Virus record (IMG/VR): IMGVR_UViG_3300006846_000014
Location: 1-64,000 of that record
Reading direction: 5' to 3' (one strand)
Source: a virus
Length of the DNA: 64,000 nt
Within the stretch, counting starts at the first letter, position 1, and every line of letters begins with the position of its first letter. The translations under genes and the position numbers were made by a program. Under the pieces are notes generated by a model. That model did no database searches and was not told the DNA's origin. It saw only the letters and a list, made by a program, of their open reading frames with translations. Positions 1-64,000 of this stretch are shown here, piece after piece.

Positions 1-94
1 GGCCGCCCCCCGAAAACCCAGCGAAGAGACCTTTTTCTTGTTCAGGGGGAATAGAAATCTACCCGCAGGAAAATCCATAGAAAGGAGTTGCGCA

Positions 95-430
95 TTGGCT
101 GCATATCTTTGGACTATTTTTGTTCTATTTGCGTTCCCCGTAGCATCAGAACCTCTTCCAGGTGCGGCTAACGTGGCCTGCAATGGAAATCAGGTGTGCT
201 TTCTTCGCAGTGCGGCCACATCGAAGCCCGGCCTGTACAACGTGGGAGACGGATACGAGGTTAAGGGCTGGACGGAAATGGAATTTATCCGCAAGTGCCA
301 ATTGCTAACCCAGACCTATAGCGTGCCCACAAGCACGAAGATTAGGTGGGGCGATGGGCCGCGCACGATCTCTTGCCACGTGCTTGGCGTGGAAGAGGTG
401 CTAATGTGGATGGTTGTTGATCCCAGGTAA
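95..430 (+). CDS. Small secreted protein of unknown function
   Basis: I do not recognise this 111-residue protein. The first ~20 residues form a hydrophobic segment ending in a signal-peptidase-like VASEP, so export is likely. The mature part has four Cys (CNGNQVC and two further), which would fit disulfides in the periplasm. I chose the TTG at 95 because an AAAGGAG ribosome site lies 7 bases upstream and the signal peptide begins there; an in-frame TTG at 38 would add a hydrophilic leader without a ribosome site. A terminator-like hairpin follows. Confidence 0.55.
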   Translation: MAAYLWTIFVLFAFPVASEPLPGAANVACNGNQVCFLRSAATSKPGLYNVGDGYEVKGWTEMEFIRKCQLLTQTYSVPTSTKIRWGDGPRTISCHVLGVEEVLMWMVVDPR

Positions 431-487
431 AGGCGTCTCCTATGGCTATGGGGCTTTCCTTCCCCCAATGCCACGGTAGAGACCCGG

Positions 488-522
488 AACCGGGGCGCAC
501 TGGCATGCAGCCCCGGTTTTCA
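488..522 (+). terminator. Probable intrinsic terminator
   Basis: Perfect 9-bp inverted repeat AACCGGGGC / GCCCCGGTT (488-496 and 510-518) with a 13-base loop and a short T-rich tail. It follows the secreted-protein gene. Confidence 0.5.
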
Positions 523-562
523 TTAGCGACCCCATGACTTCGACGGCATGGCGCGGCGCTAT

Positions 563-612
563 GGCGGGGCGGTAAGCGTGATTATGAGCGTGATCACGTG
601 AGCCGCCCCGCC
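563..612. promoter_or_regulatory. Large inverted repeat with palindromic loop upstream of the phosphoesterase gene
   Basis: Arms GGCGGGGCGG (563-572) and CCGCCCCGCC (603-612) are perfectly complementary over 10 bp. The 30-base loop holds AGCGTGATTATGAGCGTGAT, a repeated GCGTGAT, and the overlapping palindromes GTGATCAC and CACGTG. It could be an operator, a packaging or processing site, or a terminator (TTTC follows). No function is proven. Confidence 0.4.
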
Positions 613-665
613 TTTCAATCTATCTCCCTTTGTGCTGCGTAGGGCAATTGTGGAGATACGGGCAT

Positions 666-1736
666 ATGGACCGTGAAGACGCCAAGGCACAGCTTTGGCA
701 ACAGGCGCTTGACCTTGTGCTAAAACACGGCACATATGAGCAGGCATCGAGAGCATCAGGCATCAGCAAGACAACGCTGTATGATCGCGCGAAGATGGGG
801 CGTAGCGCGGGGCTAATGCCCCATGCAGAGCAGGCCCCGGTTGGTGCTGTACTTACTCAGCCGCGCCTTCCAAGCGCGGCAATGAGCGACGAAGAGCTAC
901 TGGACGGCCTGGAAATCGCCTACCGGCGCACCCATCGCGAACACGCTGCAAGACGGTGGCATGAAATTGCCGTGAACAGCGACGCACCTATGGGGATTGT
1001 GTGGTTTGGTGATCCCCATATGGACGATGGTGGTTGCGATTGGCCGCAATTGCGCTATGACGTTGCAGTAACGGCCAAAACGCCGGGCATGGTGGGTGCC
1101 AATATCGGTGACAGCACCAATAATTGGCTTGGCAAGCTTTTGCACCTTTACGAGGAACAGCTTGTTACCCGCACCCAGGCCGCACAGCTTGTGGAGTGGC
1201 TGTTGCACCGTTCCGGGGTTGAGTGGCTGATGTGGTTGCTTGGAAACCACGACGCTTGGCGCGGTGGAAGTGAGCTGATGCGCGCGCAAGCGCGGAACAT
1301 CGTCCCGCTTCACGATTGGCAGGCCCAAATCAAGCTTACCTTTCCGTGCGGTTTGAAACTTCCCATATGGGCGGCGCACGACTTCAAGGGAAGCTCGGCG
1401 ATCAACCCGCTGCAAGGCCCCATGAAGATGGCAGAGCGCGCACAGGCGGCCCTGTACATCTGCGGCCATCGCCACAACTACGCCATGTTTCATAGCGAGC
1501 ACCCTTTCCAGGGCGGCCAGTTTTGGGCATGCCGCGCCAAGGGCTACAAGGCCATCGACAGTTACGCGGAAAAGGGGCAGTTCGGACACCAGATCACGGG
1601 CGCTTCCATCGTCTCCGTTATCGATCCCCTTGCACGCGGCGGCGCTGGCTACGTGCATTGCTTCCCTGATGTGGAAGAAGGGGCTGACTATCTGCTGTGG
1701 CGTCGCAAGCGGGCGGGGTTCTGCGATGAGACCTAA
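666..1736 (+). CDS. Helix-turn-helix/metallophosphoesterase fusion
   Basis: The 356-residue protein begins with a small HTH (about 20-45, AS-x3-GISKTTLYD) of the kind seen in phage terminase small subunits and Fis/Psq-type binders. A calcineurin-like phosphoesterase domain follows, with all metal motifs visible: DPH (116-118), GDS-TNN (148-153), GNHD (193-196), AHDF (237-240) and GHRH (267-270). The family hydrolyses phosphomono- or diesters using two metals. The HTH suggests it is brought to DNA, so a nuclease or end-processing role is possible (inference). Start ATG 666 comes directly before the HTH. The next gene overlaps by 11 bases. Confidence 0.75.
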   Translation: MDREDAKAQLWQQALDLVLKHGTYEQASRASGISKTTLYDRAKMGRSAGLMPHAEQAPVGAVLTQPRLPSAAMSDEELLDGLEIAYRRTHREHAARRWHEIAVNSDAPMGIVWFGDPHMDDGGCDWPQLRYDVAVTAKTPGMVGANIGDSTNNWLGKLLHLYEEQLVTRTQAAQLVEWLLHRSGVEWLMWLLGNHDAWRGGSELMRAQARNIVPLHDWQAQIKLTFPCGLKLPIWAAHDFKGSSAINPLQGPMKMAERAQAALYICGHRHNYAMFHSEHPFQGGQFWACRAKGYKAIDSYAEKGQFGHQITGASIVSVIDPLARGGAGYVHCFPDVEEGADYLLWRRKRAGFCDET

Positions 1737-1989
1737 GAAGAAATTCGTTCGGGCGGCGCTGGCCGCCCTGAAATTGGCGGCCCAATCTCGCGAGATATAC
1801 GGGCCGTTCAACAGTGCTCACGAAGGCTTCGGCGTTCTTATGGAAGAGTTCGAAGAGCTGAAAGAGCACGTTTGGACGAAGCAACGCAACCGCGATCTCG
1901 AAGCCATGCGCAAAGAGGCTATCGACGTTGCGGCAAGCGCTATACGCATAGCTGCCGAGCTGTGCACTGAAAAGAGAGGGCGGCGCTAA
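1726..1989 (+). CDS. MazG-like nucleotide pyrophosphohydrolase (short)
   Basis: 87-residue all-helical protein. The pattern HEGF-x3-MEEFEEL, then EAIDVAA about 30 residues later, matches the short MazG-like family, whose EExxE and ExxD acidic residues hold Mg2+ and cleave NTPs to NMP and PPi. It overlaps the upstream phosphoesterase by 11 bases and touches the ParB-like gene by one base, so the genes are probably translated together. It may clean the dNTP pool; a substrate cannot be read from the sequence. Confidence 0.6.
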   Translation: MRPKKKFVRAALAALKLAAQSREIYGPFNSAHEGFGVLMEEFEELKEHVWTKQRNRDLEAMRKEAIDVAASAIRIAAELCTEKRGRR

Positions 1990-2600
1990 TGGCGAAGCTG
2001 AAGAAGGGCCTTGAGGCCAAGGTATCAGAAATCGAAGTGCGGCCCTGGAATTGGTTCAAGCCGCATCCCGAAAACCCGCGCGAGCACGATGCGGCTTCAA
2101 TTCAGAAGCTGGCCGATTACATGAAGCGCGTGGGTTTCGTGGGCGCGCTTGTGGCGCGGCCCGATGGCACCATTCTGGCCGGTCATAAGCGTTGGCAGGC
2201 GTTTGGTTGCGTGGACAAGGCGGCAAGCATTCCGTGCGCCATCTTCGAGGGCACGGATGCGGAAGCCTTGGAGCTTATCCTGGCTGACAACCGTTTCGGC
2301 GAAGACAGCACGTGGAACGACGAGCTTCTGGCCGCCGCTGTTCAGAAGCTTATCGACCAAGATATGGACCCGGCCGGGGCCGGTTTCTCGGATGATGAGC
2401 TGCAAACCATCATTGGCGGTTGGAAGCCCACCGTTACGGCGGAAGAGCTGGCCGGAGACGTGGCAGAGCTGAAAGCGGTAATCAAGGTGCGTTGCCTGCC
2501 GCAGCACAAAGACACGGTGAAGAAGCACCTGGATAACGCCTTGCAGGCCATGCGAGACGGGGGAGACATCGATTTTGGAGACAGCCTCGAAATCGAATAG
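1989..2600 (+). CDS. ParB/Srx-type domain protein beside the DNA-modification genes
   Basis: 203 residues. The N-terminal half is a ParB-like domain: HPENPREH (26-33) and AGHKRW (64-69) are the box motifs, followed by ILADNR (92-97). Phage and plasmid ParB-like proteins include CTPases, nucleases and adaptors for DNA-modifying enzymes. The gene overlaps dpdA by 26 bases, so the two are probably coupled. The bacterial Dpd 7-deazaguanine system also needs a ParB-related partner (DpdB), so an accessory role in base exchange is a reasonable inference; partition is unlikely because no ParA is seen. Confidence 0.7.
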   Translation: MAKLKKGLEAKVSEIEVRPWNWFKPHPENPREHDAASIQKLADYMKRVGFVGALVARPDGTILAGHKRWQAFGCVDKAASIPCAIFEGTDAEALELILADNRFGEDSTWNDELLAAAVQKLIDQDMDPAGAGFSDDELQTIIGGWKPTVTAEELAGDVAELKAVIKVRCLPQHKDTVKKHLDNALQAMRDGGDIDFGDSLEIE

Positions 2601-3438
2601 AATTCCCATCCTGATATCCTACTCCTACCTTGGTTCAGACCTGCGCAAGCTGGTGAAGAGCAGGCGGGAGGATATCGAATTCATGTTGGACAGCGGGGCC
2701 TTTACCGCCTTCAAGATGGGGAAGGAGGTAACGCTTGACGGCTATTGCGGCTTCCTGGATACGTTGCGCATGGACGGCCTTATGCCGGATTGCTATTACA
2801 CGCTAGACGTGATCGGGCAACCGGAGCAGACCCTACGCAATTACGAAATCATGCTCTCGCGGGGCTTCAAGCCTATCCCCATCGCCACGCGGGGCGATAC
2901 GGAAGAAACCGTCAACGCCTACTATCAGACTTCTGATTACGTGGCTTTCGGCGGCCTTGCGTCCGCCAATCTGGCGGGCGCGCAATGGGCGGCCAAAATG
3001 ATTGAATGGTCGGCAGGGCGCAAGGCGCATTTGCTGGGCATGACACGTTGGCCCCTAATCAAGCTTCTGAAGCCGTACAGCGTGGACAGTAGCTCTTGGA
3101 AACAGGGCGGGCGCTTCGGTACGGTATCCGTCTATATGGGGCACGGCGTGATGGAGTTGCTTCACCCGCGCCAGCTTACCCGCGCCAAGCTTAACCGGCG
3201 CGTGGCCGAGCGCATCCGCAAGCTGGGATATGATCCCTATTCAATCTTTGCCCCAGACGCTGGCAAAGGTGTGTGTTCCACTTGGCAGAACATCACAACG
3301 GCCTCGTGGGTGGAATTTTCTTGTGAGTTACGCCGCGTTCTTGGTGTGAAACTGTTCTTTGCGATCACGACAAGCATCTATACGCGCTTGCTGATGCAGC
3401 ACTATGACGCGGGCCGATACCATGGAAAAGCCGTATGA
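2575..3438 (+). CDS. dpdA: DNA guanine transglycosylase DpdA (phage type)
   Basis: Phage DpdA belongs to the tRNA-guanine transglycosylase superfamily and swaps guanine in DNA for a 7-deazaguanine base. The 287-residue TIM-barrel protein shows LDSGAF (38-43) with the expected catalytic Asp39, a second Asp in YYTLDV (D78), FGGLAS (125-130) matching the TGT GGL loop, and HLLGMT (152-157). The start is TTG 2575 with GGGGGAG about 9 bases upstream, inside the end of the ParB-like gene. FolE, QueD and QueE follow in the same operon, which strongly supports the call. Which base it inserts is not fixed by sequence. Confidence 0.85.
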   Translation: METASKSNRIPILISYSYLGSDLRKLVKSRREDIEFMLDSGAFTAFKMGKEVTLDGYCGFLDTLRMDGLMPDCYYTLDVIGQPEQTLRNYEIMLSRGFKPIPIATRGDTEETVNAYYQTSDYVAFGGLASANLAGAQWAAKMIEWSAGRKAHLLGMTRWPLIKLLKPYSVDSSSWKQGGRFGTVSVYMGHGVMELLHPRQLTRAKLNRRVAERIRKLGYDPYSIFAPDAGKGVCSTWQNITTASWVEFSCELRRVLGVKLFFAITTSIYTRLLMQHYDAGRYHGKAV

Positions 3439-4108
3439 CGTTAGGCTGGTGATCGAAAAAGTTCGATCCCAGCTAAAGGCGAAGGGCGTTTCGATGCACG
3501 CCAATGCATCGCTGGCCGATTATATCGATGACTTCGAAATGGAGTGCATCGAGGAAGGGGTTAAGCTTGCGATGGAGGGCGTACTTGACGCCCTTCTGAT
3601 CGACAGGGAGAATGATCCCAACGCGAAGAACACTGCCGCGCGCGTGGCGAAGATGTACGTGCGCGAAGTGTTCAAGGGGCGCTATTTAAGGCCGCCTGAA
3701 GCCACTTCGTTCCCCAACGTGGTGCAGGGCTCCGATATGTTTGTAGCAGGCCCTTGGGGCTTTAATTCGGCTTGTAGCCACCATTTGGTTCCCATCATTG
3801 GGAAGGCATGGGTAGGCGTGCTCTCAGGGAACGCCCTGCTCGGTCTATCGAAGTTTGGGCGCATCACAGAACACATCATGTCCAGGCCGCAGATACAGGA
3901 GGAAGCCACGCAACAGCTTGTGGAAGCCCTGCACGCGGCCTTTGCGCCGCGTGGCGTTGGCGTGATCGTTCAGGCGCGGCATTTCTGTGCGTGCTGGCGT
4001 GGCGTGCGAGATGCGGGCACCGTGATGATTACCCAGGCCGCGCGCGGAACAATGAACCTACCCCACCAAATGGAGCGTATGTTGGGGCTGATGGAGCTTG
4101 CAAAGTGA
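3404..4108 (+). CDS. folE: GTP cyclohydrolase I
   Basis: Converts GTP to 7,8-dihydroneopterin triphosphate, the first step of 7-deazaguanine synthesis. Zinc ligands are in CSHHL (C124, H127) and HFCAC (C195), with GLSKFGRI and RPQIQEEATQQL in the usual places. The Glu usual in the CEHH motif is Ser here. There are two possible ATG starts, 3404 and 3422, neither with a clear ribosome site, so coupling to dpdA is likely. The stop overlaps the queD GTG as GTGA. Confidence 0.9.
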   Translation: MTRADTMEKPYDVRLVIEKVRSQLKAKGVSMHANASLADYIDDFEMECIEEGVKLAMEGVLDALLIDRENDPNAKNTAARVAKMYVREVFKGRYLRPPEATSFPNVVQGSDMFVAGPWGFNSACSHHLVPIIGKAWVGVLSGNALLGLSKFGRITEHIMSRPQIQEEATQQLVEALHAAFAPRGVGVIVQARHFCACWRGVRDAGTVMITQAARGTMNLPHQMERMLGLMELAK

Positions 4109-4569
4109 GCATCACAAACGGCGTTATCACGGCCACGCGCACGCACGAGATTTGCGCCGGTCATAGCGTTTGGGGCCATGAGGGGAAGTGCGCGCACCTT
4201 CACGGCCACAACTACAAATTCCACCTTGTGTGCGCGGCGCACACGCTTGACCACATTGGGCGTGTGCTGGACTTTTCTCAAATCAAGACGTTGCTGTGCG
4301 CATGGCTTGAGGAGAATTGGGACCACAAGTTTCTGTTATGGGAACAAGACCCGCGTTTGCGGGCTCTCATGGAAATCGACAGAACAGTGGTTGCCGTTCC
4401 TTTCAACCCTACAGCGGAGAACATGGCTAGGCATTTGGTCTGCTGCGTTGGCCCCATGCAGTTATTTGGCACGGGGGTGCAACTCGTTGAAACGATCATT
4501 GAAGAAACCGGCAAATGCCGCGCTTCATACCGGCTCCATGCTGGCGGTTACGTGGGCTCACTTCACTAG
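4105..4569 (+). CDS. queD: 6-carboxy-tetrahydropterin synthase QueD
   Basis: Makes 6-carboxy-5,6,7,8-tetrahydropterin from the FolE product. The 154-residue protein keeps the active-site set: H20 in CAGH, C29 (KCAHL, catalytic Cys), HGHNY zinc ligands H33/H35, the DH pair at 73-74, PTAENMA (102-108) and the C-terminal Glu in IIEETGKC. Start is GTG 4105, overlapping the folE stop. The C-terminus overlaps the phosphoribosyltransferase start by 32 bases. Confidence 0.88.
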   Translation: MSITNGVITATRTHEICAGHSVWGHEGKCAHLHGHNYKFHLVCAAHTLDHIGRVLDFSQIKTLLCAWLEENWDHKFLLWEQDPRLRALMEIDRTVVAVPFNPTAENMARHLVCCVGPMQLFGTGVQLVETIIEETGKCRASYRLHAGGYVGSLH

Positions 4570-4999
4570 GGGGGCTGAGGCCCTTATCCGTTTTTACGCG
4601 GACTATGTGAAATCGGGCTCCGTTAAAAGCGTGTACGGCATCCCGCGCGGCGGCCTGCCGATGGCGGTTGCCGTAAGCCATGGCCTTGGCATCCCGCTAA
4701 TCACGGATAGGGCCGAAGTTGACCAGCTTAACACGCTGGTTATAGACGATGTTATCGAAAGCGGCGAAACGATGGACACCTTTCCGGTTGTTCACTTCGC
4801 CGCGTGGTTTGATAAATCGGAGCATGTTCACGGCGGGACCGTGGCGTATATCATCGACCCGGAGACATGGCTTGTCTTTCCGTGGGAAAACAGGGTGGAG
4901 GCGGAACGTGACAGAGCAGCATATGCCCAAGGGCACAAGCCAAAGCGGCGGGCCAAGCGAGAGCAGCAAAACGCGCTTTGCGGAAGGCTTGCTCCTTAA
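4538..4999 (+). CDS. Purine-type phosphoribosyltransferase-like protein in the deazaguanine operon
   Basis: 153 residues with a type I PRTase fold signature: RGGLP (37-41), the PRPP-binding loop LVIDDVIESGET (67-78) and FPWE (114-117), which is typical of Gpt-like guanine/xanthine phosphoribosyltransferases. Such enzymes join a purine base to PRPP. Sitting between queD and queE, it may act on guanine or a 7-deazaguanine base (inference). ATG 4538 is the only reasonable in-frame start and lies inside queD; the 3' end overlaps queE by 92 bases. Confidence 0.75.
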   Translation: MLAVTWAHFTRGAEALIRFYADYVKSGSVKSVYGIPRGGLPMAVAVSHGLGIPLITDRAEVDQLNTLVIDDVIESGETMDTFPVVHFAAWFDKSEHVHGGTVAYIIDPETWLVFPWENRVEAERDRAAYAQGHKPKRRAKREQQNALCGRLAP

Positions 5000-5666
5000 C
5001 GAACACTTCTCAACGATGCAAGGGGAAGGCTCCCATACGGGGAAGCCTTCCACCTTCTTCCGGCTTCAAGGCTGTGCCGTAGGGTGCCCGTGGTGCGATA
5101 CGAAATACACCTGGAAGGTGAACGCGGCCAATCTGGTGCACTATGTGGCGCTTGCGAACAAAGCGCCGGGCTCCCCTGAATTCGCCATCGTGGAAGCCGC
5201 GTTCCTGGTGCGCCTAGCCAAGGAATACGGCAACAACCACGTGGTGTTCACGGGCGGCGAGCCGTGCGTTTACGACCTTTTCAAGGTTACAAACGATCTC
5301 GAAAGCTTGGGCTTTACAACCCAGATCGAAACCAGCGGCACGCACGAAATCAGCGCGGACCCCGGAACCTTCGTAACTCTCTCGCCCAAGGTGGATATGC
5401 CGGGCGGCCTTGTGGTGCTTGATGACGCGCTATTGCGCGCCGACGAAATCAAGATGCCGGTTGGAAAACCAGCGGATATCACAACGCTGCAAAAGCTTCT
5501 GGCGAGACGCCTTGAAGTGCGCAAAAGCGCCACGGCGTACCACGTGCCCGTTTATTTGCAGCCGCTTTCCATGTCGAAGAAGGCAACGGAGCTTTGCCTG
5601 GAAGCGGCGCGGGTGAACGATTGGCTTGTCTCGGTTCAGACGCACAAGGTTGCGGGCTTGCGCTAG
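4908..5666 (+). CDS. queE: 7-carboxy-7-deazaguanine synthase QueE (radical SAM)
   Basis: Radical-SAM enzyme that contracts the pterin ring to give 7-carboxy-7-deazaguanine (CDG). The cluster motif is CAVGCPWC (C56, C60, C63), preceded by FSTMQGEG-x3-GKPSTFFR, which is diagnostic of QueE. TGGEP (115-119) and IETSGT follow. The chosen start is GTG 4908 with GGTGGAGG about 7 bases upstream; ATG 4923 is the alternative. It is the last biosynthesis gene of the block; terS follows after 8 bases. No QueC gene is seen in the window. Confidence 0.88.
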   Translation: MTEQHMPKGTSQSGGPSESSKTRFAEGLLLNEHFSTMQGEGSHTGKPSTFFRLQGCAVGCPWCDTKYTWKVNAANLVHYVALANKAPGSPEFAIVEAAFLVRLAKEYGNNHVVFTGGEPCVYDLFKVTNDLESLGFTTQIETSGTHEISADPGTFVTLSPKVDMPGGLVVLDDALLRADEIKMPVGKPADITTLQKLLARRLEVRKSATAYHVPVYLQPLSMSKKATELCLEAARVNDWLVSVQTHKVAGLR

Positions 5667-5674
5667 GAGGATGA

Positions 5675-6325
5675 ATGGCCGAAGAACAGGCGGAAAGGGG
5701 TTATCTTTCGGCGTTTGAGGCCGCGAAGCTCCTTGATATCCCCGAGCGTGATGTAAAGCGCATCGGCAACCTTGGCTATTACGCTATGAAGCGGGGCCGG
5801 TATCACCTTCTTGAGCTGATGCAGGGATATATCAAGTTCCTGCAAGATGGCCGATACCGGCAATTCGAGCTTGGTGAGCTATGCGGCATGCCGTCAAGGC
5901 AGCTTGACGACTTGGCAAAGGGCGGCTTCATCGCGCCGGACAAAAACAAGCTGTACAGTCTTCAAGAAAGCATTCGCGGCATCATTGCTTGGGCGAAGGG
6001 CGAAAGGCGTCAGAACCTTGGCACGGAAACCCAAAAGAAGCTCCAAGCTATTCGCGCGAAAGAGATTGAGCAGCGCATGGCCGCGAAAGGCGGCCAGCTT
6101 GTGCCCGTGGAAGAAGCCGAGGCTTTCGTTGCCACGATGATGGGCGAAGTTGTATCGCGTCTGGCCGGTCTTCCCGCCATGATTGGAACAAGGGACAGGG
6201 ATGTCAGAAACCGCATTGAACGTGCCGTTGACGGCATCAGGCGCGAACTGGCCGCGCTCGCTTCGAAATATGGCGAGGCTTGCGAAGCTATCCGCGAAGA
6301 TACTAGAGCCAGTAGAGAGGAATAA
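5675..6325 (+). CDS. Terminase small subunit-like protein (Nu1 type)
   Basis: 216 residues, start ATG 5675 with AGGAGG directly upstream. The N-terminus carries two excisionase-like winged-helix segments (SAFEAAKLLDIPERDVKRI and FELGELCGMPSRQLDDLA) and the C-terminus is a long helical region, the plan of lambda Nu1-type small terminases. Its position just before the large terminase gene fits. It would recognise the packaging site and recruit TerL. It overlaps the terL frame by at least 56 bases. Confidence 0.65.
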   Translation: MAEEQAERGYLSAFEAAKLLDIPERDVKRIGNLGYYAMKRGRYHLLELMQGYIKFLQDGRYRQFELGELCGMPSRQLDDLAKGGFIAPDKNKLYSLQESIRGIIAWAKGERRQNLGTETQKKLQAIRAKEIEQRMAAKGGQLVPVEEAEAFVATMMGEVVSRLAGLPAMIGTRDRDVRNRIERAVDGIRRELAALASKYGEACEAIREDTRASREE

Positions 6326-8204
6326 GCCCGATATCTGGGCATATCAAAACCGCGTCTATCCAGAAACCAGCGGCAGGCCGGGCGCTCGCGATCCCGGCCT
6401 AACCCCGTACATCATCCCTTTCGAGCACGCGCTGGACAGCGGCGAATATAAGCGCTGCGTTCTCGCCATGGCCGCCCAAAGCGGCAAGACGGAAGCGCTG
6501 CTAGACGTTATGGGTGCGCGGCTTGATCAAAGGCCCGTGCCTATCCTTTACGCGGGGCCTACTGCGGAATTCGTCAAAACGCAGTTTGAGCCCCGGTTGG
6601 TGGAGCTGTTTGAGCAATCGGCCACGTTGCAAGCCAAGTTGCTAGGCGACCGTATGCAAAGCAAGACGCTTAAGCGCATTGCTGGCGTGCGCGTGCGCTT
6701 GGCGCATGGCGGCAGCTCCACAGCCCTTAAGTCTGATCCGGCTGGCTTGGCCGTGGTGGACGAATATGACGAAATGCTGCACAACATTCGCGGCCAGGGC
6801 GATCCCCTTGGCCTTGTGGAAGCGCGTGGCGAAACATACGATGACTTCTCGGTTGGCGTGGTTTCCACGCCCTCCCTTGGCTTGGTGGAAACGGAGCTTG
6901 ACCCCAACAGCGGCTTGCGCTTCTGGAAGTATCGGGAGCCCGATGAAATCAAAAGCGGCATCTGGAAGCTTTGGCAGGAGGGCACGCGGCATCATTGGTG
7001 CTGGCCGTGTCCGCACTGCGGAGACTTCTTTGTGCCGCGCGCCGACCTGCTGAAATGGCCGAAGCACGAGAGCCCCGCGCAGGTGCTGCATTCCGCGTAT
7101 CTGGAATGCCCCGGATGCGGTGGGGTGATCGAAGAGCACCATAAGCAGGAGATGAACGAGCGCGGCGTTTATGTGGCACCGGGCCAAACCGTAAATAAGG
7201 CCGGTACAGTGGCGGGAAGCCATCCCGCCACTACCACCATTAGCTTTTGGGTTTCGGGGCTGTGTAGTCCGTTTAGAACGTTTGGGGAGCGTGCTGCGCG
7301 CCTACTTGGTGAAATGGCCACAGGCGATGCAAACAAAATCCAAACGGTCATCAATTCCGCTTTCGGCGAATGCTTCTCCCATCTGGAAGTTGAAAACGCT
7401 GTCACGTGGAAGGAAGTAGCCGGGCGCAAGCTTCCGTACCCCATGGGCAACGTGCCTTTGGGCGCGGTGATCCTTACGGCAGGCGTGGACGTGCAGCAAA
7501 AGCGGCTTGTCTACGTTATCCGTGGTTGGGGTTCTCGCGGCACATCCTGGCTTGTGGACGCCAATGAGATTTGGGGTCCAACGCATCACAATGACGTTTG
7601 GGAAGAGCTTTACAAGGTTCTTACGGCCGAGCGCGCGGGCATGCTCGTCTCAAAGGCGTTCATAGACGCGGGCTTCCGGCCAAACAAGAAATCAAGCGGC
7701 GACGCACATACCGTTTATGATTTCTGTTGGAAGAATTCATGGTTGTGCCGCGCTACACGCGGCCACCACGTGCGCATGAAGCCCCTTAGCATTGTGGAGC
7801 ATGGCATTGATGACGGCGGCCTAAGGCGGAAGATTGAGCTTGTTCACGTGGACAGCGATTTCTTCAAGCAATGGACGCATAGCGCAATCCGCCTTCCGAT
7901 GGATAAGCCGGGCGCGTTCCTGCTACCCAGCAACGCCACGGAAGATTATTGCCGTCAAGTTGCGGCGGAAAACCGCATCATAGACCCCGATACGGGTAAG
8001 CCGGAGTGGATTGTGCGCTCATCCGAGAACCATTATCTGGACGCCGAAGCCCTTGCGCGTGCTGCCGCGTGGCTTCTGAATTGCCATCTGATCCCGGAAG
8101 GCGTTGAAAGAAGCGGCGGCGTTACCGAAGAAGACAGCCATAGCGGCAAAAGCGTTGGCGAAGGCTTACGCAAGCGCATGGCACAGGCGGCCAGAAAGCT
8201 TTAG
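6270..8204 (+). CDS. Terminase large subunit, lambda GpA family
   Basis: ATP-driven packaging motor and nuclease. From ATG 6270 it is 644 residues: Walker A AAQSGKTE (68-75), Walker B VVDEYDE (162-168), a Cys-rich zinc-ribbon-like segment (CPHC and CPGC, roughly 245-290), then the nuclease half with ILTAGVDVQ. The family is usually 600-700 residues. The start is uncertain: ATG 6201 would add 23 residues but overlap terS by 125 bases. Confidence 0.92.
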   Translation: MARLAKLSAKILEPVERNKPDIWAYQNRVYPETSGRPGARDPGLTPYIIPFEHALDSGEYKRCVLAMAAQSGKTEALLDVMGARLDQRPVPILYAGPTAEFVKTQFEPRLVELFEQSATLQAKLLGDRMQSKTLKRIAGVRVRLAHGGSSTALKSDPAGLAVVDEYDEMLHNIRGQGDPLGLVEARGETYDDFSVGVVSTPSLGLVETELDPNSGLRFWKYREPDEIKSGIWKLWQEGTRHHWCWPCPHCGDFFVPRADLLKWPKHESPAQVLHSAYLECPGCGGVIEEHHKQEMNERGVYVAPGQTVNKAGTVAGSHPATTTISFWVSGLCSPFRTFGERAARLLGEMATGDANKIQTVINSAFGECFSHLEVENAVTWKEVAGRKLPYPMGNVPLGAVILTAGVDVQQKRLVYVIRGWGSRGTSWLVDANEIWGPTHHNDVWEELYKVLTAERAGMLVSKAFIDAGFRPNKKSSGDAHTVYDFCWKNSWLCRATRGHHVRMKPLSIVEHGIDDGGLRRKIELVHVDSDFFKQWTHSAIRLPMDKPGAFLLPSNATEDYCRQVAAENRIIDPDTGKPEWIVRSSENHYLDAEALARAAAWLLNCHLIPEGVERSGGVTEEDSHSGKSVGEGLRKRMAQAARKL

Positions 8205-8212
8205 GAGTTACA

Positions 8213-9835
8213 ATGGCCTTTCTTGATACGTTGCGAAACCTTCTGCCTAACGGCGGAAGGAACGATAAGCCACGGCCGAACGCGCGCTTCATGGAAGGCG
8301 AGAAGGGCACGGTTTGGGCGAAGTGGTGGCCCATGCTGCGCGAGCCGCGTGAAGACGTTGGGGAAGCCTACGACCGTGCACAGGCGCGGGCCGTGGACAT
8401 GGCCCAAAACGTTGGATGGATAGCGGGCGGCATCGAAGCTTCTGCGGCCAGCGTGGTAGGCGGCGGGCTTCGTCTACAGGCGAAACCCAAATATCAAAGC
8501 CTTGGCATGGATGAAACCACGGCCAAGCAATGGGCCAAGGATGTAGAGGCCCTGTGGCACAGCTACGCATGCAGCGCCAATGAATGCGACGCGGAAGGCC
8601 GCTCCGATCACGGCAAGCAACAGCGGCAGGCGTATATGTCGTTCATCGCCACGGGTGAAATCGTGGCGGAGCTTCCGTACATCAACGCGGCCAACTCCTT
8701 GAACAAAAGCAAGGTGCGCGTTATCCCTCCCATGCGCATGTCGCGCGAAACCAACCTGTTAGACAACGTTGTTCAGGGCGTCCAGCTTAACACGCACGGG
8801 CGGCCCATGGCGTATAGGTTCAAATACACAAACCATTTCGGCCAATACCGCGACCTTATGGTGCCCGCGCGTGACCGTTATAATCGGTTGCGGTTGCTGC
8901 ACGTGTTCGACGGCATGGCCGGACAGGTAAGGGGCATTAGCCCCCTTACCCCGGCGCTTCGCGTGGCAAAGCGCTTCGACCAATTGGCCAACGCCACACT
9001 TACGGCCAATATCCTGCGAAGCGTCTTCGCGGCAACCCTTACGTCCGAATATCCCACCAATGAAGCAATGCAAGGTCTGCTTACCCACAAGGAGCAAGCG
9101 CAGGTTTCATCGGCGGGGGACAGCGTATCGGCGTTCGATTGTTGGAACGCGGCGCAACAGGGATGGTACGAGGGCGCACAGATCGATATCGGCACGGCCG
9201 GGCGCATTGCCCACCTGTTTCCCGGCCAGAAGCTGGACCTGATGACCGTTAAGGGCGCGGCGGGCGAATATGAGACATACGCGAAGATGCTTCTTCGCGA
9301 GATTGCCCGTTGCCTTGGCATCACCTATGAGGATTTCACGGGCGATTACGCGGGCGTAACCTTCTCGTCAATCCGCATGGCCGTTCATCAAATCTGGGCA
9401 ATCGTGATGGAGCGGCGGCGCAACGTGCTGTCTCCGTTCAATAACGGCTGCTACGAGAATTGGCTTGAAGAGCAGATTGAGACGGGGCGGGTGATGCTTC
9501 CGGGTGGCATGGAACAGTTCATGTCTGAACGTGCAGGCATCTGCTACGCGGAATGGAAGGGCACGCCACGGCCACAGGCCGATGACGAAAAGATGGCTAA
9601 GGCGGTCAAAATCCTAAACGAGATTGGCGCGCTTTCGCTTACCCAGCTTTGCGATGACTTGGGCTACGATTACGAGGACACCGTAGCCTATCTTGCCGCA
9701 GAGAAGGAGTTGCGTGAAGAGTTGGGCATAGAGTTGGCCGCTGAAACGGCGGCCACTCTAGCCCGTGAAAAAATTTCTAGCGATGAGGCGAAGAAACAGG
9801 AGGCCGAAGAGGGCAGATCATCTGAGGAGTATTGA
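8213..9835 (+). CDS. Portal protein, lambda GpB family
   Basis: 540 residues, which fits the lambda-type portal family. Features include GWIAGGIEASAASVVGGG near the N-terminus, IPPMRMSRE, and the C-terminal EDFTGDYAGVTFSSIR block typical of GpB relatives. It forms the dodecameric ring through which DNA enters. Start ATG 8213 follows AGGAG. The stop overlaps the next start as TGATG. Confidence 0.92.
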   Translation: MAFLDTLRNLLPNGGRNDKPRPNARFMEGEKGTVWAKWWPMLREPREDVGEAYDRAQARAVDMAQNVGWIAGGIEASAASVVGGGLRLQAKPKYQSLGMDETTAKQWAKDVEALWHSYACSANECDAEGRSDHGKQQRQAYMSFIATGEIVAELPYINAANSLNKSKVRVIPPMRMSRETNLLDNVVQGVQLNTHGRPMAYRFKYTNHFGQYRDLMVPARDRYNRLRLLHVFDGMAGQVRGISPLTPALRVAKRFDQLANATLTANILRSVFAATLTSEYPTNEAMQGLLTHKEQAQVSSAGDSVSAFDCWNAAQQGWYEGAQIDIGTAGRIAHLFPGQKLDLMTVKGAAGEYETYAKMLLREIARCLGITYEDFTGDYAGVTFSSIRMAVHQIWAIVMERRRNVLSPFNNGCYENWLEEQIETGRVMLPGGMEQFMSERAGICYAEWKGTPRPQADDEKMAKAVKILNEIGALSLTQLCDDLGYDYEDTVAYLAAEKELREELGIELAAETAATLAREKISSDEAKKQEAEEGRSSEEY

Positions 9836-10077
9836 TGGCGGTTTTAAACGCAGACCCTTGCGTGGCCGTTGAAGAGCTGAAATCCATAATCCAAAACATC
9901 ATTACGGGCGGTCAGGCGCTTGTTGTTGAGTTTTGGACGGAAGGAGGCACCAGACGCCGCGTGGAATATGGCCGCGCCAATGTGCAAGAGATGCGCATTG
10001 AACTGGCCAAGTTGGTAGAGGCGTGTAAGGCGAAGCAAGGCAAGCCGCCTTCCCGCCGCGCCTTCATTGGAGGTTAG
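9835..10077 (+). CDS. gpW-like head-tail joining protein
   Basis: 80 residues, similar in size and pattern to lambda gpW: helix (VEELKSIIQNIITG), beta hairpin (GTRRRVEYGRANVQEMRIEL), then a helix. gpW plugs the portal after packaging. GAGGAG lies 5-6 bases before ATG 9835. Its place after the portal and before the protease is unlike lambda, where W precedes B. Confidence 0.65.
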   Translation: MAVLNADPCVAVEELKSIIQNIITGGQALVVEFWTEGGTRRRVEYGRANVQEMRIELAKLVEACKAKQGKPPSRRAFIGG

Positions 10078-10078
10078 C

Positions 10079-11356
10079 TTGTTCAACCTTCCACAGATTG
10101 CGCAACGGCTCTACAATACGCCGTTGTTGCTTCATCCTGGCAAGGCGGAAATCATTTGCGCCGCGCTGCACAAACGCATCTTCGGCGGCTCCTTAAACGA
10201 GGAAGCGCTTCTTCGTGATGCGAAGAACGAAGTTGAGGCTAACGAATTCTTCGGAAGCCGCAAGCGGCCCGATGGTTCTTACAGCTTCAATCCGGCCGAA
10301 AGCGGGATTGCGGTGATTTCCATCACCGGCTCCCTTGTTAACCGTGGTGCCTGGATAGGCAGCTATTCAGGATTGCAGAGCTACGAGGGCATTGCTGCAC
10401 AGCTTGCCGATGCACGGGCCGACCCGCACACGCGCGGCGTTATCCTGGACATCGACAGCTTCGGCGGCGAGGTGGGTGGCATCGCCAACCTTGCCGCATC
10501 CATTCGCGCGTTGCGCGATGAAAAGCCAGTCTATGCCGTGATCAATGATCACGCCTATAGCGCTGGCTATTGGATTGCCTCCCAGGCTTCACAGATTGTG
10601 GTTTCGCCAACGTCTGCGCTTGGAAGCATTGGTGTTATCTGGATACACCTGGACCACAGCAAAGAGCTGGAAGCTCAGGGCATTGATCCCACGATAATCA
10701 CCGCTGGTGCCAAAAAGGCAGACGGCAATCCCTTTGAGCCCCTTTCCGAGCGTGCGCGTGAAAACGCACAGGAAATGGTTATGGGGCTTTATGACCGCTT
10801 TACGCAGGCGGTTGAAGAGGGCCGTGGGGCATCCCGCCTTACGGCCAAAGCTGCCCGCGCCACTGAGGCGGGGGACTTCACAGGTGAAGAAGCAATCAAG
10901 GCCGGTTTGGCTGATGCTATCGGAACCTTTGAAGGCGTGTTCACCGAACTTTCCAGCGGCGTAAGCGCTGGCTGGAAGAAACGCAAAGGAGCCACAATGG
11001 CAACCGAAGACAACCTTCCCCCCGTTATCGCGGACCACACCAAGGCCATTGCCGATGCGGTGGCCGCAGAGCGTGCGCGCTATGATGGCATCGTGAATTC
11101 CGAGGCCGCGAAGGGCAAAGGCAAGCTGGCCAACGAGCTGGCGCGGCAGGGCCTTTCCATCGAACAGGCAACGGCCATTCTCGAAGCTGCGGCTTCCGAA
11201 GCTTCGGCGATCCCGCCGCTGGCCGAGCGGGCCGACGCTGGCGCGCTGGCCGATGCCCATAACGTTCCGGCTCCCACCACCCAGGCCGCAATCGATGCGT
11301 CTTGGGACAAGGCCGTGGCGAAGGTGAATAAGCAGCGGGGCTTCAAGGCCGCGTAG
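10079..11356 (+). CDS. S49 head maturation protease (lambda GpC-like)
   Basis: 425-residue signal-peptide-peptidase-type protease that processes the prohead. The Ser-Lys dyad is visible: Ser161 in AYSAGYW and Lys212/213 in ITAGAKKAD; DIDSFGGEVGG (124-134) is the oxyanion region. Start TTG 10079 has GGAGG 5 bases upstream, better than the TTG at 10067. The C-terminal third is also made alone as the nested scaffold. Confidence 0.88.
   Translation: MFNLPQIAQRLYNTPLLLHPGKAEIICAALHKRIFGGSLNEEALLRDAKNEVEANEFFGSRKRPDGSYSFNPAESGIAVISITGSLVNRGAWIGSYSGLQSYEGIAAQLADARADPHTRGVILDIDSFGGEVGGIANLAASIRALRDEKPVYAVINDHAYSAGYWIASQASQIVVSPTSALGSIGVIWIHLDHSKELEAQGIDPTIITAGAKKADGNPFEPLSERARENAQEMVMGLYDRFTQAVEEGRGASRLTAKAARATEAGDFTGEEAIKAGLADAIGTFEGVFTELSSGVSAGWKKRKGATMATEDNLPPVIADHTKAIADAVAAERARYDGIVNSEAAKGKGKLANELARQGLSIEQATAILEAAASEASAIPPLAERADAGALADAHNVPAPTTQAAIDASWDKAVAKVNKQRGFKAA
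10997..11356 (+). CDS. Nested capsid scaffold from an internal start (Nu3-like)
   Basis: In-frame ATG 10997 inside the protease gene has a strong AAAGGAG site 5 bases upstream. The product would be 119 residues, Ala/Glu/Lys-rich and helical (ADAVAAERARYDGIV, ELARQGLSIEQATAILEA), as expected for a scaffold. Lambda C/Nu3 uses the same arrangement. The ribosome site in the middle of a gene is the direct evidence; independent expression is inferred. Confidence 0.75.
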   Translation: MATEDNLPPVIADHTKAIADAVAAERARYDGIVNSEAAKGKGKLANELARQGLSIEQATAILEAAASEASAIPPLAERADAGALADAHNVPAPTTQAAIDASWDKAVAKVNKQRGFKAA

Positions 11357-11361
11357 CAGCC

Positions 11362-11383
11362 GGACCCGCCTAGCGGGCGGGCC
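11362..11383 (+). promoter_or_regulatory. GGCGGG-type hairpin after the protease/scaffold gene
   Basis: CCCGCC (11365-11370) pairs with GGCGGG (11376-11381), extended by GG/CC around a bulged A. There is no T-run, so it is more likely an mRNA-stabilising or processing hairpin than a terminator. Similar hairpins follow the next two genes. Confidence 0.45.
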
Positions 11384-11415
11384 GTCTCACACAGTTACAA
11401 AATCAGAGGTTCTAT

Positions 11416-12408
11416 ATGACAACTTTGACGGAAGGCCGTCACCCCGGCGAATTCCTTATCTCGGAGGCCAACGGGCACCAGTCGCGCGAAGCGGGCAAGG
11501 TTGCCGCTTCCCAAACGCTGAAGTCCGGCCACGTTGTGGTGAAGGTGCCAACGGAAGCCAATAAGGCCGCAACCGCAACAACCGACAGCGACAACGACAG
11601 CGCGGCGGCCCTTACCCTGGCTAACCCGGCCTTCGCGGCCGGGGCGGCTTATGGCCGTTACACCGTTGAGTGTATCGTTGCCGAAACCAACGCCGGAGCC
11701 GACAACAATGCGCAGTTCGGCGTTTATGCCCCGGATGGTTCATTCGTGGGGCAGGCAACCCAGAACGTTGCTTTCACCGGCATTGTGAAGTTCACCATTC
11801 CCAACGCATCCGGCGCAATCGGCGTTGGCGACCGCTGGTATATCGATATTGCCGACGTTTACGGGAAGCTTTCCCAGACAGAGCGCCTTGGCCTTGGCGA
11901 TGGCGTTCTTACGGCAGCAAGCCCCGCTGTTGACGCGGCTACGGTGAAACAGGGCCGCTACAAGCTGGTGATGACCACAACCGGCGCAACGGCTGCTTTC
12001 GACGTTTACGACCCGAACGGCTTTAAGCTGGCGCTGGCTGGCGCGGTTGGCTCGGCGTACAACGGCGAAATCAAGTTCACCCTGGCCGATGGCGGCACCG
12101 ACTTTACCGCTGGCGAAGAAGTTTACGTGGACGTGAACCTGAACGTGGATGACTTCGAGTGGAAGGAGTTCGACCCGGCTGCGCACGCGGCCCCGTCCGG
12201 CGTGATCTATGCAGGCGTCACCTCTGCAAACCCGTCCACAACCAAGGCGGCTTTCGTTGTTCGGCAGGCTGAAGTTTTCGGCGGCGCGCTGGAATGGAAG
12301 TCCGGCATGACCGAAGAGCAGAAGCGGGCGGCCGAGCGGCAGCTTCGCGACCTTCTGCAAATTCGCGTGCGCGGCGCGAACGACCCGCTCTATCCGCAGA
12401 ACAGCTAG
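11416..12408 (+). CDS. Head decoration protein (lambda gpD-like) with a two-repeat insertion
   Basis: The ends match gpD-like decoration proteins: EGRHPGEFLISEA near the N-terminus and GVIYAGVTSANPSTTKAAFVV near the C-terminus. Between them are two related beta-rich repeats, about 78-146 and 179-241, sharing GRY-x-(V/L), F-x-VY-x-P-x-G, (V/E)IKFT-like and (W/V)YIDI/VYVDV steps. At 330 residues it is three times the size of lambda gpD (~110). The insertion probably projects outward and may bind surfaces (inference). Confidence 0.75.
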   Translation: MTTLTEGRHPGEFLISEANGHQSREAGKVAASQTLKSGHVVVKVPTEANKAATATTDSDNDSAAALTLANPAFAAGAAYGRYTVECIVAETNAGADNNAQFGVYAPDGSFVGQATQNVAFTGIVKFTIPNASGAIGVGDRWYIDIADVYGKLSQTERLGLGDGVLTAASPAVDAATVKQGRYKLVMTTTGATAAFDVYDPNGFKLALAGAVGSAYNGEIKFTLADGGTDFTAGEEVYVDVNLNVDDFEWKEFDPAAHAAPSGVIYAGVTSANPSTTKAAFVVRQAEVFGGALEWKSGMTEEQKRAAERQLRDLLQIRVRGANDPLYPQNS

Positions 12409-12436
12409 CCCCGGCTAGCCTGATCTAACCACATAC

Positions 12437-12458
12437 CCCGCCGTCTTCGGGCGGCGGG
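12437..12458 (+). promoter_or_regulatory. GGCGGG-type hairpin between decoration and capsid genes
   Basis: CCCGCCG (12437-12443) and CGGCGGG (12452-12458) form a perfect 7-bp stem with an 8-base loop containing TTCG. No T-run follows. Confidence 0.45.
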
Positions 12459-12500
12459 ATGAACTGTCACGTCTTCAATCTCCAAAGGATGATCTAACGC

Positions 12501-13538
12501 ATGATCACTATGGACGTTTTCCATCAGGATGCCTTCTCGGCGATCTCGATGACTGCCGCTGTGCAGAAAATCGGGTATGTGCCCGGCTTCCTTCGCGCAA
12601 TGCCCGGCCTTGTTCAGGACCGGCCCGTGCGCACGCTTGGCGTGTACATCGAAGAGCGTTCGCACGCCCCGGCGCTTATCCACATCACGGAACGCGGAAC
12701 GCCCTTCCCGCACAAGGGCCGCGACAAGCGCAAGATGCGCAACTTCGAAACCACGCGAATTGCGCTTCAGAGCAAGATGCGCGCGGACGAAGTTCAGGGC
12801 ATCCGTGCTTTCGGCAGCGAGACCGAGCTGGAAGCCATCATGACCGAAGTGGCCATGCGGCAGGCCGAAATGCGCACCGATATGCAGCTTACGGAAGAAT
12901 ACCACCTGCTCAATCTGATCGACGGCACGTTCAAGGATACGGACGGCTCCACGATCTATGATTGGTGCACCGAGCTTTCGCAGTCTCGGCAATCCGTGAT
13001 CGATTTCGACCTGGACAACGCTTCCCCCGCGAACAACGCGCTTCGCCAGAAGATCGTTGATATGCAGCGGAAGGGCATGGACGCGCTTTTCGGCATCGGC
13101 GGCAACGCGGTCCAGTGGACGGCCCTGTGCGGCGACAACTTCTATGACAACTTCTCGGCGCACAAGGAAGTTCGCGAGCGCTATCTGAATACCCCGGCCG
13201 CCGCAACTTCCGACAGGATCGGCGCGGCCTACCAGATGATTGACTTCGGCGGTATGTCGTGGTGGAATTATCGGGGCACCGATAGCATGTACGCGAAGAA
13301 GAAGGTAGGCATTCCAACCGATGAATGCCGCATCTTCCCGCTTGGCGCTGGTATCTTCCAGTGGGTGCTTGCCCCGGCCGAAGGTATGCAGTACGTCAAC
13401 ACGCTCGGTCAGAAGCTCTATTCGTGGGTTCTGCCGGACGTTTCTGGCCGCGATGCGCATGTTGAGGTGGAGATTGCACAGTATCCGCTTCCCGTCTGCA
13501 TCATGCCCGGCGCGCTGTTCCGTGGTAAGCGGACCTAG
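12501..13538 (+). CDS. Major capsid protein, lambda GpE family
   Basis: 345 residues, the usual size of GpE-type capsid proteins with the HK97 fold. Recognisable parts are the N-terminal arm (AAVQKIGYVPGFL), RGTPFPHKGRDKR and the C-terminal EIAQYPLPVCIMPGAL, a common end of this family. Start ATG 12501 follows AAAGGATG. It is flanked by hairpins on both sides, as expected for the most highly expressed gene. Confidence 0.92.
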   Translation: MITMDVFHQDAFSAISMTAAVQKIGYVPGFLRAMPGLVQDRPVRTLGVYIEERSHAPALIHITERGTPFPHKGRDKRKMRNFETTRIALQSKMRADEVQGIRAFGSETELEAIMTEVAMRQAEMRTDMQLTEEYHLLNLIDGTFKDTDGSTIYDWCTELSQSRQSVIDFDLDNASPANNALRQKIVDMQRKGMDALFGIGGNAVQWTALCGDNFYDNFSAHKEVRERYLNTPAAATSDRIGAAYQMIDFGGMSWWNYRGTDSMYAKKKVGIPTDECRIFPLGAGIFQWVLAPAEGMQYVNTLGQKLYSWVLPDVSGRDAHVEVEIAQYPLPVCIMPGALFRGKRT

Positions 13539-13548
13539 GCCCATAACA

Positions 13549-13572
13549 GCGGCGGGCTTCTAGCCCCGCCGC
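13549..13572 (+). promoter_or_regulatory. GGCGGG-type hairpin after the capsid gene
   Basis: GCGGCGGG (13549-13556) and CCCGCCGC (13565-13572) make a perfect 8-bp stem with an 8-base loop, without a T-run. Confidence 0.45.
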
Positions 13573-13593
13573 ATAACTATCCAAAGGTATGCG

Positions 13594-13986
13594 ATGAGTG
13601 ACTTTGATGAACTGGACCGCCAAGCTCAGGCGGCACAGGTTGTCGCTTTCGGCGATACCGTGCTTATCATCCCGCAAAACGGTTCCGACTATGGAACGTC
13701 CGTGGATGGTGCGCGACCGCAGAAAACCGTCAAGGCTGTTTTCTCGCAGGAGGTTGCGGCTCAGCGCACTCAAGGCACATCGCAGGGCTCGGGCTTGGTT
13801 GGGGCAACTCGCGTTGCTTCCGGCCTGTCCGAGCTTTGGATATCTCGCGATGATCTCCTAACGATTGGCTATGCCATTCGCGAGAAAGACCACGTAGTTT
13901 TCCAGGGCAAGACCTATGCCGTGGTCTGGTGCCTGCCTGTTACGCCTTCCGGCGACCGCACCTATCGGCTATCGGTGGTTAAATGA
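13594..13986 (+). CDS. Head-tail connector-like protein
   Basis: 130 residues. Position right after the capsid gene and a predicted beta-rich C-terminal half (KDHVVFQGKTYAVVWCLPV-) fit a head-tail adaptor of the lambda FII or HK97 gp9 type, but no firm motif is visible. It shares 4 bases with the next gene. Confidence 0.5.
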   Translation: MSDFDELDRQAQAAQVVAFGDTVLIIPQNGSDYGTSVDGARPQKTVKAVFSQEVAAQRTQGTSQGSGLVGATRVASGLSELWISRDDLLTIGYAIREKDHVVFQGKTYAVVWCLPVTPSGDRTYRLSVVK

Positions 13987-14813
13987 GCCTTATACGGGTT
14001 GCTTTGCGCACGTCAGCCGTGCGCGCCTTGCGAGAGGGCTCTACCTACGCAATGCAAAACGTCCATGATAGCCTTGGCGATCCCGAGCCCTATATGGGCG
14101 ATGATGCCAAGCCGCTCATCAACGTTTTCACCGATTTATCAGTTTCGGAAACCAACGGTAAGCAGTGGTTTGATGGAGACCACACGATAGACCTTGTTTT
14201 CGAGATTGTTGTTTCAACCCGGATTAACGACACGGAAAACGGGCAATCGGCAATCATCATCCCGGCTACTGACCCGGCCATAGAGCTGGGCATCGATATC
14301 ATTGAACGGCAGATTTGGCGCGCGCTGATGGGCGGCGAGGGCAAATGGGCCAAGCTGTGGCGCAAGACTGTTACGGGTATCAAGAAATCCGTTTCAAAGC
14401 GCGGGGCCGCGAACGATCAAGGGCACCGCTTCGCCGCGCGGCAGCTTATCCTTTCTGTGTGCAGTATCGGCGAGCCTGCCGTTAATCAGGCCCCATCGCA
14501 CGCTTGGTCTGATCTTATCGCCAACCTAACCGCAGATGGCGAGACAGGCGTTGCCGAAATCATCGCGCGCTCGATGATTGGCACAAACCCACCTGAAACG
14601 TGGGTGCAGGCGATGCAGGAGCTTGGCCTTAATCTCGATATGGCTTACGGCCTTGGCATTGGCCCCGCCTATCTTTCGCCGCTTACCGGCGAAGAAGTTA
14701 TCCCGCCGCTTACTTCTGGCCGCCTTGGTGCGGGTGAACATGAGTTCACACAAGAGGAGGTGGAGTTCAACGTTCCGCAAGAGCCGGGTGATGATGATCC
14801 CGTCTTGCCGTAG
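13983..14813 (+). CDS. Probable tail completion/terminator protein
   Basis: 276 residues with no motif that I can name. The N-terminal half alternates short helices and beta strands (TIDLVFEIVVSTRI) as in tail terminators, and the acidic C-terminus ends in GDDDPVLP. It lies exactly at the head-to-tail module border, overlapping the connector gene by 4 bases. The call rests mainly on position. Confidence 0.4.
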   Translation: MSLIRVALRTSAVRALREGSTYAMQNVHDSLGDPEPYMGDDAKPLINVFTDLSVSETNGKQWFDGDHTIDLVFEIVVSTRINDTENGQSAIIIPATDPAIELGIDIIERQIWRALMGGEGKWAKLWRKTVTGIKKSVSKRGAANDQGHRFAARQLILSVCSIGEPAVNQAPSHAWSDLIANLTADGETGVAEIIARSMIGTNPPETWVQAMQELGLNLDMAYGLGIGPAYLSPLTGEEVIPPLTSGRLGAGEHEFTQEEVEFNVPQEPGDDDPVLP

Positions 14814-14815
14814 CG

Positions 14816-14913
14816 TGGCGTTTTAAGCCCCGCACAGCCCCGAAAGCTGTTCCGGCTACCCGCGTACCTAAAAATCAGTTTCGCCGCTCCTGTGGCTTCC
14901 TATGGCGTTTTAA
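14816..14913 (-). repeat. Dispersed intergenic repeat, copy A
   Basis: Fills the gap between the completion protein and gpV genes. Read on the minus strand it matches copies C and D: GCCATAGGAAGCCA, AGGAGCGGCGAAA, TTTTAGGTACGCGGGTAGCC, GCTTTCGGGGCT and TGCGGGGCT. The same 11-mer TGGCGTTTTAA occurs at both ends (14816-14826 and 14903-14913). The right end lies 13 bases before the gpV start, so it may act in that gene's leader or promoter. Confidence 0.6.
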
Positions 14914-14925
14914 CGTAGGTCTAAG

Positions 14926-15480
14926 ATGCAACAGTTAATCTCGCACCTTCTATCACGCATCACAGAGCTTGAAAGGCGCGTTGCCAACCAAATGCGCCAC
15001 GGCACGGTTGCGGAAGTGGATACCAAGAAACAGCGCGTTCGGCTGAAGCTGGGCAAGGATGACCAGGGCCAAGATTTTCTTGGCCCATGGGTTCCATACG
15101 GGCAACAGGCCGGAGCCCTGAAAATCCACGCCCCGCCGTCCGTGGGGCAAACCATGACCATGTTTTCACCGGGCGGCGATTTTGAACAAGCTGTGGCGCA
15201 TCCACTTACGTGGTCGGATCAGAACCCGTCGCCAAGTGAAAAAGGCGATAAGCCGGGTGAAGAAGAAGTGGTTATGACGCTTGGAAAGACAAAGCTTGAA
15301 TTCCGCGATGGTCAAATGAAGATAACCGCAGACGGAACCACCTTCGATTTCAAAAAAGACGGTTACGATCAACAGGGCGGGAAGATGAAGCACAATAACC
15401 AGAAGATAGACGGAAGCCATCGGCATAAAGACACCATGCCCGGTTCCGGCTTCTCTGGTGTTCCGGAGGATGATGCTTGA
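14926..15480 (+). CDS. Baseplate spike protein (P2 gpV-like)
   Basis: 184 residues. The N-terminal OB-like part (GTVAEVD-x5-RVRLKLG, PYGQQAGA) and the C-terminal His-x-His (SHRHKD) followed by GSGFSGVP match P2 gpV, the membrane-piercing spike whose tip holds an iron ion through HxH. P2 gpV is of similar length. Its stop overlaps the thyX TTG. Confidence 0.82.
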   Translation: MQQLISHLLSRITELERRVANQMRHGTVAEVDTKKQRVRLKLGKDDQGQDFLGPWVPYGQQAGALKIHAPPSVGQTMTMFSPGGDFEQAVAHPLTWSDQNPSPSEKGDKPGEEEVVMTLGKTKLEFRDGQMKITADGTTFDFKKDGYDQQGGKMKHNNQKIDGSHRHKDTMPGSGFSGVPEDDA

Positions 15481-16307
15481 TCAAAGCTTCCCTGGTTTGG
15501 ATCACGCCGGATTGTGAAAAGGCCATCGTATACGCGGCGCGCGTGTCCAGCCCCAAAAGCCAAGCGGCAGGCGAGAACAACGAGAAGCTTATCCGCTACC
15601 TTATCCGCAACCACCATTGGTCGCCGTTTGAACTTGGCAACGCCTGCCTTTCCATCGAAGCGCCGCGCGATATAGCGCGGCAGCTTCTGCGGCACAGGTC
15701 GTGCAGCTTTCAGGAATTCTCGCAACGCTATGCCAACGTCTCGCAGATCAAGCGGGACACGATCATACGCGAAACGCGGATGCAAGACCCCAAAAACCGT
15801 CAGGCATCGCTTCCGTGCTTCGACTATGAACTGGTAAGAGCATGGGAACGGCGGCAAAAGGCGTTGGCTGACCGCGCCATAGACGATTACGAGTGGGCAA
15901 TCCGCAACGGCATCGCCAAGGAGTGCGCCCGCGTGGTGCTTCCGGAAGGGCTTACGCCAAGCCGTCTTTACGTCAACGGTACAATCCGTTCGTGGCTGCA
16001 CTATATGGCCGTGCGCCGCGACCAAGCAACAACCCAACGGGAGCACGTGCAATTGGCTGACGCCATTGCAGCGGCCCTACGTCCGCACATCCCAGAGATT
16101 ATGAGAGCGGCTGAAAAATGGCTGTCTACGCAATCAGACCCGGAAGCGGAGTTGACCGCCATACGGGCAAGCCTGTCTCAGGCTGGAAGCATGTCGAAAA
16201 CAGCCTGGAATGCATTTTCCAGACCTATTTCGGCCTTAGGCCGTTACGCCGCTGGTTTGGCTCGTTCATCCCGCGCCTACTTGGCGAAAACATTTCGCCA
16301 CAGATAG
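15477..16307 (+). CDS. thyX: Flavin-dependent thymidylate synthase ThyX
   Basis: Makes dTMP from dUMP with FAD, NADPH and methylene-tetrahydrofolate. The signature RHRx7S is present (RHR 72-74, S82) followed by RYA. Start TTG 15477 has GGAGG 7 bases upstream. ThyX is usually 210-260 residues; this reads to 276, and its last ~63 codons overlap the gp25-like gene in another frame. It is inserted between two baseplate genes and shares their operon. Confidence 0.9.
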   Translation: MIKASLVWITPDCEKAIVYAARVSSPKSQAAGENNEKLIRYLIRNHHWSPFELGNACLSIEAPRDIARQLLRHRSCSFQEFSQRYANVSQIKRDTIIRETRMQDPKNRQASLPCFDYELVRAWERRQKALADRAIDDYEWAIRNGIAKECARVVLPEGLTPSRLYVNGTIRSWLHYMAVRRDQATTQREHVQLADAIAAALRPHIPEIMRAAEKWLSTQSDPEAELTAIRASLSQAGSMSKTAWNAFSRPISALGRYAAGLARSSRAYLAKTFRHR

Positions 16308-16567
16308 TTGTTCAGTTCTTCACGTCCATCTATGTGGCCCTGGAGCTGGAGCCCCGCTTCAAGCTTTCACAGGTGCGTATCCTTTCCACGCCTGATGAAC
16401 TTCGCCTTGGGCGGCTTCGCGTTGGCCTGGAAGGCTTCTATCTGCCGCGCGGCCACCTTGACGATTTCACATCGGAGGGCGCGCGGATTGTGGTGGTTGA
16501 GTGGTACGGCCAAGCCGTGAACATCCAGCGGGATGCGCTGCAAGGCGGCTTCCTGGCAACGGGGTGA
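16118..16567 (+). CDS. Baseplate wedge protein (P2 gpW / T4 gp25-like)
   Basis: 149 residues. SGVDRHTGKPVSGWKHV, then TYFGLRPLRRWFGS and the C-terminal IVVVEWYGQAVNIQRD region match the gp25-like lysozyme-fold wedge family (usually 110-150 residues). The conserved part begins about 8 residues after ATG 16118, so the gene must start inside thyX, overlapping it by 190 bases. Confidence 0.8.
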   Translation: MAVYAIRPGSGVDRHTGKPVSGWKHVENSLECIFQTYFGLRPLRRWFGSFIPRLLGENISPQIVVQFFTSIYVALELEPRFKLSQVRILSTPDELRLGRLRVGLEGFYLPRGHLDDFTSEGARIVVVEWYGQAVNIQRDALQGGFLATG

Positions 16568-16570
16568 TGC

Positions 16571-17488
16571 ATGACGATAGACATTGAAAACTTCCTTGCC
16601 CCGATCATCAATACGCAATTCCTGCCCCGGCCCGATGCAATCGCAACGCTGGACAGTGAGGCGCTTATTGCGGAGCGCATGGCGCTGTTTCAACAGCTTG
16701 CCACGCTTGCAGGCTTCCCCTATGACGTTGGGGCGCTGGAAACAGACCCTATCAAGATTGCCCAAGAGGTTGGCGCACTTCGCGAAGTGCTGATGCGTGC
16801 GCGGGTGAATAGCGCCGTGCGTGCTGTTCTCCCTGCCTATGCACAGGGCGCAGACCTGGAAAACATTGTTGCCCGCGCGAATATCGCGCGGCTGCAAACC
16901 GGGGTTGATCCTGAGACGCAAGTGCCAATCATGGAAACGGACACGCAACTTCTCGTCCGTTACCTTACCGGCTTCGCCGCGCCAGCGGCGGGAAGCGAAG
17001 ACGGGATTATCTTCCGTGCGCTTACCGCCGTTCCTGGCTTGCGTGATATCGTGTGCAACGGCCCGGCCGTTCATGGGAAGCCTGGAGAGGTGCGCATCCG
17101 CCTTCTGGAAGACGGCGGCGCGCCTACCACAATCGGCACAATCAACAAGGTGCGCGAAGCGCTGGAAGATCGCGGGGCCATGCCCCTTACCGATGTTTGG
17201 GACGTGGCTTCGGCAACCATCATCGAATATGAGATTGAAGCTCGGATCACTATTCCGCCTGGACCGATACCGGCTGAAATCATTGACGCGGTTGAAACCG
17301 CGATCACGGCGGCGGCCATCGCGCGCTATCGCATCGGGGCCGAAGTTTACCTGAACGTCTTGGGCGGGGCCGGTTATATCGCCAACGTGCGGCGCGTGGA
17401 AATCCTGTCGCCTGCCGCAGATATCATCTGCAACCCGTATCAAGCGGCCTATCCCACTTCGGTAATCGTTACAGCGGTCACTGAATGA
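16571..17488 (+). CDS. Baseplate protein J-like
   Basis: 305 residues, the length of P2 gpJ. Features include the N-terminal ALIAERMALFQQLA helix region, REVLMRARVNSAVRAVLPAYA with ADLENIVARANI, and RYLTGFAAPAAGSEDGI, all typical of baseplate J/gp47. It connects wedge parts of the baseplate. Its stop overlaps gpI by 4 bases. Confidence 0.88.
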   Translation: MTIDIENFLAPIINTQFLPRPDAIATLDSEALIAERMALFQQLATLAGFPYDVGALETDPIKIAQEVGALREVLMRARVNSAVRAVLPAYAQGADLENIVARANIARLQTGVDPETQVPIMETDTQLLVRYLTGFAAPAAGSEDGIIFRALTAVPGLRDIVCNGPAVHGKPGEVRIRLLEDGGAPTTIGTINKVREALEDRGAMPLTDVWDVASATIIEYEIEARITIPPGPIPAEIIDAVETAITAAAIARYRIGAEVYLNVLGGAGYIANVRRVEILSPAADIICNPYQAAYPTSVIVTAVTE

Positions 17489-18738
17489 TCCCAGATAAGG
17501 ACCATCTATTACCCAACGCCGAGACGCCCTTTAACAAGGCGCTCTCGGCCGTGGAGAAGCGCAGCGAGGCCATAAAGGCCCCAACGCGCGAGATATGGAA
17601 CCCGTGGACATGCCCCGAGCCATTCCTAAAGGTGCTTGCGCACGCTTTCAGCGTGGACCTGTGGAATGATAATTGGCCGTTGCTTCAGCGGCGTTCCATC
17701 ATTGCCAACTCCATCGAGATGCACCGGGCGAAAGGAACGCTCAAGGGCATCATCATGTATCTGCGATACAGCCCCGGAGCGCTCTTCGAATATACCGTCC
17801 CACCGGAAGGCGTATTTAGCGGGCCTTCTCTTACCCGTGAAGAGCGGGAAGCATGGCTTAGCCAGCTTCCGCAGATACGCACATGGCGCACGAAGGAACG
17901 CGGCACGAAGGGCCGCAAGACCTTCGCGGGCACAGACCGCCTTAACCGCAACTTCCATAGCTTTTTTGAAAATCAGTGGCTGTTGCCCAGCACGGCGGGC
18001 ACGCTCTTAACCCGGCGCGCACGCTACGTGGTGAACGGCGTTGAAACGGAAGTGCGCGTAAGGATCGATGGCTTGGCCTTCTTCCTCCACTTTCGCGGTG
18101 AACGCGGAAGCAAGGTGTTTGCCAATTCCATCATAGACCGGAAGAAGTTCTTCCAGCCCTCCACGGCGGGGCGGCTCATCGTGGCGATTGAGCCGGTAAC
18201 GCGCGCACCATGGCGTCAATCGGCCTTTGCCACGGTGCGGCCGGTTACGATGGAACCGGAGCTTGTGCGCGAGAACGGAACGCGCGGCTTCCGGGTATTC
18301 TCCAATACGTTCATGCGCACGGGCTTCTTCCGGCCTTCCACGGCTTGGCGGTTGGTGTTTGAACGCTATGCAATCAACGACGGGCGCGGCTTGCAGCGCC
18401 GCCCCGCGTGTCAGTTTATGGGCGTGGGACGCTACAGCTTCCCGCGCCATATCGCCTACCTGCGTTTATCCATGCCCGGTAAGCGCAGTAGGTTTGCGGC
18501 TGGTGAGGGAATTCTTGCCCCGCGTCTCCGCTTCTGGATACCCCACGACCTTTCGCGGGTAAGGGAAACCAGATTGGCGCTAACGGCCAGCAAGAGGGAC
18601 AGCGACAAGTTGCTGTACTTCACCCGCTGGCGTCCGCAGATAACGGCCGGAGAGCTGTTCTTAGCGGGCGAGAAAGACTTCATCGTGGGATTACCGACAA
18701 AGGACCAAGTTTATGGAAAGAAGGGTCAAATTCGCTGA
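17485..18738 (+). CDS. Tail protein I-like with three extra C-terminal repeats
   Basis: The first ~100 residues match P2 gpI (LLPNAETPFNKALSA, WNPWTCPEPFLKVLAHAFSVD, HRAKGTLKGI). P2 gpI is about 176 residues; this is 417. The extra part has repeats spaced 57-59 residues apart, each with F-x-N and FF-x-PSTA-x-(R)L: PSTA at 168, 225 and 284. They may be beta modules that hold a fibre to the baseplate (inference). Confidence 0.75.
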   Translation: MIPDKDHLLPNAETPFNKALSAVEKRSEAIKAPTREIWNPWTCPEPFLKVLAHAFSVDLWNDNWPLLQRRSIIANSIEMHRAKGTLKGIIMYLRYSPGALFEYTVPPEGVFSGPSLTREEREAWLSQLPQIRTWRTKERGTKGRKTFAGTDRLNRNFHSFFENQWLLPSTAGTLLTRRARYVVNGVETEVRVRIDGLAFFLHFRGERGSKVFANSIIDRKKFFQPSTAGRLIVAIEPVTRAPWRQSAFATVRPVTMEPELVRENGTRGFRVFSNTFMRTGFFRPSTAWRLVFERYAINDGRGLQRRPACQFMGVGRYSFPRHIAYLRLSMPGKRSRFAAGEGILAPRLRFWIPHDLSRVRETRLALTASKRDSDKLLYFTRWRPQITAGELFLAGEKDFIVGLPTKDQVYGKKGQIR

Positions 18739-21043
18739 TTATCAGGAGCAGACGGCCTCGGATCATAACAATCTGCAAGCCTATGCTGCTGAAAGTCTCG
18801 ATCATCTGACATTCGATGCAGTTACGAAAACCCGCCGTTACGCGGGTTTTGCTGTAACCAAGTCGGCACAGGCAGAAGTTACCGTCCAGGCGGGCCGCTT
18901 CTACGACAGCAACGGCTCAATTTTCAATCGCGGTACGCCGATTGTTCAGAGCGTGATTTCCCATCTTGCGGCGGCTTCCCGCCGCATCGTGGCAATCACG
19001 GCTTCGGGCAATACCGTGGACACCGATTTGGTTGAGCGCGAAGTGCTTGTGGACGTGGAGACCGGCCAGACGGAAAGCGAAAGCGTGTCAATTACGCTGG
19101 CGCGGCAGGCCGTTATCAGCTTCATTCCTGGCTCGGAAAGCACGGACCCCACCACCCCGGCCATTCCCGCAACGCACGTGCTTGTTGCCACGGTTCTGGT
19201 AGACACCACACAGGTTGTCTCCGTTACCATGGCCCCGCTCAACGAAGTGGAAAGCACCGAAGACCTGGACTTGCGTGCGCGGGCGCTGGAGCTGTTCAAG
19301 ACCACATTCGAGCCAATCATCGCGGGTCTCAAGGGCGATATCGCCGCGCTTTGGGAGGCGATGAAAAATCGCGGCAGCAACCAAGACCTTCATCAGATTT
19401 GGCGCGATATCGCCACGCTGAAGGAGCTTGCAGAGCTTCCCGATGAGGGCGGCTATGGGGCCGACCGTTTCCTGGACGCGCTGGAAAGCGACGTTGACAA
19501 CACCTTTGCGCTTGGCTACGACGCGAAGGTGGAGATGGGTATCCGCTTTCCCGATGCAAACGCCGATATCCTTGAAATGGATATCTTCTCTGCGAACGAT
19601 CCCAACGCATCCAAGACGGACGGCTTTCTGCTCCCGGCCTGGACGCACTCACTTCGCATCAATAACGACATCACAACGCACGCCCTTGGCATCTCGCAGT
19701 ACGGCTTCCAGACTTTCGACCTGATACAGGGCACCATGTCACGCGAGAGGCTGCGCTATGGTGCTGTGTTTACCGCGTGCACGAATTCTTCGTGGTGGAA
19801 GTCAGGCCAGTTCAACCCGATTACGGGCAACTTCGAGCGCGCTGGCGAAACGTTCGAAGTGTTGAACGTTGCCGATATGACGCAACAGCATGCGGCTATC
19901 TACCTAAAGCAGATATTCCGCGACAGGATCACAGAGCCGTATTGGTATACGCTTCCGGTCAATCATTCGATTACCGGCGCGCTTGTTGCGCAGTCGTTCC
20001 TTGCTCCAAATGATATGTGGGCAACGAAGCTGGAATTCCGCCTCATCGCCAAGGGCGGCAACGAAAACGTGCATGTGGCTATCTGCGAGCTTACGGCGGG
20101 CGTGCCCGATCTTAGCAAAACCATTGCGAAGGTTACGGTTCCCCACGCCAACCTGATCTCAGACAGCTTCATTGCGTTTGCCATCCCGCCAACCTTCCTT
20201 AAGGCGGGCCGCCGCTATGCATTCGTCTTCGTGTCGAATGCAAATCACCAAATCGCAATGTCAAGCGGCTCGCGCTTCCTGGACGGCTCGTTCTTCTACA
20301 GCACGGACGGCGCGTTCTTCCAGGGCGATCTTACGCGGGATATCGTCTTCAGGCTGTACGCCGCGAAGTTCAACAACGCGATTTCCACGGTGGAGCTGGA
20401 AGCGTGGAACCTTGACGGAGGCATCCGCTATATCGATGCTATGGCCGATATGGTAACGCCGGAAAGCTGTCAGGCTGTTTTCGAAGTTCTGCCGAACGGC
20501 GCAACGGATTGGACGGCGCTTGTTGCTGGCGAAAGCGATCCTTTCGCATCTGCCCCGCCGCTGGTGCGTGCGCGCATCCGCTTCGTGGGAACGCAGGACA
20601 TTCAAGCGGGCATCAAGCTTACCGGAAGCACGGTGCAGCTTGCGCGGCCCAAACTGACGTTCAAGCATGTCTCGGAAGCCATCACCATCCCGATCACGGG
20701 CGCTGTGGCTGGCAATACAGCTTCCATCACCGTTGAAACGGAGCTGGAATACTTCGACGACCATATTGGTGGCGGCCCTCCCACTCAGCCGCATGATCAC
20801 GATTGTTCAATCGTGTTCGACCCGGCCGGTACGCCAACCACAGAGGGTGCGGCTTCTCAGGCTGACGAGGTTCTGGAGGTTATCAGCGGTAACGTGAAGC
20901 GCATTCGCCGCACTTACCTCTTCAACACTTTGCCCGCTGGCGAAACATCATTCGTAATCGTGCAGGAAGGCGACACCAACGCGGCGGGCAGCACCTACCA
21001 CGTTGCTTCTCGCGTTCACTATGTGACGCCTGTTCCGGCCTAA
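18713..21043 (+). CDS. Large baseplate/tail-fibre protein
   Basis: 776 residues. The N-terminus (VKFADYQEQTASDHNNLQ) resembles baseplate-attached fibre proteins of the DUF4815 type. It is followed by beta-rich domains, a helical stretch near 185-235 and a C-terminal jelly-roll-like part with PHDHDC. Start ATG 18713 lies inside the end of gpI. It is followed by a good terminator, so it closes a transcription unit. Confidence 0.6.
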   Translation: MERRVKFADYQEQTASDHNNLQAYAAESLDHLTFDAVTKTRRYAGFAVTKSAQAEVTVQAGRFYDSNGSIFNRGTPIVQSVISHLAAASRRIVAITASGNTVDTDLVEREVLVDVETGQTESESVSITLARQAVISFIPGSESTDPTTPAIPATHVLVATVLVDTTQVVSVTMAPLNEVESTEDLDLRARALELFKTTFEPIIAGLKGDIAALWEAMKNRGSNQDLHQIWRDIATLKELAELPDEGGYGADRFLDALESDVDNTFALGYDAKVEMGIRFPDANADILEMDIFSANDPNASKTDGFLLPAWTHSLRINNDITTHALGISQYGFQTFDLIQGTMSRERLRYGAVFTACTNSSWWKSGQFNPITGNFERAGETFEVLNVADMTQQHAAIYLKQIFRDRITEPYWYTLPVNHSITGALVAQSFLAPNDMWATKLEFRLIAKGGNENVHVAICELTAGVPDLSKTIAKVTVPHANLISDSFIAFAIPPTFLKAGRRYAFVFVSNANHQIAMSSGSRFLDGSFFYSTDGAFFQGDLTRDIVFRLYAAKFNNAISTVELEAWNLDGGIRYIDAMADMVTPESCQAVFEVLPNGATDWTALVAGESDPFASAPPLVRARIRFVGTQDIQAGIKLTGSTVQLARPKLTFKHVSEAITIPITGAVAGNTASITVETELEYFDDHIGGGPPTQPHDHDCSIVFDPAGTPTTEGAASQADEVLEVISGNVKRIRRTYLFNTLPAGETSFVIVQEGDTNAAGSTYHVASRVHYVTPVPA

Positions 21044-21064
21044 TAGGGCAGCTTATCCCGCGAA

Positions 21065-21096
21065 AGGGGCACCCTTAACGGTGCCCCTCTTTTCTT
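21065..21096 (+). terminator. Intrinsic terminator after the large fibre gene
   Basis: AGGGGCACC (21065-21073) and GGTGCCCCT (21080-21088), perfect 9-bp stem, 6-base loop, then TCTTTTCTT. Confidence 0.8.
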
Positions 21097-21115
21097 GTGT
21101 GAAAGGGAATTCATA

Positions 21116-21322
21116 ATGTCTCGAAAGAACGTAAAGGCGGGTGAGCCGCAGGCCGTTACCGTGAAGCCGGAAGAAACCTATAACGTGGAAGTTCTTCGCC
21201 CCTTCGACGCTGGCGGTCTCAAGCTTCTTCCTCGCCATGTTAACGTAAGGTTGCGCGGCGATATAGTTCTGAAGCACCAGACTGCGGTCAAGGTTCTCGG
21301 CGTAGCCAGAAAGGAGGGGTGA
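21116..21322 (+). CDS. Small protein before the tail fibre gene
   Basis: 68 residues from ATG 21116, with GAAAGGGAAT upstream. Basic, beta-rich (YNVEVLRPFDAGGLKLLPRH). I do not recognise it; the KLLPR element looks like small phage accessory proteins that set the entry to a beta barrel. It overlaps the possible GTG of the fibre gene. Confidence 0.5.
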   Translation: MSRKNVKAGEPQAVTVKPEETYNVEVLRPFDAGGLKLLPRHVNVRLRGDIVLKHQTAVKVLGVARKEG

Positions 21323-21327
21323 AACGG

Positions 21328-22938
21328 ATGACGCGGCGTTTTCCACTTTACGAAGTGAAGCGTCGGCATAATCTTGGCGATCCAGTTTACTGGAATTTCC
21401 GTCTCGAAGATTTGGACATCCGTATCCACGCCAATGAGACGGCCCTTATGGACCTTAGCAAGGTGGGTGAGAACATCACCCAGCTTGGCCTTGATAGGTT
21501 GGATAACGGGCTTACGCCGATTATTGTCGAAGCGCTTGACCGTCTCCAAGGCATCTTGGAAACCTTCGGGGCCGGTTCTGTAACATCCCTTGCCATCGGC
21601 ACGGGCACAAAGGTCTTTGTGATCGAAGAAGGCGAGCGCAATTCTTTTATCAGCGGCGCGTTTGTCTATGCCCAGAAGACCGATGACCCCACCAAGTTCA
21701 TGTTCGGCCGCACGGTTGAATATGATCCAGACACCGGCGAGCTAACCCTGGACGTATCGTTCACGGGCGGCGCTGGTACGGTTGCAGATTGGCGCGTTTC
21801 CATGTCCGGCCCGCGCGGGCCGCAGGGACAGGTTGGCGAGGCGGAAGGCGCTTCGCAGATTGGCATTACGCCAATCGACGGCCTTGACGCTGAAGATGTG
21901 CAAGAGGCGCTTGAGGAAATCAACGGCGATCTCGTTGCGCACATAGCAGCCACAACCGCCGCGCTGGCCGGTAAGGCGGCTTCTGTGCATTCCCACGCAC
22001 AGAGCGATATCACGGGGCTTACAACTGCCCTTGCTGACAAAGCCGCTGCTGTTGACTTGGCTTCGGCCATCGCGGCGATTGCCACAAAGGCCCCGATCAA
22101 CAACCCTACGTTCACGGGGCTTATTACCGTTCCGGCCTATACGGCGGGGCAGAATACGGCCACGATTTCCGCATCCGATAACCACGATTACGCGCCTACC
22201 GGGTGGACAACGGAAAGCACCATCGTTATAAACGGCGGCTCTACAGACCACAACATAACCGGCTTTGCGGCCCCAACCACAGGCGGCAACCGGAAGCGCA
22301 TTGTTAACGGAAGCTCTGGGCTGTCAACGTTCCTGTTGATGCATGAGAACACCGGGTCAAGCGCAAGCAACCGCATAATCGTCCCAGGTTCATTCAGCGA
22401 GAAGGAGTATATTCTACAGCCTGGAGAATGCGTTGACCTGGAATATATCGGCGGCTCAGTAAACAGATGGCTTATTGTTGGGCGTCAGAATAGTTGGAAT
22501 TTCAGGCAAGCCACAGCCGACGTTAGCCTAACCAACGACGCAACTCTCAACGATGATACGGAACTTTACTTCCCGGCCTATCCAGGCCGGGCGTATGCTT
22601 TCGAGGCCATCGTTTGGCTGGCCGGACAGCCAGGAAACCTCTCCATTAACGGTCCGGCGCAGGTTGCCTTCCATTACTCCATACACAGCGGATTTAATTC
22701 CGGGGTGGGCGGCGGCCTTGTTAAAGACAATACCGCGAATACGGTTATAGATGTTTCTGCATACAATACTGGCTTCGGCCTAACTGGCAACGGTATTGGG
22801 ATTATTAAGGGGACGGTTGAAATATCCGGGGCCGCATCACCGGGTAATTTTACCGTAAGGTGGTGTCAGGCTTCACCAAGCGGCACGGCTACAATCAGAC
22901 GCAGGGGGTCTTATCTGCAATGGCGAAGGGTGTGGTAA
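21328..22938 (+). CDS. Tail fibre protein with collagen-like segment
   Basis: 536 residues. It has an N-terminal helical region (LMDLSKVGENITQLGLDRLD), a beta domain, GPRGPQGQVG (a short collagen-like stretch), a helical repeat (AALAGKAASVHSHAQSDITG) and a beta-rich C-terminal head. This is the usual plan of a receptor-binding fibre. ATG 21328 has AAGGAGG at good distance; GTG 21319 is too close to it. Confidence 0.75.
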   Translation: MTRRFPLYEVKRRHNLGDPVYWNFRLEDLDIRIHANETALMDLSKVGENITQLGLDRLDNGLTPIIVEALDRLQGILETFGAGSVTSLAIGTGTKVFVIEEGERNSFISGAFVYAQKTDDPTKFMFGRTVEYDPDTGELTLDVSFTGGAGTVADWRVSMSGPRGPQGQVGEAEGASQIGITPIDGLDAEDVQEALEEINGDLVAHIAATTAALAGKAASVHSHAQSDITGLTTALADKAAAVDLASAIAAIATKAPINNPTFTGLITVPAYTAGQNTATISASDNHDYAPTGWTTESTIVINGGSTDHNITGFAAPTTGGNRKRIVNGSSGLSTFLLMHENTGSSASNRIIVPGSFSEKEYILQPGECVDLEYIGGSVNRWLIVGRQNSWNFRQATADVSLTNDATLNDDTELYFPAYPGRAYAFEAIVWLAGQPGNLSINGPAQVAFHYSIHSGFNSGVGGGLVKDNTANTVIDVSAYNTGFGLTGNGIGIIKGTVEISGAASPGNFTVRWCQASPSGTATIRRRGSYLQWRRVW

Positions 22939-23384
22939 AGAGAATGGACCTGTATCGCCAAACACCGGGCAACGCGATAGTTAAGCTAAACCCCAATCAA
23001 GCCGCCGCGTTCATTGCTGGCGGCGGCCTTGTGGAGCGCAAAACCATAGAGGGCGTGGTTTACCACCTTGTAACCACGCCTGAACGTGACGCCGAAATGA
23101 GGGCAAGCGCTGCGGCCTATGTACCTGAGACAAAGCTTGTTCCGCTTTACCCGCTGCAAATGAGGCTTGTTCTTCTCGGGGCCGGGTTTACCCCGGCCCA
23201 AGTGGTTGCAGCCATCGAAACCATCCCAGACCCCATGCAACGCGAGATTGCCCTAACAAGCTGGGAATATGCTTCTCAGTTCGAACGGCATCACCCGCTT
23301 ATCGAAATGGTAGGCGCGGTTATGGGGTTCACAACAGAACAGATTGACGCGCTATGGCTCCAAGCCATGGCGATCAATAACTAA
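22920..23384 (+). CDS. Fibre-associated (assembly-type) protein
   Basis: 154 residues from ATG 22920 (146 from ATG 22944). The C-terminal half, MRLVLLGAGFTPAQVVAAIE then WEYASQFERHHPLIEMVG, is the pattern of proteins encoded right after tail fibres in many phages, which help fibre folding or attach to it. The choice between the two starts is open: the first overlaps the fibre gene by 19 bases. Confidence 0.5.
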   Translation: MAKGVVKRMDLYRQTPGNAIVKLNPNQAAAFIAGGGLVERKTIEGVVYHLVTTPERDAEMRASAAAYVPETKLVPLYPLQMRLVLLGAGFTPAQVVAAIETIPDPMQREIALTSWEYASQFERHHPLIEMVGAVMGFTTEQIDALWLQAMAINN

Positions 23385-23396
23385 GGCGCCATTCCC

Positions 23397-23621
23397 ATGG
23401 AAACCTTGATTGCACTTCTGCCCGACCTGAAAGCCGGGCTCTACGCCGTGCTTGGTTGGCTTATGGCCAATCTGCGAAATCCCCCGACTTTCACCGCGCT
23501 CTGGACAAGCCTTGGCGCTACGGTGAAGTGGGGCCTTCTGCTGCTGCCGCTTCCAGCCAGCGTTCGCGCTTGGCTGGAAGCCGATAGCGCAACCCCGCCC
23601 AAAGAGGGCGACGGCGCGTAA
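23397..23621 (+). CDS. Small hydrophobic protein, possible membrane protein
   Basis: 74 residues with two hydrophobic stretches (LKAGLYAVLGWLMANL and VKWGLLLLPLPASV) and a charged tail rich in Pro and Glu. Function unknown; a membrane-bound role such as holin is possible but its place between fibre and sheath genes gives no support. Repeat copy B begins 3 bases after its end. Confidence 0.45.
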   Translation: METLIALLPDLKAGLYAVLGWLMANLRNPPTFTALWTSLGATVKWGLLLLPLPASVRAWLEADSATPPKEGDGA

Positions 23622-23623
23622 GC

Positions 23624-23703
23624 GCCACAGGAGCCCCGTACAGCCGGGTTTCTCTTTTCAGGTACGCGCGTAGCCAAGGGAGCCGTTATGCGGCTCCTGT
23701 GGC
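23624..23703 (+). repeat. Dispersed intergenic repeat, copy B
   Basis: The 12-mers GCCACAGGAGCC (23624-23635) and GGCTCCTGTGGC (23692-23703) are perfect inverted ends. Inside, TTTTCAGGTACGCGCGTAGCC matches the core of the other copies. A second GGAGCC at 23679-23684 can also pair with the GGCTCC of the right end, so two alternative stems compete. It lies 42 bases before the sheath start. Confidence 0.65.
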
Positions 23704-23744
23704 CTCCTGCGGCTTCTCAGACCCTATAACGGAGGGTATCCCCC

Positions 23745-25478
23745 TTGAGTGATCCGATTTTCGGCATTGCTATTACGCAAGTCAACGATGATCCGCGCCC
23801 CGCAGTTGGCTCGGATATGGCAATCGTTGGCTTGCTCTGCACCGCGCAGAACGCCAACGCATCCCGCTTTCCCATCGATGAGCCCGTGGAAGTCTTCAGC
23901 GATGATACCACGCTGTTGACCGATCTTGGCGAGCTGGGAACGGCTTTCAAGGCAATCGACGGCATCAACGACCAGCTTGGAGAATTCCAGGTTGCGGCGC
24001 GCATCGTGATCGTTCGCGTCACGCATAGCGCTACGCCGATGACCGTGATTTCCAATATGATTGGAAACGCTTCGTCCAAGACAGGCATCCACGCTTTCAA
24101 GAAAGCTGGCGAAGCCTTGGGCGTGATCCCGCGTCTGATCACGGCCCCGGAATATACGCATCAGGTTATCAGCGGCGTTGCTTCCATCGATATCACCAAT
24201 CACGGTACGTCTTACGAGACGCGGCCATCGGTTGGCATTACGGGCGGCGGCGCTGGTGTTACCGTGAACGCCACGGCCATTGCGAAGCTGTTCCCCACAA
24301 CCGTGGCCAGCGTTACCGTTGTGGACGGCGGAACCGGCTACGACAGCGATGAGCTGGTGATCACGCCCAGCGGCGGCGACCTTGCGGCGGGCGGCGTCCA
24401 TGCCGTGTTCTCCGCAACCGTTGTGGACGGCGTTATCACGGCCATTACGGTGGAAGACGGCGGCGAAGGTTACACCGACGTGCCAACGCTTACCATCACA
24501 CAGCCGGGCTTCGCGGGTGATCCGGCTTCGGCAACGGCCGTTCTCACTTCCACAACCGTTGACCGCATCGTGGTTACAAACCCCGGCCAGGGCTACAGCG
24601 TGGCTCCTTCGGTTGCGATCACGGGCGGCGGCGGCTCTTCGGCGGCGGCAACGGGCATCGTGGACACGCTGGCCAACGGCCTTGTGGCCGAGGCCCCGTC
24701 TGTTCTCGATACCCTTCTGGCGCATGCCGTGTTTAGCGGACCCAGCGACAGCTTGGTTGCGTTCACCAATTGGCGCGAGACGATCCAGTCTCGGCGCATC
24801 ATCCCGCTGGCTTCCGGCGCGAAGGTGCAGCGCGGCGAGCTGATCCTTACGGAAGATGCGGCCCCGCGTATCATTGGCATCGGCGTGCGCCGTGACCACG
24901 AATTCCAGGGACGGCCATTCCACTCGTGGGCAAATCAGCCGGTCCAGGGCATCGTGGGGCCAAACCGCAATATCGAGTTCTCGCTTACGGACGGCGCAAC
25001 GGAAGGTCAGCAGATACTGTCGCAGAACGGCGGCGTTATCTTGCGCGGCCAGATGGGCGTTGAAACGGCCATCGCATCGGGCGGCTTCGTTTACGTGGGC
25101 ACGGATACGTGTTCCGAAGACCCCCTGTGGACGTTCTACAACGTCACGCGCGGGCGGGATTACATCCATCTGCTGTTCCTGAAGACGCTTCGTTTCTACC
25201 TTGGCCGGTTCAATATCACGGCCCAGACCATCGAAAGCATCCTGTCCACGATGACCATTGCCTTGCGCAACTTGCAGGCCGATGGGGATATCTTGGGCTT
25301 CAAGGTCGGCTTCCGGCGCGATCAGAACAGCCCCGATCAACTGCGGCTTGGCAAGTTCACCGTGGACTTCGCGGCGGAAGAAGCGCCGGTCCTGCGCTAT
25401 ATCGGCATCCGCTCCCAGCGGTACGAGCGCGCGCTGGAATTCCTGCTGGACGATCTTCTGTCGCAGCTTGAAGTCTAA
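23745..25478 (+). CDS. Tail sheath protein with inserted GxGY repeat domain
   Basis: Contractile sheath, P2 FI-like. The N-terminal (PIFGIAITQVNDDPRP) and C-terminal (YIGIRSQRYERALEFLLDDL) parts match sheath proteins, but residues about 143-305 are an extra domain with four repeats ~42 residues apart (GTSY 154, GTGY 196, GEGY 240, GQGY 281), each followed by a P-x-V/L-x-IT-type strand. Total 577 residues against ~396 for P2. TTG start with GGAGGG 8 bases upstream. Confidence 0.88.
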   Translation: MSDPIFGIAITQVNDDPRPAVGSDMAIVGLLCTAQNANASRFPIDEPVEVFSDDTTLLTDLGELGTAFKAIDGINDQLGEFQVAARIVIVRVTHSATPMTVISNMIGNASSKTGIHAFKKAGEALGVIPRLITAPEYTHQVISGVASIDITNHGTSYETRPSVGITGGGAGVTVNATAIAKLFPTTVASVTVVDGGTGYDSDELVITPSGGDLAAGGVHAVFSATVVDGVITAITVEDGGEGYTDVPTLTITQPGFAGDPASATAVLTSTTVDRIVVTNPGQGYSVAPSVAITGGGGSSAAATGIVDTLANGLVAEAPSVLDTLLAHAVFSGPSDSLVAFTNWRETIQSRRIIPLASGAKVQRGELILTEDAAPRIIGIGVRRDHEFQGRPFHSWANQPVQGIVGPNRNIEFSLTDGATEGQQILSQNGGVILRGQMGVETAIASGGFVYVGTDTCSEDPLWTFYNVTRGRDYIHLLFLKTLRFYLGRFNITAQTIESILSTMTIALRNLQADGDILGFKVGFRRDQNSPDQLRLGKFTVDFAAEEAPVLRYIGIRSQRYERALEFLLDDLLSQLEV

Positions 25479-25504
25479 CAGCGGCAGGCTATTGGCAATC
25501 TAGT

Positions 25505-25534
25505 GGGGAGCCCTAGCGGCTCCCCCATCTTTTA
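25505..25534 (+). terminator. Terminator-like hairpin between sheath and tube genes
   Basis: GGGGAGCC (25505-25512) and GGCTCCCC (25518-25525), loop CTAGC, followed by CATCTTTTAA. It may reduce or tune read-through into the tube gene. Confidence 0.65.
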
Positions 25535-25548
25535 ATCCGGAGACCTAT

Positions 25549-26091
25549 ATGCCCGCTACTTTGCGCGTTGTACAGGCCGCAAACCTGTTTTGCGGCGATG
25601 CAGACCCCACGGACAGCAAGCACCTGTCCATTGTGGAATTCGTTCCGCCTACCCTGGAAGAGATGAAACAGGACCACCACGCGGGTGGCTCCTACTTCGC
25701 AATCAAGATGGCCGTAGGCGGCGAAGCTCTCGAAGCGAAGTTCAAGCTGACCGGCATGGACGTGCCGCTGCTTATGCAGTTCGGCCTGAATACCCCGGCC
25801 AAGCGCATGTATACCGCCTATGCGGTTGAGCAGGACAAGCGCACCGGCCAGCATATCGAGCTGAAGTACAAGATGGAAGGCCGTCTTTCCAAGGTGGAGA
25901 AGGAGGCTTTCAAGCGCGGTGAACTTCCCGGCATCGACTATGAAATCTCGGAAATCACGCATTACGAGATGTTCGAAGACGGCGAGGAGAAACAGTATTG
26001 GGATTTCTTCACCAATACGTGGCGCGTGAACGGCGTTGACCAGTACGCCGACCAGAACCGTATTCTGCACATTCCCAATACCGCTGGCTAA
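25549..26091 (+). CDS. Tail tube protein (P2 FII-like)
   Basis: 180 residues, the usual tube length. NLFCGDADPTDSKHLSI near the N-terminus, GVALEAKF-like and DYEISEITHYEMFEDGEEKQYWDFF near the C-terminus are typical of P2-type tubes. It stacks as hexamers inside the sheath. Start ATG 25549; a structured gap of ~230 bases follows. Confidence 0.85.
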   Translation: MPATLRVVQAANLFCGDADPTDSKHLSIVEFVPPTLEEMKQDHHAGGSYFAIKMAVGGEALEAKFKLTGMDVPLLMQFGLNTPAKRMYTAYAVEQDKRTGQHIELKYKMEGRLSKVEKEAFKRGELPGIDYEISEITHYEMFEDGEEKQYWDFFTNTWRVNGVDQYADQNRILHIPNTAG

Positions 26092-26129
26092 TAGCGTGGC
26101 GCTGGCGCGCTAGAAGCCTACCATGCGGG

Positions 26130-26290
26130 GCGGGAATGGTGTTGCGCACCCCTTGGTCATAGGGTGCGTTTCTTGCATTCCCGCTTTCTGATACCGTGGC
26201 TAGCGCGTCTAACGCGCAGCGCAATTCGCCTCCTGATTGCGTGCCCGGTAGCATGGCCCCGTCCGCTGACATACCGGGCGGGGCCGTGTT
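26130..26290 (+). promoter_or_regulatory. Structured intergenic leader with alternative stems
   Basis: A nested hairpin: GCGGGAATG/CATTCCCGC (26130-26138, 26176-26184) encloses CGCACCC/GGGTGCG (26145-26151, 26162-26168). Downstream, GCCCGGTA/TACCGGGC (26243-26250, 26272-26279) interleaves with GGCCCCG/CGGGGCC (26255-26261, 26279-26285), the latter followed by GTGTTTTCTT. These two stems exclude each other (they share base 26279) or form a pseudoknot, as in attenuators. Confidence 0.5.
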
Positions 26291-26328
26291 TTCTTCCCCA
26301 TATATCCCCCTGAAAGAAAGTCCGTCGA

Positions 26329-26774
26329 ATGTCTGATATCGTATTCGAGCTTGCGTACCCCTATGAGTGGGAGGGCAAGACGATTTCCGAGATTACCCTT
26401 AAGCGTCCAAACGCTGGCGTGCTGGAGCGCATCGAGCGCGACACCACGGACAAGGGCCGGGTTGCTTCACAGATTGTGCTTGTGGCCGCCCTGTCTGGCC
26501 TTACCGTTGGGTGCGTGCGCAAGATGGATGTGCAAGACCTGATCAAGGCCGACGAGAAGGCCGCAGATTTTTTTCCCAAACCCCCTTCGGAGGGAACAGA
26601 GTAAGGCGGCTTATGGCCGAAGTGGCGCACGTGCTGCATGTGCCACTCTCCGAACTAAAGGCCATGGATTACGAAGAGCTTTGCGATTGGCATATAGAAG
26701 TTGTGCGGATTGTTAAATCTCAATCCATGGAAGAAGACATAGAAGAAGAGCCGGAGATAGAAGAAGATGGCTGA
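26329..26774 (+). CDS. Tail assembly proteins E and E+E' (programmed -1 frameshift)
   Basis: Tape-measure chaperones. Protein E is 91 residues (26329-26604). Near its end is T TTT TTT (26568-26574) in the right register; a -1 slip there continues through SQTPFGGN and MAEVAHVLHVPLSEL to a stop at 26774. P2 gene E and many other tails make the same two products. The extension has a Glu-rich tail and overlaps the tape-measure start by 8 bases. Confidence 0.8.
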
Positions 26775-29025
26775 CGCAGTATCCCAACTTATTGTCCGGT
26801 TACTTGATCAGGTTAGCGGCCCCGCCAAAAAGGCGGGAGCCGCCCTGGCCGCACTACAGGCACAGGCCGCGCGTGGCGGGGCCGTTGGTGCCATAGCAAA
26901 GCAGCAACTAGCGGTAGCTGGCGCGCAACAGGCGCTTGCGCACAGTTTGGCCGATACCAAAAACAAGTTCATGGGCGCGGCCACGGCAGCGGGTGCCCTT
27001 GGCTTTGCCACCTACGCCCTTGTGAAACAGGGCGTCCAGTTTGATCGCCAGCTCGTTGGTATTCAGCAAAAGCTTAACGCCACGCCTGAAACCATGGAAC
27101 GGGCCAAAACCCTAATCAAGGATATTGCCCGCGATGTGCGGCAATCCTTTGAGACGGTTGGCCGTGGTGTAGATACGGCAATCGGCAAGGGCCTTGACCC
27201 GCTTGATAACCCGGAGGCTGTGCGCAGCGCGGCAAAGCTGGCGCGCACATACGAGGGCATCGATATTGAGGACAGCACGAACTTAGTTCGCAGCATGGCC
27301 CAAAATATGAAGGTGCCCGATAATTCCATACCAAGCCTGTTGGACGAGATTTCCGAGAAGAGCAAGACTGGCCAGTTCGAAATTAAGAACTTTGCCAAGG
27401 AAGCTTCGAAGAGCTTCGCGATTATGCAAGCGCGTGGCTTCACCGGGGCCAAGGCCGTTGGTGAACTTAACTCGATGATGCAGATTGCGGCCAAAACATC
27501 GGGCACGCCTGATGAAGCCGCGAACGACGTTTACAACCTTCTTACAAAGGCCGATAGCGCGGAGACCCGTAAGAAGTTCAAAAAGCTTGGCGTTGATATC
27601 CGCAAGGAATTGAAAGAAGGCCAAGCCAAGGGCGAAAACATATTCGACGTTCTGCATAGGTCGATTATGAAAGCCACGAAGGGGGATATCTCCAAGGTTG
27701 GCGATGTCTTCCAGGATATGCAGGCACAGAACGCCGCGCGCGCTCTCATGCTGTTCAATCCTGAGATGCAGGAATTCATCAAACTTGCTAAAGGCGCAAG
27801 CGGCGTTATAGACCGCGACTTGAACACGAAGCTGGGAAGCCTTTCCGGTAAGCTGGACGAGAACAAGAGCGCGTGGGAACGCATGGCCGAGAGCGTAACC
27901 GGCGCGCTGGACGGCGACCTGAAACGCGGAACCGGAATACTAACCGGCGCTCTAAACGCGATAGAGAACCTTGCCGATAAAAGCCCCAACGCTATTCGCG
28001 GGATTGCCGGGCTTGGGGCCACGCTTGTGGCCCTGCCCCTTGCGCACTTTGGCCGCAAGCTGTTGGGCGGGGCCATGAAGATGGGCCTTCTATCGCTGGC
28101 CGGTTTCGCCCTACGGGCCGCGAAGCCGTTCGCCATGCTTGGGGCCGCAATGCGCACTGCGGCGGGCGCTGGTGCTGCTGTGGCCGGTATGGCGCGGGTA
28201 GGTGGCCTTGCTGGTTTGGGCGTAGGCGCGGGCCTTCTGGCCGCGCGCTCCGCTGGTGTGCTTCGCGCGGCTTCGGCCTTCCGCATCCTTGGCGGGGCAT
28301 TATCTCTACTGCGTAGCTTCACCATTCCCGGCGCGCTTCTGGCGCTGGCCACGATGGACTTTAGCACCGTTGCCCGTGGTTGGGAGGCGTTTAAGCAGGG
28401 CTTTAGCGGCGGCCTTTCACCCGAGGCGGCAAGCACGCTTAGTGCCATTGGAAGCGCGGCGTCTTCGGCGGCGAGTGCCATTGGCAACCTTGCGCCAACC
28501 GCGCAACAGTGTGTAAGCGCATTGCAACAGCTTGGCGCGATTGCAGCGGCGGGCATCAACTTCGCCTTGGGTGGAGTTGAGGCTGCTATTAGTGCGTTTA
28601 ACCGCGTGGCCGGAGCGGCTCGGGCGGCGGCCGGAGCTATCAGGGCGGCAGCAAGCGCGGCGGCATCTGGCGCGGGTAAGGGCAATTCTGGTTACGGCGT
28701 AACCTATGGCGCGGGCGGCATTCCGCAATCTGACCCCGGAAAGGCGAGAGGTGGTGGGGTTGCATCGCGTCAGCCTTATATGGTTGGTGAAAGCGGGCCG
28801 GAGCTTTTCGTTCCTGGCACGGCCGGGCGCATCCTGCCCAACCGGGGCCGGGGCGGCGGGCGTGGTGGCAACACCATAAGCAATTCCAACCAAGTGGCCA
28901 TGAACTTTTACGGCCAGATGGACCCGCCTGCCGTGAAGCGTGCCGTGGAAGAAGGGCTTGAGCGCATGGCCCGTTCTGTTATGCGCGGGTCACAGTTCGA
29001 TGTGGGCATGACCAAAATCGCATAG
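26767..29025 (+). CDS. Tail tape measure protein
   Basis: 752 residues. Ala/Gly-rich with long helices, hydrophobic segments in the middle (about 405-530, AGLGATLVALPLAHFG, LAGLGVGAGLLAARSAGVL) and the C-terminal GGxAxRQPYMVGESGPELFVPGTAGRI, the hallmark of this family. It sets tail length and may help DNA enter. It starts inside the E' reading frame. Confidence 0.9.
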   Translation: MADAVSQLIVRLLDQVSGPAKKAGAALAALQAQAARGGAVGAIAKQQLAVAGAQQALAHSLADTKNKFMGAATAAGALGFATYALVKQGVQFDRQLVGIQQKLNATPETMERAKTLIKDIARDVRQSFETVGRGVDTAIGKGLDPLDNPEAVRSAAKLARTYEGIDIEDSTNLVRSMAQNMKVPDNSIPSLLDEISEKSKTGQFEIKNFAKEASKSFAIMQARGFTGAKAVGELNSMMQIAAKTSGTPDEAANDVYNLLTKADSAETRKKFKKLGVDIRKELKEGQAKGENIFDVLHRSIMKATKGDISKVGDVFQDMQAQNAARALMLFNPEMQEFIKLAKGASGVIDRDLNTKLGSLSGKLDENKSAWERMAESVTGALDGDLKRGTGILTGALNAIENLADKSPNAIRGIAGLGATLVALPLAHFGRKLLGGAMKMGLLSLAGFALRAAKPFAMLGAAMRTAAGAGAAVAGMARVGGLAGLGVGAGLLAARSAGVLRAASAFRILGGALSLLRSFTIPGALLALATMDFSTVARGWEAFKQGFSGGLSPEAASTLSAIGSAASSAASAIGNLAPTAQQCVSALQQLGAIAAAGINFALGGVEAAISAFNRVAGAARAAAGAIRAAASAAASGAGKGNSGYGVTYGAGGIPQSDPGKARGGGVASRQPYMVGESGPELFVPGTAGRILPNRGRGGGRGGNTISNSNQVAMNFYGQMDPPAVKRAVEEGLERMARSVMRGSQFDVGMTKIA

Positions 29026-29033
29026 GTGATCGC

Positions 29034-29477
29034 ATGGCCAAAGGCATGCTCTATCAATACGGGTCCATCACCTTTGAGGTGTGGCCCATCAATACCCACG
29101 AAGTGGGGCGCAATAGCGCATCCACCTTCGTGGAGAAGCCGGTTATCGGCCGCCGTCCCCCGCTGGAATTCGTTGGGGCCGGGGCCGATACGGTTACGAT
29201 GAAAGGGCGGCTCTTCCCTATCAATTGGGGCGGCTCTATGGAAGTGTTCTATGGACAGCAATCTAGCGGCAAAGCCTTCCCCCTGATGCGGGGCGATGGC
29301 AAGGCGTTGGGCTTCTATGTGTGTGAGACTGTGGAAGAGACGGCCCAATTCCTTGATTACAAGGGGCGGGGCCGCATGATCGAATTCACCCTTACGCTGA
29401 AACGAAGCGACGCGGCTTCCGGTTCTCGCGGCGGAGAGCGCGATCTATTCCGCCTTATCGCGGGGCTGTTCCAATAA
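29034..29477 (+). CDS. Tail protein U-like (P2 gpU)
   Basis: 147 residues, the size of P2 gpU, with WPINTHEVGRNSASTFVEKP, GRRPPLEFVG-like and the gpU pattern GRLFP...GG. gpU joins the tube near the baseplate. ATG 29034; the next gene starts in the overlapping TAATGG. Confidence 0.8.
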   Translation: MAKGMLYQYGSITFEVWPINTHEVGRNSASTFVEKPVIGRRPPLEFVGAGADTVTMKGRLFPINWGGSMEVFYGQQSSGKAFPLMRGDGKALGFYVCETVEETAQFLDYKGRGRMIEFTLTLKRSDAASGSRGGERDLFRLIAGLFQ

Positions 29478-29680
29478 TGGCCGACTTCTGTAAGAAATGC
29501 AGCGAAGAGCTATTTGGCGAAGACATGCGCGATTTGGCGGGGCTGATCTCTGCGGAGAAGGTTGCCAAGGGCTTTGGAGCCATGGTGATTTGCGAAGGGT
29601 GCGGCGGCGTTCTCGTTGATCATGAAGGCCGCTGCATTTCAAAGGATTGTGTGAGGTGCAATGGCAGTAATCCACATTGA
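29477..29680 (+). CDS. Small zinc-ribbon-like protein
   Basis: 67 residues with CKKC (6-9), CEGC (40-43) and CISKDCVRC, enough Cys for one or two zinc sites. A similar small zinc-finger protein is found near P2-type tail genes in some phages. It overlaps both neighbours, so it is translated with U and X. Confidence 0.5.
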   Translation: MADFCKKCSEELFGEDMRDLAGLISAEKVAKGFGAMVICEGCGGVLVDHEGRCISKDCVRCNGSNPH

Positions 29681-29912
29681 ACAGCATACGGTTTCATCGG
29701 AAGGCGTAACCCTGGATAGCATCATATGGCAAAGGTTCCATGAACCCAAGGACGGGCTTCTGGAATATATGCTTGAGATGCCGGAGAACTATCTTCTGGA
29801 ACATCAGGAAACAGAGCTTGCGGTTGGAACCGTAGTGCATCTGCCAATCTTCGATGATGAGGATAGGTACGAAGAAAAGCCAATCGATCTTTTCTCGGTT
29901 CTTTCCCAATGA
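29661..29912 (+). CDS. Tail protein X-like (LysM-type, P2 gpX)
   Basis: 83 residues. The pattern GVTLDSIIWQRFH...ENYLLEHQETELAVGTVVHLP resembles gpX, a short LysM-like fold: GDTLD-x-I-x-W and a closing GT-x-V/I-x-LP. It binds the baseplate hub. It overlaps the next gene as ATGA. Confidence 0.7.
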   Translation: MAVIHIEQHTVSSEGVTLDSIIWQRFHEPKDGLLEYMLEMPENYLLEHQETELAVGTVVHLPIFDDEDRYEEKPIDLFSVLSQ

Positions 29913-30709
29913 CACGCAAGTGCCCGTTCCTTAAGCGCGGCAACAACAAGTGCAGAACCTGCTTAAGGGGAGAGGCCGTTGAACGGCCTTCCCCCAACCT
30001 ACCCACCTCCCCCTTTCTCGGTTGGGCTAACCCTCGCCAGAAGTGCGGCAACGCCGCGCCTTGGTACTGCCGCACGAATAACCGGCCGCCGCAGGTTGAT
30101 CCCCAACCTTTCCTTATCGCAGATGTGCTTCGCGCCGTTGGCCTTTACTACGGCGTGGATGAAAGCGTGATCACTTCCCCCGTGCAACAACGTTGCGTGG
30201 TGCGCGTGCGTCAACTGGTGTGGCACCTGTGCCGCGATCTTACCCCGTGTAGTCTAAGCCAGATCGCGCGCCATACCGGCGCATGGACAAACCAAACCGT
30301 TTGCCAGGGCATCAAGTACATCACCCACCTTGTGGCCACGGAACCGGAATGGCGGCGCGCCGCAAACACAATAGCCGGGGCCGTTCGCGCGTATTGGGCG
30401 AAGCTTCCTCCGTTGAAAACACGTGCCCAGGCGCGGCAGGAAGCCGGGCTTTGCGTGATCGAGAAGGCCGTTGCACCCGGCCCGCGATCAAACAGGCCAT
30501 GGCCCGATGAAAGGGAAGCCACCTTGCGCCGGATTGCTGCGGCGGGCGGCTCTCTTCAAGATATCGCGGATGCGCTCAACATCTCGCGAAGTGCGGCGGG
30601 CGGCAAATGCCGACGCCTTGGAATTCGTCTCATCAATCGGCCGCGTGTAAGGACGCCGTTTTATTATGCCAATCTGCTATTGCCCACCCCAACGCATGGG
30701 GACGTGTAA
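29909..30709 (+). CDS. DnaA-domain-IV-like/GcrA-like fusion protein
   Basis: 266 residues. Residues ~68-162 resemble the DnaA C-terminal DNA-binding domain (VRVRQLVWHLCRDLTPCSLSQIARHTG). Residues ~196-240 (WPDEREATLRRIAAAGGSLQ and the following HTH, then GKCRRLGI) match the GcrA N-terminal HTH pattern of W-x-(D/E)ER-x2-L...SAAGGK-x-RLG. The N-terminus has five Cys (5, 15, 18, 46, 54), possibly zinc-binding. I know of no described family with this order. It is embedded in the tail operon between X and D genes, so it should be made late. Confidence 0.6.
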   Translation: MTRKCPFLKRGNNKCRTCLRGEAVERPSPNLPTSPFLGWANPRQKCGNAAPWYCRTNNRPPQVDPQPFLIADVLRAVGLYYGVDESVITSPVQQRCVVRVRQLVWHLCRDLTPCSLSQIARHTGAWTNQTVCQGIKYITHLVATEPEWRRAANTIAGAVRAYWAKLPPLKTRAQARQEAGLCVIEKAVAPGPRSNRPWPDEREATLRRIAAAGGSLQDIADALNISRSAAGGKCRRLGIRLINRPRVRTPFYYANLLLPTPTHGDV

Positions 30710-31121
30710 AACGTGCAGGGACCGCCGTAATGGCGGCCCTGCCGTGGATATCCCGGCAAGCATTTCCGGGGCTGTGGCGGCTTCTGGTAGCCTTGTAGAG
30801 CAGCTTCGGAAGCCGTTCATCTCCGCATTCATGGACGGGCGCAACGAACATGGCACACACCTCCTTGCGATGGGGCCGCAATCCATCTTCTATGACGCCT
30901 GCAAGCTTATGGGAGATTGGACAAACGAAGAAAACGAAGCCATATTCGCGCGGGCCGAAGCGTTGGGGCACAAGCAAGGCCATTCCATCGCGATCCTGCT
31001 GCGCGAGGTTAGAAACCCGGATAGCTGTAACGTTTATTACGAAGTTGAAGACCCCTGCCCCATTTTAACGGCGGCCTTCTTCGGCACGGCGGCGGAACAG
31101 GAAAAGGCAATCTATGGCTAA
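30666..31121 (+). CDS. Hypothetical protein in the tail operon
   Basis: 151 residues, not recognised. It begins with a Cys cluster (CYCPP and CKTCRDRR) that could bind zinc, then a helical region (FDGRNEHG, IFARAEALGHKQGHSIAI). It overlaps the fusion gene upstream by 44 bases and the next gene by 8. ATG 30696 is an alternative start. Confidence 0.45.
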   Translation: MPICYCPPQRMGTCKTCRDRRNGGPAVDIPASISGAVAASGSLVEQLRKPFISAFMDGRNEHGTHLLAMGPQSIFYDACKLMGDWTNEENEAIFARAEALGHKQGHSIAILLREVRNPDSCNVYYEVEDPCPILTAAFFGTAAEQEKAIYG

Positions 31122-31371
31122 AACAGACATCCTGTTGCAATGGGGCCTTCTGGAAATCAATCAGCGTTGGGCCGAGCTTCGAGAACTGAAGGCCAAGCGC
31201 AATCCGCCCAAACGCACGGCGCTTAAATCGCTGGCGCGCGGTTGGGAGTTGCGGCGATACGAAGTGAAGAAGGCAACCGGCTGGACCGATAGCGAGCTGG
31301 ATTACGGCATAGCCGTGGCAACCATTCACAGAAGGGAGGCGTTGGCCCGTGGCAAGGAAGGGGTGGTATAA
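31114..31371 (+). CDS. Small basic hypothetical protein
   Basis: 85 residues, Lys/Arg-rich, helical (INQRWAELRELKAKRNPPKR). Not recognised. It overlaps the D-like gene by 23 bases. Confidence 0.45.
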   Translation: MAKTDILLQWGLLEINQRWAELRELKAKRNPPKRTALKSLARGWELRRYEVKKATGWTDSELDYGIAVATIHRREALARGKEGVV

Positions 31372-32392
31372 GGTCCATGTCGGCGGAAGCAATATCACCG
31401 CTGGCTTGAAGAGCTGTCTTCAGGAAATCGAAATCACGGATAACGAAGGAACACAGAGCGACACGTGCTCCATTACGGTGGATGATCGCGGGGCGCAAAT
31501 CGCGCTCCCGCGCACGGGCGCATCTGTAACCGTCTCCCTTGGTTGGGATAACGAAGCCGGTTCCCAGGTGTTCGTTGGAACCGTTGATGACGTAAAATCC
31601 AAGGGCAGCAAAAACGGCGGCATGACGCTTACCATTGGGGCCAAGGGCATAGACACCTTGGGCAAGGGTAAGCAGCCGCAACAGAAGCACAAGGATAACG
31701 GCAAGGCTTCCGAATTTCTCAACGAGATGGGGAAGGACGCCGGTATCTCGGTTCAAGTGGAAGGATCATTGGACAAGACCCGCGAATGGTGGGGTGCCAA
31801 TGATGATAGCTTTTTCCATACGGGAGAGCGGATAGCTTCCGAGCTTGGCGGGATATTCAAAGTCCAGGGGAATAAGGCGATCATCTCGCCAAAGAACGGC
31901 GGCGGGATAGGCGGCCTTACGGGAAGCTTCACCGCGCGGCGGGGCAGTAACCTAATCGATTGGGATTTAGAGCCCGATACGGGGCGGCCACAGTTTCAGG
32001 AAACAGAAGCGCGCTGGTTTGATATGGCGGCGGCCGAGTGGAAATCCGAAACCGGCTCCACAAAGAAGTCCCGTTCCCAGGCGAAACACCGCACGCGCTT
32101 CTCGAAGCACAATAGCGAGAAGGCGAAGGACAAGGCCGGTTCCAACGCCAAGGATAGCGATAAGGAAAAGGGCGGCGGCTCAGTAACCGTGGATGGTTCC
32201 GCTTCGCCCCGCCCTGGTAGCATCTGCACAGTAAGCGGGGCACGTCCAGGCGTGGACGGCCCCTATCGGATTAAATCCGTTCGGCACAACGTAACGCGGG
32301 ATGGCGGATGGACAACAGCTCTCACCCTAACGGCCCCAGACGGTTCAGCCGGAACAGACAGCCGGGGCGGCGGGGGAGGCGGCGGCCAGTAA
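31349..32392 (+). CDS. Tail hub protein D-like (P2 gpD, T4 gp27 type)
   Basis: 347 residues. GRTVDVK-like FVGTVDDVKSKG, a LTIGAKGID stretch and the C-terminal RIKSVRHNVTRDGGWTTAL match P2 gpD. A Lys/Ser-rich linker (about 230-275) precedes the last domain and the protein ends in a Gly run. Start GTG 31349 with GGGAGG 10 bases upstream. Confidence 0.82.
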   Translation: MARKGWYKVHVGGSNITAGLKSCLQEIEITDNEGTQSDTCSITVDDRGAQIALPRTGASVTVSLGWDNEAGSQVFVGTVDDVKSKGSKNGGMTLTIGAKGIDTLGKGKQPQQKHKDNGKASEFLNEMGKDAGISVQVEGSLDKTREWWGANDDSFFHTGERIASELGGIFKVQGNKAIISPKNGGGIGGLTGSFTARRGSNLIDWDLEPDTGRPQFQETEARWFDMAAAEWKSETGSTKKSRSQAKHRTRFSKHNSEKAKDKAGSNAKDSDKEKGGGSVTVDGSASPRPGSICTVSGARPGVDGPYRIKSVRHNVTRDGGWTTALTLTAPDGSAGTDSRGGGGGGGQ

Positions 32393-32478
32393 CCGTCTAT
32401 CCCAAGGATACGTTAAGCGGCCCCGATTGGGGCCGTTTCTATTTGGCCCTTTCCAGAAATCCAACCATAAGGCCGTAT

Positions 32479-33792
32479 ATGATCACAGAAGCCCAAATGC
32501 AGCGGCTGCTGAAAGGATACCGCAAAGCTGATAAGGCGGCTGCTGCGGCATTCTATAGCCGCCCAGACCTGCTTAAGAAGTGGGATTGCACAACCACGCC
32601 ACGCTTCAAGATGCTTCTCGCCACGTGCCTTGCTGAGACGGCCGGTTTCACCGTGTACGTTGAAAGCGGCATGTTCAAAAGCGCGGCGCGTATCAAGGAG
32701 GTTTGGCCAACGCGCTTTGCCACGGTGGAAGCGGCGAAAGCCTACGTGATGAACCCGCGCAAGCTGCTTAACAAAGTGTACGGCGAGCGCATGGGGAACG
32801 AAGATGATGGAACCGATGATGATGACGGTTTCAATTATCGGGGCCGGGGCGCTGGCCAGAACACGGGGAAGGGAAATTACCGGAAGATAGGCAAGGCCGT
32901 AGGCCAAGACCTTGTGAACAATCCGGAGCTTCTATCGCAACCGGCCATCGCCCTGGAAGCGATCCTGTGTGAAGCCAAGCCCCTGTGGCGCTATGCCGAT
33001 ATGAACACGCTGGAAGGCTTCCGGAAGTTTTCCAACGGCATCAACGCGGGCAACCCCAACCTGGACAAAGACCCCATCGGTTGGAAGGATCGCAAGGAAT
33101 GGTACGCGAAGGTGAATGCGCTCGCCCTTGACGGGCGGCGCACAAGCCCGAAGGAGCCCCCTACGGTTGGGGAATTCCTGGTAAGCTTCGGAGAGCATTC
33201 CCCCGAAGTGAAGCGCATGCAGGCACGGCTATGGGGCCTTGGCTATTTCGAGGTTGGCAAGCGGGACGGCAAGTTCGGCACGGATACCCAGGCGGGGCTT
33301 TTGGCCTTCCAGGCCGTGAACGGGTTGCCCACAACGCCCAACGGAATGGATGCAATCACATCTGCGGCCCTATACGCCGAAACCGCCGCACGGAAGCCCA
33401 AGGGCTCCAAGCCTTCCGTGGGCATGGGCGAACTAATCAAGGCAGGCTCCCGCATCGTGAACGATGGGCGGGATGTGGCCGGAGCGGGCATCGCCATTGC
33501 GACTGGTGGTGTTGTGATCGCGCAGCAACCCGGCGCGCCTACTGTGGTGCCTACCACGATCACGGCAACGGACCCCGGCATTCTTTCCCGCGCTGGCGAA
33601 TGGATGACGCAGTTTGAACTTGTGCAGGCGCTTGCCACACGTGTTCAGGCGTCTTGGGCGTTCATCGGCGATCACTATTGGGTGCTGTTGGTGGTTGGCG
33701 GCGCATACCTTGCCTGGAAAGGTTGGGGCATCATCTCTGCGCGCGTTCAGGATGCGCAGATGGGCATCACTTCGGACACATCGGAGGGCTAA
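32479..33792 (+). CDS. Endolysin: GH19-like domain, peptidoglycan-binding domain, C-terminal membrane segment
   Basis: 437 residues. A chitinase-class GH19-like catalytic domain occupies ~1-215 (CLAETAGF with catalytic Glu53; FNYRGRGAGQNTGKGNY). A PG-binding domain follows at ~236-300 (VKRMQARLWGLGYF, DGKFGTDTQAGLLAFQ). Two hydrophobic stretches come last (~334-348 and 400-420). ATG 32479 starts just before the catalytic domain. The C-terminal membrane segment is unusual for an endolysin. Confidence 0.8.
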   Translation: MITEAQMQRLLKGYRKADKAAAAAFYSRPDLLKKWDCTTTPRFKMLLATCLAETAGFTVYVESGMFKSAARIKEVWPTRFATVEAAKAYVMNPRKLLNKVYGERMGNEDDGTDDDDGFNYRGRGAGQNTGKGNYRKIGKAVGQDLVNNPELLSQPAIALEAILCEAKPLWRYADMNTLEGFRKFSNGINAGNPNLDKDPIGWKDRKEWYAKVNALALDGRRTSPKEPPTVGEFLVSFGEHSPEVKRMQARLWGLGYFEVGKRDGKFGTDTQAGLLAFQAVNGLPTTPNGMDAITSAALYAETAARKPKGSKPSVGMGELIKAGSRIVNDGRDVAGAGIAIATGGVVIAQQPGAPTVVPTTITATDPGILSRAGEWMTQFELVQALATRVQASWAFIGDHYWVLLVVGGAYLAWKGWGIISARVQDAQMGITSDTSEG

Positions 33793-33794
33793 CC

Positions 33795-34157
33795 ATGCTG
33801 GCCGCACTTCCCTGGCTCTTGAAGCTTGGGGCCATCCTTGGCCCGATTGCTTCCACACTGTTCTCCACATCAACCAAACTGATTGCCGTCTTCACGGTGA
33901 TCACGGGCGCATTGGTGGTTTACCGGAGCGATATCCGCGACCCGCTATCCAATCGGCTGGAAATCCAAACCGAAATCAATAAGCAGGTGCGCGCGCGCAT
34001 CTCAAATGCGCTCGCGGCCACGAAACCGGCTTCGAAGTGTGAAGACAACTCCACGCGGCTGAAAACCTTGCACGGCGAGCTTAACGACGTTGTTTCGTTG
34101 ATGAAAGCCGAAGTGCCTCATCTTGGCGTGATCCCCGCGCCAACCAAGGGGCGCTAA
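33795..34157 (+). CDS. Membrane protein next to the endolysin, possible holin or spanin
   Basis: 120 residues. Two close hydrophobic segments (LLKLGAILGPIASTLF, LIAVFTVITGALVVY) are followed by a soluble helical tail with Lys and Glu. Next to an endolysin this suggests a lysis role, but no holin family can be named. Confidence 0.5.
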   Translation: MLAALPWLLKLGAILGPIASTLFSTSTKLIAVFTVITGALVVYRSDIRDPLSNRLEIQTEINKQVRARISNALAATKPASKCEDNSTRLKTLHGELNDVVSLMKAEVPHLGVIPAPTKGR

Positions 34158-34172
34158 AACAGGGAGAGCCCC

Positions 34173-34889
34173 GTGGGTGAAAAGCCTTTCGTTTCGATTG
34201 TCTTTGATACGGAGACAACCGGCCTTTCCCCTCGGTCTGGCCATCGTATTGTGGAATTCGGCCTTGTTGAGCTTGTGAATTACAAACCATCGGGCCGAAG
34301 CTACCACGCATATATCAACCCCGAGCGGGACGTGCCGATTGAAAGTTACAACGTGCACGGCCTGTCTTACGATTTCCTGCGAGACAAGCCCGTCTTCGAT
34401 AGGGTTGTGGATGATATCCTGGACTTTATGGAACCGGCTTCAGAGTTCGTTGCGCACAATGCGCGCTTCGATATGGATTTCATGAACGCCGAACTTCGCC
34501 TTTGCGGCATCCCGCCCCTAAGCGGGTATGCCGTGGTGGACACATACCAGCTTTCCCGTTCCACCTTTAACAAGGGGAAGCACAGCCTGGACGCGCTTTG
34601 CGAGCGCTTCGGCATCAAGCTAGATAGCCGCAAGGCGCGCCACGGCGCGTTGATCGATAGCGAATTGCTTGCGCAGTGCTACATGAACCTACGGCTTGTG
34701 CAACCGCCGCGCCAATTCGATTTTGGCGGGGCGGCCACGGCTGAATTAAAGGATGCCCCGGCTTTGCAGCGTCCGGCCCCGCTTCCTTCCACGCTTACCC
34801 AGCCGGAAATAGACGCACATGAAGAAGCGATCAAAACGCTTCCGCGCGGGAGGGCGTGGGGCAAATACGGTCGCGGCAAGGCCACCTAA
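34173..34889 (+). CDS. DnaQ-like 3'-5' exonuclease
   Basis: 238 residues, DEDDh family: FDTETTGL (Exo I with D, E), HNARFDMDFM (Exo II) and HGALIDSELLAQCY (Exo III His and Asp). It removes nucleotides from 3' ends and could proofread or degrade DNA. Start GTG 34173 with GGGAGAG 5 bases upstream. It is the only DNA-metabolism gene near the lysis genes. Confidence 0.85.
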   Translation: MGEKPFVSIVFDTETTGLSPRSGHRIVEFGLVELVNYKPSGRSYHAYINPERDVPIESYNVHGLSYDFLRDKPVFDRVVDDILDFMEPASEFVAHNARFDMDFMNAELRLCGIPPLSGYAVVDTYQLSRSTFNKGKHSLDALCERFGIKLDSRKARHGALIDSELLAQCYMNLRLVQPPRQFDFGGAATAELKDAPALQRPAPLPSTLTQPEIDAHEEAIKTLPRGRAWGKYGRGKAT

Positions 34890-35148
34890 AACCCTTCCCG
34901 TGGATTACGTGCGCCTTGGGGCGGCCCTGGAAGCCGTGGGGCGCGATCTCGCTTGGCTGGATACCCGCGCACCCTTCCGGCTTGAACCCCGCCTTACGGA
35001 GGCACAGAAGCGCCACATCATGGCTTTGATCGAAAGTGAACGCCTTGCGGCGGCCTTCCCGGACGCCGCAGAACAGCTAAAGAAGTTGCGCCTATTCTTC
35101 CCGGATGCCTACCTTGTGGCCGTACGGGATACCCCACCTTCTGAATAG
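34819..35148 (+). CDS. Hypothetical protein at the end of the rightward late block
   Basis: 109 residues from ATG 34819, overlapping the exonuclease by 71 bases. The N-terminal 30 residues are basic and may be a read-in; a GTG near 34900 (VDYVRLGAALEAVG) is a possible true start. Helical. No family recognised. Confidence 0.4.
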   Translation: MKKRSKRFRAGGRGANTVAARPPKTLPVDYVRLGAALEAVGRDLAWLDTRAPFRLEPRLTEAQKRHIMALIESERLAAAFPDAAEQLKKLRLFFPDAYLVAVRDTPPSE

Positions 35149-35246
35149 GCCATAGGAAGCCATAGGAGCCCCACACAGCGGCTTTTCCGGTTTCCAGGTA
35201 CTGGCATAGCCCCCGGAGCTTTCGCGGCTCCGTGGGGCTCTATGCC
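35147..35246 (+). repeat. Dispersed intergenic repeat, copy C (between converging genes)
   Basis: Contains GGCCATAGGAAGCCATAGGA, TTTCCAGGTACTGGCATAGCC and GGAGCTTTCGCGGCTCC. Ends CATAGGAGCCCCAC and GTGGGGCTCTATG pair over ~13 bp with one bulge. It fills the gap between the last rightward and first leftward gene, so here it could end transcription from both sides. Confidence 0.65.
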
Positions 35247-35251
35247 GTTCC

Positions 35252-35491
35252 TTACCTGAAATCCCCGAATTCATCTATCGTGACGAAACCAATCTCTTGA
35301 TTGGCCTGATCTAGGATCGTTTCGTTACGCCGTCTCCATATCTCGTCTTCAACACGTTCGGCAGGGCCGTAGCGGCCATGCCGTTCCTTCTCTTCCCAGG
35401 CCCCTAAGCGCCGCCTCTCTTCGATCACGTATTTATCCAGAAGCAACGAAGCTCTGGCATAGGCTATAATGGAGTGTGCAGACACAGCCAT
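35252..35491 (-). CDS. Hypothetical protein
   Basis: 79 residues. ATG 35491 is preferred over an upstream in-frame ATG at 35548 because a GGAG site lies 5 bases before it. Charged and helical (YVIEERRRLGAWEEKERHGR). Not recognised. Confidence 0.5.
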   Translation of the reverse strand: MAVSAHSIIAYARASLLLDKYVIEERRRLGAWEEKERHGRYGPAERVEDEIWRRRNETILDQANQEIGFVTIDEFGDFR

Positions 35492-35599
35492 ATGTCTCCG
35501 TTTTCCAAACGCCGAAAGGCCCCACCTAGTGGAGCCGATCGGTTGCATAACACAGCTATGCGATTTTGGATAGACGTTTAGCGGCTTCGGCCTGGATGG

Positions 35600-35827
35600 T
35601 TAGCCAAGTGCAACGTTCTTCCCGGCCAGAACATCGGAGATAATATCATCCACCCTTTTGACGTACTTCTCGCAATCCGCTTCGTTGAGATTGGCGATGT
35701 CTTCCAGTACGTTGTATAGAGCCAAGATATCTTTGATTGCGCGCTTCATGATCTCGCCATGGTTTACGCCCAACTCTGATCGCCAGAATTCCCGCGAATG
35801 ATAAAACTCTCTAGGCTGCAATTTCAT
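35600..35827 (-). CDS. Hypothetical small helical protein
   Basis: 75 residues, strongly helical, acidic (VLEDIANLNEADCEKYVK). It shares an ATGA overlap with the small gene upstream, so the two are translated together. Not recognised. Confidence 0.5.
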   Translation of the reverse strand: MKLQPREFYHSREFWRSELGVNHGEIMKRAIKDILALYNVLEDIANLNEADCEKYVKRVDDIISDVLAGKNVALG

Positions 35828-35982
35828 GGCCTAGCTCTTCGATCACGTACCTGTCCAGAACGGGCAAGCTTGAATTCCGTTTTGGAGATGAAGAAAGCCT
35901 GTTTAGCCTGAACAGCCTTCTCCGCTTCATCATCCGGAAGCCGCTCCACCCTGGCTGTGCGATAGTACCTGATGCACTTCAT
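35824..35982 (-). CDS. Short basic protein (52 residues)
   Basis: ATG 35982 with AAAGGGAAAAGG upstream; stop shares ATGA with the next gene. Sequence begins MKCIRYYRTARVERLPDD and has balanced charges, as other small phage genes here. Not recognised. Confidence 0.45.
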   Translation of the reverse strand: MKCIRYYRTARVERLPDDEAEKAVQAKQAFFISKTEFKLARSGQVRDRRARP

Positions 35983-36003
35983 GCCTTTTCCCTTTCGCTG
36001 CAT

Positions 36004-36240
36004 TCATTCACCTCTGCAATTTCGGCAATTGCACGTCTTCCACGGCGCGGCGTATGGCTTCGGGGCTTCCCCTGGTTTCCACGCCTTCCAGACACCAAGC
36101 GGGTATTGCTTGGCCAGCTCGGCGGCCTGTTCATCGGCCGCCGCACGGGAGATGCGTTTGGACGCATGCCACATGCGCCAGCCGCCTGTGATCGGGCACC
36201 AGTAACCAACGTGCCAATAGGTGTTATTTTCGGCGTTCAC
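36004..36240 (-). CDS. Trp/Cys-rich small protein
   Basis: 78 residues from GTG 36240. Five Trp and C-x-C-x2-C near the C-terminus (CNCRNC). Contains YWCPITGGWRMW. Not recognised; the spaced Trp pattern argues that it is real. Confidence 0.5.
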   Translation of the reverse strand: MNAENNTYWHVGYWCPITGGWRMWHASKRISRAAADEQAAELAKQYPLGVWKAWKPGEAPKPYAAPWKTCNCRNCRGE

Positions 36241-36246
36241 TTTTCT

Positions 36247-36309
36247 TCACCCGATACGCCTTAACGATCTCGCACGGGGGCAGCTTCCGTATGTCACAAA
36301 GTATGGCAT
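36247..36309 (-). CDS. Possible 20-residue micro-gene
   Basis: ATG 36309 has a perfect AGGAGG site upstream and opens MPYFVTYGSC, ending just before the next gene's start region. It may be a leader peptide for the Trp-rich gene. Support is only the ribosome site. Confidence 0.25.
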   Translation of the reverse strand: MPYFVTYGSCPRARSLRRIG

Positions 36310-36310
36310 A

Positions 36311-36820
36311 TCAAACCTCCTGTTGCTTGATCTCTGCGCGCCACAGCCGCTTACCGGGGCCGCGCCATCGCGGGTTAGAAACCTTGCTAGGCAATTCCCT
36401 ATAGGCGAGAACGCATCCGGCGCGGGCGGCCCCGCGCCGCAGATACCATCGTGCGTCTGATATGTGCGGGAAGGCTTTCCGGATATCTTCCAAGCTGGCT
36501 TCCCCGTTATCGAAAACGAAGTTGATAACGGCGTCTGCCAACTTCTCGCCATCAGTTCGGGCAACCCTTCTTTTCTTCGGTTGCTTGGTGTGCTGCACGG
36601 GCACCGTAGTGGATACCGCGCCGCTGCGTCGCCATTCCTTGAGATAATCGCGAGCGATCCGGCCAATCTTGGTTGCCGTTACGGCGGCCTCGCTTTCGAT
36701 ATCAGAACCCGGCCGAGCGCGATCCCGCAAGGCGTATGCGATTTGATGGGCAAGCACGTGCATTGCCCACGTCTCCTTCGTATCCTTCGTCTTAAGCCGA
36801 AGCTTGAAATTTCCGCTCAT
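36311..36820 (-). CDS. Hypothetical protein with possible DNA-binding C-terminal half
   Basis: 169 residues. N-terminal helix region with LAHQIAYALRDRA, then a basic linker (KQPKKRRVARTD) and a C-terminal stretch (ASLEDIRKAFPHISDARWYL) that looks like a winged helix. Not assigned to a family. Confidence 0.5.
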   Translation of the reverse strand: MSGNFKLRLKTKDTKETWAMHVLAHQIAYALRDRARPGSDIESEAAVTATKIGRIARDYLKEWRRSGAVSTTVPVQHTKQPKKRRVARTDGEKLADAVINFVFDNGEASLEDIRKAFPHISDARWYLRRGAARAGCVLAYRELPSKVSNPRWRGPGKRLWRAEIKQQEV

Positions 36821-37003
36821 TGCTTCTCTTTCTCCCTTTCGAAGCTCCTTACGATCTCTCGCCTATATCCAGGCGAAAGCTGTTCCCACTCCTTCCGTGA
36901 TCCCGCGAAGCACCCCTTTGGGGATATCGGCGTAATCGGGCGTGGCGCTATCGCTATGATATGTCCAGAAGCCCCGCCGCTTTACGTTCCACTTCCTTCC
37001 CAA
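36817..37003 (-). pseudogene. Small gene split over two frames (frameshift near 36911-36925)
   Basis: TTG 37003 (AGGAGGG upstream) opens MGRKWNVKRRGFWTYHSDSA and reads ATPDYADIPKG. After CCCCAAAGGGG the coding signal moves by +1: the new frame reads AGSRKEWEQLSPGYRREIV to a TGA that overlaps the next ATG. Total 187 bases = 62 codons + 1. A programmed slip, a real mutation or a sequencing error all remain possible. Without the slip it ends after 46 residues at 36863. Confidence 0.4.
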
Positions 37004-37260
37004 TCTGCCCTCCTATCGGGAAGCCCCCGCAACAGCTCAAGCACCTTGGGCGGCACGTTGGGATATCGCTTGCGATATTCCCACATCCCGCTGTCTCCTT
37101 CGTATAGCGCACGGATGCGCAGTAGCAGCCCCTCACGTGTGCAACAGTAAGCAAGCCGGGTAATGCTTTTCGCACCCCGGCTTACCAACTGCCAATGAAA
37201 CTCGTCAAAGTGCACCTCGTAGGGGCCGAACAACTTCGTTAGAACGGCTTCCCCTGCCAT
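36982..37260 (-). CDS. Hypothetical protein
   Basis: 92 residues from ATG 37260 (GGGGAAAAG upstream). Alpha/beta mix: VHFDEFHWQLVSRGAKSI, then a helical C-terminus. Not recognised. Confidence 0.5.
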   Translation of the reverse strand: MAGEAVLTKLFGPYEVHFDEFHWQLVSRGAKSITRLAYCCTREGLLLRIRALYEGDSGMWEYRKRYPNVPPKVLELLRGLPDRRADWEGSGT

Positions 37261-37263
37261 GCG

Positions 37264-37683
37264 TCACTTTTCCCCCTTCTCTTCAACGTCTTGCCACTCG
37301 ATGATATCGGGCACAACCTTGCCGCTTGGACCATATAGCATGTAGGCGGCATAGCAGGCGGCGGGAATACCGTTCTCGCTTGCCCCGGCTGTGAAATGCC
37401 GCTGGCCGTACTTCATGCCCTTATCGAACATCGCAGGTTGTGCGTCGCGTATAACGCGGAAGCCAAGCGCAGCGGCTTCGGTGATACCAAGCCGGCGCAC
37501 GTCGCCCACGCATACGGCTTCGGCGGCCTTCACAATTCCCATGTGTGTGCCGCTGTTATAGGCCCCTTGTGGGTTGCCGAAGTTCGGCAGCTCCCCGCGC
37601 GATGGGGCAGGCTTCGCCGAAACGAAACCCGCCCCTAGCATCGTGGCCGCTACCAGGGCGGCCACACGTGCGATGTGCTTCAT
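37264..37683 (-). CDS. Secreted protein of unknown function
   Basis: 139 residues with a signal peptide (KHIARVAALVAATMLGAGFV, cleavage near SAKPA). Mature part has two Cys (AVCVGD and AACYA) and ends acidic. It may act in the periplasm, for example in exclusion of other phages (speculation). It starts in the TAATG overlap with the gene upstream. Confidence 0.55.
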   Translation of the reverse strand: MKHIARVAALVAATMLGAGFVSAKPAPSRGELPNFGNPQGAYNSGTHMGIVKAAEAVCVGDVRRLGITEAAALGFRVIRDAQPAMFDKGMKYGQRHFTAGASENGIPAACYAAYMLYGPSGKVVPDIIEWQDVEEKGEK

Positions 37684-37943
37684 TAGTTCAACTTCCTTCC
37701 TTTACCTTCGGTTTGGACATAACGGTGCATGCTAACGCCGAAATCATGGCAGAAATCAGCGGAGAATTCATCGTCTGTCTTCTTCAGTAACTTACCGGCC
37801 ACCTCTAAGAACATGGTGCTAAGAACCATGTAAGCCGTTTCCGGGTCTGCATCTTCTAACACGGCAGCTATGCTGCGGTGAAGTAAAATCGCGTCGCTTC
37901 TTTCTTCCTGAGAAAGGATTTCCTTGGTCATTGCTGTCCCCAT
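37683..37943 (-). CDS. Hypothetical helical protein
   Basis: 86 residues from ATG 37943 (TAAGG upstream); ATG 37931 also possible. Acidic helices (SIAAVLEDADPETAYMVLST). Not recognised. Confidence 0.5.
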   Translation of the reverse strand: MGTAMTKEILSQEERSDAILLHRSIAAVLEDADPETAYMVLSTMFLEVAGKLLKKTDDEFSADFCHDFGVSMHRYVQTEGKGRKLN

Positions 37944-37949
37944 TGCGCC

Positions 37950-38021
37950 TTATACGTTTCGGCTTCCACATCGAAAACCAGAAGCCACAGAAGTTCACGG
38001 TAGACCTTACGCAACCACATT
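37950..38021 (-). CDS. Possible 23-residue micro-gene
   Basis: ATG 38021 with TTAGGAG upstream; reads MWLRKVYRELLWLLGF and stops right before the next gene's ribosome site. Small amphipathic peptide or leader. Low support. Confidence 0.25.
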
Positions 38022-38111
38022 TGAAACTCCTAACGGGGCACCCTATGGGGTGGCCCCGAAAGAAACCTAAGGTCAGTTGTGCTTGATTTCTATGAGCCCG
38101 TGACTTTCTGG

Positions 38112-38237
38112 TTAACGATCATTTAAGGGGTAGCAATTCGCCATGGCGGGGCCTTGAAGATTACCGGCCCAAAAGCCAACGGCTCCGCCAGCTACGGCGG
38201 CCATGAATATCCCAAGCATCAGGAAAATTAGATACAC
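38112..38237 (-). CDS. Short single-pass membrane protein (41 residues)
   Basis: GTG 38237 with AAAAAAGGAG upstream. Residues 1-25 are hydrophobic (YLIFLMLGIFMAAVAGGAV) and the tail carries one Cys. The good ribosome site and membrane segment argue for a real gene. Lies just downstream of the promoter-like motif at 38277-38316. Confidence 0.5.
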   Translation of the reverse strand: MYLIFLMLGIFMAAVAGGAVGFWAGNLQGPAMANCYPLNDR

Positions 38238-38276
38238 AGTGCGCTCCTTTTTTATGGGCGATAACCCGCCCCGGCT

Positions 38277-38316
38277 TAGCTTGGCATATAGCCGGGGCCG
38301 CGCAACCCCATGTCAC
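38277..38316 (-). promoter_or_regulatory. Promoter-like site (leftward) with the 16-bp motif
   Basis: Minus-strand GTGACATGGGGTTGCG (38316-38301) is identical to 49316-49331. TTGCGC as -35 is followed 17 bases later by AAGCTA. It sits between the stop of 38313-38825 and the short membrane-protein gene. Confidence 0.4.
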
Positions 38317-38825
38317 CACTTCGGCTTGAATTCCGTTGCGGCGAACTTCTCGCGGAAGGCCGTCTTCTCGGCTGGAAGGTTCCACAACAGGTAGTTGCGG
38401 AAGAAATTATGCGGGCCGCTTTTATCAACGTCCACGCATAGCTCATTGCGATAGATCATCGCGCAGCCGTTGCCGCGCTCGTTTTCCAGGATCACGGAAT
38501 AGCGTCCATAATCCCCGTAACGGCAATGCCCGATCACTTCCCAGGCGATGGAGACGATGAACGGGAAGCGCTCCCGGATATCCAGCGTAAGGGGTATCTC
38601 AACACGGCTCGTCTTATAAGATGCGGCCATCTTCGTATGGCCCCTAACGCACGCCTCAACCCACTCTGTTGCCGTCTTGCTACAGGCTTCCCGCTGTCTC
38701 CTGAATTCCGCCCCTTCGTTAAGCAGGATCACGAGAGCTTCGGCGTTGTTGGGCGTTACGGCTGTGGCAAGCGTCATACCGTACTTATCAACAATATTAA
38801 GCCCTTTGCGGTCAAACTCACTCAA
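38313..38825 (-). CDS. Hypothetical protein
   Basis: 170 residues from TTG 38825 (AAGGA upstream, overlapping the previous stop by 8 bases). An N-terminal helical region (NNAEALVILLNEGAEFRRQR) is followed by a beta-rich part (YSVILENERGNGCAMIY). Not recognised. Confidence 0.5.
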   Translation of the reverse strand: MSEFDRKGLNIVDKYGMTLATAVTPNNAEALVILLNEGAEFRRQREACSKTATEWVEACVRGHTKMAASYKTSRVEIPLTLDIRERFPFIVSIAWEVIGHCRYGDYGRYSVILENERGNGCAMIYRNELCVDVDKSGPHNFFRNYLLWNLPAEKTAFREKFAATEFKPKW

Positions 38826-39087
38826 AGCCTTGGTTCCTTCCTTCTTCGATGTCTTCAATGCGGTTGAGAATGTACATAGCCCAAGCGTCATAGGCTATGG
38901 CGCGCGTTGCAAAGTTGTCGTGCTGCCCATGGAATGGCTGATAGGTTGGGATGCCCCAGATGTGCGTAACCGGCTCTTGTTCCGGTAGGTTGTCAACTAT
39001 CATCTCGGCGTAGGTTGCCAGATGCATGGCTTCATGCAGAGCGGCACGTGTGTGCCGCTCGCATTGGCAAAAGAAACCCGTGTGCAT
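38818..39087 (-). CDS. Hypothetical protein with HEAMH motif
   Basis: 89 residues. HEAMHLATYAEM fits the HExxH zinc-peptidase pattern, within a helix after a His/Cys-rich N-terminus (CQCERHT). At this size a peptidase is doubtful and the motif may be chance. Not otherwise recognised. Confidence 0.45.
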   Translation of the reverse strand: MHTGFFCQCERHTRAALHEAMHLATYAEMIVDNLPEQEPVTHIWGIPTYQPFHGQHDNFATRAIAYDAWAMYILNRIEDIEEGRNQGFE

Positions 39088-39305
39088 TAGTGGAAGGGCT
39101 TTCCTTCCTCGAAATCGATAACCAGGGCCGTGTCCAGGCCAAGCAACAGCACGGCGGCCCGCGACGGCGGGAAGTGGAACAGATACAGGCTCTGCACGGC
39201 GGCGGCCCCTTCTGGCGATATAAAGTGCGGCCCTGCTACCGAATTCATGGTAAGCGCGTCAACCGAAGTGGCAACGTCTTTCGCCCAATCCAGATACGGC
39301 TTCAT
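39087..39305 (-). CDS. Hypothetical small protein
   Basis: 72 residues from ATG 39305, with a beta-like centre (SRAAVLLLGLDTALVIDFEE). It touches both neighbours by 1-4 bases. Not recognised. Confidence 0.45.
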   Translation of the reverse strand: MKPYLDWAKDVATSVDALTMNSVAGPHFISPEGAAAVQSLYLFHFPPSRAAVLLLGLDTALVIDFEEGKPFH

Positions 39306-39595
39306 TTGTCATGTTCTCCCTTGGTTATGTGCTCGCGCAACACCTCGATAATCGGCCTATCCGGTTGCGCAAGCACGGATTGCAGAAGGGCCGTCTTCCC
39401 CTGTTGCCGGGCCGGTATGGCCCATGCCCGCGCGCGGTAGGGGAAAAACAGAATGTTGCTTGTGTCTTTTATCTGCGTCACGATCCTCCCTTTCAGATTG
39501 CGTGTCTTAGGGCGGCGGGGCCTTGTGCCCCGCGCGCATGCCATACAGATCAACAAAAGGCAGATGGCCGGGGCCATGCGCCGCAGTGCGCTCAT
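39302..39595 (-). CDS. Hypothetical protein with N-terminal membrane/signal segment
   Basis: 97 residues from ATG 39595. APAICLLLICMACARG is a signal or lipoprotein-like segment (ICMAC is only a weak lipobox), followed by basic residues. Not recognised. Confidence 0.45.
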   Translation of the reverse strand: MSALRRMAPAICLLLICMACARGTRPRRPKTRNLKGRIVTQIKDTSNILFFPYRARAWAIPARQQGKTALLQSVLAQPDRPIIEVLREHITKGEHDK

Positions 39596-39903
39596 TCTTC
39601 CTCCCATACCCGGTTGTAAATCTGCATTGCCGCATCAACTTCGCTCTGATGCGCCGCGCCCACCACTTGGCAGATTGCCACCTTGCGCACGGGCGCTGCA
39701 TCGTCAGCAATGTAAACCATTGCGTCGCCCACCTGAGACATGGACAACGAAAGGCGTTCATAGGCTTCAAGGGCAATCTCGATGGTGCGCCGTTGCGCCT
39801 TGTTGCATTTGATCTCAGCAAGCGCGGCCTTGGCATACTGGAAGGTGCGCTTCGGCTGCTCATCGGTCGGCCGTATCCTTTCCAGCCTACGGGGGATTTT
39901 CAC
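39592..39903 (-). CDS. Hypothetical helical protein
   Basis: 103 residues, GTG 39903 with AAGGAG 9 bases upstream. Basic N-terminus (KIPRRLERIRP), helical rest (EIALEAYERLSLSMSQ). Not recognised. Confidence 0.45.
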   Translation of the reverse strand: MKIPRRLERIRPTDEQPKRTFQYAKAALAEIKCNKAQRRTIEIALEAYERLSLSMSQVGDAMVYIADDAAPVRKVAICQVVGAAHQSEVDAAMQIYNRVWEEE

Positions 39904-39916
39904 GGCATGTCTCCTT

Positions 39917-40156
39917 CTAGGTTGTGCTAGCGCAATATATGCCCATCGCGCTAAGCGTGTATGCCCATGTCATAGAATGCTGCCCCAAGATGGCAACGGG
40001 TATGAACTGGCCGTCGCCTTCCCGCTGCATAACCAGATGCACGGGCCGCTCGTGCAGCGTCCAGCCACGAAAAGCACGCTCAAGCTTGGACACGGCTTCG
40101 TTGTACGTGATGCACCCCGTGCACGCCCTGAACGCTTCGCACGTCTCGATACGCAT
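39917..40156 (-). CDS. Hypothetical small protein
   Basis: 79 residues from ATG 40156 with AGGAG upstream. CEAFRACTGCITYNEAV has three close Cys; the rest is beta-like (HLVMQREGDGQFIPVAIL). Not recognised. Confidence 0.5.
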   Translation of the reverse strand: MRIETCEAFRACTGCITYNEAVSKLERAFRGWTLHERPVHLVMQREGDGQFIPVAILGQHSMTWAYTLSAMGIYCASTT

Positions 40157-40165
40157 AACTGTCTC

Positions 40166-40399
40166 CTAGGCGTAGGCGATAACCTGTCTGCGGCATTCGT
40201 GCCACACGCGGGCCGCACGCGCCCCAGCACGGCGGAAAGCCGCGCGGGCTTCCCTGGTGCCCCGATCATCCAATTCCGGCCTGTAGCGGGCATTTACGGG
40301 CGCACGGTGGCCCCATTGCCGTTCAATCTCGCGCATGAAGCGCGCGTCGGTGGTTTCCAGCCAGCGAACGGCCTGCCTGATCTCGTTGCGCGCGATCAT
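40166..40399 (-). CDS. Hypothetical Arg-rich small protein
   Basis: 77 residues, 18 Arg, helical (VRWLETTDARFMREIERQWG). Strongly basic, could bind nucleic acid. ATGA-type overlap with the gene upstream. Confidence 0.45.
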   Translation of the reverse strand: MIARNEIRQAVRWLETTDARFMREIERQWGHRAPVNARYRPELDDRGTREARAAFRRAGARAARVWHECRRQVIAYA

Positions 40400-40800
40400 G
40401 AACGAAACTTTCTAGCTTTCTTGGGAAGCTCAAATTCATAGGCATCCCCTTCCACAAGGCGCTTAATGTCTGGCTCGGCGCTAACCTGCTTTACGCTGGC
40501 CGTGCCGCGCGCCATCCAAATGCTGTTTTGGCAAAAGCTGTGTTCGCCAAACCAAACGGTTACCACTTCAGGCCCCACGAAACCTTCGTTGCGCAGATAT
40601 TCGAGAAGCGCCATAACGCTGGCCGTATCCGCTTGGTTGCCCTGGTAGCGCTCGTTAACGGGGAATATGATTTCGATCTTATCCCCCGTAAGCACAGCTT
40701 CGAAGCGCGGAACGTTGATGCATGCGCGCATCCGTTCAAAATCCATGCGCGTAAACGCATAGCATTGGCGGCGCGTAAGCTTGTTGGTGGCCTTCTTCAT
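40396..40800 (-). CDS. Hypothetical protein
   Basis: 134 residues from ATG 40800. Mixed alpha/beta with PEVVTVWFGEHSFC and a basic C-terminus (PKKARKFRS). Not recognised. Confidence 0.5.
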   Translation of the reverse strand: MKKATNKLTRRQCYAFTRMDFERMRACINVPRFEAVLTGDKIEIIFPVNERYQGNQADTASVMALLEYLRNEGFVGPEVVTVWFGEHSFCQNSIWMARGTASVKQVSAEPDIKRLVEGDAYEFELPKKARKFRS

Positions 40801-40826
40801 CTGCGTTCTCCCTGGTAGCTTGGCAC

Positions 40827-40847
40827 AGCCCCGCGCGTGGCGGGGCT
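40827..40847. promoter_or_regulatory. Perfect intergenic hairpin, possible degenerate repeat relative
   Basis: AGCCCCGC (40827-40834) and GCGGGGCT (40840-40847), loop GCGTG. The preceding GGTAGCTTGG resembles the inner part of the dispersed repeat, but the match is partial. Confidence 0.35.
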
Positions 40848-40862
40848 ATACGAAGCCGCCCC

Positions 40863-41105
40863 CTATTCCGCGAAGTGGCGTTGGGCCGAAGCGTGAAGCG
40901 CTTCAATGCGCTCGTTAAGCCAATCCTCTGCCGCGCGCGGATCGCGCACCAGATCAAAGCGGATGGTGTAATCTTCTTCCCGAAACGCGGGAAGGATGCG
41001 GCGGTTATGCGTTACGAGAAACGAAGCTTCCTGCCGCGCGCAATCCACAAAGATTGTAACTTTGGTGCTGTACCAGTTGCGGCAGATTTCGAACTTGGAA
41101 AGCAT
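40863..41105 (-). CDS. Hypothetical protein
   Basis: 80 residues from ATG 41105 with AGGAG upstream. Begins with beta strands (STKVTIFVDCARQEASFLV), then helices (AEDWLNERIEAL). Not recognised. Confidence 0.5.
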   Translation of the reverse strand: MLSKFEICRNWYSTKVTIFVDCARQEASFLVTHNRRILPAFREEDYTIRFDLVRDPRAAEDWLNERIEALHASAQRHFAE

Positions 41106-41138
41106 TGGAAGCTCCTATGGTTTGGCTATACGCCGGGT

Positions 41139-41321
41139 TTAGTGCAGCTCGCCCTTGCGCACCTTGCGGAACTTGCACGGGCCAAGGAACGTATCGACCT
41201 GGATTTCCTGGCCGCTTTCCACCTGATGCCATTGCTTGGTGTTGATATTGAACGACATTTCAACTTCGCGGTGAGAAGTGAAAAGTTCGCGGTTGCCGTT
41301 TTCGTGGGTAAGGATAAACAT
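41139..41321 (-). CDS. Hypothetical small beta-rich protein
   Basis: 60 residues from ATG 41321 (AAAGGG upstream), beta-like throughout (VDTFLGPCKFRKVRKGEL). Not recognised. Confidence 0.45.
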   Translation of the reverse strand: MFILTHENGNRELFTSHREVEMSFNINTKQWHQVESGQEIQVDTFLGPCKFRKVRKGELH

Positions 41322-41342
41322 GGGGAAAGCCCTTTCCTGGCT

Positions 41343-41585
41343 TTAGTTAGTTACGTAAATGCCACGGCCAGCGAAATAGGCGGGGCTAATCTCGGAACGG
41401 TCGGTTATCACAACCACGGGCACGAATTCGCGCGGCGCGCGTTGGATCACAAAATGGGTGATGCGAAGGGCGTGGTACGCGGGCACATCCAAGTCGCCGA
41501 AAGCATCGGTAAGGCGCTTCTCCGCGCCCTTGAAGGTGCACAGACTATCGGTAGCGGCGAAGTGGGGATTGGTGTTAAGGAACAT
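41343..41585 (-). CDS. Hypothetical protein
   Basis: 80 residues. ATG 41585 is preferred to an upstream ATG at 41612, which lies inside a hairpin; AAAGG precedes 41585. Beta-rich end (FVPVVVITDRSEIS). Not recognised. Confidence 0.45.
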   Translation of the reverse strand: MFLNTNPHFAATDSLCTFKGAEKRLTDAFGDLDVPAYHALRITHFVIQRAPREFVPVVVITDRSEISPAYFAGRGIYVTN

Positions 41586-41601
41586 CGGATAAAGCCTTTC
41601 T

Positions 41602-41624
41602 GGAAGGGGCAACCGGCCCCTTCC
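41602..41624 (-). promoter_or_regulatory. Perfect intergenic hairpin
   Basis: GGAAGGGGC (41602-41610) and GCCCCTTCC (41616-41624) with a 5-base loop. No T-run; may protect or process the leftward mRNA. Confidence 0.4.
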
Positions 41625-41679
41625 GAAAACAACCCTATGTCTAACTTCTAATCCGTGGCAACAACTATCGACGGCATGG

Positions 41680-42042
41680 TTACGCTTTTCTTAACAGGCG
41701 ATGCACGTATTCAAGGCCCCGCGTGTGGTAGGCGTAGAAATCCTTCACCCACCGGAAGCAATCCGCGCGCTGGCCAACGGCCTTGCTATCGAGATGGCTA
41801 GCGCCTTCCGGGTGGCGTGGTGTGATGCACGAGTTAGCCATAGTGGCAAGCGAGCCAGCGCAGAACGCTGGCCGCTTCCCCTTTCCTTCTGTCATATGGC
41901 AGTTAGGCACTTGGTTGTTCGCAACCATATCGGCGTACTGCTCAGGGCTGTTGCCACCAAGGAAGCCTTGCGCCGACGCTTTGCGCCACGGGCATTGTTT
42001 GCACGGGATTGTGTGTCGCAGCTTCATGGGGTTATGCGGCAT
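41680..42042 (-). CDS. Cys-rich protein resembling DUF6283
   Basis: 120 residues. PCKQCPWRK (C-x2-CPWR) near the N-terminus, then CHMTEGKGKRPAFCAG, resembles the DUF6283 phage family with four spaced Cys that may bind zinc. Function unknown in that family. Starts inside the previous gene's end (11-base overlap). Confidence 0.5.
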   Translation of the reverse strand: MPHNPMKLRHTIPCKQCPWRKASAQGFLGGNSPEQYADMVANNQVPNCHMTEGKGKRPAFCAGSLATMANSCITPRHPEGASHLDSKAVGQRADCFRWVKDFYAYHTRGLEYVHRLLRKA

Positions 42043-42391
42043 CCTCCGAAACTACGGTTTCCCACTCTTCGGCGTGCGCTTCCAGGTGGTCGCCATCATC
42101 CATTAGGGCCAAAGCTTGGGCGTTGTAGCCTTCCGCGTCGGCGTGGCATTGCAGGCTGTCGATGAATTCTTCCCACTCCCTGTCGCGCGGGGCCACCTCC
42201 ACTTGGCCGCTCTGGTTGATGTGCACGAATTCATCGTCGCCCGTGTAAATGTCGGCGGCATCAAGCCGCCCCTCGTAGGCTTCCGGGTCTCCGAAATCTT
42301 CCAGTTCATCGCCTGGAAAGAATTCATGCGTGTAGCCAAGCTCTAACAGCCCTATATGGGCCGCACGATGGAATGGCGCGCGCTTGGGCAT
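42032..42391 (-). CDS. Acidic hypothetical protein
   Basis: 119 residues, very acidic (EDFGDPEAYEGRLDAADIY, MDDGDHLEAHAEEWE). Such charge is seen in DNA-mimic inhibitors, but no family can be named. GAGG 10 bases before ATG 42391. Confidence 0.45.
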   Translation of the reverse strand: MPKRAPFHRAAHIGLLELGYTHEFFPGDELEDFGDPEAYEGRLDAADIYTGDDEFVHINQSGQVEVAPRDREWEEFIDSLQCHADAEGYNAQALALMDDGDHLEAHAEEWETVVSEDAA

Positions 42392-42421
42392 GTTCTGTCG
42401 TACCTCGCTTTTAATTGGCTA

Positions 42422-42446
42422 AAGGGCGGCTTCCTGGCCGCCCCTT
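42422..42446 (-). terminator. Terminator-like hairpin (leftward)
   Basis: GGGCGGC (42424-42430) and GCCGCCC (42437-42443) with AA/TT extensions; on the minus strand it is followed by TTTAG. It follows the stop of the Ala/Lys-rich gene. Confidence 0.5.
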
Positions 42447-42461
42447 AACAAGTTCGGGTTT

Positions 42462-43277
42462 CTACTTCTCGATATACCAGATTACGGTTGTTCCCTCCTT
42501 CTTACTGGCCAGCTTCAAACCGGCTTTTACGCAGCCTTCCTGCAAAACGTGCAACCGGCTGGATACCGTGCCGAAAAGCGCGTTAATCTGTTTCACGGTT
42601 GCGCCCTTGTTCTCGCGCACGAAGTTGATTGCTTGCGCTTGGCGGGGCGAAAGGCCCAACTCGATTTCGCGCTTGGTGCGCTCGGGCACGTCGGTATTGG
42701 TGCGCAAGCCAGCGGCCTTCTCAATCGGGGCTTTCTTAGGCTTGGCCGCCGCTTTCGGGGCTTTGGCTTCGGTTGCTGCCTTGGCATCGGCCTTGCGGCT
42801 TCCCGTGGTTTTCGGCAGCTTCGCCAGCTTGGCCGAAAGGGTTTCCGGCTTGGAAGCCGCTTCCGGGGCCTTTGCAGCCTTAGGGGCGGCCTTTGTGCCC
42901 ATCGTGGCGGGCTTGAATGCTTTCTTAGCTTCCGGGGCTGTAGCGGCTTCCTGCGGCTTGCCTGTCCAAGTCGGCGGCTTGCGTTCCGGGGCCGTTTCGG
43001 CCAGAAGTGCGGCCAGCTTCGGCTCATCGGCTGTCTGCGGCTTCTCGTTAGCCTTGATGTAATCGGCCAGCTTGGCTTTTCCGCCATCGGTAGCGCCAAA
43101 TTCACCGTCGCCCACGCCCCAAAGCAACCCGGCCTTGGCCATATCATCCACGCAACGCTTCGGCTTGGCCAAATCGGGCACGTGCTTGGCGATGGCGTTG
43201 TAGCTAAGGGGGCGAGCGGCGCAAGCCTTGAGAATGGCGGCTTGGTTGGCAGTAACAAGTTTGGTTGCGGTCTGCAT
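42462..43277 (-). CDS. Histone-H1-like protein: two winged-helix-like ends and an Ala/Lys/Pro-rich linker
   Basis: 271 residues. The N-terminal ~70 (ATANQAAILKACAARPLSY-like, YNAIAKHVPDLAKPK) and C-terminal ~70 (LSPRQAQAINFVRENKGATV, then a wing) each look like a winged helix. Between them ~120 residues are Ala, Lys and Pro repeats, as in bacterial HU-tail and H1-like proteins. It probably bends or coats DNA (inference). A hairpin with 10-bp arms precedes the gene. Confidence 0.55.
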   Translation of the reverse strand: MQTATKLVTANQAAILKACAARPLSYNAIAKHVPDLAKPKRCVDDMAKAGLLWGVGDGEFGATDGGKAKLADYIKANEKPQTADEPKLAALLAETAPERKPPTWTGKPQEAATAPEAKKAFKPATMGTKAAPKAAKAPEAASKPETLSAKLAKLPKTTGSRKADAKAATEAKAPKAAAKPKKAPIEKAAGLRTNTDVPERTKREIELGLSPRQAQAINFVRENKGATVKQINALFGTVSSRLHVLQEGCVKAGLKLASKKEGTTVIWYIEK

Positions 43278-43295
43278 CTTCGGTCTCCGTTGTCT

Positions 43296-43349
43296 TCCCG
43301 GCTAGGCGGGGCTGTTAATCTGGAAATCAACCCATAAGTCTAGCCGGGA
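43296..43349 (-). promoter_or_regulatory. 10-bp perfect inverted repeat in the leader of the H1-like gene
   Basis: TCCCGGCTAG (43296-43305) and CTAGCCGGGA (43340-43349) flank a 34-base loop. It ends 19 bases before the ATG at 43277, so it could control translation or be a binding site. Confidence 0.45.
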
Positions 43350-43377
43350 CGCATTGCAACGGTTATCTTGGACGTGG

Positions 43378-44610
43378 TTAATCTTTTCCTGTCCAGGCCG
43401 CGCTATCGTGCTCGGCAGGCTTGCGCGTTAGCCCCGCGTATGATCCGCGCGGGGTATGAAGCATTTGAATGGCAAGGTCGTGAATTTCTTCCGGGGTGCT
43501 CTCATATTTGGAGCGGCCATCACTTGAGAAGTAGACCGGGTATTGCGCATTCCTTTCAAGCCGAGCAAGCCATTCTTCCCTTGGGATATTCGGCGATATT
43601 CTGAGAACATCTTTAGCCAAATCTGCCGCTCTCTCTATAACTTCTTCGAAGAGTTGTCCCTTAACAGAGGTTCTAACCTTCTCGTAAAAGCAGCGCTCAA
43701 GAACATGCTTCTCCAAAAGTGGAGATGGGGTAAGCAACCGCGTTCCATTATCAAGCGATGGCACCGGCTGTGTAAGAAGGTAGCCGTATTTAGCGGCCTC
43801 GGCTGCATATAATCCGCCATCTGGGAAGGCCGAATTTTCAGGAAGTAGGCCGTGCGCCGCAAGCTGGCCGTTGGCCGCGCCAGCGCGCCAAACCATCAGG
43901 CTTGTTTCGATCAACGCCGCACCGGGGCAATGCGGATGCCGCAACCGGCCAAGTTTAAAGCAGTCTTCTATGTGGTCTGGCGTTGGCCACGGCCACGGCC
44001 CTTTGTTAATGGCGCTGCGGCCATCTTCCAGGGCAGTTTCGCGGGTATGTTGCGGTGGGTTCATCTTCATGCCGAAAGCCCCGGCATATTCGTGAATTGG
44101 CAGGCTTGTGTCCTGATCAATTGGGAATTCTCGCGCGGCCAATTCCCCATAGGTGCCCTGCGAAAGATCGCCTTCGTCCACAGGATCATTCGCCATCGCT
44201 TCCATGATCGCTGCGGCACGATCAAGGTTCTGATCACGGATGCGCGCGGCCACCTTGTTATACTGCCCCGTGATATCGGGCCGCGTATCGTCCATGGTTT
44301 CCAGTTCCATGGCGTCCATGATGATCGCACAGCACGCCATGATGTGGCCAAGGTGGTGCGCCTTGCTGTCATCGGCGCGGTCCTGTCCATCCATGAAGGC
44401 AAGGTAATGGCGCATGAGAGCATCCGTGTAGATGTTCATGCGAAGCCGCTGCTCTCGCCAATTGAACGGGCCGTATCCTTCCCCACCGTCTGCCCGCTTG
44501 GCGTGGTAGGCCCCGAAGTGCAGCGCCGCTCCCATTTCGAGAAGGGCAACGGGCGGGATGCAATGGGTGGATGCCTTGCTTTGCCCAACAATATCCTTGG
44601 GGTTAGTCAT
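43378..44610 (-). CDS. dATP/dGTP diphosphohydrolase-type domain (DUF5664) with long C-terminal extension
   Basis: 410 residues. The first ~115 match the dATP/dGTP diphosphohydrolase N-terminal family: NPKDIVGQSKASTHCIPPVA, YGPFNWREQRLRMNIYTDA, and HHLGHIMACCAIIMDAME with MazG-type acidic residues. Family members usually end near 110-150 residues; the rest here (about 250) matches nothing I know. It could hydrolyse dNTPs. Confidence 0.55.
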   Translation of the reverse strand: MTNPKDIVGQSKASTHCIPPVALLEMGAALHFGAYHAKRADGGEGYGPFNWREQRLRMNIYTDALMRHYLAFMDGQDRADDSKAHHLGHIMACCAIIMDAMELETMDDTRPDITGQYNKVAARIRDQNLDRAAAIMEAMANDPVDEGDLSQGTYGELAAREFPIDQDTSLPIHEYAGAFGMKMNPPQHTRETALEDGRSAINKGPWPWPTPDHIEDCFKLGRLRHPHCPGAALIETSLMVWRAGAANGQLAAHGLLPENSAFPDGGLYAAEAAKYGYLLTQPVPSLDNGTRLLTPSPLLEKHVLERCFYEKVRTSVKGQLFEEVIERAADLAKDVLRISPNIPREEWLARLERNAQYPVYFSSDGRSKYESTPEEIHDLAIQMLHTPRGSYAGLTRKPAEHDSAAWTGKD

Positions 44611-44861
44611 ACGTTTTCCTTTCTAACGCAAACCCTGAATACGAAAGCGCCCGCTCGGCCGCCCCTTGGGGCCGTGCGGGACACAATTTCCAACACCTGC
44701 TCTCTGATAAGCTGTGCTGTGAAGCTCCCCCAACAATCCGGGGGCACAGGCACAATACCCCGCGCCCTACAGTGCAAAGTAATCGCAACTTGGGTTAGAC
44801 GCCTACCGTTAAGTGCAGCTAGCGCCTTGCGTGCTTCGGTACGCCAAGCACTCTCACTCAT
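44607..44861 (-). CDS. Hypothetical small basic protein
   Basis: 84 residues. The stop region overlaps its neighbour by 4 bases and its start overlaps the upstream stop by 8. WRTEARKALAALNGRRLTQV is helical and basic. Not recognised. Confidence 0.45.
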   Translation of the reverse strand: MSESAWRTEARKALAALNGRRLTQVAITLHCRARGIVPVPPDCWGSFTAQLIREQVLEIVSRTAPRGGRAGAFVFRVCVRKENV

Positions 44862-45384
44862 TCGCTTTAACTCCTACCACATCTTGGCTAACCTCAGCGA
44901 ATGCTTCCACCCACAGCTTCTCAAGCAGACTATTGGTTAGCATTTGCCGCACGGTCTTGCGTGGCGATAACGAAGCCACGGCATCAACCTTGCGGAGATA
45001 GACGGCAAAATGGGATGTGCCGAAGCCAGTGCGCTGCAATTTGCATATCCTGATTTGCAGCATAGTGGACGTGCAATCACCCATAGGCTTGTCGTCTTCC
45101 ACTTCATCTTCCAGAAGGCGCAAGGTAGAAAGGCCGCTTGCGCTTCGCAGCCTGTCGCTAAGCACCTTTGAATGGCGCAACTGGTCGGCCATCTCTTTAA
45201 GCCGCTCTAGATCGGCCTTGGCCTCTTCACAAATGGCTTGCGCGCCGCGCCGCATCACATATTCAAGCAACGCGGGTTGTTCGTTCTCCGCGTCTCTTAG
45301 AAATATGCTTGTGGCGTCATCCATCGTGGTTGCAAGCCGCATGGCGCGCACTGCTAGGTTTGCGCACTCATCGGCCTCGCTCAT
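44854..45384 (-). CDS. Hypothetical helical protein
   Basis: 176 residues, first 110 strongly helical (CEEAKADLERLKEMADQLRH), then a beta part (TSTMLQIRICKLQRTGFG). Between the SSAP-like gene and a small gene, with ATGA-type overlaps. Not recognised. Confidence 0.5.
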   Translation of the reverse strand: MSEADECANLAVRAMRLATTMDDATSIFLRDAENEQPALLEYVMRRGAQAICEEAKADLERLKEMADQLRHSKVLSDRLRSASGLSTLRLLEDEVEDDKPMGDCTSTMLQIRICKLQRTGFGTSHFAVYLRKVDAVASLSPRKTVRQMLTNSLLEKLWVEAFAEVSQDVVGVKANE

Positions 45385-46196
45385 GCATCATCGTCCAGCG
45401 GGTTTGCAACCACGTCATGGCCGATGGCCGGGGCCTTGCCGTTTAGCTGGTCGGCCGTGATCTCGCCACGTAACAGGCTTGCATAGGCCCCGCGAAGGGA
45501 AACCAGAAGTTCGGAAGTAACCAATACCTTGCCTTCCAGCGGGAGCCCCAAGGCTCCCCGAATGGCCTTTTCTTCCACACCAGCGGCCTTGAATAGCCCA
45601 ATGGCCTTATCATAGTTGCCCTGCCATTGGGCGGCCTCTCCCGAAAGCACCACGCAAGCGCGGCGATAGGCGGGCATCCAGATAGTTCGATCGATCCCGC
45701 TTAAGATCGCGTTGCGCCGTGCAATCGAAGACACAGCCGCATAGGTGGTCATAATCATGTCTTCGTTGAAAATGTTTCCGCCCTTACCGGAAATGCGGCG
45801 CTTGCTTTCCATGCGCGTGGCCACGTTGGTTTCCAAGTCATGGAAGGTGGCTTGCGCCGTGACGTTCTTCTCCTTTCGATCAACGCCAAGCAACCGCACG
45901 TCTAGGCGGCAATTCCTGTACGAAAGATAGACCATCTCGGCGAAGCGGATGGAAGGCCCTTCTATGGCCTTCCCGCCCTTGGGGAGACAGTAAATCATCT
46001 CTTCGGCCATGGTTTCGTCAATACCGGCCTTGAAAACCATCTCGCGCACAGCCCTTTCCAGGTCGCGCGGGTAGCGTTGGGCCGTGGCAATTTGGACATC
46101 TATTTCACCCCGGTTCTGTATATCCAGGGCGTTGCCGTCCAAAATCTGAAGCTCAACCGGCTTCGCTTCCGGTATGATGATTTCCTTTTTCGCCAT
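45381..46196 (-). CDS. Single-strand annealing-type recombination protein (putative)
   Basis: 271 residues from ATG 46196 (AGGGAG 6 bases upstream). Motifs KGGKAIEGPSIRFAEMV, FHDLETNVATRMES and SIARRNAILSGI match a phage family commonly found next to RecE-like nucleases. It lies directly downstream of such a nuclease. RecT/Erf-like annealing of single strands is inferred from this pairing, not from a named fold. Confidence 0.6.
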   Translation of the reverse strand: MAKKEIIIPEAKPVELQILDGNALDIQNRGEIDVQIATAQRYPRDLERAVREMVFKAGIDETMAEEMIYCLPKGGKAIEGPSIRFAEMVYLSYRNCRLDVRLLGVDRKEKNVTAQATFHDLETNVATRMESKRRISGKGGNIFNEDMIMTTYAAVSSIARRNAILSGIDRTIWMPAYRRACVVLSGEAAQWQGNYDKAIGLFKAAGVEEKAIRGALGLPLEGKVLVTSELLVSLRGAYASLLRGEITADQLNGKAPAIGHDVVANPLDDDA

Positions 46197-46206
46197 GTTC
46201 ATCTCC

Positions 46207-47313
46207 CTATCGCCCAAACCAGGGCGGCAAATCATCCATATCAAGCTCTTCAAGGCGCACTTCATTCGCCCAAGGTTGGGCGTCCCCAGCGAAGCGCTGG
46301 CTGTAAACCTGGAATTGGTTCAATGCGTTTGAGATTTTAATGCGCGCAATGTCCAGTATTGGGTTCTTCGGGCTTAACGTGCAACCCCAACAAAGCGGCG
46401 CGCCCTGTGATGCCCAAAACACGAAGACAAAGGCGCTTTTATCCGGGTCATGTTTGCACACATCTTCCAGCCATGCCGCGTTGTGATCGCCAAACACCCT
46501 TCCCGCCGCATGAAGCGCGGGAAGCTGCCGTCTGGCTTCCGTATACGCACCGGCCTGAACATCATACTCCCACTTGCAGAACGCCTTGCGGCATTCAACG
46601 GAGAACGGCTCGTTACCCAACGGCCGGATGGACTTAAGGTCCACACTGGCGCGGGGCTTCATGAAATCGAAGCGCGCCTTGCGGCGGTTGCCGTGATCAT
46701 CTTCCCAGAAGACGGATACTTCTGGATATCCATTCTTGAAGGCGTTGCTTAGATCGGGCGTAGCCGCGATTTGGGCGCTGGCGAATATGATGCGCTCGTG
46801 TTCTTCCCGTTTCAGGATCACAGCCCCCGCGCTTTCGGCGCGGGCTTTGAATTCGTCATATATCGGCGGAACATCATGGCCCAAGGTCTTAGCGATCTTG
46901 TGCACCTGTGCAATGATTTCCGCCTTGAGCTTGCTGCCCTTGACGAAGTTGGGCGCGCGGGGCCGTATCCATCCCATCAGGTCTTCAACGGTTTTCAAGC
47001 TTACATCAGGTTCAACGTGGAACCCGGCCTGATAGGCTTCCATGCCTTCCAGGACGATACGGTGCACGGCGCGGCCTATCACGCGGCTTCGCGTTTCCGG
47101 GTCATCGTCCTGGCCGCTCATCCGCTTGAACCAATATTGCGGCGGCGAGTTGTTCAGGAGCTTAAGGTCGCTACTGCCAAGCGAGTTATCGGAATGATAG
47201 ACATCTTCCGGAAGGCCAAAGTAGATACCCGGCTCAAACGGCGGGTTCAACCCCGCCGTCTCCTGTTGCAAGGGCTGTGATGAAGTTGGTTGCGATTTGG
47301 ACTTGATAGGCAT
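46207..47313 (-). CDS. RecE-like exonuclease, PD-(D/E)XK fold (DUF3799 type)
   Basis: 368 residues. YHSDNSLGSSDLKLLNNSPPQYW near the N-terminus, RVIGRAVHRIVLE (G-x-AVH), ARFDFMKPRASVDLKSIRP (D-x-K core of the PD-(D/E)XK site) and QAGAYTEA (Q-x3-Y) match RecE-type exonucleases. It would make 3' single strands for annealing. It overlaps the small upstream gene by 80 bases. Confidence 0.8.
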   Translation of the reverse strand: MPIKSKSQPTSSQPLQQETAGLNPPFEPGIYFGLPEDVYHSDNSLGSSDLKLLNNSPPQYWFKRMSGQDDDPETRSRVIGRAVHRIVLEGMEAYQAGFHVEPDVSLKTVEDLMGWIRPRAPNFVKGSKLKAEIIAQVHKIAKTLGHDVPPIYDEFKARAESAGAVILKREEHERIIFASAQIAATPDLSNAFKNGYPEVSVFWEDDHGNRRKARFDFMKPRASVDLKSIRPLGNEPFSVECRKAFCKWEYDVQAGAYTEARRQLPALHAAGRVFGDHNAAWLEDVCKHDPDKSAFVFVFWASQGAPLCWGCTLSPKNPILDIARIKISNALNQFQVYSQRFAGDAQPWANEVRLEELDMDDLPPWFGR

Positions 47314-47488
47314 CTACCGGCTCTCCGAATTCATACGCGGCACAGGCGCGCCCTGGTAGAAGGAACAGGCCCCGAGAAGGGCTAAGGCGAGATAGGCAGC
47401 ACGCAACAACGCAACCGCCTTGCACCTTGGCCAAGCGGTCACTGTAAAAGCGGCACGAACGGCACGATTTCGACATTTTCCACACCAT
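47234..47488 (-). CDS. Cys-rich small protein
   Basis: 84 residues. CRSCRFY (C-x2-C) and GGCVVACC suggest a zinc ribbon. It overlaps the exonuclease start by 80 bases. Start 47488 or ATG 47476. Repeat copy D lies immediately upstream. Confidence 0.5.
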   Translation of the reverse strand: MVWKMSKSCRSCRFYSDRLAKVQGGCVVACCLSRLSPSRGLFLLPGRACAAYEFGEPVDAYQVQIATNFITALATGDGGVEPAV

Positions 47489-47491
47489 GCG

Positions 47492-47592
47492 ATAAAACGC
47501 CGTTTAAGCCTTACAGAGCGGCGAAAGCATTTTAGGCTACGTGGGTAGCTGGGCAGGCCGCTTCGCGGCTCTGTGGGGCTGTGGTGGCTTCC
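47492..47592 (+). repeat. Dispersed intergenic repeat, copy D
   Basis: TAAAACGCC (47493-47501), ACAGAGCGGCGAAA, TTTTAGGCTACGTGGGTAGC, GCTTCGCGGCTCTGTGGGGCT align with copy A (minus strand) over about 90 bases. It sits just before the Cys-rich gene's start, in the same relation to the downstream gene as copy A. Confidence 0.6.
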
Positions 47593-47879
47593 TAGAGCGG
47601 TTTAAAAGCGGGTGGTGGCTGCACAAGGGGCGGAAGCTGTGCAGCGCCGTATTTTACGCCAAGATGCACCACGCCAAGGGCGGGGCCATATTCGCTTGCG
47701 GCGGCCAAGGCGTAATCAACGTGATCGATGGAGAATTCATAGGGCAATCGTATGGAACCAATGCCCGGTAGAATTGCGGTAATCCAACCTTCCTTAGTTG
47801 TGGCGAAAACAACGCTTGAAGCGGCAATGCGGTACTCGATGCCTGTACGACACCGCAACGCAAGATGAACTGAACGCAA
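47592..47879 (-). CDS. Hypothetical protein
   Basis: 95 residues from TTG 47879 with GGAGGGTAAGG upstream. It begins after a hairpin. Beta-like core (SSVVFATTKEGWITAIL). A rightward reading frame (47541-47771) covers the same bases, but direction and ribosome site favour this one. Confidence 0.45.
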   Translation of the reverse strand: MRSVHLALRCRTGIEYRIAASSVVFATTKEGWITAILPGIGSIRLPYEFSIDHVDYALAAASEYGPALGVVHLGVKYGAAQLPPLVQPPPAFKPL

Positions 47880-47904
47880 AACCTTACCCTCCCAGGCAAG
47901 ATTA

Positions 47905-47927
47905 GGGGCGGGGTTGAAACCCGCCCC
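47905..47927 (-). terminator. Hairpin after the DUF932 gene
   Basis: GGGGCGGG (47905-47912) and CCCGCCCC (47920-47927), loop 7. On the leftward transcript it is followed by TAATCTTG; partial terminator or processing hairpin. Confidence 0.45.
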
Positions 47928-47942
47928 ACGCCAACACAAAGA

Positions 47943-49022
47943 TTACTGCTTAGCTTCGGTGATTTCCTTCCAATCTGCGCGGGAGAATTCGAGAAGCTTC
48001 CCGCCTGCCGCTTCGAATTCAATAGCACGGTCGAAGCTTGGCGTTGCATGGGCCTGGAAGGTAACGGCATTCATCACGCCATACGGGGTTATATCGGCCC
48101 CCTCGATAAGCTGGCGCAAGATATCCGTGCCTTCCGCATCGCTGAATTCCAGCTTCTTAGAAAGCACCTTAACCGCTGCAACAGGATCGGCCAGCTTGGG
48201 GCCTTCCGTAAGGGCGCGCAGCTTATCCAGCCGCTTGCCAAATTGCACTTCATCCAGGGCCGCTTTCACGTGGTCGCGCACCTTAAGCATGATCGCGGTA
48301 TCATCCGCGCGGCGCGTATCATCCGCAAAGATATCGTTCAAATCTTCGTCAGCCCCGATGCGGCGGCCAACGTGGTGCGCACGGAAATTGCCATCGGGCG
48401 CAATCGCGCCATTCTTGCACCAAAGCCGCCAAACCATGGCGCGCACACTTACCGCGCCGTGGCCGGTTTCGCTGTTGCTGATGGTTACGCCAGCTTGCAC
48501 CGCGTCGCCCACCTTAACGTCGCCCTTAACGCGCTCGGAAACGAACTGCATGTAAAGGCGCTTTTCGGTAACTTCGCAAGCGATGGGGCGAAGCTCGTTC
48601 GCCTTATCCATCAGAACGGGAAGCACTACGCGGGCAATATCACCGTTCTCGATGCGGTTATATCGATCCGACAGCACGGCGCGCACGCGACCACCAAGCG
48701 TGCGAAACATGGCCTCGGCCGGTTCATGCTGCCAAAGGTGGTTTACCGTTCCGGCCAGAATTTCGGGGTGATCCTGCCGCATGCGGCGATAAAACTTGGT
48801 GGGTATCTGAAGCCGGGCGGCAATCTGATCATGGGCAAGCTCGCCCACTTCGTATGGGTTGCCGTATTCTTCTTCGGTTGTTCCCACGTTTTCCAGGATT
48901 GCCACTTGGGTGGCATCCGTGGACATAGCGGCCAGCTTGGTGGGTGCAATAAAGTCGTGCTTCTCGCGCTCTTGTTCGGCCAGCTTATGGGCAAGCTGTG
49001 ACAATGAGAGACCGCGTTCCAT
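47943..49022 (-). CDS. DUF932 family protein
   Basis: 359 residues, ATG 49022 with AGGGAG upstream. Landmarks are YEVGELAHDQIAARLQIP, FYRRMRQDHPEIL, ALFRTLGGRVRAVLSDRYN-type and NSETGHGAVSVRAMVWRLWC, as in the phage/plasmid DUF932 family. Its role is unknown; it is often an early gene near recombination genes, as here. First gene of the leftward block. Confidence 0.75.
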   Translation of the reverse strand: MERGLSLSQLAHKLAEQEREKHDFIAPTKLAAMSTDATQVAILENVGTTEEEYGNPYEVGELAHDQIAARLQIPTKFYRRMRQDHPEILAGTVNHLWQHEPAEAMFRTLGGRVRAVLSDRYNRIENGDIARVVLPVLMDKANELRPIACEVTEKRLYMQFVSERVKGDVKVGDAVQAGVTISNSETGHGAVSVRAMVWRLWCKNGAIAPDGNFRAHHVGRRIGADEDLNDIFADDTRRADDTAIMLKVRDHVKAALDEVQFGKRLDKLRALTEGPKLADPVAAVKVLSKKLEFSDAEGTDILRQLIEGADITPYGVMNAVTFQAHATPSFDRAIEFEAAGGKLLEFSRADWKEITEAKQ

Positions 49023-49184
49023 GTTCTCTACTCCCTTACGCTACGTTTAACTGTCTTGCGGCTGAAACCTTAATGCGACGGGTTAGCGGTTGGCAACCGG
49101 AAAGATTACTTGGGTTAACGATTTCGGGAAAAGGCGTCCCGCCCTTTTATAAAACGCCTACATGTTAGATACATAGCAAGATAG

Positions 49185-49213
49185 GAAAGGGGGGCTGTAA
49201 GCCCCCTTTCTCT
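49185..49213. terminator. Terminator-like hairpin in the control region
   Basis: GAAAGGGGGGC (49185-49195) and GCCCCCTTTC (49201-49210) with one extra G, then TCTTAG. Could work in both directions between divergent units. Confidence 0.45.
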
Positions 49214-49259
49214 TAGCTTAGTGATTTAGAACCTTTACTAACACCCTTGGTATTATACA

Positions 49260-49288
49260 ACTCTAGGGTAATTCGCAAATCGATGCAA
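49260..49288 (-). promoter_or_regulatory. Leftward promoter candidate
   Basis: Minus-strand TTGCAT (49288-49283), 17-base spacer, TAGAGT (49265-49260). Preceded on the same strand by TGGGG, so it carries the TGGGGTTGC core of the other sites. Would drive the DUF932 unit. Confidence 0.4.
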
Positions 49289-49315
49289 CCCCATTAACGT
49301 CCCGCTCACACATTC

Positions 49316-49355
49316 GTGACATGGGGTTGCGTGCGCCGTGCCATGGGTTAAGCTT
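49316..49355 (+). promoter_or_regulatory. Rightward promoter candidate with the 16-bp motif
   Basis: GTGACATGGGGTTGCG (49316-49331). TTGCGT is followed by AAGCTT 17 bases later (TAAGCT at 16). The upstream GCAACCCCAT (49285-49294) and ATGGGGTTGC (49321-49330) form a perfect 10-bp inverted repeat; a third GCAACCCCA is at 49394-49402. Confidence 0.4.
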
Positions 49356-49415
49356 TCCTGGTGCGCAAAGTGTGCCGCGTGCTGTGCACCTATGCAACCC
49401 CAACGGGGCAATTTA

Positions 49416-49784
49416 ATGGCACGTGGAAAGAAGAAGGCCGTTGCGGCTCCCGCCGCTAACGGCAATGGCATTTCACCGGAAGAGCTTCGCCGCGTACTTT
49501 CAAGGGCAGAGGAGAAGAAGGAAGCGGCGAAGGGCTACAGTCAGGAAGCTTCTGCAATCATCCGTGCAGGCCGTGACGATTTCGCTTTGGACGCCAAGGC
49601 GTTGGCATTCGTGCGCGCCATGCTGCCTTTGGAGCCCTTGCAGCAACAGGCGCGTGTTCGCGCCGTGGTTGAGTACGCCGCGAAGCTGGGCATGCTTGCG
49701 CAGGGCGATTTGTTCGCGGAATTCGAAACCTTCGCGGCGGCCAAGCCCGCCGCAGAACCGGAAGAACAGGACGGCTTGTTGTAG
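49416..49784 (+). CDS. Hypothetical protein, first gene of the right-hand rightward block
   Basis: 122 residues from ATG 49416. KKKAVAAPAANGNG tail at the N-terminus, then a helical SRAEEKKEAAKGYSQEAS. This central helix weakly resembles GapR (DUF2312), an alphaproteobacterial DNA-binding protein (EEKK...), but is not convincing. Ends with an acidic EPEEQDGLL. Confidence 0.5.
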   Translation: MARGKKKAVAAPAANGNGISPEELRRVLSRAEEKKEAAKGYSQEASAIIRAGRDDFALDAKALAFVRAMLPLEPLQQQARVRAVVEYAAKLGMLAQGDLFAEFETFAAAKPAAEPEEQDGLL

Positions 49785-49786
49785 CC

Positions 49787-50305
49787 ATGGGAAGCCGTAA
49801 CGTCCTTGCCCTTGATTTGGCAAGCGAGACAGGCTTCGCGATTGGAGAGCCGGGGCAGTTGCCCCGCATTGGTTCTTTGCGTTTCGCGGCGGCCGGGGCA
49901 ACTCATCCCGCGATTTATTCTGCGGCCATGAGCTGGATTGCGAGAACCATTCGAGAAGAGGCGATTGTGCGCGTAGTTGTGGAGACCCCGCTAAACCCGA
50001 ACTTTAAAACGGGCTTCACCAACATTGGGACAATCCGCCTGTTGATGGGCTTAGCCGCCGTTATGGAAGGCGCGGCCCATAAGCTTGGAGTGTGGCATAT
50101 CGAAGAAATCGCGGTGATGACGTGGCGTAAGCACGTCCTGGGCAAGGGTAACATCAAGGGTCCAGCGGCGAAGAAGATGGTTCTTCGGCTGTGCCGTGAT
50201 CTCGGAATGGAGCCCCGCAACAACAACGAAAGCGACGCGGCGGGGCTTTGGTTTGCCGCAACCAAATACCCGATACCGCCTGAATTGATTGGGAAGCTGG
50301 TATGA
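49787..50305 (+). CDS. RuvC-like Holliday junction resolvase
   Basis: 172 residues. RNase-H-fold acidic residues: D10 in ALDLASETGFAI, E66 in VVVETP, D150 in NNESDAAGLW. It would cut branched DNA before packaging or in recombination. It shares 4 bases with the primase-helicase. Confidence 0.72.
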   Translation: MGSRNVLALDLASETGFAIGEPGQLPRIGSLRFAAAGATHPAIYSAAMSWIARTIREEAIVRVVVETPLNPNFKTGFTNIGTIRLLMGLAAVMEGAAHKLGVWHIEEIAVMTWRKHVLGKGNIKGPAAKKMVLRLCRDLGMEPRNNNESDAAGLWFAATKYPIPPELIGKLV

Positions 50306-52122
50306 GCAGAGAAGCTGCAAATGCGTTCTCGCAGCTAATCGCACAGGCACAAGCGCACATCGAGGCGCTTGTGTCTTCCTGGCTTCCAGATGGCCAGAAG
50401 AAGGGCGGCAAGGAGTGGGTTGCCCGTAACGTCGTTCGCGGGGATCGCACGCCTGGAAGCTTCTCAATCAACCTTAGAACGGGCGTTTGGGCTGACTTCG
50501 CGTGCGAAGGGGTGAAGGGCAAAGACGTAATATCGCTATACGCCTACCTTAACGGGTGCGCCATGGGCGAAGCGGCCAAGGCTGTTTCAGAACAGCTTGG
50601 CCTTGGGGAGTTCAAAGTGGAAAGGGAAGATAGCAAGCCGAAGAAGAAGGCGGCCCCGGCCCCAAGCCTTAAGGTGGTTGCCACTTACGATTACACAGAC
50701 AAAACGGGCACCGTGATTTTTCAGGCTCAACGTTTGGAAGGCATGGTGGACGGCATCAAAAAGAAAACCTTTCGCCAGCGCCGCCCCGATGGGAGCGGCG
50801 GTTGGATTATGAACCTGGAAGGCGTAACGCAAGTGCCTTACCGGCTTCCAGAGCTGATCAAGGGGATTGAAGACGGCAACCTTGTCTTCATCGTGGAAGG
50901 CGAGAAGGATGTAAACAATCTGCGGCAGATAGGCATCAACGCCACGTGCAACCCGATGGGCGCGGGCAAGTGGCCGGATGAGCTGTGCCCGTGGTTTGTT
51001 GATGCGGACGTGATGATCCTTCCGGACAATGATCAGGCCGGAGACAAACACGCGCGGTTAGTTGATCGCCAGCTAACCGGCATCGCGCGCTCTGTGCGCG
51101 TTCTCGATTTACCGGGGCTTCCCGAAAAGGGGGACGCCACAGATTGGATTGAGGCGGGCGGAACCGCTGGCCAGCTTTTAGAGCTGGCCGTGGAGCAATC
51201 CGTCACCATGAAACAGCGGAGCTTCAAAAGCCGCTTTAAGGCCATGCGGTGGGGCGAAATCGAGAAGCCGGGCGGTCAAGAATACGAATGGCTAATCGAC
51301 AAGATTTTAACGCGGCAGGAAATCGCTGTCTTGGCCGGGGCTACGCAAACCGGAAAGAGCTTCATCGCCCTGCATATGTGCATGTCCATCGCACGCGGAA
51401 CCGGCTTCATGGGCCACAAGGCTTTGCGCGGCGGGATTGTCTACCAAGCCGGAGAGGGCGGCGTAGGCATCAAGCAACGGTTGCGCGCGTACCGTAAGGC
51501 GTTTGGTGTTCGCGAAGACCTGCCCTTCGTTCTGCTGCCTTCCCGCATCAATCTTTACAGGGATGAAGAAGACCTGAATGACTTGATTGAAGAGTGTAAG
51601 AACTTTGACGATGAATTCCAGGCCAATCAAGGCATTAGACTTGAGCTTATTGTAATCGACACCTACGCCACGGCCACAACCGGGGCGGATGATATTTCCG
51701 GCCGCGACGTTTCGGTATGCCTGGACCGTTGCCGCAAGCTACAGGAAGGCACTGGAGCCGCCGTGCTGCTTATCCATCATCTAAACGCAGAAGGCTCGCG
51801 GATACGCGGCCACACCAGCTTAGAGGGCAATCTCGAGAACGCCTTTATCTGCGAAATCTTGATGACCAAGCCTGAGAAGAAATCGCGCGAAGAGCCGCAG
51901 GTTATGTATGACCAGCACGGGCGCGACATTAGGGAAATGTGGGTGAAGAAACAGAAGGACGGCAAAGTGGGTGCGCGTTACCGTTATGTCCTGAACGAAG
52001 TTGACCTTGGGATAAACACGCATGGAAGCGAGATAACCTCGTGCGTGATCGGGCAACCGAACATTCCCCCGGAGCCCAAGGATTACCAGCGGCGGCCCCG
52101 CTTCCAGGGGGAAGCCGAATGA
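50302..52122 (+). CDS. Primase-helicase: Toprim plus RepA-type AAA ATPase
   Basis: 606 residues. N-terminal zinc-less primase-like region (RGDRTPGSFSINLRTGVW), Toprim domain with VEGEKD (198-203) and PDNDQAG (241-247), then a RecA/RepA-type ATPase with Walker A GATQTGKS (346-353). It opens DNA and may prime it. The lack of Cys in the N-terminal region suggests weak or no own priming. No polymerase is seen near it. Confidence 0.8.
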   Translation: MSREAANAFSQLIAQAQAHIEALVSSWLPDGQKKGGKEWVARNVVRGDRTPGSFSINLRTGVWADFACEGVKGKDVISLYAYLNGCAMGEAAKAVSEQLGLGEFKVEREDSKPKKKAAPAPSLKVVATYDYTDKTGTVIFQAQRLEGMVDGIKKKTFRQRRPDGSGGWIMNLEGVTQVPYRLPELIKGIEDGNLVFIVEGEKDVNNLRQIGINATCNPMGAGKWPDELCPWFVDADVMILPDNDQAGDKHARLVDRQLTGIARSVRVLDLPGLPEKGDATDWIEAGGTAGQLLELAVEQSVTMKQRSFKSRFKAMRWGEIEKPGGQEYEWLIDKILTRQEIAVLAGATQTGKSFIALHMCMSIARGTGFMGHKALRGGIVYQAGEGGVGIKQRLRAYRKAFGVREDLPFVLLPSRINLYRDEEDLNDLIEECKNFDDEFQANQGIRLELIVIDTYATATTGADDISGRDVSVCLDRCRKLQEGTGAAVLLIHHLNAEGSRIRGHTSLEGNLENAFICEILMTKPEKKSREEPQVMYDQHGRDIREMWVKKQKDGKVGARYRYVLNEVDLGINTHGSEITSCVIGQPNIPPEPKDYQRRPRFQGEAE

Positions 52123-52595
52123 AGCGGTACGCGCAACGCCTTAGCAACCCGAAACAGCGGCCCCGGCTTGGCGATAAGATCGAAGCCATACAGGACCGCA
52201 CCGTGCTCCTTGCGAAGGAAAAGTGGACAGCCAACGACGTGCTAACCCGGCTTATCCGCGCAACGGTGATAGTTGACCGGCTAGGCGGGGCCATGAATGT
52301 GGAGCTTCTGGAAATCCTTGCAGGCCGTATCTTTGATCACAACGGAATTGTTTTCCCGCACCACATCGATAAGGCGGGCGTTGCGATATCATGGCCTATG
52401 GAGCATGTGGGGTGCATCATACAGCGCGAGCACCTTCTGCTCTATCTGCAATGCCGCGCACGGGCGCAAAGCGTTGAGAAGATGTGCAGGGAAAAGCTGA
52501 AGGTCTCCAAGGATACAAACGAGCGCTATCGCAAGCGTGCGCTTCATGCCATCGCGGCGGCATTGAACGAAAGAGAGGTTCCGCTAGAGCTGTAA
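52119..52595 (+). CDS. Protein resembling DUF6362
   Basis: 158 residues. KWTANDVLTRLIRA near residue 35 and the C-terminal LKVSKDTNERYRKRALHAI fit DUF6362-type phage proteins with a sigma-like HTH end. Possible transcription role. The overlap with primase-helicase is 4 bases and the next start overlaps as TAATG. Confidence 0.45.
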   Translation: MKRYAQRLSNPKQRPRLGDKIEAIQDRTVLLAKEKWTANDVLTRLIRATVIVDRLGGAMNVELLEILAGRIFDHNGIVFPHHIDKAGVAISWPMEHVGCIIQREHLLLYLQCRARAQSVEKMCREKLKVSKDTNERYRKRALHAIAAALNEREVPLEL

Positions 52596-53128
52596 TGTGG
52601 GACACAAAGTCACCAACCGGGCGCACATACTTTGAAGTAGCCAAGGCCATGCGGATGCGGCATCACGAATTTGGAGAAATCCGCGAAGCTCTTCTTGCCC
52701 TTGGCATGTGCGTTTCCAAGAATGCAATAATCGGGAAGATAGACCGCGCCATCAAGCGCGGCTCTATCCCTTCAAACGTTAGGGTACACAAGAAAGACAG
52801 GCAAGACAGGGCGAAGGAAGCGGCGCGGCCGGTTGATCATCCAATCGTTGATGTGATGCGCTATATGGACGTGAAGCATCCAACGCTTTTCAATATCTCG
52901 GAAGGCCAATGCAGCTATCTGGGATGTGATATCGGAATGGTTGGCTTCCTGTGCTGCGGAGCCCCTACGTTACCAGGGCGGTCATTCTGCGAAGCGCATC
53001 ACAGGCTTACACGCTCTCCCACAAGGCCGCTTAACATTGATGCTCTTATAGCCTGCTACTGCGGTGGGGTTGCGGCGCGGGGGAAAACCAAGCAATATAA
53101 TTGGCGTAGGAAGACGAAAAAATCCTAG
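52595..53128 (+). CDS. GcrA-family transcription regulator
   Basis: 177 residues. In alphaproteobacteria GcrA binds methylated GANTC sites and sigma70-RNA polymerase to set S-phase genes. N-terminal HTH (VSKNAIIGKIDR, 40-51) and the Cys-rich C-terminal motif (CSYLGCDIG then CCGAPTLPGRSFCEAHH, 106-136) are both seen. The first ~25 residues lack the usual W-T-E/D-ER start. It may redirect host RNA polymerase. Confidence 0.7.
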   Translation: MWDTKSPTGRTYFEVAKAMRMRHHEFGEIREALLALGMCVSKNAIIGKIDRAIKRGSIPSNVRVHKKDRQDRAKEAARPVDHPIVDVMRYMDVKHPTLFNISEGQCSYLGCDIGMVGFLCCGAPTLPGRSFCEAHHRLTRSPTRPLNIDALIACYCGGVAARGKTKQYNWRRKTKKS

Positions 53129-53278
53129 GCACAAGATTGTAAGGCAGGCGGCCAGCTATGGGATTGATGGGCCGCACCTTTTGGAGGGCATAGCCATGTA
53201 ACCGCTACGCAGAACAGAACGTGACCTAATCTTCGCAGGTTGCCGTTCTTTGATTTCTCATGTTTGGTTTCTCAAACT

Positions 53279-53305
53279 GCCCGGCTTCAGCCGGGCTTTT
53301 TTTAG
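53279..53305 (+). terminator. Strong intrinsic terminator
   Basis: GCCCGGC (53279-53285), TTCA loop, GCCGGGC (53290-53296) and TTTTTTTAG. It ends the 49.4-53.1 kb unit. Confidence 0.88.
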
Positions 53306-53352
53306 ACATAACCTATGTCACAACACTACGTCATGGTTAACACAGGCTTGCG

Positions 53353-53390
53353 ATGGGGTTGCGGCGCTTTCTGCATTTTGCTATATAAAA
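53353..53390 (+). promoter_or_regulatory. Rightward promoter candidate
   Basis: ATGGGGTTGCGG (53353-53364) with TTGCGG as -35, a 17-base spacer and TATATA (53382-53387). It follows the terminator and precedes the tail-Z to small-protein block. The 417-base gap 53129-53545 otherwise holds no clear gene; a 49-codon frame (53400-53546, AAGGG upstream) could be a leader. Confidence 0.6.
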
Positions 53391-53587
53391 AAGGGTAAGA
53401 TGCGAAATTGTAGCCAAGGGGCCGAAACTATCCCCCCAGCTAGGCCCTATCCGAAATCGCAGCTTACAAGCCTTTGCAGCCGGACTGATGTCTTGCGTTC
53501 CGCGCCGGTTGTAATTGTTCTCCCTCCCTGCCCCGCCCTGGTGTAATGGCCAGCGGCGGGGCTCCTGTTATTTGGGGCCTGATCATC

Positions 53588-54133
53588 ATGGCAATGATCG
53601 TTATCCAGCCCCTTGACCACGTTATGGCTACCTATTCAGCCGCCCTAATGGCGCTTGGCGCTGGTAAGGGCAAGGTGGTTATGGTGCGCGCCGTAAATCA
53701 CGAAGGGCGCAAAACATTCACTGCGGTGAAGCGGGCGCTTGCTGTGCAAACCGGCTTCCCGCGCGGCTTCATCGCCAAGGCAACGAAATTCGTTCCGGCG
53801 CGCATAGCTGGCTCGGCCATCGAAGCTAAGATTGTGGGGCGCGGTGGCCCCATGTCCCTGAAATACTATTCGCCCAAACAGATGTCGTGGGGCGTTCTGG
53901 CCAAGACGCCGCAAGCCAGATATCCAAGCGCTTTTGGTGCGCCGGGCGATAACGTCTATCTAGGCGGCCACGTGTTCAAGCGGGCCGGGCGGCCCCGCTT
54001 CCCCATCGTTAAGCAGATGGGGCCTGGACTTGCCGATGAATTGGTGAAAGGTGCAAGCTTGGCCGCTTTCCATAGGGGCGTCCAGGGCATCGGTCAGCGC
54101 GTTCTTCATGAGCTGGCGAGAATGCTGCCATAG
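53588..54133 (+). CDS. Tail completion protein, GPZ-like
   Basis: 181 residues from ATG 53588; ATG 53546 lies in a GCCCCGCC/GGCGGGGC hairpin (53530-53562) and seems less likely. VIQPLDHVMATYSAALMAL, then VVMVRAVNHEGRKTFTAVKR and the C-terminal LARMLP are like the prophage minor tail protein Z family. It is far from the other tail genes. Confidence 0.6.
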   Translation: MAMIVIQPLDHVMATYSAALMALGAGKGKVVMVRAVNHEGRKTFTAVKRALAVQTGFPRGFIAKATKFVPARIAGSAIEAKIVGRGGPMSLKYYSPKQMSWGVLAKTPQARYPSAFGAPGDNVYLGGHVFKRAGRPRFPIVKQMGPGLADELVKGASLAAFHRGVQGIGQRVLHELARMLP

Positions 54134-54144
54134 GAGACGACAAC

Positions 54145-54567
54145 ATGGCCACGGCGAGACGCACTGCGCGTCAGCCGAACAACGGCAACGTTGACACCAT
54201 GCTTCTGGAGAGCCGCTTTGACGCGCTTGAAGGCGTGGTGGAAGAAGTGCGCGCGGACGTTTCCGCACTGCGAAAGGATATCACAGACGTAAGCCGCACG
54301 GCCGACAAGGCCGGAGAGGGTACGGTTAAGTGGGGTCAGATCGCGGGCGCAATCATATCAACGCTCATCATAGCGGGTGGTGTGAACCAATGGCTTGATT
54401 GGTATTCAGCCAAGGTGAACGCGCCGCTTATTGAGCAATCAAGGCGCACTGAAGTTCAGCTAGATGAAATCCGCCGCAAAACCGAAGAGCGGCAGGCGGC
54501 GGCGATAAACCGGCTTGAGGGAGAAATCTCCGAGCTAAAGCACAAGCTGTATTTGCGTAAGGATTGA
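54145..54567 (+). CDS. Membrane-anchored coiled-coil protein
   Basis: 140 residues. Coiled coil (~20-60), one transmembrane segment ([19 protein letters not shown]), second coiled coil (~95-140). Good AGGAG upstream. Could be a spanin-like or holin-associated protein; unproven. Confidence 0.5.
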
Positions 54568-54586
54568 CGGGGTTCATAGCAAGGCT

Positions 54587-55093
54587 ATGGCTGGAAGTGT
54601 TAACAAGGTGATTTTGGTTGGCAACCTTGGGGCAGACCCCGAGGTGCGCCAGACGCAGGGCGGCAAGGTTGCGAACATGCGGCTTGCTTGCTCCGAAACC
54701 TGGAAAGACAAGAACACAGGCGAACGGCGCGAGAAAACCGAGTGGGTTTCCGTGGTGGTCTGGGGCGATGGTATTGCCAGCGTGTGCGAAAACTATCTCG
54801 CCAAGGGCTCCAAGGTGTACATCGAGGGTTCCTTGCAAACGCGCAAGTGGGAAGATCAGAACGGCAACGAGCGCTATTCAACCGAAGTGGTTGTAACCGG
54901 CTTCAAGGGGCAGATTGTGCTCTTGGATAAGCCGCCACAGGGCGAAGCGCGCGGCGGCGGTGGTGAACGCGGCGGCCCCTACAAGAGCGAGAACAGCGGC
55001 GAAAGGGCGGGGCGTGGCGCTGATGGAAGGCGGCCCCGCAACAATCCGGCCCCGGACACGGCCAAAGAGATAGACGATGAAATTCCCTTTTAA
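54587..55093 (+). CDS. ssb: Single-stranded DNA-binding protein
   Basis: 168 residues. OB fold with [30 protein letters not shown] and [12 protein letters not shown], a Gly/Arg-rich linker and the acidic tip DDEIPF for partner binding. A standard bacterial-type SSB. Confidence 0.92.
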
Positions 55094-55123
55094 TTCAAGG
55101 GGATAGAGCAGAAAGGGCAAGGC

Positions 55124-55381
55124 GTGGAAGAAATATCCGTTAAGGGAAGGCGCTTCATGCTGCGCATGAGCGCACATGGCTTGCGCTTCGAACATGGCCC
55201 CTTGCGTATCGAGAGAAGCCGAAGCGCTTCCAATGGCTGGCTTGCCTTCCATGCGGCCCCGCTTGGGCCGCAAATCGGATACTATCTCAAGGCAAAGGAT
55301 GGTAAAAAGCCGATACGCTTTAGAACGCCAATAGAAGCCGCTACAGCCGCGTTTGAAGTTTGGGGTGCTACCACCCCATGA
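55124..55381 (+). CDS. Hypothetical small protein
   Basis: 85 residues from GTG 55124 with GAAAGGG upstream. Beta-rich (GRRFMLRMSAHGLRF). Its stop overlaps the next ATG. Not recognised. Confidence 0.45.
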   Translation: MEEISVKGRRFMLRMSAHGLRFEHGPLRIERSRSASNGWLAFHAAPLGPQIGYYLKAKDGKKPIRFRTPIEAATAAFEVWGATTP

Positions 55382-55686
55382 AAGTTGATAAGCGGCTGTG
55401 GAGGGCTGTAAACCGGCCTAGCGGGCAAGTTTGGCGACACGGTAGCCTAGAGGTGTTCGTGGTGCTTGCTGACCCCAATTCAACCCCGTATCGGGCACGC
55501 AATCTGGAGCTAGGCGTGCAAACGGTTCTTATGGACAAAAACGGCCGGGTTGCGCGCTTCCCAACGCAGCAAGCCGCCGCGCGTGCAGCGGTACGGGAGT
55601 GGCTTAATGCGCCTTATCATCCTGGAGAGCCCGTACAGCGGAAATCGCCGCGCAAACATGGCCTATCTAAGGGCTTGTTTACGTGA
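55378..55686 (+). CDS. Hypothetical small protein
   Basis: 102 residues. Basic, beta then helix (LEVFVVLADPNSTPYRARN). The C-terminal third overlaps the next gene by 80 bases. Not recognised. Confidence 0.45.
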   Translation: MKVDKRLWRAVNRPSGQVWRHGSLEVFVVLADPNSTPYRARNLELGVQTVLMDKNGRVARFPTQQAAARAAVREWLNAPYHPGEPVQRKSPRKHGLSKGLFT

Positions 55687-55933
55687 CAGCCTTTTACGCG
55701 GCGAAGCGCCTTACGCTTCGCACGCGATCTATACGCAACCCGGCATCCTGCGGGATGAAGTGCCAGACGAGAGAAGCCTAGGCATAGAAGCGGGCTTCGC
55801 ATGGCATCGATGTGCAGATGCGTCTGTAGTTTATTACGACCTTGGCGTAAGCGCGGGCATGCGGTTAGGCATTGCCAACGCCAAAAGACTGGGAATTCCA
55901 GTAGTTTGGAGGTCTCTCATTAGTAGAGGTTAG
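55607..55933 (+). CDS. DUF7768-like protein (nucleoside-deoxyribosyltransferase-like fold)
   Basis: 108 residues. [58 protein letters not shown] resemble the small phage family related to nucleoside 2-deoxyribosyltransferase folds (ESPY...SH...D.G.S.GM). Activity is unknown. Confidence 0.6.
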
Positions 55934-55941
55934 TATCCATT

Positions 55942-56451
55942 ATGAGCGGGAATGTTATTCCGTTCTTCTCCGTAGTTGGCCGCGTGAAGTTCTATGACAC
56001 CGCAAAGGGTTTCGGCTTCATCACAACAGCGGCAGGCGACGCCATGGTGCACCATACGGTTGCCGAAGATTGGCCGTTGCCCGTAGGCGCAACGGTTCAG
56101 GCCAAGGCGTTTTACTTCAAGGGCGATCAACTGCGCGTCTCAGAAATCATCCACGTGGATGAGAGCACGGCAGTTGAAGCCCCGGCCCCACAGCCGAAGA
56201 GCTACGCCGCGCCGCGCAACACGGTGGAAGCAACTTCCGATTGGGAGCTGGGAGAATGCAAGTGGTTCAACCGGCTTAAGGGCTTTGGCTTCATCGTTGT
56301 GCCCGGCATGCCTGATGCATTCGTGCATATTCAGACCCTACGCCGTTGCGGCATTGCCGCGCTCGGCACGGGCAAACAGGTTTGGGTGCGCTATGGTTGG
56401 GCGCGTGGCAAGTTATGCGTTGGTGACGTGGCCTATGATAAACCCGAATGA
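55942..56451 (+). CDS. Tandem cold-shock-domain protein
   Basis: 169 residues. Two CSDs: [16 protein letters not shown] (~22-40) and [17 protein letters not shown] (~113-129), joined by a Pro/Ala linker. RNA-chaperone type. Two-domain CSD proteins are typical of alphaproteobacteria. Stop overlaps the next ATG. Confidence 0.85.
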
Positions 56452-56837
56452 GAAAGCAAGGGCGCACCCCGCCGCGTGGCTTTGGTGAAGCCGAAGCTTT
56501 AACCAAAGCCTTTCCCGCCGCTACCATCTGGGATGATTTAGACAGGCTGCTATCCCCAAGCATCCGCATAGAGTTGTTGCGCCGGATACGTCAGCTCATC
56601 CTTGATCAGTTTCCTGATTACGATAGCGGCGAAGGTTTGCCGGGCGGAATGATTTTCAGCGTTCACTTCCTGCCCCGCTGCAACCGGCTCCACTTCAAGT
56701 TCGCCATGGAATGCTCGCCCCACGTGGTTGGCAGCTATTTTGTGGAAAGGCCGCTTACGACATGGCTTAACGCTATGCGGGCCGTGATCGCACAAAGGCG
56801 GGCCGAAATGATCAAGGCCGCGCTTAAAAAGAGGTAG
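56448..56837 (+). CDS. Hypothetical protein
   Basis: 129 residues, basic (KKR tail), helical start and beta centre ([20 protein letters not shown]). Begins in an ATGA overlap. Not recognised. Confidence 0.45.
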
Positions 56838-56840
56838 GCC

Positions 56841-57392
56841 ATGCGGAAACTATTCGAACTTATCGCATCCTTCATTGCGCTTTTCGCGCGCAAGCCAGCG
56901 GAACCGTCTCCCCAACAGGAGCCGTTACCGTCTCCGCCTTCCATCCCTGTAACGGGCGTTAACCCGCCCTGGTATGATATCGCGCTGGAAGACCTTGGGA
57001 TTGCGGAAATTCCCGGTTCCAAGTCAAACCCCGATATCATGCGCGCTTGGCAGTATGTGCCCGGCTACAAGCCAACGGATGATAGCGTTGACGCATGGTG
57101 TAGCGCCAAGGCCAATGAATGGATGGGACGCGCTGGCCACGTAGGCACGGGCAAGGCCAACGCGCGGTCCTGGCTTACATGGGGCCGCAAGCTTGATATC
57201 CCCCGTCTTGGGGCCGTGGTGGTGTTCTGGCGCGGAAGCCCAAGCGGTTGGCAAGGCCACGTTGCCTTGTACGTTGGCCCTGGCAAAGACGGCAAAATCA
57301 TGGTTCTAGGCGGCAACCAAAGCAACAAGGTTTCCGTTGCGGAATACCCTGCAAATCAGGTTCTAGGATACCGCTGGCCAAGTGCTGCATGA
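56841..57392 (+). CDS. Second endolysin, TIGR02594/CHAP-NlpC type
   Basis: 183 residues. The N-terminus has a hydrophobic anchor (LFELIASFIALFA) and a Pro-rich linker. The catalytic part, with DAWCSAKANEWMG (Cys) and WQGHVALYVG (His), matches the TIGR02594 cysteine-peptidase-like amidase family. It is a different lysin class from the GH19 gene near 32.5 kb. Confidence 0.75.
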   Translation: MRKLFELIASFIALFARKPAEPSPQQEPLPSPPSIPVTGVNPPWYDIALEDLGIAEIPGSKSNPDIMRAWQYVPGYKPTDDSVDAWCSAKANEWMGRAGHVGTGKANARSWLTWGRKLDIPRLGAVVVFWRGSPSGWQGHVALYVGPGKDGKIMVLGGNQSNKVSVAEYPANQVLGYRWPSAA

Positions 57393-57885
57393 TCCGCCGT
57401 CCCATTGGGACTATCTGTTCCTTGACATGGCTACCCGCGTGGCAAGGGAGAGCAAAGACCCTTCCACGCAGGTTGGCTGCGTTCTGGTAGGGCCTGGAAA
57501 GGAAGGGCTTGGCTTTTCCTTTAACGGCCTGCCCCGTGGCGTGGATGATACGGAAAGGCGTCTTCACAACCGTGCCATAAAGTACCGCATGATTGTTCAC
57601 GCTGAGCAGAACATGATTGCAACGGCGGCGCGCATGGGCATCACCACCTTGAACTGTTCCATGTACATGGCCGCGCGCAATCTGCAATGCATGGTTTGGG
57701 GTGGTTATCCGTGCGACCAATGTGCCGCATCAATCGTGCAGGCCGGTATCCGTGAGTTTGTGTCTTGGGATATGAAAGCGCCAGACCCACGATGGGGAAG
57801 GAATTCCCATTATGCGCGGGATATCTTCGCCGAAGCTGGCGTCTTGTTCCGCACGGTTTCCTTCTATCCAGACTTAACCGCGTAA
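57382..57885 (+). CDS. Deoxycytidylate deaminase
   Basis: 167 residues. Zinc-site motifs HAEQN (73-77) and PCDQCA (110-115); WDYLFLDMATRVARESKDPS and QVGCVLVGP are as in dCMP deaminases. Gives dUMP for ThyX. Start GTG 57382 overlaps the endolysin by 11 bases. A hairpin lies downstream (57896-57918). Confidence 0.85.
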   Translation: MLHDPPSHWDYLFLDMATRVARESKDPSTQVGCVLVGPGKEGLGFSFNGLPRGVDDTERRLHNRAIKYRMIVHAEQNMIATAARMGITTLNCSMYMAARNLQCMVWGGYPCDQCAASIVQAGIREFVSWDMKAPDPRWGRNSHYARDIFAEAGVLFRTVSFYPDLTA

Positions 57886-57934
57886 ACCATAATCGCACGG
57901 CGCGGTTGCGCCCGTGCGCTAAAGGGCAATGCTT

Positions 57935-58255
57935 ATGCATCAGGGCATGTGGAACAAGTTTGTCTGTGCGCACATTGTGGCGCTGTCCTATTGTGGAGAG
58001 CGGCAGATGGCCACGATACAGCTATATGGCGATGAGGCCGCAAGCTGGCGCGGGGCCATCGAACTGGCCAGCTTGATTGATCCAGATGTCCAGGTTGTAA
58101 CCTGTATCAACGAGATTGGCGAAGCCACAACAATGTCGCGCGTTGATAGCGGCATTGGGCCGAAGCAATGGGGCTTCGCACATGAGGCGGCCCATGAAAA
58201 ACCTACTGGCATTGATTGGGATAATCGCCGCGCTAGCCCTCGCAGTAGCCGTTAG
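57935..58255 (+). CDS. Hypothetical protein
   Basis: 106 residues from ATG 57935 (AAAGGG 8 bases upstream); ATG 58007 with GGAGAG is an alternative that gives an 82-residue protein. Mixed content (LASLIDPDVQVVTCINEIG). Not recognised. Confidence 0.4.
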   Translation: MHQGMWNKFVCAHIVALSYCGERQMATIQLYGDEAASWRGAIELASLIDPDVQVVTCINEIGEATTMSRVDSGIGPKQWGFAHEAAHEKPTGIDWDNRRASPRSSR

Positions 58256-58358
58256 CGCCGCAATCGAAACGGGAAGGGAGTTGCATCAATGTCAGGCAAG
58301 AAAGCCGCCACAGTGCACAAGCGCGGCATTAGCGGCCCTGTGTGTGAGAAAAAGATAG
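58194..58358 (+). CDS. Short single-pass membrane protein
   Basis: 54 residues. LLALIGIIAALALAVAVSA is a clear membrane segment, then a Cys-rich tail (CQARKPPQCTSAALAALC). Overlaps both neighbours. Confidence 0.45.
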   Translation: MKNLLALIGIIAALALAVAVSAAIETGRELHQCQARKPPQCTSAALAALCVRKR

Positions 58359-58465
58359 GGCCGAAATCGCCTGACAAGATAGCAATTGGTTGGGGAGAGG
58401 TGAACTGCGGCGCGTGCTTGGTGCACAAGCCGGAACCCATCGCAAGGAAAGGCAAGCGAAAGTGA
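58289..58465 (+). CDS. Short basic Cys-containing protein (58 residues)
   Basis: ATG 58289 with GGGAAGGGAG upstream; Lys-rich (KKIGPKSPDK) with C-x2-C (CGAC). Its TGA overlaps the next GTG. Not recognised. Confidence 0.45.
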   Translation: MSGKKAATVHKRGISGPVCEKKIGPKSPDKIAIGWGEVNCGACLVHKPEPIARKGKRK

Positions 58466-58842
58466 CGCTTTTAGCCGAATTCCGCAACCAACCTGAGTTG
58501 GGTTGCGGCATATGCGAAATCAGCTATAGCGTAAGGATACGCACGGGCACCGTGTTTGTGGCCCGAAACGCACACCTAGCCGATATTGGCGCGATCATAG
58601 CCCTGTTTCGGCAATGGGATACGCTGGTTTCCATGGTGCTTGTGTATGGCCAAGATGGCACCCAATACCGCGCGGGGCTTAACCCCGAAAGCGGTATCTG
58701 GCGCATGGACCACGGCAATGGGGCCACGTGCGGCGAAGACAGGCGCAACTATGCCAACAAGCTGGCGCATTACACGCACGAGCTGACCCAAGATGGCCGG
58801 AAACCCTGGGAGGATAGCGCAACAGATGATTACCACTTCTAA
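58462..58842 (+). CDS. Hypothetical protein
   Basis: 126 residues from GTG 58462, in the GTGA overlap with the previous stop. Beta-rich (YSVRIRTGTVFVARN and LVSMVLVYGQDGTQYRAG). Not recognised. Confidence 0.45.
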   Translation: MTLLAEFRNQPELGCGICEISYSVRIRTGTVFVARNAHLADIGAIIALFRQWDTLVSMVLVYGQDGTQYRAGLNPESGIWRMDHGNGATCGEDRRNYANKLAHYTHELTQDGRKPWEDSATDDYHF

Positions 58843-59026
58843 CATTGTGGAAGGCGTGCAAACCGTTCGCGTGGGCAACCACCCGCGCGTGTTCCCCACC
58901 ACGGAAGGCGTGCGTTGCTGCGATTGCGGCACGGCGTGGCGTCCTGGTGATCGCATCAGCGGCCCATGCGTTAGCCGCGATCCCCGCCCCACAGATGTTA
59001 ACCCGGAAACCGGAGACGCGATCTAA
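58826..59026 (+). CDS. Small zinc-ribbon-like protein
   Basis: 66 residues. CCDCGTAW and CVSRD give a possible C4-type site. Overlaps both neighbours by 1-17 bases. Confidence 0.45.
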   Translation: MITTSNIVEGVQTVRVGNHPRVFPTTEGVRCCDCGTAWRPGDRISGPCVSRDPRPTDVNPETGDAI

Positions 59027-59466
59027 TGGGCCGGATAAAGGGCGGGGTGCACATCACGCGCACTGTTCACAAAGACCCGCCAAGCTTGCGCTGGATACAG
59101 TTCAATGTCCTGAATTATTTCCAGGGCTGCACAGCCAAGCGCTTCTGTTCAAGCGAGCGCGCGCACCTTGTGGCGCATCCGCGTCAGATTTACTACTTTC
59201 TGGCCGTCGAACTTACCAACCTTTCAATGACGCAGATTGCCGCATCCCTTGGCAAGAAATGCCATTCTTCTGTGTGGCATGGACATCAAAACGTGATCAG
59301 GCAGCTTGAGAACGGTATTCAGCCGGTTACGCTTGATGTGATGACGCTTCAAGCCCTAATCGAGTACAAAGCCAGCGTCTACGGCATGCCCAAGAATGGC
59401 GCGTATCGCGGCCATTGGATACTTACCCGTGGTGCGCCACGCTACCTTGGGGAAGCCGCCGCATGA
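59026..59466 (+). CDS. DnaA-domain-IV-like protein
   Basis: 146 residues. Residues ~48-95 (LVAHPRQIYYFLAVELTNLS, IAASLGKKCHSSVWHGHQNV) follow the DnaA C-terminal HTH: PRQIA-x-YLAREL...GR-x-HSTV-x-H. No AAA domain. It may bind origin-type sequences or compete with host DnaA. Short overlap with both neighbours. Confidence 0.6.
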   Translation: MGRIKGGVHITRTVHKDPPSLRWIQFNVLNYFQGCTAKRFCSSERAHLVAHPRQIYYFLAVELTNLSMTQIAASLGKKCHSSVWHGHQNVIRQLENGIQPVTLDVMTLQALIEYKASVYGMPKNGAYRGHWILTRGAPRYLGEAAA

Positions 59467-59732
59467 GCTACGTTGCCCGCGTGCTGAATTGGGGTGAACT
59501 TACGAAGGTACAAAAGGGCGAGGTTATTAGCGCATTGCGTCGCCTTGATGCCGTTGTAACCACAGCCAACGCTCATCAACACATCAACGGCGTGGTGATC
59601 GAGAACGACAACGGAAGCCCCGTTGTTATCGCCTTTGTGAAGCTGCCGAAATTCTCAGGTTGGCCATTCCGCAATGAAATCGAATTTAACGAGCGAGACA
59701 TCGCAGCTTCTGAAGACGAAGGGGCGGAATAG
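59463..59732 (+). CDS. Hypothetical protein
   Basis: 89 residues, ATGA-type overlap with the DnaA-like gene. Beta/alpha (GSPVVIAFVKLPKFSGWPF). Not recognised. Confidence 0.45.
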   Translation: MSYVARVLNWGELTKVQKGEVISALRRLDAVVTTANAHQHINGVVIENDNGSPVVIAFVKLPKFSGWPFRNEIEFNERDIAASEDEGAE

Positions 59733-59919
59733 AACCTGGGAGGCAACAACATTCTGTGTTGCGTGCTGCCGCATATGTGAAGCGCGCTCGCCCAAGTATT
59801 ACACGCATCAGGATACAGGGCGCGTGCGCCGTTGGGCACGGCGGCACGCCACAGAAACGGGTCACAGCGTGATCCTTACTCAAACATCATACATAGGCAG
59901 GCTTGATGACATCGTGTGA
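59674..59919 (+). CDS. Cys-rich small protein, start uncertain
   Basis: Reads 81 residues from ATG 59674, but the first ~25 come from overlap with the previous gene. CVACCRICEA with H-x3-TGH (HATETGHSV) looks like a zinc finger. No better start is seen near the GGGAGG at 59738. Confidence 0.35.
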   Translation: MKSNLTSETSQLLKTKGRNRTWEATTFCVACCRICEARSPKYYTHQDTGRVRRWARRHATETGHSVILTQTSYIGRLDDIV

Positions 59920-60367
59920 TGGGGACGCCAACTTCCTGTGCATCGATTGCGGGGCCGATACGCTGCGCACATGGGAATATTACATGGTGCACAGCCGGGT
60001 ATGGCTTGAAGCTGTTCCGGAAAACGATGGCGCGGGCATGCTGTGCATAGGATGCCTTGAGAAGCGCTTGGGAAGGCGCACAAACCGCGAAGATTTCACC
60101 GATTGCCCGTTGAACGTGGAAATGGAAAACAAGCCCCGTAGCCTTCGTTTGGCGCACAGGCTAGGGATTGTTGGGGCGGTTATCCAGGTGGTTGTGCAGG
60201 ATGCGCCCAAGGCCCCGGCCCTGAAGCCAACGCAGCCGGAACCAATACCCATGATCACAATCGAGAACACGGAATATGCTCACATGCAGGCCGATGGGAA
60301 GGCGGGCATTGTGCCATGCCAGTGGCTCAACCAGGGCATCGAAGAAGCGCGCAAGCTGAAAACATAA
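59906..60367 (+). CDS. Hypothetical protein with zinc-ribbon-like N-terminus
   Basis: 153 residues from ATG 59906. CIDCGADTLRTWEYYMVHSR and CIGCLEKRLGRR resemble small phage zinc-ribbon proteins. The C-terminal part has a Pro/Ala linker and an acidic helix. Not assigned. Confidence 0.5.
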   Translation: MTSCDGDANFLCIDCGADTLRTWEYYMVHSRVWLEAVPENDGAGMLCIGCLEKRLGRRTNREDFTDCPLNVEMENKPRSLRLAHRLGIVGAVIQVVVQDAPKAPALKPTQPEPIPMITIENTEYAHMQADGKAGIVPCQWLNQGIEEARKLKT

Positions 60368-60368
60368 C

Positions 60369-60388
60369 GGGCACCCCGTAGGGTGCCC
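60369..60388 (+). terminator. Hairpin before the propeller-like gene
   Basis: GGGCACCC (60369-60376) and GGGTGCCC (60381-60388), loop CGTA; no T-run, so weak as terminator. Confidence 0.4.
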
Positions 60389-60400
60389 ATGTGAGGTTAC

Positions 60401-61240
60401 ATGCCTTCATTTGTTGTAAACTCAATGCGTTGCCTTCCGGGGCGGTTTTATCACATCTACTCATTCACCCGCGCGCCCTTCGGCACAGTGGTGGGTGGAT
60501 GGTCCAAAGCATCTGAGCGCGGGCCGGATAAGCTCTATTACTATAACGCTCTCACGGGTGGTATTGGCCGCATCAATTGGCTGAATAACCCCGGCTCGTT
60601 CCACTTCAATGACCCCACTTTCGTTAAGCCCAATGGCGAAGGGCGCGAAACGTGGACGTATATGTATTGCACAGCTTTGGCTGATAAGTGGACCAAGCTT
60701 AGCGATATGATCGCGAATAACAATCTGTACTTCGCCCACAGCACAAACAACGGCGCTTCGTGGTTTGGCCATCGGGAAATTGCGCTGGATAGCTGGGCAC
60801 CCTCGGCCTTGCAGATGGGTGATCATATCCGCGTCTTCTCGATGAACAAAGACGGCCTTGCGCAGTTTCAGAAGCTTGATCAGAACGGGTGGACGATCAT
60901 TTCGCCCAATGAGTTTTGCATCAACACGGAAACAGGCAAGCCGTTCACCGCGCTCAATTTGCACGTAAGCGCCGTTCCTTCCCCTGGTACGGGATACCGG
61001 CTTGTGGCGAATGATGGGACGCTGCACAGCATTATCTATTATCACAGCCAGGACTTGAAGAATTGGACACCTCTTCGCCCTGGAAATGCGTCACTGCTTT
61101 ACGGCGGCTCGCATTCGCTGCTCACGCCTGAATTGTGGGGCAGCAAGCTTACTTTCAGCTATGGCAACACACAGGCTGACACGCATGATTTCCAGAATGG
61201 CGAAATCATTATGGAATGGGACGTTACGATTACCCATTAG
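60401..61240 (+). CDS. Beta-propeller-like protein, possible glycan-active or glycan-binding
   Basis: 279 residues. Repeated beta-blade-like units with aromatic/Gly pattern (YFAHSTNNGASWFGHREIA, YYHSQDLKNWTPLRP) resemble sialidase/GH43-type propellers (S-x-N-G-x-S-W Asp-box-like). No catalytic triad is certain. No signal peptide, so it acts in the cell or on the virion. GAGG upstream. Confidence 0.5.
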   Translation: MPSFVVNSMRCLPGRFYHIYSFTRAPFGTVVGGWSKASERGPDKLYYYNALTGGIGRINWLNNPGSFHFNDPTFVKPNGEGRETWTYMYCTALADKWTKLSDMIANNNLYFAHSTNNGASWFGHREIALDSWAPSALQMGDHIRVFSMNKDGLAQFQKLDQNGWTIISPNEFCINTETGKPFTALNLHVSAVPSPGTGYRLVANDGTLHSIIYYHSQDLKNWTPLRPGNASLLYGGSHSLLTPELWGSKLTFSYGNTQADTHDFQNGEIIMEWDVTITH

Positions 61241-61248
61241 GAGGAAGC

Positions 61249-61446
61249 ATGAGCGGACCAAGCCCTGGCATGGCCATTATGTTAATAATGCTTGGCGTGG
61301 CCATTGCGCTATTAACCGCGTGGAATGATCAACGCGCGATTGATGCGCGCCAAGCCTGCCGCGTGGGCGGCGGAATGGTTCTCGAAGTGGAAGGAGGGCG
61401 GGGCTTTGTATGCCTGCCCGCGCTAAGGGAGGATAGCAAAATATGA
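61249..61446 (+). CDS. Small membrane protein with C..GG..C motif (1)
   Basis: 65 residues. Membrane segment (GMAIMLIMLGVAIALLTAW) then ARQACRVGGGMVLEVEGGRG and FVCLP. Shares C-x2/3-GG...(F)VC with two genes downstream. Confidence 0.5.
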   Translation: MSGPSPGMAIMLIMLGVAIALLTAWNDQRAIDARQACRVGGGMVLEVEGGRGFVCLPALREDSKI

Positions 61447-61799
61447 ACGCGGCCCAAGCGTTTGTTGATCAACATATCTGGGATGTGGCAACGCTATGCG
61501 TTGGCGTGATGCTTGGCGTGATCATCTCGCACGATACGGCTAGGGTAATTGCGCTCACAATCCTGGCTTGGTTGGTTGGCATTTCATGCATCATCGGCTT
61601 TGTTTGGTTCCTGGTGTGGTCCAAGGATAAGCAGGACGATCAAAGGGCCAAGCTTGAACGCAACAGGTGCGAAGCAAGCGGGGGCACAGTTCGGCCCGTG
61701 CCCGAAACCAAGCGCGAATTCGTGTGCGTTCGCGAGATGAAGAACTGCAAAGACATCAATACAAACGCTCGTTGTGTTATCCCCTGGGAGGACAATTAA
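61443..61799 (+). CDS. Small membrane protein with C..GG..C motif (2)
   Basis: 118 residues. Two membrane segments (TLCVGVMLGVIISH, TILAWLVGISCIIGFVWFLV), then RCEASGGTVRP and EFVCV. Four extra Cys near the C-terminus. Confidence 0.5.
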   Translation: MNAAQAFVDQHIWDVATLCVGVMLGVIISHDTARVIALTILAWLVGISCIIGFVWFLVWSKDKQDDQRAKLERNRCEASGGTVRPVPETKREFVCVREMKNCKDINTNARCVIPWEDN

Positions 61800-61984
61800 T
61801 GCCCTGGCTGTTTATCCTTGTTGTGTGCTTAATCCTTGGCGTGGTTGGCGTGATTTCGTGGTGGTGGTTTATCGCAGTGCTGATAGCCCCGTTCGTGATC
61901 ATTCTCACGTTTGGCATCATTGCGCTTGTGGTGGGGCTGATGTGCTGCATCATCGCGGCGCTTATCGAAAGGCGCATGGGATGA
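61799..61984 (+). CDS. Small membrane protein
   Basis: 61 residues, almost entirely hydrophobic with two segments (FILVVCLILGVVGVI, IAVLIAPFVIILTFGIIALV). TAATG start after the previous stop. Holin-like size but not assigned. Confidence 0.5.
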   Translation: MPWLFILVVCLILGVVGVISWWWFIAVLIAPFVIILTFGIIALVVGLMCCIIAALIERRMG

Positions 61985-62307
61985 GCTTGCTAGGCACAGT
62001 GGATGCCGAACGGGAAAGCGAAGACAACGGCCGTTCTCGCCAGATGCGCCATGATAGGGCCGTGGGCGCGATCTCGGAAGATGGCCATTATGAAAGCCTG
62101 CTAGGCGATGTGGTTGCAACCGTGATCGCAAACCGCCTTAAATGGCTGCACATCAACACGCATGGCGTCACCGAAAGTTCGCCCAAGTTCATCCAGCAAC
62201 TAAGCGGCATAGATGATGTGCGCGAGGCCATCGCCATTCGCGACCGTATTGTTGCCGAGATAGACACGGCCCTGGCTGTGCGACTTGGGTTGCGCGTTAG
62301 GGGATAA
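61981..62307 (+). CDS. Hypothetical protein
   Basis: 108 residues, charged, helical (AIAIRDRIVAEIDTALAV). Its N-terminus overlaps the previous stop as ATGA. Not recognised. Confidence 0.45.
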   Translation: MSLLGTVDAERESEDNGRSRQMRHDRAVGAISEDGHYESLLGDVVATVIANRLKWLHINTHGVTESSPKFIQQLSGIDDVREAIAIRDRIVAEIDTALAVRLGLRVRG

Positions 62308-62332
62308 CATCGCACCGTCGAAAGGAATTCCC

Positions 62333-62596
62333 ATGCATTGGCAGCTTATGCCGCTGCTCTCCATCATCGTACCAGCGTTCGCAGCATGGTTTGTCTACAT
62401 CTACGTCAACCGCAAGCCAAAGCAACAGGCGGGGCCACAGCCCTGCCCTGGTGTGATCGATGATATGGGGCAATGCAATCTATGCAGCCATTGCGATGAC
62501 AATGCATACGGCGGCCCCGAAAGAATACGCGGCAAGGTGCATATGCCAGATGCGCCGGATATACGTCGTTTAGATTGGTGGAAGGAGCTGGGATGA
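62333..62596 (+). CDS. Membrane protein with Cys-rich tail
   Basis: 87 residues. Membrane segment (LMPLLSIIVPAFAAWFVYI) then CPGVIDDMGQCNLCSHC, possible zinc binding. ATG with AAAGGAATT upstream. Confidence 0.45.
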   Translation: MHWQLMPLLSIIVPAFAAWFVYIYVNRKPKQQAGPQPCPGVIDDMGQCNLCSHCDDNAYGGPERIRGKVHMPDAPDIRRLDWWKELG

Positions 62597-62763
62597 ACGG
62601 CCTTGAATTGGTAGTCAGCATCTTACTTGCCCTGTTCGTTGTGGTGATGCTGACATTTTCAATGGGCAGGTTTTTGAAAGACCTGGAATGCAACGAAAGC
62701 GGCGGGGTTTTTGTGCGCAATGCCATCGGCTTTGGCGGAAAGTGCATTCACGATGGGAAATGA
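62593..62763 (+). CDS. Small membrane protein with C..GG..C motif (3)
   Basis: 56 residues. Membrane segment (ELVVSILLALFVVVMLTF), then LECNESGGVFVRNAIGFGGK and CIHD. Third of the related set. Confidence 0.5.
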   Translation: MNGLELVVSILLALFVVVMLTFSMGRFLKDLECNESGGVFVRNAIGFGGKCIHDGK

Positions 62764-63193
62764 TCTTGCGGCTTTCGCCACAGCCCTGTTTCTGATCGTG
62801 TGCGCCCTTGCCCTGGTCATGGTGGGGCGTGGCCTTGTAGCGGCCTATTTTTGGGGCTGGGAGTACTTTTGGCCAGCGTGCACGGGGCGGGAAGAATACA
62901 GGCCGAAATCCAAGGCAATGGATGATCCCACGCGCATAGGGTGGAGAAAACCAGACCAGATACGCGGCCATGCCGCTGCACAATGCAGAACCATGGATAT
63001 CACGCTCTCGCAGGAAGAATGGGAGCATGTGTTAGGCGCAATCAAATCAAGCGCCAATATCCAGGCCGATAGCGATGTCTCAGCCTATCTGATGCGTTTG
63101 CGCTATCGCATTAAGGAGCAGATGTTTCCGGCCTACATTCCTTCGTCTGATATCGATCCTGTAGGCTCTTACATACCCACAAGGGGCAAGTGA
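62753..63193 (+). CDS. Membrane protein with soluble EWxH module
   Basis: 146 residues. Membrane part (AAFATALFLIVCALALVMVG), linker, and a soluble C-terminal module with LSQEEWEHVLGAIKSSA. The next gene has a similar LSLAEWKHIVECIETTA. Confidence 0.45.
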   Translation: MGNDLAAFATALFLIVCALALVMVGRGLVAAYFWGWEYFWPACTGREEYRPKSKAMDDPTRIGWRKPDQIRGHAAAQCRTMDITLSQEEWEHVLGAIKSSANIQADSDVSAYLMRLRYRIKEQMFPAYIPSSDIDPVGSYIPTRGK

Positions 63194-63195
63194 TC

Positions 63196-63438
63196 ATGAG
63201 AAAATCCGCGCTTACGGATAATCCCGCAACGGATACAGCGCACGCACGGCACGGTCAGGCCGTGCGGCTAAGCCTTGCGGAATGGAAACACATTGTCGAA
63301 TGCATCGAGACCACGGCTGCACTGGATAGCATTCGCGATAAGCTGGCCGCTATCGGCATCACGCCACGCGGCAAGGCAGGATCATATAGGCTTTTGCGGA
63401 ACCTTGCGAACAAGGTTAGAAAGCAGGCCAATGTCTAA
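63196..63438 (+). CDS. Small EWxH-module protein
   Basis: 80 residues from ATG 63196 (GTG 63190 possible). VRLSLAEWKHIVECIE and a basic tail. Paralogous module to the gene before. Confidence 0.45.
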   Translation: MRKSALTDNPATDTAHARHGQAVRLSLAEWKHIVECIETTAALDSIRDKLAAIGITPRGKAGSYRLLRNLANKVRKQANV

Positions 63439-63724
63439 ACCTTATCGTGCCGCTGGCTTTTGGTGGTTTAGAGAGGGCGCTTATCTAGGCGGCCCATATG
63501 GAAGCCATGCTCAGGCTGAAATGTGCCTTAGCCTGTTTAAGATCGAACTGGCCAAGCCTATCGCCCCGCCCAATCCTGTTCACAGGGATAAGGAAGACGG
63601 CAAGTGGTATTTCTGGGACGAAACATGGGCACACAGGCACGGCCCATATGATACCCAGATGGAAGTTGACGGTGCGTTTCATCGCTATGCCAAAGCGCTA
63701 GAAAGCAGGCCACATGAAGCTTAG
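63431..63724 (+). CDS. Hypothetical small protein
   Basis: 97 residues, aromatic-rich (GFWWFREGAYLGGPYG, KWYFWDETW). The two halves look alike: GGPYGSHAQAEM and HGPYDTQMEVDG, an internal duplication. Not recognised. Confidence 0.45.
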   Translation: MSKPYRAAGFWWFREGAYLGGPYGSHAQAEMCLSLFKIELAKPIAPPNPVHRDKEDGKWYFWDETWAHRHGPYDTQMEVDGAFHRYAKALESRPHEA

Positions 63725-64000
63725 CCTTACCTTCGCCTCGCTCAAGGTGCTGAAGTGCCTTCTCCAAAGCAACAAGATTTGCGGCGCGGATATCGTGCGG
63801 TTAACCGGCCTTCCCACAGGCACGGTTTACCCTATCCTTCGCCGCTGGCGCGGCCCCAAGGCGCGCTTGGTTGTGGCGCATTGGGAAATCCAGGTTGCCC
63901 CGATCACACAGCCCCGTAGGCGCTTCTACCGGCTAAGCGAGAAGGGCCGCAAGCTGGCCAATGAAGCGCTTGGGGAAGTTTCACTGCCAACCGTCGAATA
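63714..64000 (+). CDS. Winged-helix protein, PadR-like (3' end at window edge)
   Basis: ATG 63714; 95 codons are read before the window ends in TA, so the stop may be the next base. LTFASLKVLKCLLQSNKICG, TGLPTGTVYPILRRW and RRFYRLSEKGRKLANEAL fit the PadR/MarR-type winged helix. Probably a transcription regulator. Confidence 0.6.
   Translation, partial: MKLSLTFASLKVLKCLLQSNKICGADIVRLTGLPTGTVYPILRRWRGPKARLVVAHWEIQVAPITQPRRRFYRLSEKGRKLANEALGEVSLPTVE

Follow-up and report, generated by a model that had tools for sequence, protein, structure and literature searches.

A phage genome that probably lacks QueC encodes an otherwise intact cassette for 7-deazaguanine DNA modification, and we put a probability of about 0.5 on the reading that its pathway stops at 7-carboxy-7-deazaguanine (CDG) and that the DNA-guanine transglycosylase DpdA inserts CDG into the phage DNA. 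The DNA analysed here (the window) comprises 64,000 nucleotides, bases 1–64,000 of a 65,930-bp virus record. FolE, QueD and QueE, which make up the established route to CDG (PMC6884629, PMC13329287), are all encoded in it with intact active sites and, because neither QueC nor a substitute for it accompanies them, CDG is the base on offer.

A six-gene operon next to the terminase genes encodes the route to CDG

The cassette spans positions 1989–5666 and forms one overlapping operon on the plus strand. Its genes encode a ParB-like protein (1989–2600; phrog_620, 2.6e-25), DpdA (2575–3438; phrog_887, queuine tRNA-ribosyltransferase, 2.1e-32), the GTP cyclohydrolase I FolE (3404–4108; PF01227, 6.4e-38), the 6-carboxy-tetrahydropterin synthase QueD (4105–4569; PF01242, 4e-24; phrog_2389, 2.8e-49), a xanthine/guanine-type phosphoribosyltransferase (PRT; 4538–4999; phrog_8995, 3.6e-13) and the radical SAM 7-carboxy-7-deazaguanine synthase QueE (4923–5666; phrog_2076, 8.4e-39). 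Several starts were corrected, to a TTG at 2575 for DpdA, a GTG at 4105 for QueD, 4538 for the PRT and either 4923 or 4908 for QueE. The earlier note had described these genes in this overlapping arrangement, and its genes and coordinates stand, with Pfam and PHROGs behind each. The terminase genes, from which the phage and its host were placed, begin 8 bases past the cassette end, also on the plus strand (small subunit 5675–6325, large subunit 6270–8204). Upstream, a plus-strand gene for an 87-residue protein of unassigned function (1726–1989; phrog_25385, of unknown function, 6e-5; zero Pfam matches) overlaps the ParB start by 1 base and probably shares a transcript with the cassette.

FolE resembles solved GTP cyclohydrolases I (PDB 4du6, 2e-26). 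PDB QueD structures are among the matches of the window QueD, which retains the zinc and catalytic residues H20, C29, H33, H35, D73-H74 and E134, as read from its sequence. QueE aligns with the QueE structure 6nhl over its length (7e-57) and keeps the CxxxCxxC motif. Thus, the active-site residues of QueD and QueE, which had been called intact before, are indeed in place.

DpdA is a member of the tRNA-guanine transglycosylase (TGT) superfamily and keeps the LDSGAF and VDSSSW Asp motifs as well as the GGL loop. A model folded with 43 relatives (pLDDT 92.5) has the TGT fold, aligning to a TGT with a Z score of 15.1 over 239 residues in VIA-align. A search of the DpdA profile against PDB sequences returned nothing, and plain Foldseek, run on the model, matched no TGT of the PDB significantly.

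QueC is probably missing from the whole phage genome

An 8-bp repeat is present at both termini of the record, and a second contig (L005) crosses the end junction with 18 of 19 bases matching. This contig is no independent copy, as its 100% identity over 8,278 bp identifies it as the same virus. The repeat and the contig that reads through the junction make it probable that the viral molecule is circular, or else circularly permuted, and that the record is nearly complete.

Across the entire 65,930-bp record, the QueC family (PF06508) had zero matches, while 12 of 14 control genomes were positive, and our own phage QueC profile found nothing significant in six frames. These data carry the absence of QueC, which had been noted for the window, beyond it to the full record, and the same PF06508 search excludes Gat-QueC. 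Truncation is ruled out as the cause, as the remaining record contains no QueC and its ends join. Since the record is probably near complete, the phage genome itself is likely to be without QueC. Pfam and PHROGs scans that covered part of the open reading frames detected no QueF or ArcS.

The PRT was considered as a stand-in for QueC and rejected, since it also occurs in 36 of 85 cassettes that have QueC. A preQ0-type cluster (FolE-QueD-QueE-QueC) includes a phage-encoded QueC and a dDG-type cluster a QueD-fold paralogue without the catalytic Cys; neither gene is present here.

Related cassettes carry an exchangeable gene where the window has none

Scans with QueE and DpdA returned more than 200 loci, and removal of identical DpdAs left 109 cassettes with DpdA, FolE and QueE, all counts being approximate because they rest on our own profiles and on partial contigs. 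Over these roughly 109 distinct cassettes the order ParB-DpdA-[slot]-FolE-QueD-QueE is conserved, the slot lying between DpdA and FolE in most. The extra gene is QueC in 85 cassettes, Gat-QueC in 4, a QueD-like paralogue in 12 and a methyltransferase-like gene in 4, so that QueC or a substitute family is found in 105 of 109, and 4 have none of these. In the window, DpdA and FolE overlap by 35 bases, which leaves no room for a gene, and the slot is therefore empty.

The QueD-fold paralogue corresponds to phrog_17812, a family of unknown function. It keeps the three His residues and has lost the catalytic Cys of QueD, and its model (pLDDT 93.7) resembles E. coli QueD. All 12 cassettes that contain it lack QueC, and it also occurs in named phages, among them Acidovorax phage ACP17. 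This paralogue may be the CDG decarboxylase DpdL. The methyltransferase-like protein, of 195 residues, has a weak match to Methyltransf_23 (1.7e-5) that lies under Pfam's cut-off. Three partial cassettes add to the four counted (L090, L092, L094, L101, L108, L181 and L185 in all); QueC is absent from the first five records in this list, and the DpdA tree implies about three changes involving this slot type. A further small family links the slot protein of L031 to gp4 of Mycobacterium phage Bipper (35% identity, 4e-25). Six-frame searches of the window's record found no match to the methyltransferase-like family or to any other known slot family (QueC, DpdL-like, methyltransferase, L031/Bipper gp4 type); for phrog_17812, four positive-control records were positive and our own profile agreed with its absence.

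The window is not alone in its empty slot. DpdA and FolE also overlap in L095 and L096, two records of one virus (99.9% identity over 11.5 kb) that is unrelated to that of the window; neither record (25 and 50 kb) contains QueC or phrog_17812, and their DpdA is sister to the DpdAs of the methyltransferase-slot cassettes, themselves without QueC. Another record (L210) has no QueC and a Dam-like methylase after DpdA, on a fragment of only 11 kb. On the DpdA tree, three separate changes to an empty slot are required.

We tentatively interpret this pattern as a modular base factory, in which a ParB-DpdA-FolE-QueD-QueE core would make and insert CDG, one exchangeable gene, or none, would set the 7-substituent, and the PRT would recycle the displaced guanine. 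QueC would then yield the cyano group, Gat-QueC an amide or amidine, the QueD-fold paralogue decarboxylation, the methyltransferase possibly a CDG methyl ester and an empty slot the bare carboxylate. We know of no report of CDG methyl ester as a DNA base.

Host-supplied preQ0 is the main alternative to CDG insertion

Two window proteins have domains of GcrA, an alphaproteobacterial cell-cycle regulator family. The closest cellular terminases are those of three Alphaproteobacteria genomes (43–52% identity; the other class searched yielded one, at 32%), and in one of these genomes a contig is collinear with the window from terminase through capsid, as a prophage. Together, the GcrA-domain proteins and the head genes matching this prophage make an alphaproteobacterial host probable.

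A host of this class could provide what the phage does not encode. Host QueC, or preQ0 imported by YhhQ, would supply preQ0 for DpdA to insert, and the phage FolE, QueD and QueE would merely boost CDG for the host QueC. We regard this reading as rather unlikely, yet several observations speak for it. In the DpdA tree the window protein falls amid the DpdAs of QueC-type cassettes and is sister to that of a phage with Gat-QueC (L082; support 96), a position that leaves room for a host-supplied preQ0-like substrate. The pocket residues as a whole favour neither base: the window DpdA has Ala104 where 79 of 88 QueC-type rows show Phe, and Asn129 is seen in 6 of 7 methyltransferase-slot DpdAs and in L095 but also in 3 QueC rows (too few independent pairs for a paired test). 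As the window DpdA lacks Asn129, its pocket may nevertheless remain suited to preQ0 or something like it. Moreover, YhhQ lies beside Tgt in all three nearest-terminase genomes, and many DpdA-only phages are thought to draw on host precursors (PMC6884629).

The genomic survey itself cuts both ways. Strong QueC matches were obtained in 148 of 385 Alphaproteobacteria genomes (38%; many of these genomes may be incomplete), yet the three nearest-terminase genomes have no full-length QueC, only weak partial matches. Thus, QueC cannot be assumed in the host, and a host without QueC is plausible. Under preQ0 import, the three CDG-making phage genes would be useless, and dependence on the host would be out of line with nearly all related cassettes, which retain QueC or a replacement for it. 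CDG, a CDG derivative and the use of host QueC had all been proposed in the earlier note. The empty slot, the lack of a DpdL-like or methyltransferase substitute and the absence of QueC from the nearest-terminase genomes favour CDG itself, short of proof, and the kinship of DpdA to that of a Gat-QueC phage keeps preQ0 in contention.

Supporting roles of the ParB-like protein and the phosphoribosyltransferase

The ParB-like gene immediately precedes DpdA in 91 of the 109 cassettes, and in L119 the two are fused. In Microcystis phage Mae-JY30 (TerL 51% identical), ParB-like genes and a DNA-modifying enzyme likewise precede the terminase, but there a DNA methylase replaces the 7-deazaguanine genes. 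This near-constant linkage, the fusion and the place beside the methylase in Mae-JY30 argue that the ParB-like protein probably serves DpdA as a DNA-loading partner.

The PRT family profile matched the purine PRT 1vdm (2e-19) and E. coli XGPRT (3e-6), and in alignment the protein shows the PRPP loop DD..(T/S)G.T and a C-terminal W..(F)PW(E/D) motif, which places it in the XGPRT family, at the family level only. It is found in 42 of 109 cassettes and is fused to the FolE N terminus in 9. As each DpdA turnover releases one guanine, guanine recycling is a natural role; the PRT, including its FolE-fused form, probably converts the guanine displaced by DpdA into GMP.

Proposed mechanism and relation to known systems

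In the mechanism that we propose, FolE would convert GTP to dihydroneopterin triphosphate, from which QueD would form CPH4 and QueE in turn CDG, where the pathway would end, one step early. With the ParB-like protein guiding or loading it, DpdA would swap guanine in the DNA for CDG to give 2'-deoxy-7-carboxy-7-deazaguanosine, the PRT would turn the displaced guanine into GMP that feeds the pathway, and the modified phage DNA would resist host restriction.

The CDG could instead be tailored, before or after insertion, by an unrecognised phage enzyme encoded outside the cassette, through amidation, decarboxylation or methylation. Several unrelated families occupy the slot in relatives, and new ones may therefore exist, possibly among the many window open reading frames that have no annotation. 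However, the known slot families have no match in the record and most relatives have their tailoring gene within the cassette, which makes this quite unlikely. It is very improbable that the cassette has stopped modifying DNA, whether by decay after loss of Gat-QueC (a likely loss, given that the sister lineage has it) or by serving host tRNA queuosine or folate metabolism, as the six genes are open and overlapping and, with relatives at no more than about 30–55% identity, still preserve their active-site motifs; in the latter case, DpdA and ParB would also be without a function.

CDG insertion, our preferred reading, can be set against several described systems. The preQ0/archaeosine clusters of Enterobacteria phage 9g, E. 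coli phage CAjan and Mycobacterium phage Rosebush share DpdA, FolE, QueD and QueE with the window, and in clusters of this type DpdA inserts a 7-deazaguanine that protects from restriction; they encode QueC or Gat-QueC, however, and the window encodes neither (PMC6884629). Bipper is listed as a phage in which only QueC is missing and which possibly bears CDG (PMC6884629). Like the window, Bipper combines ParB-like, DpdA, QueD, QueE, FolE and terminase genes with no QueC, but its gp4 lies between DpdA and QueD, whereas the window slot is empty. Stenotrophomonas phage vB_SM_ytsc_ply2008005c and Pseudomonas phages of the PaMx25/NP1 type resemble the window in having FolE, QueD, QueE, DpdA and a PRT of the same family; ply2008005c differs in that its PRT forms the FolE N terminus and QueC is present. 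Phage DNA with dCDG and dDG, together with DpdL, was reportedly described by Cui et al. in 2023, in phages whose pathway, like that of the window, lacks QueC and ends with CDG or a product made from it; the DpdL-like paralogue is absent from the window. The likely product, dCDG, is therefore not new. Novelty lies instead in the empty-slot architecture and its occurrence in a probable host class that frequently has no QueC, in the XGPRT-type component, and in an exchangeable slot that includes a methyltransferase variant. To our knowledge, neither that variant nor the guanine-recycling step has been described.

Together, these data provide a defined, complete-looking genome with the simplest possible 7-deazaguanine pathway, one without QueC, in a phage whose host probably belongs to a class that often lacks QueC. 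The slot pattern, in turn, would allow gene content to be translated into a testable prediction of the base in the DNA of each phage.

QueC slot occupants and gene fusions in 7-deazaguanine cassettes

The slot between DpdA and FolE that usually holds QueC, empty in the window, is occupied in some of the compared cassettes, from about three separate DpdA lineages, by a small methyltransferase-like protein (loci L090:1533-2111, L094:1566-2144, L101:5369-5950, L108:3750-4352, L181 at about 1490-2111 and L185:6804-7421). Its product may be the methyl ester of CDG, which to our knowledge has not been reported as a DNA base. Mycobacterium phage Bipper has been cited as merely lacking QueC; however, its slot is occupied by gp4 (L230:2047-2472), which is 35% identical to an L031 protein (1666-2061), revealing a further small slot family. 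Within the compared set, phrog_17812, annotated as unknown, is confined to QueC-less cassettes. This QueD-fold paralogue without the catalytic Cys, found in L006 (4388-4735) and 12 further loci, and located at 85832-86215 in Acidovorax phage ACP17, is a candidate CDG decarboxylase.

Some cassette genes are also fused: a single reading frame joins ParB-like and DpdA domains (L119:6845-8233), and the FolE N terminus carries an XGPRT-type phosphoribosyltransferase domain in nine cassettes (L113, L136, L137, L145, L146, L220, L222, L226 and L002).

Genomic setting of the window cassette

In Microcystis phage Mae-JY30, the named phage closest to the window by terminase, the place of the window's 7-deazaguanine cassette is taken by a DNA methylase alongside two genes for ParB-like proteins (L229:5001-7319). 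Thus, DNA-modification genes seem to be exchanged at this spot before the terminase.

Outside the cassette, the product of a minus-strand gene (43378-44610) has an N-terminal domain of the dATP/dGTP diphosphohydrolase type (PF18909, 9e-20) and may be tied to nucleotide pools in modified-DNA phages. The window also encodes two GcrA-domain proteins (29909-30709 and 52484-53128), one joined to a DnaA C-terminal domain, which suggests that the phage acts on its host's alphaproteobacterial cell-cycle control.
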